A program made the position numbers and the translations under genes. This document shows positions 1 to 28,819 of a DNA stretch of 28,819 nucleotides, piece by piece. Under the pieces are notes generated by a model that was not told where the DNA came from, made no database searches, and saw only the letters and a list, made by a program, of their open reading frames with translations. Position 1 is the stretch's first letter. The number at the start of each line of letters is the position of its first letter. The DNA is from a virus. The stretch is from positions 1 to 28,819 of the IMG/VR virus record IMGVR_UViG_3300035700_000037; one strand, given 5' to 3'.

Positions 1-2
1 AA

Positions 3-62
3 TCGTGCCACATTCAGTGGACTTATGCGGAAGTGACCCGCCGCGTATTACTTAGAACGTAA
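3..62 (+). other. possible 3' end of an upstream gene
   Basis: One frame is open from the window edge to a TAA at 60-62, 14 nt before the next ATG. That spacing is like other gene junctions here. Another frame closes at 34-36, so the true frame of any upstream gene cannot be decided from this short stretch. No function can be given. Confidence 0.25.
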
Positions 63-76
63 CCAAGGAGAAACAA

Positions 77-463
77 ATGGGACGTCCGATTAATTCAAGA
101 TATTTAGGCCCAACCGCAGACGGCGGTAGAGATCTAACCGGTGAAGCTAAATTTTCACCAACAGTAAAAGTAGGCACTAATACAGTATCAGAAACTGGTA
201 TTATCGTTAGCCAACGCTCAGAAACAGTGTTTGTAGTAAACGATGCAGCAGACGGTTCGGGCAATCAAGGTTCATGCGAACTTGTTAACTCTGGTACTCC
301 AGGCGATAATGAGATGGTAATTACTGGGTTTGTAGAAGGCGGATCAGCTGTATATATTCGTAAGCTACAGAACAGAACTGTAATTGATTTCGAGAACAAC
401 GTTTACACTTGGGAAATCCAAGACGACTCTACTGCAAACGTACTTGTTTTAACTCAGATTTAA
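77..463 (+). CDS. small putative virion protein
   Basis: 128 residues, starting at an ATG preceded by a clear Shine-Dalgarno sequence (AAGGAG, about 6 nt spacer). The N-terminus MGRPINSRYLGPTADGG is followed by a Thr/Val/Gly-rich stretch that looks all-beta. No signal peptide, membrane segment or catalytic motif is visible. It is the first of a same-strand run of fibre-like genes and is closed by a terminator hairpin directly after its stop, so it may be the end of its own transcript. Position and composition suggest a structural or fibre-associated protein. That role is inferred from neighbours. I do not recognise a named family. Confidence 0.8.
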   Translation: MGRPINSRYLGPTADGGRDLTGEAKFSPTVKVGTNTVSETGIIVSQRSETVFVVNDAADGSGNQGSCELVNSGTPGDNEMVITGFVEGGSAVYIRKLQNRTVIDFENNVYTWEIQDDSTANVLVLTQI

Positions 464-466
464 TCT

Positions 467-488
467 ATGGGGATTCGTCCCCATTTTT
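467..488 (+). terminator. rho-independent terminator
   Basis: A 7-bp stem (ATGGGGA at 467-473 with TCCCCAT at 478-484) closes a stable TTCG tetraloop, followed by a T run at 484-488. It lies 3 nt after a stop codon. Confidence 0.85.
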
Positions 489-500
489 AGGAACTAACAA

Positions 501-1628
501 ATGGCAAAGTATGTAAACGTAGAATCAGGTGACTACACGTTAAAGATAGACAACGGTGGCAATATTATATTGGACACCGGTATTCCTAGCCTGCCAGGTA
601 AAGTAATTGTTACAGGCGACTTAGAGATACAAGGTGCTACTACTACAGTATATTCTAATGATTTAGTTATAGACGACAACATCATACAGTTAAACCGTCC
701 TAGTACCGACGACGGCGAGTTGCCTGTGTTAACGCCTGAAGAGATCTTATCTGGTATCGAAGTAAACCGTGGAGCCGGAGTTGATCCCGCTAGATGGGTA
801 TATGACGGTGGTGTATCGTTTACTGACCCTCAAACAGATAGTGTTGTAGGCGGCGCATGGGTTCCTAGAGTAGAAGGCGGAAACCTTCTAGGTATTCAAG
901 CAGTAAGTATTTCAACTCCAGACGCAGTAAACTTAAATTTAATAGGCACTGTAGCTGATGGTCCAGGAAGTAGTAAACCTAATACTGGAATGGTAACAGT
1001 TAAAGGTGCTACTGGTTATGCAGACCGGATTGGTAACCTACAGCTAGCAATAGTAGATTCTGGGCTACTTCCAAACCCTACGCCCGACGAAGTAGAAAAA
1101 TTAGATTATATACCTAACGTAGAATGGGTACTAGAACAAATTGCTTTTACACTAACTCAAACACGTCAGCCAAGAATTGAAGAAGGTACATTTGCTGGCA
1201 CCGAGACTTACGTAGAAACACAAGACGATACTGTTTCTGGTACAAGTCAAGTACTTATTGCTATAGACGGCAATATTACATCAACATTCCAAGACACAAA
1301 CACAAGATTATTTGATGTAACAATCGAAGGCAACACTATAAGATCAACTGAACAAGATCAAGATCTTGTTTTAGTCGGCGATAGGTATGGCAGTGTAAAA
1401 GTAGACGACAGCCTGATACTAACACCAACTTCACAACACCTTAACGGTCTACTAGGGCCAGGCGATGCTGTTATTGACCCCGATGCACCTGTTGCTGCCG
1501 GCGGCGTCAAAATTTACGCTAAACCTGAAGAGCCCGGCGGAACTGGTATTTTCTTCGTTAACGAAGGATTTACTAGAGACGAATTGATAAGTAAAAACAA
1601 AGCAATCTTGTACAGCATGATTTTTTAA
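501..1628 (+). CDS. putative tail-fibre or virion structural protein
   Basis: 375 residues. The ATG follows AGGAAC, a plausible Shine-Dalgarno sequence, just after the upstream terminator. The N-terminal part has the repetitive pattern of phage fibre proteins (VITGDLEIQGATTTVYSNDL around residues 36-55, then IIQLN). The same ITGDLTVDGN-type pattern recurs in the large fibre-like gene at 2705, so the two probably share a beta-structured fold. The rest is rich in Gly, Asp and Thr, with no enzyme motif. It is followed after 12 nt by the next gene and is probably in one operon with it. The fibre or fibre-connector role is inferred from sequence style and context. Confidence 0.8.
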   Translation: MAKYVNVESGDYTLKIDNGGNIILDTGIPSLPGKVIVTGDLEIQGATTTVYSNDLVIDDNIIQLNRPSTDDGELPVLTPEEILSGIEVNRGAGVDPARWVYDGGVSFTDPQTDSVVGGAWVPRVEGGNLLGIQAVSISTPDAVNLNLIGTVADGPGSSKPNTGMVTVKGATGYADRIGNLQLAIVDSGLLPNPTPDEVEKLDYIPNVEWVLEQIAFTLTQTRQPRIEEGTFAGTETYVETQDDTVSGTSQVLIAIDGNITSTFQDTNTRLFDVTIEGNTIRSTEQDQDLVLVGDRYGSVKVDDSLILTPTSQHLNGLLGPGDAVIDPDAPVAAGGVKIYAKPEEPGGTGIFFVNEGFTRDELISKNKAILYSMIF

Positions 1629-1640
1629 TAGGAATATATA

Positions 1641-2012
1641 ATGGCAATAAGAAATGTAGCAATTGATGATACAGGCGGAACAACCGAAGGCGGCGTAAGT
1701 TATCGTCACGAACTATTACTAGTGCCTGCAGATACAAGGTATGCAGTTACAACAGTAATGGTATGCAACCAGTTTGACCCTGGAGCTCCGGGCGCTGACT
1801 CAGCAGATTCTGCTTTCGATATGTATATTGTTCCTGACGGTAGTACAATATCGCCAGGTACAACTGTTGTAGTGAGAAGGCTGTCGCTTCCGGCAGGAGA
1901 AACGTTTACATTTGATTCAGAAAAGATCATCTTAGGCGAGTTCGATAGAATTGTAATCGACGGTTCGGCACCAGGCAACTTAGTAGCAACAGTGAGTTAC
2001 TTGGAGGTCTAA
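1641..2012 (+). CDS. small putative virion protein
   Basis: 123 residues, with AGGAA upstream as Shine-Dalgarno sequence. The composition suggests a compact beta-sandwich (alternating hydrophobic stretches such as YAVTTVMVCNQF and IILGEFDRIVIDG). No catalytic motif, signal peptide or membrane helix is seen. Its TAA overlaps the ATG of the following gene by one base (TAATG), so translation of the two is probably coupled. It sits between two fibre-like genes, which suggests a tail-fibre accessory or head or tail decoration protein. That is inference only. Confidence 0.8.
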   Translation: MAIRNVAIDDTGGTTEGGVSYRHELLLVPADTRYAVTTVMVCNQFDPGAPGADSADSAFDMYIVPDGSTISPGTTVVVRRLSLPAGETFTFDSEKIILGEFDRIVIDGSAPGNLVATVSYLEV

Positions 2013-2572
2013 TGAGACTGTTAAAAGCACAGAATACAAATCTAAGAAGTATTAAAGGCAATGGCGTTAAGTACGACGTTGACGACCAAGTAATAATGGA
2101 TAGCAAAAATGTTCTGCTTATTCCAAAGGGCACTGAAGCAGAACGTCCGGCAAATCCAACTGAAGGCCATATGCGTTTCAATACAGACGACACTCAGTTT
2201 GAAGTATATCAGAACGGTGAGTGGAGAGAAATACGCTTTAAAGAGCCAAACCAAGATCCTGGCATTGTAACTCAATACCTAGGTGACGGCGACGCAACTG
2301 AAACCGTATTTGGTCCACTCGCTTCTGGCGATGCAGACTATCCTGTTCCAGTAGCAGCACAAAACGTATTCATATATGTAGAAAACGTATATCAAGTTCC
2401 AGGACCGTTATCAGACGGCTTAGTTGAAATCGGTAACTACACTCTGCAGGAAAGTGTAAGCGGCAGTTTAGGAGGGCCGGGTTCACCGTATGCAGATGGA
2501 TGGTACGTTGTATTTGGATCGCCACCTGATGCAGACAGACCTATAATTGCAGTTCATAACTTTGACAAGTAA
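2012..2572 (+). CDS. fibre-module virion protein
   Basis: 186 residues. The start is set by GGAGG about 5 nt upstream and by the TAATG overlap with the previous gene. Residues 33-77 carry a module of the form IPKGTEAERPANPTEG, then MRFNT, then FEVYQNGEWREI. This also occurs twice in the 1005-residue fibre-like gene downstream and is a familiar building block of marine T4-like fibre proteins. The C-terminal part is Gly/Pro/Asp-rich. The gene ends inside a strong terminator, so it closes this operon. A fibre or fibre-attachment protein is likely. The exact role is unknown. Confidence 0.8.
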   Translation: MRLLKAQNTNLRSIKGNGVKYDVDDQVIMDSKNVLLIPKGTEAERPANPTEGHMRFNTDDTQFEVYQNGEWREIRFKEPNQDPGIVTQYLGDGDATETVFGPLASGDADYPVPVAAQNVFIYVENVYQVPGPLSDGLVEIGNYTLQESVSGSLGGPGSPYADGWYVVFGSPPDADRPIIAVHNFDK

Positions 2573-2596
2573 GCTACCCAGGTAGCTTATTTTTTT
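2570..2596 (+). terminator. strong rho-independent terminator
   Basis: TAAGCTAC at 2570-2577 pairs with GTAGCTTA at 2582-2589 around a CCAG loop, followed by seven T. The first three bases of the stem are the stop codon of the upstream gene. Confidence 0.92.
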
Positions 2597-2603
2597 ATGC
2601 AAA

Positions 2604-2612
2604 GATAAATAC
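2604..2612 (+). promoter_or_regulatory. T4-type late promoter
   Basis: GATAAATAC matches the late-box consensus seen throughout this window (T4: TATAAATA). The predicted start near 2617 leaves a leader of about 88 nt before the ATG at 2705, the longest late leader in the window. Confidence 0.8.
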
Positions 2613-2704
2613 TACTAATGTAAGGAAGGGCTTTACAAACAAACCGTGGTTAACCCGCGAGGCAAGGTGGTTAGAGGGACAGGATCCCCGTATAAGGAGA
2701 GATA

Positions 2705-5700
2705 ATGGCTAATGTAGGTCGTATATCGGGTCCGCTACTCAAGGCGAACCTAGTAAGAAACGGAATTGATATAGCAGTCGAAACAGACCTCCTATACGTA
2801 GATGTAAACAATTTAAGAATCGGCGTAAACAACGCTGCCCCAGCTTACGATTTAGACATCACAGGCACCACTCAAACAACTTCACTTTTATCCGGACAAG
2901 CAACTGTAGACAACGTTGACATCGACGGCAACGATATCACTGTGCTGTCTGGCAACCTAAGACTAACCGGATTTGATGCTTCAGCCGGTGTTGAAGCAAA
3001 CGACTTATTCCTAACGCAAAACCAGCTAACAACTGTTGCGAGTGGCGACAATATCTTAATTGATACCAACACTACTAGCAGCGTGATTATCAACAGCAGA
3101 CTAACTATTAACGACGCAGCTAACGTAGACACCAAGATGTCTTACGGCAGCTTGTCGTTTAACGGTGAAACGTCTGAAGCACTAATTGAAACAACGACAA
3201 CTGACTTAGACCTTCAGTTGTCGTCAAACGGCCTTGGCATTGTAGTAACCAACAGCAACACACAAGTAGGATCAGGTCCAGGTGATCCTAAAGACCTAAC
3301 TGTTACAGGCAACACTTTCCTAAACGGTAACCTAACTATAGACGGCAACATCACAATCGGTGATGCAGACACTGACGGCATCACAATCGGTGCAGATTTT
3401 GAATCTAACCTGGTTCCAAACGCAGCAAGCACATACGACCTTGGCACACTTACCAAGTACTGGAGAGATGCGTTTATAGGTGACCTACAGTTAACTACAA
3501 ACAGCCTTACAACTACAGTTACGAACAGCGACATTAGAATAACACCAGACGGTACTGGCAACGCTGTTATAGACACAACTAAGGCTCTAGTTCTTCCAAT
3601 AGGTACCTCAGCAGAGAGACCAGCAGATACAACAGGTGCAATTCGTTGGAACACAACAAACGAAAACTACGAAGCATTTGACGCACGCACAGGCATAAAC
3701 GAATGGGCTACAATTCCGTTAGGTCAAGCTGTTACAAGGTATCAGTTTACTGCAACTGGCGGACAAACTGAATTTACAGGAGCGGATGACAACGGTAACA
3801 CATTTGCTACAGTACCAGGCGGCACAGAAATTGTAATTCAAAATGGGCAAGTGTTAGAAGAAGTAGAAGAATATACAACTACAGACACAACACTTACACT
3901 CGTTACCGGCGCTACTCTTGACGACGACGTTAACATTATCTCTATCGGCACATTCAAGGTAGGCGACGTTGTACCAAAGAGTACAGGCGGAACATTTGAT
4001 AGCGGAGTTATTGTTGACGGCAACTTCAGTGTATTCAACAACACTATCTTAGACGGCTCGTTGAATGTAGTAGATAGAATCGTAAGCATAGGTACAGGAG
4101 CCAGCGGCACACTTCCAGCAAGTGACGATGATCAGGATCGTGGCATAAACTTTAAATGGCACGACGGAGTATCAGGTAAAAACGGCTTCTTTGGGTTCGA
4201 TGACTCAACTGGTTACTTTACTTTTATTCCTGATGCAACAATCACAGGCGAAGTAGTATCCGGCACGCAAGGCGACGTTCAAGCTACAAACTTCCGAGGC
4301 GACGTAATTGCTGCCGATGTTTCAACTGGAACCTTAACAGCAACAGGTGTCGTTTCGTTTGATACTACAGAAGCAATTAAGATTCCTGTAGGCACAACAG
4401 CAGAACGTCCTGCATCTCTTGCAACTGGACAAATTCGTTACAACTCTGATCTAACAATATTTGAAGGATATAACGGTACTGGTTGGGAATTGCTAGGAGG
4501 TGTTACTGACACTGACGGCAACACATATATTCAAGCAGAAACTTCTTTAGGTGCTAATAACAATGAATTAGAATTCTTTGTTTCTGGTACAAGAGAGATG
4601 TTGATTGACTCAACTGGTGTATCACTGACACAGGCCCTGCCTACTACGTCAGGCGGCACAGGCCTTGCAACGTACACTCAAGGTGATATTGTCTATAGCG
4701 ATGCAGCAGATAGTCTAGCAAGTTTAGCTATTGGCGCAACAAACACAGTTCTTGTTAGCAACGGTTCTGCTCCTGCATGGAGTACATCGCTAAACCTAGC
4801 AGGTACATTAGATGTAACTGGTGCAGTAGGTTTATCAGGAGCAATTACACAGACTGACACAACTGCATCTACTGATGTAAACACTGGTGCTATAGTTACA
4901 GACGGTGGCGTTGGTATTGCAGGCGCTCTTAACGTAGGCGGCAATGCTACTATAACCGGCGACCTAACTGTTGACGGTAACACTAACATTAACTCAGCGT
5001 CGTTGACCACTACATCAAACACATTAATACTTGCAGACGGCTCAGCTGATGCAGTAGCAGCAGACGGAGCAGGTGTTGTTGTAGATCTAGGAACTGACGG
5101 TACTGCTGATATAACATACGATCAGGCTACCGACAGTTGGACGATCAATAAAAATGTTACTGCTACTACCTTTACTGGCAACCTAATTGGTAACGCAGAC
5201 ACAGCAACAGCTTGGGCTACAGCAAGAACTATTAGTGTCTCGGGTGCAGTAACTGGCAGCGTGTCAGTAGACGGCACAGGCAACGTTGACATTGCTACTA
5301 CAGCGACAAGTGATCCAACATTAACCTTAGACGGCGATGCAACAGGTACAGCAACGTTTACTGACTTAGGTAACGCTACATTAACTGTTACAGTTGACGG
5401 CGGCAATGCACAAACTCTTGATAGTTTAGACTCTACTGACTTTACACTAGATCTTGTTACTGGCAACGGTAATACAACAACAAACGCTATTACAGCTGGT
5501 GACATTACTGCTACAGGCACGTTCTTTGGTAATGTACAAGGCAACGTAACAGGTACGTTGGGCGGTGAAGTAACGGGTTCGGTATTTGGTGACGATAGTA
5601 CACTTCTTGTAGATGGTATCAACAATACTATACCAGGATACGTAAGTCTTGCCACTCTGCAGGCTGAAGTAGCAGCATCAACTGATTTTACAGACTTCCA

Positions 5701-5722
5701 AGCTCGAATAGCAGCACTGTAA
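2705..5722 (+). CDS. large tail-fibre-like protein
   Basis: 1005 residues with AAGGAG upstream of the ATG. The whole protein is repetitive and low in aromatic residues, with many short TGN/DGN turns, as in phage fibre shafts. Two copies of the module IP(V/I)GT-AERPA, then IR(Y/W)N, then a terminal W lie at about residues 294-342 and 556-598. A third copy is in the gene before. Later segments repeat the ITGDLTVDGN pattern. No C-terminal intramolecular chaperone or peptidase domain is visible; the protein ends QARIAAL. It stands alone between a terminator plus late promoter and a convergent operon. It could be a long or short tail fibre or a whisker-like protein. Receptor specificity cannot be read from the sequence. 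Confidence 0.88.
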   Translation: MANVGRISGPLLKANLVRNGIDIAVETDLLYVDVNNLRIGVNNAAPAYDLDITGTTQTTSLLSGQATVDNVDIDGNDITVLSGNLRLTGFDASAGVEANDLFLTQNQLTTVASGDNILIDTNTTSSVIINSRLTINDAANVDTKMSYGSLSFNGETSEALIETTTTDLDLQLSSNGLGIVVTNSNTQVGSGPGDPKDLTVTGNTFLNGNLTIDGNITIGDADTDGITIGADFESNLVPNAASTYDLGTLTKYWRDAFIGDLQLTTNSLTTTVTNSDIRITPDGTGNAVIDTTKALVLPIGTSAERPADTTGAIRWNTTNENYEAFDARTGINEWATIPLGQAVTRYQFTATGGQTEFTGADDNGNTFATVPGGTEIVIQNGQVLEEVEEYTTTDTTLTLVTGATLDDDVNIISIGTFKVGDVVPKSTGGTFDSGVIVDGNFSVFNNTILDGSLNVVDRIVSIGTGASGTLPASDDDQDRGINFKWHDGVSGKNGFFGFDDSTGYFTFIPDATITGEVVSGTQGDVQATNFRGDVIAADVSTGTLTATGVVSFDTTEAIKIPVGTTAERPASLATGQIRYNSDLTIFEGYNGTGWELLGGVTDTDGNTYIQAETSLGANNNELEFFVSGTREMLIDSTGVSLTQALPTTSGGTGLATYTQGDIVYSDAADSLASLAIGATNTVLVSNGSAPAWSTSLNLAGTLDVTGAVGLSGAITQTDTTASTDVNTGAIVTDGGVGIAGALNVGGNATITGDLTVDGNTNINSASLTTTSNTLILADGSADAVAADGAGVVVDLGTDGTADITYDQATDSWTINKNVTATTFTGNLIGNADTATAWATARTISVSGAVTGSVSVDGTGNVDIATTATSDPTLTLDGDATGTATFTDLGNATLTVTVDGGNAQTLDSLDSTDFTLDLVTGNGNTTTNAITAGDITATGTFFGNVQGNVTGTLGGEVTGSVFGDDSTLLVDGINNTIPGYVSLATLQAEVAASTDFTDFQARIAAL

Positions 5723-5730
5723 TAGTGCTG
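5712..5730 (+). terminator. hairpin at convergent gene junction
   Basis: CAGCACT at 5712-5718 pairs with AGTGCTG at 5724-5730 over a 5-nt loop that contains the stop of the fibre gene. It lies between two converging genes 8 nt apart. There is no good T run on either side, so any termination would be weak. Confidence 0.45.
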
Positions 5731-6171
5731 TTATGAGTTGATATCAAGCCAATCAATAACCTCAAGAACTGTTTGAAGTTTACTTCGGATAGTTCTATTC
5801 TGGAGAGTATTTCTTAAACCGTGATGTAATGGCTTGGGCCATTTGCTAAAACTAACCCAAGCATAACCATCATGTTCATGATTAAGGTTAGGGATAAATT
5901 CTTCAGCAACTAGTGTTAGGTAGGTATGGAAGTGAAACTGATAGTCATTAGACACGAAACTCTCGAGCGGCATAGTTTTTAGAATTTCTATTTCGCCAAT
6001 TTCTTCTTGTATTTCTCTTTGTAGTCCCTGCCACGGTGTCTCGACTCCTTCAGCAGTTCCGCCTACAAGTCCCCAATGGTTCTTATGACGTCCTTGTGTG
6101 CGGTGTATAAAAAGAAACCTATGTGTGTCAAGTGCGTAGAAAAGTGCACCACTGCAAACTATTTGATCCAT
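5731..6171 (-). CDS. Nudix hydrolase
   Basis: 146 residues. The full Nudix signature is present in order: G-x5-E-x7-R-E-x2-E-E-x-G, read as GGTAEGVE, then TPWQGLQ, then REIQEEIG. The paired glutamates of REIQEE are the expected Mg2+ ligands. Family members hydrolyse nucleoside diphosphates linked to another group (dNTPs, ADP-ribose, Np4A and others). The substrate cannot be told here. It is the last gene of the leftward operon, 8 nt after gp15, with no clear Shine-Dalgarno sequence, which suggests coupling to gp15. Its placement behind neck genes implies late expression, odd for a nucleotide-metabolism enzyme. Confidence 0.92.
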   Translation of the reverse strand: MDQIVCSGALFYALDTHRFLFIHRTQGRHKNHWGLVGGTAEGVETPWQGLQREIQEEIGEIEILKTMPLESFVSNDYQFHFHTYLTLVAEEFIPNLNHEHDGYAWVSFSKWPKPLHHGLRNTLQNRTIRSKLQTVLEVIDWLDINS

Positions 6172-6179
6172 ACAAGTAA

Positions 6180-7643
6180 TTAGCTAAGAAGATCCAAACG
6201 CCATGCGCCGTCTGAGTATTCGCCTTCCCAACTCTTGATCCAATAATCGCCGGTCCACTTATACTGGTATCCAGTGTTAAGGTTTGAAGTGTAAGCTACT
6301 TCAGTTTCTTCGCTAGCATCAAATACTATACGCCATTCGCGCAGACCAGAGTTAGAATTAATGTACCATTCAACTATATCATTTTCACTAGCAACAAAGT
6401 CACTGCCGTCTTGGTTCTTCCAAGCATCTGCGCCGTCAGCATTATTAACGTTGCCGATATCGCCTAGTAACAACAGACGTATACCAACTGTTTTAACAGA
6501 ACTAGGGTTGAACCTTGCCGGATCGATGATATAATCGATATTGGTTCTGCCTTCAATAATAGTATCTTCAGGAATAGTATCGCCGTCCCATGTGATATTG
6601 ATTACTGTAGGATCCATGCCATCAAGTGCAATTGTACCTACGATGTAATTGTTAGTTTCGGACGATTGCAAGAATATTCTGCTTGAACCAGCTTGATACT
6701 GGCCAGTATATGCTTCAAATAATTCTAACCAACTAACAGTGCCAACACTTTGTCCGTCGATTATCTGAGCTTGGTTGCCGTTTACAAATAGGCCGTAATT
6801 TTTCCAAGTAGTAGCAACAACGGTTCTATTGTTACTAGTAACGTCTGTAGTCGTTGAAGTTTCTATTCCGTTCTCATTGTCCATTATATCGCCTGTACGA
6901 ACTGCTGGCGGAGCCGTGTCAGCCCAAGCAGCTAACTCAGGACCACTAATGCCTAGTTCAATACTGCCATTAGCTTCGTCGTAGATGCTGTTTATAATCT
7001 TTTGTACAACGCCTAACTTCTTAACCTTGACTGGTGTAGACAAGTAGATAGGAATACTAAAAGTAAGCTGAGCGACGTCGATCTCTGAATCAACACCAAC
7101 AGGAATAGACTTTGATGAAAATACAACGCCTTCAAGGTTAACAACAGTCAAACTAGTCCAGTCGATATAATTGTCTGTTGCTTGTATCTCGAAACTTGGG
7201 TTAAACAACGCAAGAATCTGTTCAAGTATTTGTAATTTTTGATCAGTATTTGATGCCCATATATCTGCACTTATACGCAAAGTGTACGGACTTGGCATCA
7301 GCCTTTCGACAGTGTAGTTTTGACCTTGTGTATTAAGGTATTCTTGGTTGTCTCTGTCGTACGCTCGTTCTCTTACGTTAACCTTGCTAACCAAAGTCTG
7401 GTCAGCAGTTCTTGTGCGATCCTGCTCGAGTCCGGTAATATAGACAGCCATTCTAGGTGCACTAGGAATCTTGTTCTCGGAGTTGTCTCTGATTATGTTA
7501 GCAACTTGTCGTGTGAGGTCTCCGTACATTACAGGCACCTGTTTGAGGTTGCCGTTAGCGTCCTGGTGTGAAAAGTTACTCAATAGACGAATTGTCTGAG
7601 TGAGATATCGTCTTATTTGTTTATCGTAAAAGAAATCAGACAT
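6180..7643 (-). CDS. gp15: tail sheath stabilizer, gp15-like
   Basis: 487 residues from the ATG at 7643, chosen because AAGGAG lies about 9 nt upstream. An in-frame ATG at 7670 lies deeper inside the endonuclease gene and has a poorer context. The N-terminus MSDFFYDKQIRRYLTQTIRL fits the start of T4 gp15 (FYNSSFRRYATL in my memory). Further gp15-like stretches follow: NYTVERLMPSPYTL, EQILALFNPSFEI and a VAQLTFSIPIYL strand. T4 gp15 caps the sheath and tube end of the tail so that the head can join. This protein is much longer than T4 gp15 (272 residues). The excess is C-terminal and ends in Trp-rich motifs (YQYKWTGDYWIKSW). Confidence 0.85.
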   Translation of the reverse strand: MSDFFYDKQIRRYLTQTIRLLSNFSHQDANGNLKQVPVMYGDLTRQVANIIRDNSENKIPSAPRMAVYITGLEQDRTRTADQTLVSKVNVRERAYDRDNQEYLNTQGQNYTVERLMPSPYTLRISADIWASNTDQKLQILEQILALFNPSFEIQATDNYIDWTSLTVVNLEGVVFSSKSIPVGVDSEIDVAQLTFSIPIYLSTPVKVKKLGVVQKIINSIYDEANGSIELGISGPELAAWADTAPPAVRTGDIMDNENGIETSTTTDVTSNNRTVVATTWKNYGLFVNGNQAQIIDGQSVGTVSWLELFEAYTGQYQAGSSRIFLQSSETNNYIVGTIALDGMDPTVINITWDGDTIPEDTIIEGRTNIDYIIDPARFNPSSVKTVGIRLLLLGDIGNVNNADGADAWKNQDGSDFVASENDIVEWYINSNSGLREWRIVFDASEETEVAYTSNLNTGYQYKWTGDYWIKSWEGEYSDGAWRLDLLS

Positions 7644-8205
7644 TCTTCTGCTCCTTACGTTGCTTTGCACGTTGTTTCATAGCATCTCTACGTTTTTTAG
7701 CCTCTTCGACGCCGTAAATTTCTTCCCAGGTCTTGCCTTTATAATGCTTGCTGTTTGCTGTACCTATTTTACTTTTAGCAGAGGCTGTCTGAGTCTTGCC
7801 CTTCATAGCGCCACCATCTTTTCTTGTCCAGCCGCCGTCACCTCCGGACTCTCTTCTTCTAGTATGAGCTGCTTTTTGAGATTCTTTCATAAGTTTAATA
7901 CTTTGTTCTGAATGTTTTCTATTGTTGCCACCTTGCCTTAGGTTGTATCCGGTTTTTATACTGTCGTAGTCGTCAATGTACTTTTCTTCTAGTTCATTTA
8001 GTTCTTCTAGGCTTTTGGCATAATCTATTACTTCCCAAGCAAATGATTCTTTTCCGTATTTTCTTATAGCATTATGGAAATGATGTTTCTTGCTCGAATA
8101 ACGGCAGTCTGCTATATGTTCTAGCCTTCTTCGATTAGGATCTTGTATAGACTGTCCTATATAAACTTTACCTGATTCTATATGAGTCCACTTATAGATG
8201 TGCAT
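7636..8205 (-). CDS. GIY-YIG homing endonuclease
   Basis: 189 residues. The N-terminal domain has the GIY-YIG pattern: IYKWTHIESGKVYIGQS at about residues 3-19, then R26/R27 and ending with YNLRQGG. The C-terminal half is basic and carries short DNA-binding repeats of the NUMOD3 kind (HSEQSIKLMKES, then KGKTWEEIYGVEEAKKRRDA). Its ATG overlaps the stop of gp14 (TAATG), and its last codons cover the Shine-Dalgarno sequence and first codons of gp15 (8-nt overlap). It is therefore a free-standing mobile gene wedged exactly between two neck genes without disturbing either. It has no late promoter of its own and relies on the gp14 transcript. Confidence 0.9.
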   Translation of the reverse strand: MHIYKWTHIESGKVYIGQSIQDPNRRRLEHIADCRYSSKKHHFHNAIRKYGKESFAWEVIDYAKSLEELNELEEKYIDDYDSIKTGYNLRQGGNNRKHSEQSIKLMKESQKAAHTRRRESGGDGGWTRKDGGAMKGKTQTASAKSKIGTANSKHYKGKTWEEIYGVEEAKKRRDAMKQRAKQRKEQKNV

Positions 8206-9464
8206 TAATTGTCAGCCTTAGGTTTAAGAGCATTTGACAGGCTCTGTTTCTCTGGGAACGTTTCGCCTGCTACTGTAGTTGTATTGTCGTTGTTGATGAA
8301 CGTGCCCTTTTGAGTAAGTCTGTCTGAACCGTTAGTCATTGTTATTCTAACGTCGTCGTACATCTTCCTCCATCTGTCACCAGTGTATTGAAACATTCTA
8401 TTTGGCACAAAGTCAGTTCTTAAAAAGTAGTCGCCTTCGACGTTATCTTCAGGGAATTGAATTCCCATGCCGAATGCTTCGCCGTTTGGTGCGTTTGAGT
8501 CTGTAAGCAAGTATCCAGTGTATCCTAGTCTATCAGGCTTTCCGTAGATGCCGTCAGCGGTTACTGTAAATGCACTTGTGTCAATATTAGATTCGTCAAC
8601 AGTTTGTAAGTCGACACTTCCGTCGTGATTTAGTGCGACAGTGTAAAGACGAGAAACATCATAACCACTCTGGTCTGCGGCAGCTTCTGCTTCGGCAACA
8701 ACTCCGTTATTGATCTGCATCTCTCTTTCGTATGTGCTCAAAAGATCTCTCAAGGTATTGTCCTGGTACTCAGCAAAGAAATTCTCATCTGGTGGCTCGT
8801 TACCTGTAGTTTCGTTTGTTACTTCGTAGAGGTTGCCTTTATATCTTACAACCTGTCCTACTGCGTAAGTTTTCTCTGGGTCATACTCTCCTTCAAACAG
8901 ATCTTCGTCTTCGGGCTTAGTAAGTATGTCACTAAATTCTTGTGTGTCGGTTAGCTGCTTGAGTTTAAGTCTATACAAGTGTGGATACCACGTAGGCGAA
9001 AAGCCTTCAGCAGCTCTGTTAACGTCTTCAACTACATAGAATCGTTTCAGTGCTGTTTGGAAATCGTTTGCAGCATATTCGTCCTCTAGATGCGGCAATT
9101 CAATAACATCACCACTCATTATTTTACGCCCAATAGTTTTTACTGAACTAGTGATGTGCACTGTCAAAAAGATTGTGTCGTTAGAAAGAAACAAACCAAA
9201 CTGCGATAAGTCAAAGTCAATATCTTGGACGTTATATATTCCTCGAATTCGATAAATGTCATTGTCGTACTTTCGATCTCTGTTTTCAAGAAACAGTAGG
9301 TCTTGTATTTGTGTATTGTCTTTGACAACTTCGCCGTCGTCGGTTCCTAGGTACTTGTGTAGAAACACATCGGTACCGCCTACAGTAAACGATTCGAGAA
9401 TGGTACGATCCATGAAGTAGTAATCATTCCCGCGTGTTGGTTTGTATAAACTTAGTCTTGGCAT
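8205..9464 (-). CDS. gp14: neck protein, gp14-like
   Basis: 419 residues, first gene of the leftward operon behind its own late box, with AGGT as a weak Shine-Dalgarno sequence. The central stretch (SNDTIFLTVHI, GDVIELPHLEDEY, RFYVVEDV, then HLYRLKLKQLTD) follows the order of strand motifs in T4 gp14 (VTLSINP, GDLIYFP, FEINWVEPYDPFYQ). In T4 this protein forms the neck with gp13. It is longer than T4 gp14 (256 residues). Residues 193-233 look like a small carbohydrate-binding module (Y-AVGQVVRYKGNLYEV). Residues 344-370 look like the fibre-type beta module (GDYFLRT, then TGDRWRKM). The gp14 assignment rests on motif order plus its place beside gp13 and gp15. Confidence 0.75.
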   Translation of the reverse strand: MPRLSLYKPTRGNDYYFMDRTILESFTVGGTDVFLHKYLGTDDGEVVKDNTQIQDLLFLENRDRKYDNDIYRIRGIYNVQDIDFDLSQFGLFLSNDTIFLTVHITSSVKTIGRKIMSGDVIELPHLEDEYAANDFQTALKRFYVVEDVNRAAEGFSPTWYPHLYRLKLKQLTDTQEFSDILTKPEDEDLFEGEYDPEKTYAVGQVVRYKGNLYEVTNETTGNEPPDENFFAEYQDNTLRDLLSTYEREMQINNGVVAEAEAAADQSGYDVSRLYTVALNHDGSVDLQTVDESNIDTSAFTVTADGIYGKPDRLGYTGYLLTDSNAPNGEAFGMGIQFPEDNVEGDYFLRTDFVPNRMFQYTGDRWRKMYDDVRITMTNGSDRLTQKGTFINNDNTTTVAGETFPEKQSLSNALKPKADN

Positions 9465-9486
9465 TAGCTTTACCTATATTGTAAAC

Positions 9487-9495
9487 GTATTTATC
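9487..9495 (-). promoter_or_regulatory. T4-type late promoter for the gp14 operon
   Basis: Minus-strand GATAAATAC. The predicted start near 9482 gives an 18-nt leader with AGGT before the gp14 ATG. It forms a perfect inverted repeat with the plus-strand box 3 nt away. Confidence 0.85.
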
Positions 9496-9498
9496 CTT

Positions 9499-9507
9499 GA
9501 TAAATAC
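9499..9507 (+). promoter_or_regulatory. T4-type late promoter for gp13
   Basis: Plus-strand GATAAATAC. The predicted start near 9512 is just ahead of GGAG at 9513-9516, which serves the ATG at 9524. The promoter position argues against the in-frame TTG at 9497 as the start. Confidence 0.87.
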
Positions 9508-9523
9508 AATACGGAGAACTTCA

Positions 9524-10306
9524 ATGACTGATACATCGATGCAAGAACAATTAGCAACACAAAAACAAGAAGTATACGATTACATTAAAGCCTTTTTAGG
9601 TGGCGGCATGGTTGATGTCGAGTTGGATCCTATACACTACCAAACAGGACTTGAAAAAGCACTGTCAAAGTTTCGACAGCGATCAGACCACGCTGTTGAA
9701 GAATCTTATCTCTTTCTTCCGTTGGTGATAGATCAAAACCAATATATTTTGCCAAAAGAAGTAATTGAAGTACGCAAACTATATCGTAGAGGTGTCGGAT
9801 CACGCCACGGTGGCGGAGGCAGCGGAACAGTTTTCGAACCGTTTAACCTTGCTTACACAAACACATATCTTTTGAGCGGATCTACCCAAATGGGCGGACT
9901 AGCAACTTATGATTTCTTTGCACAACACCAAGAACTAGTAGGCAGAATGTTTGGCTCGTTCTTAGAGTTTCAATGGAATTCAACAACAAAGAAACTAACC
10001 ATACTGCAAAGACCACGAGCTGATACCGAAGAGATTCTTATCGAAGCATACAACTATCGTCCTGACAGTCAGTTACTTGAAGACTATTTGGCCAAGCAAT
10101 GGATTAAGGACTATGCACTTGCAGCGTGTAAGTATATGCTAGGCGAAGCACGAAGTAAGTTTGCAACAATAGCAGGTCCACAGGGCGGCACTAGTCTTAA
10201 TGGCGACACGCTAAAGGCAGAAGCGCAAGCTGAGATGGAAAAACTTGAACAAGACGTCATCCAGCAAGTGGCCGGCGGGGTTGGTTTTTCTTTTCTAATC
10301 GGTTAG
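9524..10306 (+). CDS. gp13: neck protein, gp13-like head-completion
   Basis: 260 residues from the ATG at 9524 (MTDTSMQEQLATQKQEVYDY). Typical gp13-type stretches are seen: GGGMVDVELDPIHYQTGLEKAL near the N-terminus (split here as GGGMVDVELDP and HYQTGLEKAL), then RSDHAVEESYLFLPLV, FLEFQWNSTTKKLTILQRP, and a C-terminal KQWIKDYALAACKYMLGEARSKF. In T4, gp13 joins gp14 to close the filled head and provide the tail docking ring. It is transcribed divergently from gp14 and gp15 through the shared palindromic promoter. The gene ends in TAG, which shows that TAG works as a stop in this genome. A late-promoted endonuclease gene follows after 30 nt. Confidence 0.88.
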   Translation: MTDTSMQEQLATQKQEVYDYIKAFLGGGMVDVELDPIHYQTGLEKALSKFRQRSDHAVEESYLFLPLVIDQNQYILPKEVIEVRKLYRRGVGSRHGGGGSGTVFEPFNLAYTNTYLLSGSTQMGGLATYDFFAQHQELVGRMFGSFLEFQWNSTTKKLTILQRPRADTEEILIEAYNYRPDSQLLEDYLAKQWIKDYALAACKYMLGEARSKFATIAGPQGGTSLNGDTLKAEAQAEMEKLEQDVIQQVAGGVGFSFLIG

Positions 10307-10323
10307 GGTTCACAGTAGGATAA

Positions 10324-10331
10324 GATAAATA
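10324..10331 (+). promoter_or_regulatory. T4-type late promoter for interrupted endonuclease
   Basis: GATAAATA lies 5 nt before the ATG at 10337. With T4 spacing, the predicted transcription start falls on the A of the ATG, so the late transcript would be leaderless. The box overlaps the left arm of the hairpin at 10328-10354. Confidence 0.72.
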
Positions 10332-10354
10332 AGAGTATGAAAACTACTCTTATT
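10328..10354 (+). promoter_or_regulatory. start-codon hairpin
   Basis: AATAAGAGTA (10328-10337) is perfectly complementary to TACTCTTATT (10345-10354) across a 7-nt loop. The ATG begins with the last base of the left arm. Read-through RNA would bury the start region. RNA started at the late promoter would lack the left arm. This resembles the switch described for the T4 td-intron endonuclease gene. Confidence 0.7.
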
Positions 10355-11149
10355 GATATTATTGAAAACGACGCAAGTTATAATAAATCCGCAACCAGGT
10401 ATCTGTATAAACAGCATCCTGAGCTATGGCAGCGGATTCTAACAGCAACAAATTTTCTGCCTGGAACCGCTAAAGCTAAACAACGAGTGTGGCACGTATT
10501 GAATGACGTGTATGAACGTCCTGTGTGTCCTGTAACAGGCGAGTATGTAAAATGGTGGGAGAATAGGTACCTTAAAACATCAAGTGTTTCCGCTAGTACC
10601 ACGCATAGAAATAAATTAGGACTGAATAATAATCAAACAGAGTCTGCTAAAGCAAAACGCACAAAGACACTAAGAGACGGTTTTTCTACTGGGCGTATCA
10701 AGCCTAAACAGTGAACACCTAAAGAAGCTGCCGCTAGGTACGAAAAGATACGTGCTGCTACACAAGAGAAGTACGGGGTTCATTCTACACTGCTAATCCC
10801 AGAAGTAAGAGAAAAACAATATCAATCAAAGGTTGATAAAGGAATCATAACAGCTAGAGAGGATCGCACTGCTCGTCAGTTATATTACGACGCTGTAACA
10901 CGTCTTACTAAGAAGAGCTGGGCAGAGCACTTTGATAAAATAAATCCTAACAGACTAAACAGAAGCGAATGGGACTTGGATCATAATTATAGTATTCAAG
11001 CAGGATTCCGCAACGGGATTCCGCCGTATGTTATAGGACATTGGACTAACTTGCGTATGATGATTCCAGCAGAGAACTATAGTAAAGGTATGAAGTGCCA
11101 CAAAACAAAGAAGCAACTATTTGAAGATGTATTTGCGTCAATCGGTTGA
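10337..11149 (+). pseudogene. HNH-type homing endonuclease with in-frame TGA
   Basis: One frame runs from ATG 10337 to TGA 11147-11149 and is broken only by TGA at 10712-10714. The first part (125 residues) has the usual N-terminus of large phage homing endonucleases (ATRYLYKQHPELW, then ERPVCPVTGEYVKW). The second part (144 residues) has EKYGVHSTLLIPEVREKQ and then the HNH-like core: LDHNYSIQAGF, NGIPP, HWTNLRMMIPAENYSKG. The catalytic half lies after the stop, so without read-through the product would be inactive. Nothing else in the second half is damaged. The lost codon was plausibly TGG (KQ-W-TPKE). It is inserted between gp13 and the kinase-like gene. A fresh mutation, a sequencing error or read-through are all possible. 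Confidence 0.8.
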
Positions 11150-11155
11150 TTTAGG

Positions 11156-11184
11156 TTGACATCTAGTAGTTCTTCAGTTATACT
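11156..11184 (+). promoter_or_regulatory. strong sigma70-type promoter
   Basis: TTGACA at 11156-11161 and TATACT at 11179-11184 are separated by exactly 17 nt, close to the host sigma70 consensus. The predicted start near 11191 gives a short leader with TGGAG before the ATG at 11207. This is an early-type promoter inside a late-gene region. Confidence 0.85.
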
Positions 11185-11197
11185 ATCTATATAACTG
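11175..11197 (+). repeat. inverted repeat over promoter -10 and start site
   Basis: CAGTTATA (11175-11182) pairs with TATAACTG (11190-11197) over a 7-nt spacer. It covers the -10 element and ends at the Shine-Dalgarno sequence. It could be an operator, or a hairpin that forms only in read-through RNA. Confidence 0.55.
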
Positions 11198-11206
11198 GAG
11201 ACATGA

Positions 11207-11752
11207 ATGACAATCCCACCCAAACTGATGATAATAGGACACGCTCGACACGGCAAGGACACTGTCTGTGAGTATATTGTCAACAAATACAACTTTGAAT
11301 ACGAATCCAGCAGTCATTTTGCTGCTCGACATTTTATCTTCGACGAACTTAGAGTTCGATTTAACTACCAAACTGTAGAAGAATGTTTAGCTGACAGAGT
11401 TAATCATAGAGAACTTTGGTATAACATGATTGCTGATTATAACAGTAATGACCCTGCTCGACTTGGCAAGGAACTGTATGTTGAAAACGATATCTATTGT
11501 GGTCTGCGTCACAAGCGTGAATTCCACAGTATGAAGAACCAAGGTGTATTTGACTACGTAATTTGGGTTGACAGAAGCGATCACTTGCCGCCAGAAGACA
11601 AGACCAGCATGTCGCTTGAGCCTTGGATGGCTGATTTTGTAATTGACAATAACGGACTGCTAGAGGAAACTAAACGCAACACTACAGACCTAATCGATAA
11701 CATACTTGTAACGCACTTAGGTTACGATGCATTAGAGGTCTTAGCTCGTTAA
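11207..11752 (+). CDS. P-loop (d)NMP kinase-like protein
   Basis: 181 residues. A P-loop lies at residues 11-19 (GHARHGKDT) directly after a hydrophobic strand (KLMII), as in deoxynucleoside monophosphate kinases and adenylate-kinase-like folds. Later parts fit a small kinase: a region rich in Arg (RVNHRELW) and a strand FDYVIWVDRSDHLPPED followed by a C-terminal DFVIDNNG motif. T4 gene 1 encodes a dNMP kinase, but I cannot show direct orthology. The start at 11207 follows TGGAG. An overlapping ATG at 11203 is in another frame. The strong sigma70 promoter implies early expression, fitting dNTP supply. Its stop overlaps the stop of the convergent HNH gene by 3 nt. Confidence 0.75.
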   Translation: MTIPPKLMIIGHARHGKDTVCEYIVNKYNFEYESSSHFAARHFIFDELRVRFNYQTVEECLADRVNHRELWYNMIADYNSNDPARLGKELYVENDIYCGLRHKREFHSMKNQGVFDYVIWVDRSDHLPPEDKTSMSLEPWMADFVIDNNGLLEETKRNTTDLIDNILVTHLGYDALEVLAR

Positions 11753-12087
11753 TAATCAGGCGTTAAGTCGCCCTGTCGCCACTTAGCATCTGTCTTCTGC
11801 AGGATACGCTGGCAGTTAGCGCATATAGTCTTTAAGTTATTCGGACGGCAGTTTTCTAAGTCGCCGTCCACATGGTAGACATCAAACTGCTCTGGATGTC
11901 TACTTGCAAATCCACACTTCTCACAAAATCCCTTCTTAGTATATCCTCTATAGAACCAGCGAGGCGCTCTGCCTTGTACTGAATTCCTCAAACACGGCCC
12001 GCACTTAGAACGATAATACGGTATCTTATCTTTGTAATAATTGATAGCACAGGGCTTTTTCCTGCAGGTTTTGCATAAAGGACGCAT
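11749..12087 (-). CDS. zinc-type HNH endonuclease
   Basis: 112 residues with ten or more cysteines arranged in pairs (C5/C8, C29/C32, C55/C58, C89/C92) and an HNH-like core: VYHVDGDLENC at residues 70-80, N84 in NNLKTICANC. H72, D74 and N84 are candidate metal or catalytic residues, and C55/C58/C89/C92 would form the usual structural zinc site. Such small HNH genes are common mobile elements in T4-like phages. It is the only leftward gene between gp13 and the right end of the window, so it lies antisense to late read-through. A late box lies 6 nt from its ATG on the minus strand. Confidence 0.87.
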   Translation of the reverse strand: MRPLCKTCRKKPCAINYYKDKIPYYRSKCGPCLRNSVQGRAPRWFYRGYTKKGFCEKCGFASRHPEQFDVYHVDGDLENCRPNNLKTICANCQRILQKTDAKWRQGDLTPDY

Positions 12088-12093
12088 AGTTTA

Positions 12094-12101
12094 TATTTAG
12101 C
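12094..12101 (-). promoter_or_regulatory. T4-type late promoter for HNH gene
   Basis: Minus-strand GCTAAATA, 6 nt before the ATG at 12087. The predicted start is within a base of the ATG. The only purine-rich stretch upstream (AAGGTG) is 13 nt from the ATG and overlaps the promoter side, so it is unlikely to be used from this start. Confidence 0.55.
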
Positions 12102-12154
12102 ACCTTTTCTCGGCCTTTTCCACCTGCAAATACCGGGTGTTTTGTATAAGTTGC

Positions 12155-12163
12155 GCTAAATAC
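12155..12163 (+). promoter_or_regulatory. T4-type late promoter for gp18
   Basis: GCTAAATAC, followed by a leader of about 32 nt containing AAAGGAG at 12185-12191 ahead of the gp18 ATG. Confidence 0.82.
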
Positions 12164-12199
12164 TAGTAACGGAACATACCGCTTAAAGGAGAATTAAAC

Positions 12200-15100
12200 A
12201 TGGCACTTACTTCACCAGGTGTAGAAGTCACAGTAATTGACGAATCGTTCTACACGCCAGCAGCACCGGGCACAGTCCCAATGATATTTGTTGCTTCTGC
12301 ACAGAATAAGAGTAATGGTAGTGGTACTGGTGTAGCACCAGGCACGCTAGCAGCAAACGCAGGTAATCCATATCTGCTAACATCACAGCGTGAGCTTGTA
12401 GAAACTTTTGGTGACCCTATTTTCTACACTGACGCAAATAACAACCCAATTAATGGCGGCGAACTTAACGAATATGGTTTGCAAGCCGCTTACTCACTGC
12501 TAGGTGTTAGCAGCAGAGTTTATGTTACAAGAGCAGACATTGACCTTGGATCTTTGCAGCCACAAGCCGAAGAGCCAGGCGCAGCACCTGACAACGGTAC
12601 TAACTGGTTAGACACTCAAATCACCCAATGGGGTATCGCAGAGTGGAACGGTGAACCAGCTAGCACAGCAGACGGCCAGACGTTTTCAAATCAAACTCCT
12701 ATTGTAATTACTGATTCTACTCAGCTAGTAGGCAATCAAGCAACTGGCGCACCAAAAGCAAGTGTTGGTGCTATTGGTCAGTATGCTGTAAAAGCAACTA
12801 CTAACAAGTTCACTGTTTATGTTAAAGACAACACAGGTGAGTGGCAGCTAGTAGGTAGCCCAGAGTGGAAGGATAGCGTTCCATTCCTAGTAGGCGGCAC
12901 ACCAGGAGGCGGTTCAGATCTAGGTAACGGAAACGACGAGATCATCTTAACTGTAGGCGGCACAAGCTACACATTAAGCGAAGTTGCAAGCGGTGACGTA
13001 GATGCACATGTTCAGGCGTTCAACACTACCTTAACAGGCAGTGGTGTAAGAGTCTTTAACGACAACGGCCGTGTTGCATTTTACAACGACGGTTCTGTTG
13101 CTGACTTTGTTACCTTTGGCGCTGGACTATTGTTTGGCGAAGACAAGCTAAACATCACTGAAGTTTCAACAGGCGACGTTTACTATGCACCTTCACTTCA
13201 GATCAGCCCGCACACAGACGTTCCGCTGTATAGAACAGCAGATAACGATCGTCCTACTGGAAGCGTATGGATCAAATCAACTGAGCCTAACCTAGGTGCA
13301 CGTTGGAGATACTTCCGTTACAACAGCGACGTTGAATTGTTTGACACAGTTGAGGCACCTTTGTTTGCAACAAACGCAGAGGCTCTTTACTCACTAGACA
13401 GAGCAGGCGGCGGCATTAACCTTGCACAAGGCACAACATTTGTTCGTTACAACAGTGAAGGCGAAACTCCTGCACAAGCAGAGTTTAAGATCTTCAGCAG
13501 AACAACGTTTGGCCCAACTACTATTGTAAGTAAGCCAGTAACTGATGTGCTTGATCCTGGTTCTGTAACAATCACAATTTACGAAACACAGATTGGCGAG
13601 CGAGCTGTATCTTCAGGTACTCCTGTAGTTATTACACTAGCAGGTACTGCTGACGACGCAGACACAATTGCTGGTGCAATTAACTCAGCAGGCTTTGAGA
13701 ACGTTGTGGCAAGTGTTGACAACCAGAATCGTATTGTTATTACACATGAGCAAGGCGGTGACATTCGCTTTGGCGACGGAACAGACGACACAAGTGGCGT
13801 GATGGGCGACGTTGGTTTCGTACCATTTAATCCAGACAACGTAGCAGCAACAACTAGAAACTTCTATCTTGTTTCAGGCAATAACCCAGGTGAGTTCATT
13901 GCAAGTAACTGGGCAGAAGCTGACGTTATTGCACAAGATGATCCACCACAGAACCTAGCAGCAGACGGCGAGCTTTGGTACAACAGTGTTGTTGACGAAG
14001 TTGACATCATGGTACACGACGGCAGCACATGGGTTGGTTACAGAACAGAGTTTCCAGACACAGATCCAGCTGGCCCAATCGTTAGCGCAGGCGAGCCAAC
14101 ACAGCGTTCAGACGGTGCACAGTTTGTAGATGGTGATATTTGGATTGATACTTCAGACATCGAAAACTATCCAACTATCTATCGTTTCAGTGGCCCGGCT
14201 AGCAGATTTGTTCTAGTTGACAAGACTGATCAAACATCAGACGCTGGTATACTATTTGCTGATGCAAGATATGGCACAGACGGTGGCGATGTAAATACTC
14301 CTCCGTCAGGAACAATCACAGAAATGCTACAGAGCGACTTCCTGGATCCAGACGCACCAGATCCAGCACTTTACCCACGTGGTATGTTGCTGTACAACCT
14401 ACGTAGAAGTGGCTTCAACGTTAAGCGTTTTGAGCGCGGCTACATTGACACAACACTAGACAACGATCGCTTCAACGGCGAAGCAATGGCTAATTACTAT
14501 CCGGACCGTTGGGTGACAGAGTCACGTAACCAGAATGATGGTTCAGGTAGCTTCGGCGCAGCAGCACAGCGTATTGTTGTTGTACAATCATTGCAAGCAA
14601 TGGTTAACAGCAACGACCAGATCCGTGATGATGAATCACGTGTGTTCAACGTTATGGCAACACCTAACTATCCAGAGCTTATCGGTGAGATGATCACTCT
14701 AAACTTTGATAGAGGTATTAGCGCATTTATTGTTGGTGACTCACCAATGACATTGCGTCCAGATGCTACTTCACTTAACGAGTGGGGACAGAACGTTCGT
14801 AACGCTGTTGAAGACAATAAGCAAGGTCTTGTTAGTTTCGACGAGTACATGGGTGTTTACTACCCAGCAGGCTTTACAAGTGATAACTTAGGTAACAACG
14901 TTGTTGTTCCACCAAGTCACATGGCATTGCGTACAATTGCTTTGAGTGACCAGGTAAGTTACCCATGGTTTGCTCCTGCAGGTACACGACGCGGTGGCGT
15001 AACAAACGCAACTTCATCGGGTTACATTAACTCAGAAGGCGAGTTTGTAAGTGTATCACTAAACGAAGGACAGCGTAACACACTATACGCAAACAGCGTC

Positions 15101-15496
15101 AACCCAATTACGTTCTTGAACGGCGCTGGACTTGTCGTGTTTGGTCAGAAGACACGCGCACGTAACGCTAGTTCACTAGACCGTATCAACGTAGCACGTC
15201 TTGTTATCTACTTGCGTTCACAGCTTAACAGATTGGCTAAGCCATACTTGTTCGAGCCAAACGACAAGATAACACGAGACGAGATCAAAGGCGCAGTAGA
15301 AAGCCTGATGCTAGAACTAGTAGGGCAAAGAGCACTTTACGATTATATTGTAGTGTGTGATGAGACAAACAACACACCTGCAAGAATCGATCGTAACGAA
15401 CTCTACGTCGACGTAGCGGTTGAACCTGTTAAAGCAATTGAGTTTATCTACATTCCATTGAGACTCAAGAACACAGGAGAGATTGCAGGTCTATAA
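12200..15496 (+). CDS. gp18: contractile tail sheath protein gp18
   Basis: 1098 residues, with a strong Shine-Dalgarno sequence and late promoter. The N-terminus (SPGVEVTVIDESFYTP, then GTVPMIFVASAQNK and SSRVYVTRADIDL) and the C-terminal core (LNGAGLVVFGQKTRA, RINVARLVIYLRSQL, KPYLFEPNDKITRDEIKG, VAVEPVKAIEFIYIPLRL) are characteristic of T4-family sheath proteins. The conserved ends hold the contractile core. The middle (about residues 130-760) is greatly expanded compared with T4 gp18 (659 residues). It contains beta-module motifs resembling those of the fibre genes: RPTGSVWIKS near 350, DGELWYNS then GSTWVGY near 587, and GDIWIDTS near 650. It is followed by its own terminator, which fits a high-copy protein made from a monocistronic message. 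Confidence 0.97.
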   Translation: MALTSPGVEVTVIDESFYTPAAPGTVPMIFVASAQNKSNGSGTGVAPGTLAANAGNPYLLTSQRELVETFGDPIFYTDANNNPINGGELNEYGLQAAYSLLGVSSRVYVTRADIDLGSLQPQAEEPGAAPDNGTNWLDTQITQWGIAEWNGEPASTADGQTFSNQTPIVITDSTQLVGNQATGAPKASVGAIGQYAVKATTNKFTVYVKDNTGEWQLVGSPEWKDSVPFLVGGTPGGGSDLGNGNDEIILTVGGTSYTLSEVASGDVDAHVQAFNTTLTGSGVRVFNDNGRVAFYNDGSVADFVTFGAGLLFGEDKLNITEVSTGDVYYAPSLQISPHTDVPLYRTADNDRPTGSVWIKSTEPNLGARWRYFRYNSDVELFDTVEAPLFATNAEALYSLDRAGGGINLAQGTTFVRYNSEGETPAQAEFKIFSRTTFGPTTIVSKPVTDVLDPGSVTITIYETQIGERAVSSGTPVVITLAGTADDADTIAGAINSAGFENVVASVDNQNRIVITHEQGGDIRFGDGTDDTSGVMGDVGFVPFNPDNVAATTRNFYLVSGNNPGEFIASNWAEADVIAQDDPPQNLAADGELWYNSVVDEVDIMVHDGSTWVGYRTEFPDTDPAGPIVSAGEPTQRSDGAQFVDGDIWIDTSDIENYPTIYRFSGPASRFVLVDKTDQTSDAGILFADARYGTDGGDVNTPPSGTITEMLQSDFLDPDAPDPALYPRGMLLYNLRRSGFNVKRFERGYIDTTLDNDRFNGEAMANYYPDRWVTESRNQNDGSGSFGAAAQRIVVVQSLQAMVNSNDQIRDDESRVFNVMATPNYPELIGEMITLNFDRGISAFIVGDSPMTLRPDATSLNEWGQNVRNAVEDNKQGLVSFDEYMGVYYPAGFTSDNLGNNVVVPPSHMALRTIALSDQVSYPWFAPAGTRRGGVTNATSSGYINSEGEFVSVSLNEGQRNTLYANSVNPITFLNGAGLVVFGQKTRARNASSLDRINVARLVIYLRSQLNRLAKPYLFEPNDKITRDEIKGAVESLMLELVGQRALYDYIVVCDETNNTPARIDRNELYVDVAVEPVKAIEFIYIPLRLKNTGEIAGL

Positions 15497-15507
15497 GCAA
15501 AAAGATA

Positions 15508-15533
15508 GGGCTCTTTTATAGAGCCCACTTTTT
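15508..15533 (+). terminator. rho-independent terminator after gp18
   Basis: GGGCTCT (15508-15514) pairs with AGAGCCC (15520-15526) over a TTTAT loop, followed by a T-rich tail to 15533. It is immediately followed by the gp19 late box. Confidence 0.88.
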
Positions 15534-15542
15534 GATAAATAC
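15534..15542 (+). promoter_or_regulatory. T4-type late promoter for gp19
   Basis: GATAAATAC directly abuts the gp18 terminator tail. The short leader contains AGGAG about 10 nt before the ATG. Confidence 0.87.
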
Positions 15543-15563
15543 TAGCAACAGGAGAATAATTAA

Positions 15564-16199
15564 ATGGCAATTTCATCACTATCGAAAATTACAGTACCAC
15601 TAGCTAGTGACCAGTCGGCTACTAGTCAGGGTCTGTTGATGCCGAAGCTACAGTATCGTTTCAGGGTATCACTTGAAAACTTTGGTGTAAGCTCAGGAAC
15701 AACTGAACTAACCAAGCAAGTGGTTGACGTTACACGCCCTAACGTAACTTTTGAGGAAATGGAAATTCCGATCTACAACTCAAAAGCGTATCTTGCAGGT
15801 AAGCATACTTGGGATCCACTTACACTTAACTTGCGTGACGATGTTACTGGCTCTGTTCAGAAACAGGTCGGTGAGCAGCTACAGAAGCAGTTCGACTTCT
15901 TCGAGCAGTCAAGCGCAGCTTCAGGTGTTGATTACAAGTTCTTAACACGTATTGAGATACTAGACGGCGGTAACGGTTCTTTTGAACCAACTATATTAGA
16001 AACATGGGAGTGCTATGGTTGCTTTGTACAAAATGCAAACTATAACTCACTAAACTATGCAACTAATGAACCGGCTACTGTTACACTGTCAATTAGATTT
16101 GATAACGCAGTGCAGACACCACAAGGAACAGGTGTTGGTACAAATGTTGGACGTTCCGTTGGCGCGCTTATTACAGGTGCAGGCACAGGCAGCAACTAA
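15564..16199 (+). CDS. gp19: tail tube protein gp19
   Basis: 211 residues, between its own late promoter and terminator and directly after gp18. The length is close to T4 gp19 (163) and to marine homologues. Tube-type motifs include MPKLQYRFRVSLENFG, TKQVVDVTRPNVTFEEMEIP and KHTWDPLTLNLRDD, the pattern of the gp19/Hcp-like tube fold. The C-terminus is a flexible Gly/Thr tail. It forms the inner tube through which DNA passes, inside the gp18 sheath. The monocistronic promoter and terminator arrangement fits the need for many copies. Confidence 0.95.
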   Translation: MAISSLSKITVPLASDQSATSQGLLMPKLQYRFRVSLENFGVSSGTTELTKQVVDVTRPNVTFEEMEIPIYNSKAYLAGKHTWDPLTLNLRDDVTGSVQKQVGEQLQKQFDFFEQSSAASGVDYKFLTRIEILDGGNGSFEPTILETWECYGCFVQNANYNSLNYATNEPATVTLSIRFDNAVQTPQGTGVGTNVGRSVGALITGAGTGSN

Positions 16200-16223
16200 G
16201 CCACAATTTAACAAACCTAATAG

Positions 16224-16249
16224 AAGGAGTCGTTTTCGGCTCCTTTTTT
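16224..16249 (+). terminator. rho-independent terminator after gp19
   Basis: AAGGAGTCG (16224-16232) pairs with CGGCTCCTT (16237-16245), one G-U pair, with a TTTT loop and a T run to 16249. Confidence 0.92.
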
Positions 16250-16274
16250 ATTATGTACGTGGTTAATAGTTTTG

Positions 16275-16282
16275 CATAAATA
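16275..16282 (+). promoter_or_regulatory. T4-type late promoter, leaderless type
   Basis: CATAAATA lies 5 nt before the ATG at 16288. T4 spacing puts the transcription start on the A of the ATG. No Shine-Dalgarno sequence is present upstream. Confidence 0.75.
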
Positions 16283-16287
16283 TTACT

Positions 16288-17418
16288 ATGGCAAATAAAT
16301 TAAATGGTTTTCTAAATAACGTCGGACAAGGACTTACAAATCCTAAAGGCAACCTTGGTGACTTTCGTCACGCTGCTAGGATGTTTATTGACGATACGTT
16401 TAGACTAGCACCAAAACAAAAGTTCCTATTCTTTGTGAACTTTGAAATAAACCCCGCAGCACTTGAGCAATTTCCACAGTTAAAAAACAGACACTTGCCT
16501 GAAATAAACATGCTGTGCAAGACTGCTGATTTGCCACAATTTTCAGCGAGTGTAGATGTAAAGAATCAGTACAACAGGAAGAAAGTAGTTCAAACAACAC
16601 TTGAATACACGCCAGTTAATATCACAATGCACGACGATAACCAAGGCATAACTACCTTCTTGTTAGAAGCATATTACAAGTACTACTATAGAGACGGCCG
16701 CGGCGACGCTCGAGAAGACGCATACGGCGCCAGAAATACATACAGTGGAGTGCGCAAATATAGATATGGTCTCGATAATGGCACTGTAGTCCCTTTCTTT
16801 AAAAACATTAAGTTATATCAGTTGTCAAGGCAGCAGTTTACTGAATATACTCTAGTCAACCCAATGATCGAAAGATGGGGCCACGACTCAATGGACTATT
16901 CCGACAGCGCAGGTGTATCAGAAAACACGATGGTAATAAACTACGAAACTGTGCTCTACGACAGAGGCAGGATCGATGAAGACCTACCAGCAACGTTCGC
17001 TACGTCGCATTACGATACTGTGCCTAGTCCGTTATCAGTTGAAGGCGGTGGTGTTGCAAACTTGTTCGGCGCAGGCGGCGTATTAGACGGTGGCAGTTCT
17101 GTTTTAGGCGATGTGGCTTCAGGTGACATCGGATTAGGCACTTTGCTTTCAACAGCTAACACAGTAAAAAATGCTAAACAACTTAACACAGAAAACATCA
17201 CAGCAGAAGGTATAGGACTTGCTACAAGCACACTGTCAACGATTGGCCAAGGCGCTTCGCTAGGCGGAATCGCTGGTTCGATTATTCCAAGTGCCGGAGC
17301 AGGCAACGAAGGTACAACAGTAGCACTAGCACCTAACAGTGACAACTCCGGTTCGCAGGCACCTAGTGTCGGACAGGGGCAAAAGTTAGCATCAGCAAGA
17401 GGACGTAACACGCCATGA
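16288..17418 (+). CDS. tail-tube-like virion protein
   Basis: 376 residues. The N-terminal 240 residues read like an enlarged tube-type domain: KFLFFVNFEINP, then LPEINMLCKTADLPQFSASV, NQYNRKKVVQTTLEYTPVNI and LLEAYYKYYYRDGR. The strand order is like gp19 (tube pattern, then HDDN, then a long aromatic stretch). The last 130 residues are Gly/Ala/Ser-rich and probably flexible. It may be a tube initiator or terminator protein (T4 gp54 or gp48 role), but I see no clear similarity to T4 gp54, so no symbol is given. There is no Shine-Dalgarno sequence. The stop overlaps the next ATG (ATGA), so the next gene is probably translated by coupling. Confidence 0.85.
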   Translation: MANKLNGFLNNVGQGLTNPKGNLGDFRHAARMFIDDTFRLAPKQKFLFFVNFEINPAALEQFPQLKNRHLPEINMLCKTADLPQFSASVDVKNQYNRKKVVQTTLEYTPVNITMHDDNQGITTFLLEAYYKYYYRDGRGDAREDAYGARNTYSGVRKYRYGLDNGTVVPFFKNIKLYQLSRQQFTEYTLVNPMIERWGHDSMDYSDSAGVSENTMVINYETVLYDRGRIDEDLPATFATSHYDTVPSPLSVEGGGVANLFGAGGVLDGGSSVLGDVASGDIGLGTLLSTANTVKNAKQLNTENITAEGIGLATSTLSTIGQGASLGGIAGSIIPSAGAGNEGTTVALAPNSDNSGSQAPSVGQGQKLASARGRNTP

Positions 17419-17780
17419 CAAATTTTCCAAACAATGGACCAAGAAACACTGACCAACCAGTACGTGACTTCTTTGACAGGTATTATCAAAGCAGAGTTGA
17501 ATACGCCGCAAGCGAAGTAGACTCGGTAATTGGCTTCTTTGACAAGCGAGGCTTTGGTGAAGCATCAAGTTCAAGTATTTCGGCAACCCTACTACAGCAA
17601 GCAAAGAGAGACGGAGTTAGTACTTTTAAGTTGCTTGATACTCTAAAAGGCCTTAATGATGCGCAATTAAGTGCTCTAATAACCGAAATCCTAAACTTCT
17701 CAAGAATCAAGTCTAGTGTCTTGGGTTACAAAGACCCTAACACTACAAACTACTTTGAAGCAAGAAACATAATTTCTTAA
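17415..17780 (+). CDS. small conserved-type unknown, tail/head cluster
   Basis: 121 residues, starting inside the stop of the previous gene (ATGA overlap). The N-terminal part is hydrophilic (NNGPRNTDQPVRDFFDRYYQ). The rest appears helical, with VDSVIGFFDKRGF and a C-terminal LITEILNFSRIKSSVLGY. No catalytic motif, membrane helix or signal peptide is seen. Its stop is 1 nt before gp4, so it is translated between a tail-tube-like protein and a head-completion protein. A structural or assembly role is likely from context. I do not recognise the family with confidence. Confidence 0.82.
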   Translation: MTNFPNNGPRNTDQPVRDFFDRYYQSRVEYAASEVDSVIGFFDKRGFGEASSSSISATLLQQAKRDGVSTFKLLDTLKGLNDAQLSALITEILNFSRIKSSVLGYKDPNTTNYFEARNIIS

Positions 17781-17781
17781 T

Positions 17782-18231
17782 ATGGCAAAGTTTGCACAAG
17801 GTAAGTTCACTCCAAAGAACCCAGAGAAGTATTTGGGCAATAAGACACCTATGTATCGGTCAGGGTGGGAATTTACCGTAATGCGTTTTTGCGATGAACA
17901 TCCTTCAGTATCTCAATGGGCTAGCGAAGCCGTTAAGATACCCTACAGAAATCCCCTCACAGGTAAACAAACCATATATGTACCTGACTTCTTTATTGCT
18001 TATAAAACCAAACACGGTAAAGACAGAGTTGAACTAATCGAAGTAAAACCCAGCAACCAAGCAGTAAAAGAACGAACAGGCAGAAGCAAATCAAACCAAG
18101 CGGCTTGGGTAGTTAATCAAGCCAAGTGGGAAGCAGCTCGCGCATGGTGCAAACAACAAGGTATTACTTTTCGCATTATAACCGAAGAAGATATCTTTAT
18201 GGGCACAAAAGGCAGTGGTAAACGAAAGTAA
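17782..18231 (+). CDS. gp4: head completion protein gp4 (nuclease-like fold)
   Basis: 149 residues, the same size as T4 gp4 (also called gp50). In T4-like phages this protein protects or finishes DNA ends in the filled head. The sequence has a TnsA/PD-(D/E)xK-like core: E30 in YRSGWEFTVMRF, PD at 68-69 in YVPDFFIAYK, and E87-x-K89 in LIEVKP, followed by the basic stretch KERTGRSKSNQ and a final helix-strand. These residues are what a metal-dependent nuclease would need. Whether it cuts DNA is not shown. There is no Shine-Dalgarno sequence; it is coupled to the gene 1 nt upstream. An endonuclease gene follows after 46 nt. Confidence 0.92.
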   Translation: MAKFAQGKFTPKNPEKYLGNKTPMYRSGWEFTVMRFCDEHPSVSQWASEAVKIPYRNPLTGKQTIYVPDFFIAYKTKHGKDRVELIEVKPSNQAVKERTGRSKSNQAAWVVNQAKWEAARAWCKQQGITFRIITEEDIFMGTKGSGKRK

Positions 18232-18243
18232 TCAATCAGTGTG

Positions 18244-18251
18244 ACTAAATA
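18244..18251 (+). promoter_or_regulatory. T4-type late promoter
   Basis: ACTAAATA. The predicted start near 18257 gives a 21-nt leader with AAGG. Two hairpins overlap it: 18249-18266, which uses promoter bases, and ATAAG (18265-18269) with CTTAT (18275-18279), which contains the Shine-Dalgarno sequence and the first two bases of the ATG. Confidence 0.7.
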
Positions 18252-18277
18252 AAAGTAGCACTTTATAAGGTAATCTT

Positions 18278-18979
18278 ATGACTAAAAAATTAGAAGAAGA
18301 TAGCAGACTGTTTCTAGAAAACAAATACACTGCAACGTATTGGAAGATAATTTCTAATGCGAGAATAAAAGGTCCTGTTGGCTATAAAGAACGTCATCAC
18401 GTTATTCCTAAGAGCATGGGCGGCTCAGACGATCCTGAAAATCTTGTAGACTTATCTTTGCGTCAGCATTTTATATGTCACAGACTACTAACTAAGATGA
18501 CAACAGGTAAGAGCAAAAAATCTATGACTTTTGCAGCTTGGAGAATGGCCACAGGAATGCAAAAGAAGAACCGCAGGCTAAGTTCTCATACGTATAAGTT
18601 GTTAAGAGAGAATGCAAGAGATGCTTTACTGGGACATAAGAATTATTTAATATCTCACTCTGAAGAAAGTAAGCAGAAGATTAGAGAGTATCAATTCGAA
18701 AAGCATTCTAAAATGACAAAAGAAGAAACAACTGAGTGGGTCATGCGATCTATGAACTCGCCGGAGTCGTGGTCTAAAGAACGAAGAGAAAAGATAAGCA
18801 GATCTACTACCGGTAAGAAGAAAACACGGACAGAACAATTTTACAGATCTAAAGACAAGACACGTACTCAAAGAACTGAACGAATGATTAAAGAAGCTAA
18901 AAAGAACAAAGGAAAGACGTGGAAAGTTATAGACGGAAAACGAGTGTGGATGGAGAAACAACATGACCCGCAAACTTGA
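18278..18979 (+). CDS. HNH homing endonuclease
   Basis: 233 residues. The HNH core is intact: ERHHVIPKSMGGSDDPENLV at residues 38-57 (H40, H41, N55) and LRQHFICHRLL with H64 and H68. A long basic C-terminal region (KQKIREYQF, STTGKKKTRTEQF, then NKGKTWKVIDGKRVWMEK) is the expected DNA-binding arm. The first residues, MTKKLEED, precede the usual start of this family (KYTATYWKII) and match the N-terminus of the downstream terminase gene (MTRKLEEL). The 3' end overlaps gp16 by 17 nt and supplies its Shine-Dalgarno sequence. It is a free-standing mobile gene between gp4 and gp16. Confidence 0.93.
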   Translation: MTKKLEEDSRLFLENKYTATYWKIISNARIKGPVGYKERHHVIPKSMGGSDDPENLVDLSLRQHFICHRLLTKMTTGKSKKSMTFAAWRMATGMQKKNRRLSSHTYKLLRENARDALLGHKNYLISHSEESKQKIREYQFEKHSKMTKEETTEWVMRSMNSPESWSKERREKISRSTTGKKKTRTEQFYRSKDKTRTQRTERMIKEAKKNKGKTWKVIDGKRVWMEKQHDPQT

Positions 18980-19484
18980 AGAGCTTCTTGACCTAGAAAG
19001 CTCTAAAGAAGTTATTGACAAAGCTGAAAAGCAAGAAAAGGATCTTGAGAAGGATAAAAAGGCTCAAGAAAAAGAAGCTCTTAGAGAGATAGCAGAGTTT
19101 GACAAAATTACCGCTGCACTGCCTACTGTAAAAGGTTTGGGCGAGATGGGCGACCGAGAGTTAGAAGAAGTAGCTACAAAGGCCATGGATGCATACGACG
19201 ACTTGATGGACCTTGGCATGAACGTAGAAGCAAGGTATTCGGCTAGAATATTTGAAGTAGCTAGCTCTATGCTAAAAACAAACCTCGAAGCGAAGAATTC
19301 GAAATTAGAAAAGAAACTAAAGATGGTCGAATTGCAACTTAAAAAAGAAAAGCAAGACAACGATCAAAATAAGAAAGTAGAGAAAGACGACTTCTTTAAC
19401 GGCGAAGGTGAAGTTATAACAGACCGTAACAGCCTACTTCAACGGCTAAAGTCAATGGATAAAGACGACAACAAGGATAAATAA
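18963..19484 (+). CDS. gp16: small terminase subunit gp16-like
   Basis: 173 residues. It is predicted to be strongly helical and charged, with two coiled-coil stretches (about residues 20-48, EKQEKDLEKDKKAQEKEAL, and about 104-128, SKLEKKLKMVELQLKKEKQ). Between them lies the stretch DRELEEVATKAMDAYDDLMD, then ARIFEVASSMLKT, the style of T4-family small terminases that form rings and recognise DNA for packaging. The start at 18963 has GGAG 7 nt upstream, located inside the tail of the HNH gene. Its TAA is part of the next late box. gp17 follows only after two intervening genes, unlike the adjacent 16-17 pair of T4. Confidence 0.82.
   Translation: MTRKLEELLDLESSKEVIDKAEKQEKDLEKDKKAQEKEALREIAEFDKITAALPTVKGLGEMGDRELEEVATKAMDAYDDLMDLGMNVEARYSARIFEVASSMLKTNLEAKNSKLEKKLKMVELQLKKEKQDNDQNKKVEKDDFFNGEGEVITDRNSLLQRLKSMDKDDNKDK
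19476..19483 (+). promoter_or_regulatory. T4-type late promoter
   Basis: GATAAATA overlaps the gp16 stop codon (TAA 19482-19484). The predicted start near 19489 gives a 17-nt leader with AGGA before the ATG at 19506. Confidence 0.78.
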
Positions 19485-19505
19485 GATTATAACTAGGATA
19501 TTGCC

Positions 19506-20075
19506 ATGAGATCTTTTACAGACATACTAACAGAATCAAAAAAGAGCTACCCATTTAAAATTGCGGTAGCAGGCGAGCTCGCTGAAGATTTTACTGAACA
19601 CCTTGAAACCGCTCTTAAGAAGTTTGGAGTTACAGAACTATCGTCAGGTAAGAAGACGCCTATCCAGGAACGTCCACTAGACTTTCCTCAACTGCAAAAC
19701 ATGGAAGTTACTCACTTCGATGCTGAGCTTTCATACCCAACAACATCACAAGTACTAGCAGGCTACTTAGCTTCATGTTGCAACACTAACGAGAATTACG
19801 TTGTAGTAAGAGGAGCAAACGAGCCGCTAGAACGCTATCAAGAAGACGCGCCAAAAGAAGGCGACACTGAAACCTACGAAACAATGCTTACTAAAGAAGA
19901 CATGGGCGGAGAAAGCGCACGTGAAAGCGTAGGTGGTAACAGAGTTATGGATCTACTGAAAGAACTTGAGAGTGCTCGTAAAGAGCGTGATCATGAACCG
20001 ACTGCGGGAGCACCTGTAGGAGAATCAGAAGACATCTCTGATAGCGCAAACACAAAAAGTCCAATAGGGAGCTAA
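19506..20075 (+). CDS. unknown protein between terminase genes
   Basis: 189 residues. The N-terminus MRSFTDILTES is a type of start I associate with virion or internal head proteins of marine phages, from memory. A compact alpha/beta domain follows (FKIAVAGELAEDFTEHLETAL, here split after the first 18 residues; then MEVTHFDAELSYPTTSQVLAGYL and NYVVVRGANEPL). The last 70 residues are acidic and disordered. No catalytic motif is visible. It lies between gp16 and gp17 with its own late box, and 2 nt before the next unknown, so the pair is probably made together late in infection. A head or packaging-linked role is inferred only from place and timing. Confidence 0.85.
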   Translation: MRSFTDILTESKKSYPFKIAVAGELAEDFTEHLETALKKFGVTELSSGKKTPIQERPLDFPQLQNMEVTHFDAELSYPTTSQVLAGYLASCCNTNENYVVVRGANEPLERYQEDAPKEGDTETYETMLTKEDMGGESARESVGGNRVMDLLKELESARKERDHEPTAGAPVGESEDISDSANTKSPIGS

Positions 20076-20077
20076 CA

Positions 20078-21328
20078 ATGGATAGCAGCACAAAGAATTT
20101 AAAAGATATGATTCAGCGCATGACAGAACTAGAAGGTTCAGGTGCGTCAGACGAAAGCAAGAAGCAACAGTTAGACGAAGCAATTAGCATAACAGCCGAC
20201 TCTGCAGACGAGCTTGCGTCGCTTGCGAAAATGCTAGGCAATGCTGGCATGAGCGAGCCAGAGGCACAGGGCGCACAAACTATGCCAATGCGTCAAGACA
20301 TGGAACGTCTAGCAGGCATTATGGGCGATCCAGAACCAATGGTAACAGGCGAAGACGACATAGGCGGAATTGAAAAAAAAGTTCACGGACTACCGCCGGG
20401 CGGTGAAAGCGTAGATGAAATGTCATCAGGTAGCGGCCAAGAAGTCGAGAAGTTACTTGGGTTGGTTAAACAAGTAGCCCAAGGCGATCGAAGAGCCCAA
20501 AGCGAGTTTAAAGATACAGTCAGCAACGAGTTCACAGGCGTAGATGCTGGCCGACTTCTTCAGAAACTTAGCAAAATGGATAGTCGTAAACAAGCCGAGG
20601 TAATCGAAGAGTTGGTCAAGCGTGGTCAGCGCCAAGTAGTTAGTAAGTCAAGTGCAAGCATGAAAGAACCAACGTTCGAAGACAACGAAGAAGGAGCACT
20701 TGGTGGCAAGGAAGAAGCTGTACGTGAGTGGTATAACAAGTATTCTAAATACAAAAACGACCTAGGAGATGCATTGCCAGATGGATTGGTACGTTTTTTC
20801 CTTGATTCTGGTGCATCACAGGATATGATGGAAGTTGGCGAAATGGCCAAGGCTGAAAAATACTTTGGGAAAGACCTTGACGATTGGGGAGACGAAGAAC
20901 TTGACAAGTTCTGGGACGTAGCTCCAATTTCTGATGGAATGGTCGACGATCTAGCGACCATTGCAGGGCAATCAGTTGACGAAGCCCTTGCTAACGAGGT
21001 TCAAGAAATCATCCAAGGCAGTACCGACGAAGGCTACGATAACGAGCCAGACGAAGAGCAGCAAGACCACCAGTATATGACCAAAGACTTGTCAGGCGGC
21101 CTAAACCGTCAGAAGAGAGCGTATGCAAAAGCGCAAGACGGCGACAACGCAATGGCTGTCGAGGGTGTCAAAGACAGACTATACGCGCAACTTTCTGAAA
21201 AGAAGAAAGCCGATAAAGATTACGACGGTGACGGAAAAATTGAAACTCCAAAAGCAGAGTATCAAGGCTCGAAAATCAAAGCAGCTAAAGAAAAAGGCAA
21301 TTTACCAAAAGACAAAAAGAAGAAGTAA
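20078..21328 (+). CDS. unknown acidic protein between terminase genes
   Basis: 416 residues with GGGAG upstream of the ATG. The protein is highly charged, mostly helical or disordered, and rich in Asp/Glu. A more ordered helical part is seen around VEKLLGLVKQVAQGDRRAQS to EVIEELVKRGQR (about residues 125-187). The C-terminus carries KADKDYDGDGKIETPKAEY, which resembles an EF-hand or dockerin-like calcium loop (D-x-D-x-D-G-x-I), then a basic tail ending KDKKKK. I recall that this C-terminal motif recurs in unrelated marine T4-like phage proteins. The function is unknown. Expression with late packaging genes suggests a virion or scaffold role. Confidence 0.85.
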   Translation: MDSSTKNLKDMIQRMTELEGSGASDESKKQQLDEAISITADSADELASLAKMLGNAGMSEPEAQGAQTMPMRQDMERLAGIMGDPEPMVTGEDDIGGIEKKVHGLPPGGESVDEMSSGSGQEVEKLLGLVKQVAQGDRRAQSEFKDTVSNEFTGVDAGRLLQKLSKMDSRKQAEVIEELVKRGQRQVVSKSSASMKEPTFEDNEEGALGGKEEAVREWYNKYSKYKNDLGDALPDGLVRFFLDSGASQDMMEVGEMAKAEKYFGKDLDDWGDEELDKFWDVAPISDGMVDDLATIAGQSVDEALANEVQEIIQGSTDEGYDNEPDEEQQDHQYMTKDLSGGLNRQKRAYAKAQDGDNAMAVEGVKDRLYAQLSEKKKADKDYDGDGKIETPKAEYQGSKIKAAKEKGNLPKDKKKK

Positions 21329-21334
21329 CTTCGC

Positions 21335-21354
21335 ATAGCGCCACCGGGCGCTAT
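21335..21354 (+). terminator. GC-rich hairpin before terL
   Basis: ATAGCGCC (21335-21342) pairs with GGCGCTAT (21347-21354) over ACCG. There is no T run, so it may be a weak terminator or an RNA-stabilising end. Confidence 0.55.
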
Positions 21355-21361
21355 TGTCTTG

Positions 21362-21370
21362 AGTAAATAC
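21362..21370 (+). promoter_or_regulatory. T4-type late promoter, leaderless type
   Basis: AGTAAATAC ends 3 nt before the terL ATG at 21374, and the TAAATA core 4 nt before it. The predicted transcription start is within one base of the ATG. No Shine-Dalgarno sequence is present. Confidence 0.68.
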
Positions 21371-21373
21371 ACT

Positions 21374-22951
21374 ATGAGCAAATCACTTGACGGCGTACTA
21401 ACCAAAAAAGCTAACCAGCAGGAAACCTACACAGAGAAACAAATAGAACAACTTGTTAAGTGTATGGAGCCTGAAGAAGGTTTCTTGTATTTTGCCAAGA
21501 ATTTTGCTTATATACAGCATCCAGTAAAAGGCAAACTACTGTTTGATCCTTACGAATATCAAGAACGACTCTTAGAAAGTTACCACAGCTACCGCTTTAA
21601 CATAAACATGTTGCCTCGTCAAACAGGTAAGACAACATGCGCGGCTGTATACCTAGCTTGGTATGCAATGTTCCATCCGGACCAAACTATCCTAATTGCT
21701 GCACACAAGTACTCTGGTGCACAAGAAATTATGCAGCGTATACGCTATGTCTACGAGCTGTGCCCCGACCATATTAGAGCTGGTGTTGTCAACTACAACA
21801 AAGGCTCGATTGAATTCGAAAACGGTTCTCGTATAGTAAGTTCTACCACAACAGGCAACACTGGACGTGGTATGGCTATATCACTACTATACTGTGACGA
21901 GTTTGCGTTCGTACAACCAGGCATCGCTGACGAGTTTTGGACTTCGATATCACCTACACTAGCAACAGGTGGTCGAGCAATTATTACATCTACACCAAAC
22001 TCAGACGAAGATACATTTGCAAACATCTGGAAGGATGCAGAAAGAAAGTTTGATGAACACGGCAACGAAACAACACTAGGGGTCAACGGTTTCCATTCGT
22101 TTACAGTATCGTGGGACGAACATCCAGATCGCGACGACGAGTGGAAGAAAGCAGAAATTGGACGTATTGGCGAAGAGCGTTTTCGTCGTGAGTACGGCTG
22201 CGAATTCCTAGTATTTGACGAAACCCTTATTAACTCGATCAAGCTGTCTACAATGGAGGGCACTTCACCTAAACTAAACATGGGCCAAACTCGTTGGTAT
22301 GCGAAACCTAAGGCAGGATACACCTATGCCGTAGCACTTGATCCTAGCATGGGCACAGGCGGCGACAACGCTGCTATACAGGTAATTGAGCTGCCTACCT
22401 ATGTGCAGGTCGCAGAGTGGAACCATAACCTAACATCGATACCTGGACAGATACGAATACTAAAAGACATTTGTGCGTATATACAAGAAACTATTAAAGC
22501 TCCAAATTCTATTTACTGGAGTGTAGAGAATAACAGCATAGGCGAAGCTGCTCTCCTTGTAATACAGGACGTCGGCGAAGAAAACATCGACGGCTTGTTT
22601 ATATCAGAGCCAATGCGCAAAGGTCACGTGAGAAAGTTCCGCAAAGGATTCAACACCACTCACGGCGCAAAGATTTCAGCATGTAGTCGTCTAAAAACAA
22701 TGATTGAAAACGACAAGTTAGTTGTGCACTCAAAGCCTTTGGTATCAGAGCTTAAAGGGTATATTGCAACTGGATCGAGTTACCAAGCCAAGCAAGGAGC
22801 CAGTGACGACTTAATATCTGCACTGTTGCTGACTATTAGAATGATGGCTGTACTCAAAGACTGGGATCCTAAGATCTATAATACATTTACACAAGCAGAG
22901 GATGACGACTATGACCCTCCGATGCCGATCTTTATGAGCAACAACGGATAA
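21374..22951 (+). CDS. gp17: large terminase subunit gp17
   Basis: 525 residues from the ATG at 21374 (MSKSLDGVL). An in-frame TTG at 21359 overlaps the promoter and is rejected. The ATPase domain has Walker A LPRQTGKTT (residues 80-88) and Walker B ISLLYCDE (D175, E176). The nuclease domain has D323 in YAVALDPSMGTGG, E385 in YWSVENNS and D478/D479 in GASDDLISALL, matching the three-acid site of T4 gp17. It is the motor that translocates DNA into the prohead and cuts it. T4 gp17 is longer (610). Its TAA lies inside the late box of the next gene. Confidence 0.98.
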   Translation: MSKSLDGVLTKKANQQETYTEKQIEQLVKCMEPEEGFLYFAKNFAYIQHPVKGKLLFDPYEYQERLLESYHSYRFNINMLPRQTGKTTCAAVYLAWYAMFHPDQTILIAAHKYSGAQEIMQRIRYVYELCPDHIRAGVVNYNKGSIEFENGSRIVSSTTTGNTGRGMAISLLYCDEFAFVQPGIADEFWTSISPTLATGGRAIITSTPNSDEDTFANIWKDAERKFDEHGNETTLGVNGFHSFTVSWDEHPDRDDEWKKAEIGRIGEERFRREYGCEFLVFDETLINSIKLSTMEGTSPKLNMGQTRWYAKPKAGYTYAVALDPSMGTGGDNAAIQVIELPTYVQVAEWNHNLTSIPGQIRILKDICAYIQETIKAPNSIYWSVENNSIGEAALLVIQDVGEENIDGLFISEPMRKGHVRKFRKGFNTTHGAKISACSRLKTMIENDKLVVHSKPLVSELKGYIATGSSYQAKQGASDDLISALLLTIRMMAVLKDWDPKIYNTFTQAEDDDYDPPMPIFMSNNG

Positions 22952-22955
22952 ATAC
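22947..22955 (+). promoter_or_regulatory. T4-type late promoter, leaderless type
   Basis: GATAAATAC contains the gp17 stop codon (TAA 22949-22951) and lies 3 nt before the next ATG at 22959 (4 nt from the TAAATA core). No Shine-Dalgarno sequence is present. Confidence 0.74.
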
Positions 22956-22958
22956 GTT

Positions 22959-24878
22959 ATGGACCTAAACACAATTGCAGAAGAGTTATTTTCAAAAGTA
23001 CGCGGGAGATTTCCGAGCGTAACTATCGGCGACGGTGACGGCAATGTTACTAATGAACCAGCCGAAGCACGTTACTACGAATTTACTTTTGACAAAACTA
23101 ACGACAACAAAATTAGCATATCACTGAGCGAAGACGACGGCGTCGTTATTATGTACGCAGACAGCGTTACAGAAAACGAAATAGCTAAAGGCAAGTGGTA
23201 TGAGTTCTTACGTGAAATGAGAATGTTTTCAAAGAAGCGTATGCTAAACTTTGATGTCCGCAATATTACAAAATCGAATCTAAAGAAAAGAGATTACCAA
23301 TATCTCGCAACGAACTCCGGAGACAACAGTATGAACGAATCGAAGCTATACGGAACTTCAAAGATGAGCTATCAAGATATGGACAATGCTAGACTAGTAA
23401 TTAAACATACTGAAAGTGTCGATCAAGAAGTTCCAGCAGGCCGCACTAGAAACATCAGCGCAATTTACATTGAGAATAACGAATCAGGCGAAAGGTTCAA
23501 GTATCCTTTCAAACACTTAGCAGGCGCTAGAGCAATGGCTCGACACGTAGCAGAAGGCGGCACTACGTATGACGACTTCGGTGAGCATATAGTTGGCTTG
23601 TCAGAAGAGCTTTCGAAGCTACGCAAGTTTAAGAACTACATGGGTCGTTCAAAAGTTATGGCAGAAAGCCTAGCTGAGTACATGGGAGTTGTACACGAGC
23701 GTATTGGTACAGTCAAGAAAAGAATTGATAGTTTACAAAAGCCTGGTTATTACAAAGAAGCATACGAAGGTTTTGAGAAGCCAGTGTTTGAAGAAATACC
23801 AGAAGACGTAAAAGAGAACTGGATTGACCAACTTACTATACGTCAGTTTAACGAAGAGCTCAAAGACGTGTTTCCATACATTTACAAGCTAATCGGTGAA
23901 GGCACACGCGCTAAAGAACTTGGTCCAGATGACTTCATGAGTGAAGACGACCGTTATTCTGACGAAGCACCAGATCCTATCGAAGATGACGACGATGACG
24001 TAGAGGAAGGCATTGGCAGAAAGTTCAACAAGCTAATAGACTTTGGTGACCTGAAGCCTAAAGATATACAGAAAAGAGTTCGTGCTATGACTGACGATCA
24101 GTTGAAGATGCTAGGTAAAGACGTTGGCGAAAAGCCAGGTGACGGAAGCGAACGCGGTCTTCAAACGAAGTTGATTAATCAAGAGCTTAAAAGACGTTAT
24201 GGCATTAAGCCGGGCAAAGATGTTTCAGAAGATGAAGATCCTTGCTGGGATAACTACAAACAGGTTGGTATGAAGAAAAAGAACGGAAAAGAAGTTCCTA
24301 ACTGCGTGCCAGAAGAGCAGCAGATAGAGGCTTATTTTGAAGAACTAATGGGTGAGTGGGCAGATCAGCCTATCAGCGAGATGTCACCTGAAGAACTAGC
24401 AAACATGGTCGATAAGCGTGGCCCGCAAGAGTCACCTAAAGAGTACATTAAGCGAAAGTACGAAGACCTAAAGAAACTATCTGCAGAAGTAGGTCACAAT
24501 GCTGAAAAGGATCTGATCCGAAAAATTGCTATGCAAAAGGATCAACTAAAACAAGCATACGAGCTACTATCAAAGAAAGAGTCAGCAGAAGCAGAAGACG
24601 ACGCGGTCACAGAGCAGAAGTCACCACTAAGTGAATTTATTCTCAGCTTTTATGATCGTGCATCGGGTTCTTTCCCTAAAGGCGAAACAGCCATTCTTAC
24701 TATGGTAGAAAAAGATTACGGCGACGAGTTCGTAGAACCAGCAAAAACCTTTATCGAAAGAGTCAACCAAACGTTCGAGCAGTATAACTCGAGCGGAATG
24801 CAAGAACCGGCACCGGCAGTAGCTGCTCCGGCAGAAGACAGCGAATTTGATCGCATTAGACAGCTAGCTGGTCTCTAA
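22959..24878 (+). CDS. large unknown protein after terL
   Basis: 639 residues. The first 110 residues look like a small alpha/beta domain (YYEFTFDKTNDNKISISLSE, then GKWYEFLREMRMF). The central part is helical and charged, with an acidic patch DDDDDVEEG near residue 345. Around residues 427-450 there is a motif with paired cysteines (DPCWDNYKQVG, then PNCVPEE) that I recall from several marine T4-like virion proteins. The C-terminal part is coiled-coil-like. No enzyme signature is found. It is late-expressed, follows gp17, and ends in a hairpin before the gp32 module. It is probably a structural or internal head protein, by context only. Confidence 0.88.
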   Translation: MDLNTIAEELFSKVRGRFPSVTIGDGDGNVTNEPAEARYYEFTFDKTNDNKISISLSEDDGVVIMYADSVTENEIAKGKWYEFLREMRMFSKKRMLNFDVRNITKSNLKKRDYQYLATNSGDNSMNESKLYGTSKMSYQDMDNARLVIKHTESVDQEVPAGRTRNISAIYIENNESGERFKYPFKHLAGARAMARHVAEGGTTYDDFGEHIVGLSEELSKLRKFKNYMGRSKVMAESLAEYMGVVHERIGTVKKRIDSLQKPGYYKEAYEGFEKPVFEEIPEDVKENWIDQLTIRQFNEELKDVFPYIYKLIGEGTRAKELGPDDFMSEDDRYSDEAPDPIEDDDDDVEEGIGRKFNKLIDFGDLKPKDIQKRVRAMTDDQLKMLGKDVGEKPGDGSERGLQTKLINQELKRRYGIKPGKDVSEDEDPCWDNYKQVGMKKKNGKEVPNCVPEEQQIEAYFEELMGEWADQPISEMSPEELANMVDKRGPQESPKEYIKRKYEDLKKLSAEVGHNAEKDLIRKIAMQKDQLKQAYELLSKKESAEAEDDAVTEQKSPLSEFILSFYDRASGSFPKGETAILTMVEKDYGDEFVEPAKTFIERVNQTFEQYNSSGMQEPAPAVAAPAEDSEFDRIRQLAGL

Positions 24879-24887
24879 GACCAGCTA
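24865..24887 (+). terminator. stem-loop terminator at end of late block
   Basis: TAGCTGGTCT (24865-24874) is perfectly complementary to AGACCAGCTA (24878-24887). The stop codon TAA lies at the loop. The following stretch is only moderately T-rich, so termination strength is uncertain. Confidence 0.65.
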
Positions 24888-24915
24888 AGTTGTTCATTTT
24901 CTTAGAAAAAATCGC

Positions 24916-24944
24916 TTGACAAGATAAATAACATTGTGTAGTAT
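24916..24944 (+). promoter_or_regulatory. sigma70-type early promoter for gp32
   Basis: TTGACA (24916-24921) and TAGTAT (24939-24944) are spaced by 17 nt. The late box at 24923-24930 lies within the spacer, so gp32 can probably be read from both early and late transcripts. Confidence 0.78.
24923..24930 (+). promoter_or_regulatory. T4-type late promoter for gp32
   Basis: GATAAATA sits in the spacer of the sigma70 promoter. The predicted late start is near 24936, about 15 nt upstream of the expected early start. Confidence 0.68.
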
Positions 24945-24961
24945 TAAACATGTGCTACACA
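24935..24961 (+). repeat. inverted repeat over gp32 promoter start site
   Basis: TGTGTAG (24935-24941) pairs with CTACACA (24955-24961) over 13 nt. It spans the -10 element and predicted start. It could be an operator or a 5' RNA hairpin, the latter only in late or read-through transcripts. T4 gp32 represses its own translation through leader structure, so an autoregulatory site is possible. Confidence 0.5.
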
Positions 24962-25013
24962 CTTAAGGCACTGAAAACATAGGCAAATAGGCAAAATTAG
25001 GAGGCATATAACT

Positions 25014-26030
25014 ATGGCATCATTAGCAGAAATCCGCGCGAAACTCAAAGAGCAAGAAGCAAACAAAGGCGGAGGCAACAACACACCTGGCGACAACGCC
25101 GTTTATCCATTCTGGAACATCAAAGAAGGCGAGAGTTCAACACTACGCTTTTTACCTGATGGCAATACTGAAAACACATTCTTTTGGCAAGAACGTCTTA
25201 TGATCAAACTGCCCTTTCCTGGCATTAAAGGCGAAACTGACTCACGTCCAGTGATTGTATCAGTTCCCTGCATGGAAATGTATGGCAAGACTTGCCCGAT
25301 CCTTTCTGAGGTACGTGGTTGGTTCAAAGATCCGAACCTAGAAGACATGGGTCGTAAGTATTGGAAAAAGCGTTCTTACATCTTCCAGGGCTTCGTAACA
25401 GACGACGCACTTAAAGAAGACAATCCGCCAGAAAACCCTATCCGTAGGTTTATCATCGGACCACAGATTTTCCAAATCATCAAGCAGGCTCTTATGGATC
25501 CAGACATGGAAGACTTGCCAACTGACTACACAGCTGGCGTTGATTTCCGTCTGAACAAGACCAGCAAGGGCGGCTATGCTGACTACTCTACATCAAACTG
25601 GGCACGTCGTGATCGTCCGCTATCTGAAACAGAAATGAAAGCTGTTGAAGAGCACGGTCTCAAAGACCTAGCAGAGTTCCTGCCAAAGGAACCAGACGAA
25701 ACTGTACTGAAAGTAATCAGTGAAATGTTTGAAGCTAGTGTCGACGGCGAACCGTACGATCCAGATCGCTGGAGCCAGTACTACCGTCCAGCAGGCATGG
25801 CGTCAAAGACAGGCGATCCTAACAAGGAATCAAAGCCAGAGTCAAAGCCAGCACCAAAGGCTGAATCAAAGCCAGAACCGAAAGCTGAGTCAAAAGTTGA
25901 CGTTAGTGAAGAGGAAGGTGAACTTCCTTGGAACGAAGACAAGACTGAAGACAAGGCAGAGGAAAAGTCAGAAGGCAGCGGTAGCGCCCAAGACATTCTG
26001 TCAATGATTCGTTCACGTCAGAACCAGTAA
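25014..26030 (+). CDS. gp32: single-stranded DNA-binding protein gp32
   Basis: 338 residues with a strong AGGAGG 9 nt upstream. The layout is that of T4 gp32: a basic N-terminus for cooperative binding (MASLAEIRAKLKEQEANKGG), an OB-type core (YPFWNIKEGESSTLRFLPDG, VPCMEMYGKTCPILSEV, RRFIIGPQIFQIIKQAL), a Pro/Lys/Glu-repeat linker (about residues 265-300) and an acidic C-terminal tail for partner binding. Only two cysteines (C86, C94) remain in the region that binds zinc in T4 (H64, C77, C87, C90). It coats ssDNA during replication and recombination with UvsX and UvsY next door. Early and late promoters lie upstream and a terminator downstream. Confidence 0.95.
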   Translation: MASLAEIRAKLKEQEANKGGGNNTPGDNAVYPFWNIKEGESSTLRFLPDGNTENTFFWQERLMIKLPFPGIKGETDSRPVIVSVPCMEMYGKTCPILSEVRGWFKDPNLEDMGRKYWKKRSYIFQGFVTDDALKEDNPPENPIRRFIIGPQIFQIIKQALMDPDMEDLPTDYTAGVDFRLNKTSKGGYADYSTSNWARRDRPLSETEMKAVEEHGLKDLAEFLPKEPDETVLKVISEMFEASVDGEPYDPDRWSQYYRPAGMASKTGDPNKESKPESKPAPKAESKPEPKAESKVDVSEEEGELPWNEDKTEDKAEEKSEGSGSAQDILSMIRSRQNQ

Positions 26031-26039
26031 TAGCACACA

Positions 26040-26062
26040 GGGGGAGCAATCCCCCTTCTTTT
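26040..26062 (+). terminator. rho-independent terminator after gp32
   Basis: GGGGGA (26040-26045) and TCCCCC (26050-26055) enclose a GCAA tetraloop, followed by a T-rich tail. uvsX starts 20 nt beyond, so it may depend on read-through or an unseen promoter. Confidence 0.87.
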
Positions 26063-26081
26063 AATTAATAGAGGAGTCACT

Positions 26082-27173
26082 ATGGCTAAATCTTTCGATC
26101 CGACTAAATTTCGAAAAGAGTTAACAAAATCGATTACCGGTATGAGTGCCGGCTTTAATGATCCTACGGATTGGATCTCAACAGGAAACTACGCTCTCAA
26201 TTATCTTATCAGCGGCGACTTTTACAAAGGTGTGCCATTGGGCAAGGTAACAGTGTTTGCTGGCGAGTCGGGTGCAGGTAAGAGTTATATCTGCTCAGGC
26301 AACATTATCAAAGACGCACAGGACCAAGGCATCTACGTTGTGTTGATCGACTCAGAGAACGCACTAGACGAAGCATGGCTACACGCGCTAGGCGTAGAAA
26401 CTGGTGAAGACAAAATGCTTAAACTGAGCATGAGCATGATCGATGACGTTGCTAAAACAATGTACACCTTCATGCAGGACTACAAGGAAATGGCAGAAGA
26501 AGACCGTCCTAAGGTACTGTTTGTAATTGACAGCCTTGGTATGATGATGACACCTACTGACGTTGATCAGTTTCAAAAGGGTGACATGAAAGGTGATATG
26601 GGTCGTAAGCCCAAAGCACTCGCAAGTCTTGTTCGCAACACTGTAAACATGATCGGTGCCTACAATGTAGGTCTTGTGTGTACTAACCACACATACGCAA
26701 GTCAAGACATGTTTGATCCAGATGACAAGATCTCGGGTGGTCAAGGCTTTATCTATGCCAGCTCAATTGTAGTTGCTATGAGAAAGCTCAAACTCAAAGA
26801 AGATGAAGACGGCAATAAGATTGCTGACGTACGAGGCATTCGTGCAGCATGTAAGGTAATGAAAACACGCTACGCAAAACCATTTGAAAGTGTGCAAGTA
26901 AAAATCCCTTATGACGGCGGCATGAATCCATACTCAGGACTTGTTGATTTGTTTGAGAAGAAAGGACTTCTTGTTAAGCAAGGCAACCGTCTCAAGTACA
27001 TTGATTCAAACGGCGAAGAGCATCTAGAATTTCGCAAGAAGTGGACAGGTGACAAGCTCAATATGCTAATGGATGATTTCTATAAGATCAGCGACCCTAC
27101 TGAACAAGAGGTAAATAGCGCTGACGAAGAAGATACCCAAGATCATATTGAGGAGCCAACTGGGAATGAATGA
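26082..27173 (+). CDS. uvsX: UvsX RecA-like recombinase
   Basis: 363 residues with GAGGAG upstream. Walker A is GESGAGKS (residues 61-68) and Walker B is KVLFVIDS (about 144-151). A Q/N-loop region follows (GLVCTNHTYASQD), as in RecA-family strand-exchange proteins. T4 UvsX is 391 residues. It forms filaments on ssDNA displaced from gp32 with help of UvsY and drives recombination-dependent replication. The C-terminus is acidic (ADEEDTQDHIEE). The stop overlaps the start of the next small gene by 8 nt, so the two are translationally coupled. Confidence 0.97.
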   Translation: MAKSFDPTKFRKELTKSITGMSAGFNDPTDWISTGNYALNYLISGDFYKGVPLGKVTVFAGESGAGKSYICSGNIIKDAQDQGIYVVLIDSENALDEAWLHALGVETGEDKMLKLSMSMIDDVAKTMYTFMQDYKEMAEEDRPKVLFVIDSLGMMMTPTDVDQFQKGDMKGDMGRKPKALASLVRNTVNMIGAYNVGLVCTNHTYASQDMFDPDDKISGGQGFIYASSIVVAMRKLKLKEDEDGNKIADVRGIRAACKVMKTRYAKPFESVQVKIPYDGGMNPYSGLVDLFEKKGLLVKQGNRLKYIDSNGEEHLEFRKKWTGDKLNMLMDDFYKISDPTEQEVNSADEEDTQDHIEEPTGNE

Positions 27174-27378
27174 AGAGCACGTAAGCGAAGTATGGATGCT
27201 GTTTAAACAGTATATGGATAAGAAGCAGATAGAAATAGCTGCTGAAAAGTATATTGACATGCTTGCAGATCACGGCGTCGATGACGTCGTGTTGCAAGAT
27301 GCAATGGGCATGGACGCCGTCTTAGATGACGCAATCATCTACTATCTTGACCTAGATGCAATAGACGACGAGGACTAA
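27166..27378 (+). CDS. small acidic protein between uvsX and uvsY
   Basis: 70 residues from the ATG at 27166, which has GAGGAG 10 nt upstream. An in-frame TTG at 27148 lies within the Shine-Dalgarno region and is rejected. The protein is acidic, helical, and ends in a run of Asp/Glu (AIDDED). It overlaps the end of uvsX by 8 nt and is followed 1 nt later by uvsY, so it is embedded in the recombination operon. It may be a small partner or regulator of that system. No known motif is seen. Its own evidence is open frame, spacing and Shine-Dalgarno sequence. Confidence 0.8.
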   Translation: MNEEHVSEVWMLFKQYMDKKQIEIAAEKYIDMLADHGVDDVVLQDAMGMDAVLDDAIIYYLDLDAIDDED

Positions 27379-27379
27379 C

Positions 27380-27835
27380 ATGGGTTGGTACAGCACAGTA
27401 TCAAAAGACATCTCTAGAATTCCAGATGCTATTCAGTATTACGAATCGGAACTTGAAGATGCTCGCCTTGAAGTAAAAATCAAAGGAAGTCTTGAAAAAG
27501 CCTCAGCAGAAATGCCAGGGGTAATAGAGCATCGCTTTAACCAACTACAAGAAATTGAAGTTGTGTTAAACTACTTGAATATAGAACTGCGTAAAATACG
27601 CAGTTCTTATTTTAAGAAATACCTTGAAAATTACCAGCGAGCTCTCAGCAGCAGAGATGCAGAAAAATACGTAGACGGTGAAAAGGCAGTGGTAGACTAC
27701 GATCTACTCATAAACGAATTTGCACTACTGCGTAACAAGTGGTTGGGCATTCTAAAAGCCCTAGACTCCAAAGGATTTTCTATCAACAATATTATAAAAC
27801 TTAGAGTAGCCGGACTAGACGATGTCTCGGTATGA
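27380..27835 (+). CDS. uvsY: UvsY recombination mediator
   Basis: 151 residues. Like T4 UvsY (137 residues) it is mostly helical and ends in the family's C-terminal helix: KALDSKGFSINNIIKLRVAG, comparable with T4 SRGFAIKHIQDMRAFEAG. It lacks an ATPase motif, as expected for a mediator that loads UvsX on gp32-coated DNA. The start is 1 nt after the small acidic gene, with GAGGA upstream. The stop TGA is part of the late box for the endonuclease gene that follows. A diverged copy of its last 19 residues is found at 28658-28714 at the end of that endonuclease frame. Confidence 0.93.
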   Translation: MGWYSTVSKDISRIPDAIQYYESELEDARLEVKIKGSLEKASAEMPGVIEHRFNQLQEIEVVLNYLNIELRKIRSSYFKKYLENYQRALSSRDAEKYVDGEKAVVDYDLLINEFALLRNKWLGILKALDSKGFSINNIIKLRVAGLDDVSV

Positions 27836-27842
27836 TAAATAC
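27834..27842 (+). promoter_or_regulatory. T4-type late promoter for GIY-YIG gene
   Basis: GATAAATAC overlaps the uvsY stop codon. ATAAAT (27835-27840) can pair with ATTTAT (27857-27862) directly before the ATG. The AAAGG Shine-Dalgarno sequence sits in the loop. RNA started at the late promoter (near 27847) would lack the left arm. Confidence 0.72.
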
Positions 27843-27862
27843 TTTAGACAAAAGGCATTTAT

Positions 27863-28717
27863 ATGAACATCTACTATGTTTACGGGTTGATAGACCCTAG
27901 AGACAACTTACCATTTTACGTTGGCAAAGGAAAAGAGAACCGAGCATACACACATCTTAAAAATAACTCGGGTACTTGTAATCCTAGAAAAGACGCAAGA
28001 ATTAACGAGATTTATAGTTTGGGATTGACTCCTGTTGTGGAGCTCTTTTTAGAAAACGTCGATGACTTAACTGCGTATAACACCGAAGAAGCGACGATTC
28101 TAGAATTAGGTAGAGAGGGGATAGACAATAACGGAATGCTAACCAACATTAGTCTACACTCTCAACCGCCTTCGCAAAAAGGTAAAAAACGGACATTTAC
28201 TCAAGAACATAAACAAAAATTATCAGCTAGTCTAAAAGGTAAACCTAAGCAGTATGATACATGGCAAAAGGGACTAACAAAAGATACAGATGCCAGAATT
28301 AAAAAAATGGCCGAGAAAAGAAGTCAAACAGGCAATCGTCATCAAATAGGCCAAAAGTATTCCCAAGAAAGAATAGAAAAGATTAGAAGTGCGTTAAAAG
28401 GAAAGACAGTGCCAAACGATCAAAAAGAAAAGATGAGTTTAGCAAAGAAAGGAAAGACTTAGGAAGAGATTTTTGGAGAGGAAGGCGCAGCCCAAAGAAG
28501 AGTAAGTAAAATTAAAGGCGAGCAGCATCCGAATGCTAAAAAAGTAAATACTCCAGAAGGAACATTTAGTACTGTAACAGAAGCTTCGAAGTATTTTAAA
28601 GTCTCGGATTACACTATTAGAAAAAGATGTCTAAACGATAAGGAAAGAGGGAAACAATGGCAGATTACAAACGTAGTCAAGCTAAGAGTTGTAGGGATGG
28701 AAGACGCGTCTCTGTAA
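27863..28717 (+). pseudogene. GIY-YIG homing endonuclease with in-frame TAG
   Basis: One frame runs from ATG 27863 to TAA 28715-28717, broken only by TAG at 28460-28462. The nuclease domain is intact: YYVYGLIDPRDNLPFYVGKG (residues 4-23), then NRAYTHL. It is followed by several NUMOD3-type basic repeats (EHKQKLSASLKGK, QERIEKIRSALKGK). After the stop come EEIFGEEGA and a NUMOD1-like helix-turn-helix segment (STVTEASKYFKVSDYTIRKR). The other GIY-YIG protein of this window reads KGKTWEEIYGVEE at the same place, so the TAG replaces TGG (Trp). The stopped product keeps the catalytic domain but loses the C-terminal DNA-binding part. The last residues copy the UvsY end. Confidence 0.85.
28658..28717 (+). 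repeat. diverged copy of uvsY 3' end
   Basis: The 19 residues WQITNVVKLRVVGMEDASL before the stop align without gaps to the last 19 of UvsY (FSINNIIKLRVAGLDDVSV): 9 identical, most others conservative. At the DNA level the two are clearly diverged, so this is not a recent tandem duplication. Confidence 0.65.
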
Positions 28718-28718
28718 T

Positions 28719-28819
28719 ATGAAAAAATTTATAATCAGACTAGCAGACTATCCGGAAAGCATAAGACTGTCAGAGTACTGTATGAGCACAGCCAAGAATC
28801 ATGGCTGGCAAGACTTAGA
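28719..28819 (+). CDS. 5' end of an unknown gene, cut by window end
   Basis: An ATG one nt after the previous frame's TAA opens a frame to the window edge (MKKFIIRLADYPESIRLSEY, then CMSTAKNHGWQDL). This style of N-terminus reminds me of a family of short glycosyltransferase-like proteins in marine phages, but that is memory and only 33 residues are visible. No Shine-Dalgarno sequence is evident. Translation may be coupled to the frame upstream. Confidence 0.6.
   Translation, partial: MKKFIIRLADYPESIRLSEYCMSTAKNHGWQDL

Follow-up and report, generated by a model that had tools for sequence, protein, structure and literature searches.

A Conserved Hairpin Overlapping the Late Promoter and Start Codon of an HNH-like Endonuclease Gene Inserted at the End of gp13 in T4-like Viruses

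What would a hairpin do that holds part of a late promoter in one arm and the start codon of the gene behind it at its loop? The question is raised by an endonuclease gene in IMG/VR record IMGVR_UViG_3300035700_000037, a 28.8-kb record of an uncultivated virus that carries T4-like structural genes (tail sheath, terminase, tail tube, and head–tail adaptor). The full stretch of 28,819 nucleotides was analysed and is called the window here; features lie on the plus strand unless noted.

The gene upstream, at 9524–10306, encodes a gp13-like neck protein (head–tail adaptor Ad2; phrog_211, E 4e-33), with its start set at the ATG behind a late box instead of the TTG of the open reading frame listing. 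This late box, ATAAATA at 9500–9506, ends 17 nt before ATG 9524, with GGAG in between. The late box of the endonuclease, GATAAATA at 10324–10331, is separated by five bases from the ATG at 10337–10339. It overlaps the left arm of a hairpin, AATAAGAGTA at 10328–10337, which forms 10 perfect pairs around the loop TGAAAAC with the right arm, TACTCTTATT at 10345–10354, within codons 3–6. The A of the ATG is the innermost paired base, and its TG lies in the loop. An earlier note on this DNA had claimed a perfect 10-bp hairpin at the start, with the late box over the left arm and the ATG divided between stem and loop, and the letters of the window bear this out in each part. The inverted repeat also reaches outward to 10320–10337/10345–10362, at 89% complementarity.

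Taken by itself, the window offers suggestive numbers. The RNA of 10307–10370 has a folding energy of −12.4 kcal/mol, matched by 2 of 200 shuffles, while a longer piece of 90 nt, with more of the flanking sequence, stands out less (−14.2, z −1.64, 12 of 200 shuffles). An RNA starting at 10337 reaches only −2.3 kcal/mol, and 189 of 200 shuffles are as good. Perfect hairpins of at least 10 bp with loops of 3–12 occur four times in the window, against a mean of 0.33 and a maximum of 2 in 40 dinucleotide shuffles; since four such hairpins are present, the local statistic alone is insufficient to carry the claim. A search of Rfam left the window without a match at gathering thresholds.

Late boxes of T4 lie at −13 to −6 and the Aeh1 box CTAAATA begins at −12, according to the covered part of PMC1524935. 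Applied to the 5-nt gap, the T4 rule places transcript +1 on the A of the endonuclease ATG at 10337, and the message is predicted to be leaderless. That the gene's own RNA would begin at about the ATG and lack the left arm had been proposed before, and the box spacing predicts the same. The T4 late promoter class is read by gp55 and has a TATAAATA-like box at −13 to −6; the box here, a candidate member of this class, is enriched (10 copies of ATAAATA in the window against an expectation of 5.0, a count attained by 2 of 100 shuffles), one-stranded (9 of the 10 copies on the plus strand), and fixed in spacing.

In the window and the marine gp13 loci, ATAAATA most often stands 5 nt ahead of the first ATG of an open frame (53 cases), and the distances have a second peak at 15–19 nt. 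A Shine–Dalgarno-like site accompanies 3 of 57 starts at 4–5 nt, compared with 68 of 71 starts at 14–24 nt. Short spacing without such a site is the pattern expected from leaderless late messages, and it suggests that leaderless late translation may exist as a class. These counts are of sequences and not of events, with 47 of the 57 short-spacing starts belonging to one orthologous gene (MPR/MPK) and the remainder to an MRP gene, the endonuclease, and two window genes (16288 and 22959). Late genes other than the endonuclease with a box 4–5 nt before the ATG are seen at 16276–16290 and 22948–22961 of the window and among the MPR and MRP genes of loci L011–L090. The open-licence literature searched, which leaves out most subscription papers, yielded no description of leaderless late translation in T4-like phages, and the word “leaderless” is absent from the T4 late-transcription review PMC2988020.

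Relatives of the endonuclease come from two overlapping scans of viral contigs (9 and 78 loci), which together with the window and locus L237 give 80 start regions, 45 of them distinct. A gp13 relative lies upstream in 44 of the 45 distinct members, the exception being L145. The gap between box and ATG is exactly 5 nt in 41 of 45 and 4 nt in two more (43/45 at 4–5 nt). A stem of at least 8 pairs spans the ATG in 35 of the 45, and five others have 6 pairs. In 28 of 44 segments all three bases of the AUG are paired, which is more than in the window's version. Three of the 43 loci that keep the spacing (L119, L120, and L166) have no stem worth naming; with these and the five loci of only 6 pairs, the stem is not indispensable. 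Locus L153 (1383–1460) has a leader with GGAG; its 10-bp hairpin contains the box in the left arm and has GGAG and ATG at the right arm. Unlike the members predicted to be leaderless, it represents the classic form of the promoter-in-hairpin switch.

The pairing between the arms depends on their being native partners. In a swapped-halves test of 40 of 44 segments (L120, L145, L153, and L166 were omitted, the start then used for them not being ATG), the native mean stem is 8.40 compared with 6.09 for swapped halves (sd 0.20, highest 6.90; 0 of 5000). When each different left arm is represented by a single sequence (n = 13), the values are 8.38 and 5.39 (sd 0.45, highest 7.31; again 0 of 5000). 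Covariation was scored in 31 rows picked for a common pairing register, with L119 kept in despite its misfit. These hold 24 cells changed on both sides versus 8.0 in shuffles, for example at pairs 8–28 (CG/AU/GC), 9–27 (AU/UA/GC), and 11–25 (GC/AU), and give a score of 0.240 versus 0.085 in shuffles (0 of 500), with slid versions at 0.019–0.045. The permutations preserve composition and the conservation of each side, but the effect of shared ancestry is not fully taken out by them. Compensatory changes, the check that the earlier note had proposed, are thus found in both tests. Late starts of other genes that have this spacing (n = 51) show a mean of 3.2 pairs, and none reaches 8. As judged by comparison of these loci, a hairpin spanning the ATG and its order with the box are shown to be conserved with compensatory change, and this is not general to late genes of the same spacing.

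The same evidence bears on whether the repeat is simply conserved sequence or a terminator-like stem with no role in translation. Such a view would be in keeping with the A+T-rich stem, the other perfect hairpins of the window, and the stemless relatives. It is very improbable given the covariation and the confinement of the stem to the endonuclease, and the terminator scan predicts nothing at this hairpin, its only prediction being at 10270–10286, inside gp13.

A different alternative is that the inverted repeat acts as DNA, a two-fold symmetric operator laid over the late promoter for the endonuclease or another regulator, and not as an RNA gate. The repeat does overlap the promoter, and autorepression by way of a site at the late promoter is described for I-TevI (PMC2988022, covered part). 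Mismatches flanked by pairs inside the stems comprise six G-U (4 loci) and three A-C (3 loci), numbers that are compatible with a DNA as well as an RNA element. A protein site should keep its sequence, however, and the arms vary freely with pairing maintained: 13 different left arms occur in the family, and pairing occurs in three different registers with respect to the ATG. Furthermore, a copy resembling the homing site, described below, lies beside the repeat and not within it. The operator alternative is accordingly considered quite unlikely.

A hairpin acting in RNA would work as follows. Read-through RNA from gp13 would fold the hairpin and hide the AUG; with the AUG hidden and no usable Shine–Dalgarno site, the endonuclease would go untranslated from this RNA. 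RNA from the gene's own box would start at the A of the AUG, the left arm gone, and being unstructured could be translated as a leaderless message. With gp13 itself late, the hairpin would mainly insulate the endonuclease from abundant late read-through. The earlier note had likened the arrangement to the switch of the T4 td-intron endonuclease, and the promoter-in-hairpin layout does agree, being shared with I-TevI, segB, and mobE (PMC2988022, covered part). A timing switch exactly like that of td I-TevI, acting against early or middle read-through RNA, is nevertheless unlikely. The gp13 gene directly upstream has its own late box and a Shine–Dalgarno-led start, so read-through is itself expected to be late, which makes insulation likelier than early/late timing.

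How much of this is new can be judged against known systems. Hairpins combined with a late promoter that sequester the ribosome binding site are described for I-TevI, I-TevII, I-TevIII, segB, and Aeh1 mobE in the covered part of PMC2988022. In T4 genes e, soc, and 49, long RNA conceals the start region, and translation is from late RNA whose 5′ end lies inside the helix (PMC3014915, covered part); these are phage genes that are not mobile, and their starts are Shine–Dalgarno led, in which they differ from the present family. I-TevI of the T4 td intron is comparable in having its late promoter within the left part of a hairpin, which in read-through RNA prevents translation. An operator resembling the homing site overlies that promoter, with 15 of 20 positions identical (PMC2988022, covered part). 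I-TevI is intron-encoded, belongs to the GIY-YIG type, has a sequestered Shine–Dalgarno site, and silences early and middle RNA, whereas the family here is free-standing and HNH-like, is predicted to be leaderless, places the AUG itself in the helix, and follows a late gene.

Aeh1 mobE and T4 segB are also free-standing endonucleases with a hairpin and late promoter, in which the ribosome binding site is sequestered, and the covered text of PMC2988022 has no leaderless start for them. The earlier suggestion that the switch was here combined with a free-standing gene and a leaderless start is consequently new in its second half, as predicted from spacing, and not in its first. Leaderless translation has been proposed for another phage HNH endonuclease, hidden in the ShiLan insertion, according to the covered part of PMC11855218; that case concerns a mycobacteriophage and an internal GTG in another frame, without a late promoter or hairpin switch. 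The present family shares with the promoter-in-hairpin type a late promoter over the upstream arm and a conserved helix covering the start (at least 8 pairs in 35/45), but pairs the AUG in place of a Shine–Dalgarno site and has no predicted leader, L153 excepted. Because the hairpin with a late promoter was already known for I-TevI, segB, and Aeh1 mobE, what is new is the predicted leaderless form in which the AUG itself is hidden. No leaderless switch with the AUG in the helix was found in the open-licence literature searched, from which most subscription papers are absent.

The gene bears the marks of a mobile element. In locus L012, an empty allele, gp13 reads ATCGGT TGA TTTAGG, letters that recur behind the endonuclease of the window. 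The displaced native gp13 end, ATCGGTTGA at 11141–11149, now closes the endonuclease frame, and from this junction at 11141 the two are identical over 646 nt. To the left of the insertion, the first 150 nt show 94.7% identity between window and L012, and the four blocks beyond them about 81–82%. Two endonucleases of the freshwater clade, those of L147 and L149, close with the codons CAAGG-TAA, followed by sequence like that behind gp13 in empty alleles, and 7 of the 79 freshwater gp13 ends listed carry an endonuclease start (L175, L177, L179, L180, L181, L182, and L237). Control-region remnants without a gene, consisting of a copy of the gp13 end, are found in L250 (after 2253) and L176 (after 2250), and L250 also retains a damaged box and an arm, joined directly to the end of the endonuclease; on this pattern the remnants are scars of gene loss. 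Occupied and empty alleles thus exist at one site, as in free-standing homing endonucleases, and together with the remnants they point to an element inserted in the last codons of gp13 that has been gained and lost.

Between the gp13 stop and the box, relatives carry an imperfect copy of the gp13 end, which mostly terminates within a few bases of the box. The earlier note did not include this feature. The copy beats shuffles at p < 0.05 in 31 of 44 loci, compared with 7 of 66 gp13 loci without the gene, and fits the gp13 end of its own locus better than those of other loci in only 30 of 44. In the window, the corresponding stretch is 10307–10323, ending at the late box; it matches at 8 of 17 positions (p 0.40), and here as in several close clade relatives the copy is too short to count, so that its designation as a putative operator comes from the family. 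By analogy with I-TevI, a degenerate copy of the insertion site beside the promoter is perhaps a candidate operator through which the endonuclease could repress its own promoter, a weaker proposal than that for the hairpin. Such autorepression would be effective if read-through RNA is silent, as hairpin and operator together would leave that promoter as the sole, self-limited source. Overall, the region is probably the control region of a mobile, free-standing HNH-like endonuclease in the gp13 end, with an AUG-hiding hairpin, a leaderless RNA of its own, insulation from read-through, and, with less weight, an operator.

The N-terminal half of the window product resembles phage homing endonucleases (phrog_3339, E 5e-4). 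A structure model of the intact relative in L002 (mean pLDDT 92, pTM 0.52) matches HNH nucleases weakly over residues of about 178–270, with a Geobacter HNH nicking enzyme first (Z 5.3) and mostly Cas9 HNH domains after it; Foldseek matches to HNH nucleases have E 0.09 or worse, and VIA Z is at most 5.3. Residues D215, H216, N238, N247, and K250 are conserved, strands and a helix are predicted over 213–250, and the HNH motif was read by eye. Pfam gives no HNH match above cut-off in the family (DUF7487 in 5 of 9 members, best 2e-4; GH-E in one, 0.14), NCBIfam gives no match for the endonuclease, and no solved relative is found by sequence at E up to 1. Among named phages, the endonuclease has 34 tblastn records, all partial and none extending over 80% of its length, and gp13 has 67 records, all below 60% identity. 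Two other endonuclease-like genes occur in the window, at 7636–8205 on the minus strand (GIY-YIG by PHROGs) and at 27863–28462 (GIY-YIG by eye), the latter with a late box at 27835 upstream and a longer leader.

The control element is intact in the window, and the endonuclease gene that the earlier note placed behind it is truncated. An in-frame TGA at 10712–10714, codon 126, closes the open part (10337–10714, 125 aa) ahead of the HNH-like domain. The rest of the frame (10715–11149), which includes this domain, has no start joined to it in this contig, and no start codon behind the TGA opens a same-frame reading frame of at least 60 aa. None of the 8 relatives in alignment A1 has a stop at this position, and 5 have W. 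Reading TGA as Trp was rejected as a simple explanation, with 3 of 17 other window genes inspected ending in TGA and 0 of 8 relatives stopping there. Either the controlled endonuclease is broken in the window or the contig holds a base error.

The next gene, at 11207, is deoxynucleotide kinase-like and appears to use the opposite arrangement. Its sigma-70 promoter (TTGACA at 11156, TATACT to 11184; 11/12) runs into the left arm of a hairpin of 12 pairs, 11171–11182/11190–11201, whose right arm holds and pairs its GGAG. From 163 loci considered, 49 distinct ones have, behind either gp13 or the endonuclease, a promoter and a Shine–Dalgarno start. In 25 of the 49 the promoter region and the Shine–Dalgarno site form a helix of 7 or more pairs, the mean over the loci being 7.10; halves swapped at kinase-type loci give 5.33 (sd 0.21, highest 6.14; 0 of 2000) and at most 23 such helices. 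This hairpin would be a mirror image of the late switch, with late read-through silent and early RNA translated.

Through covariation, the comparative analysis supports a promoter-in-hairpin switch in a family of free-standing endonucleases, and its results point to leaderless translation of late genes in T4-like phages. A broader view is offered tentatively, its chances being put slightly below even: a class of late genes may be translated from 5′-terminal AUGs, with this endonuclease family using a terminal versus an internal AUG as its switch, a homing-site mimic serving autorepression, and the early neighbor forming the sigma-70 mirror image. A switch between 5′-terminal and internal AUG would be compact and directly testable with reporters.
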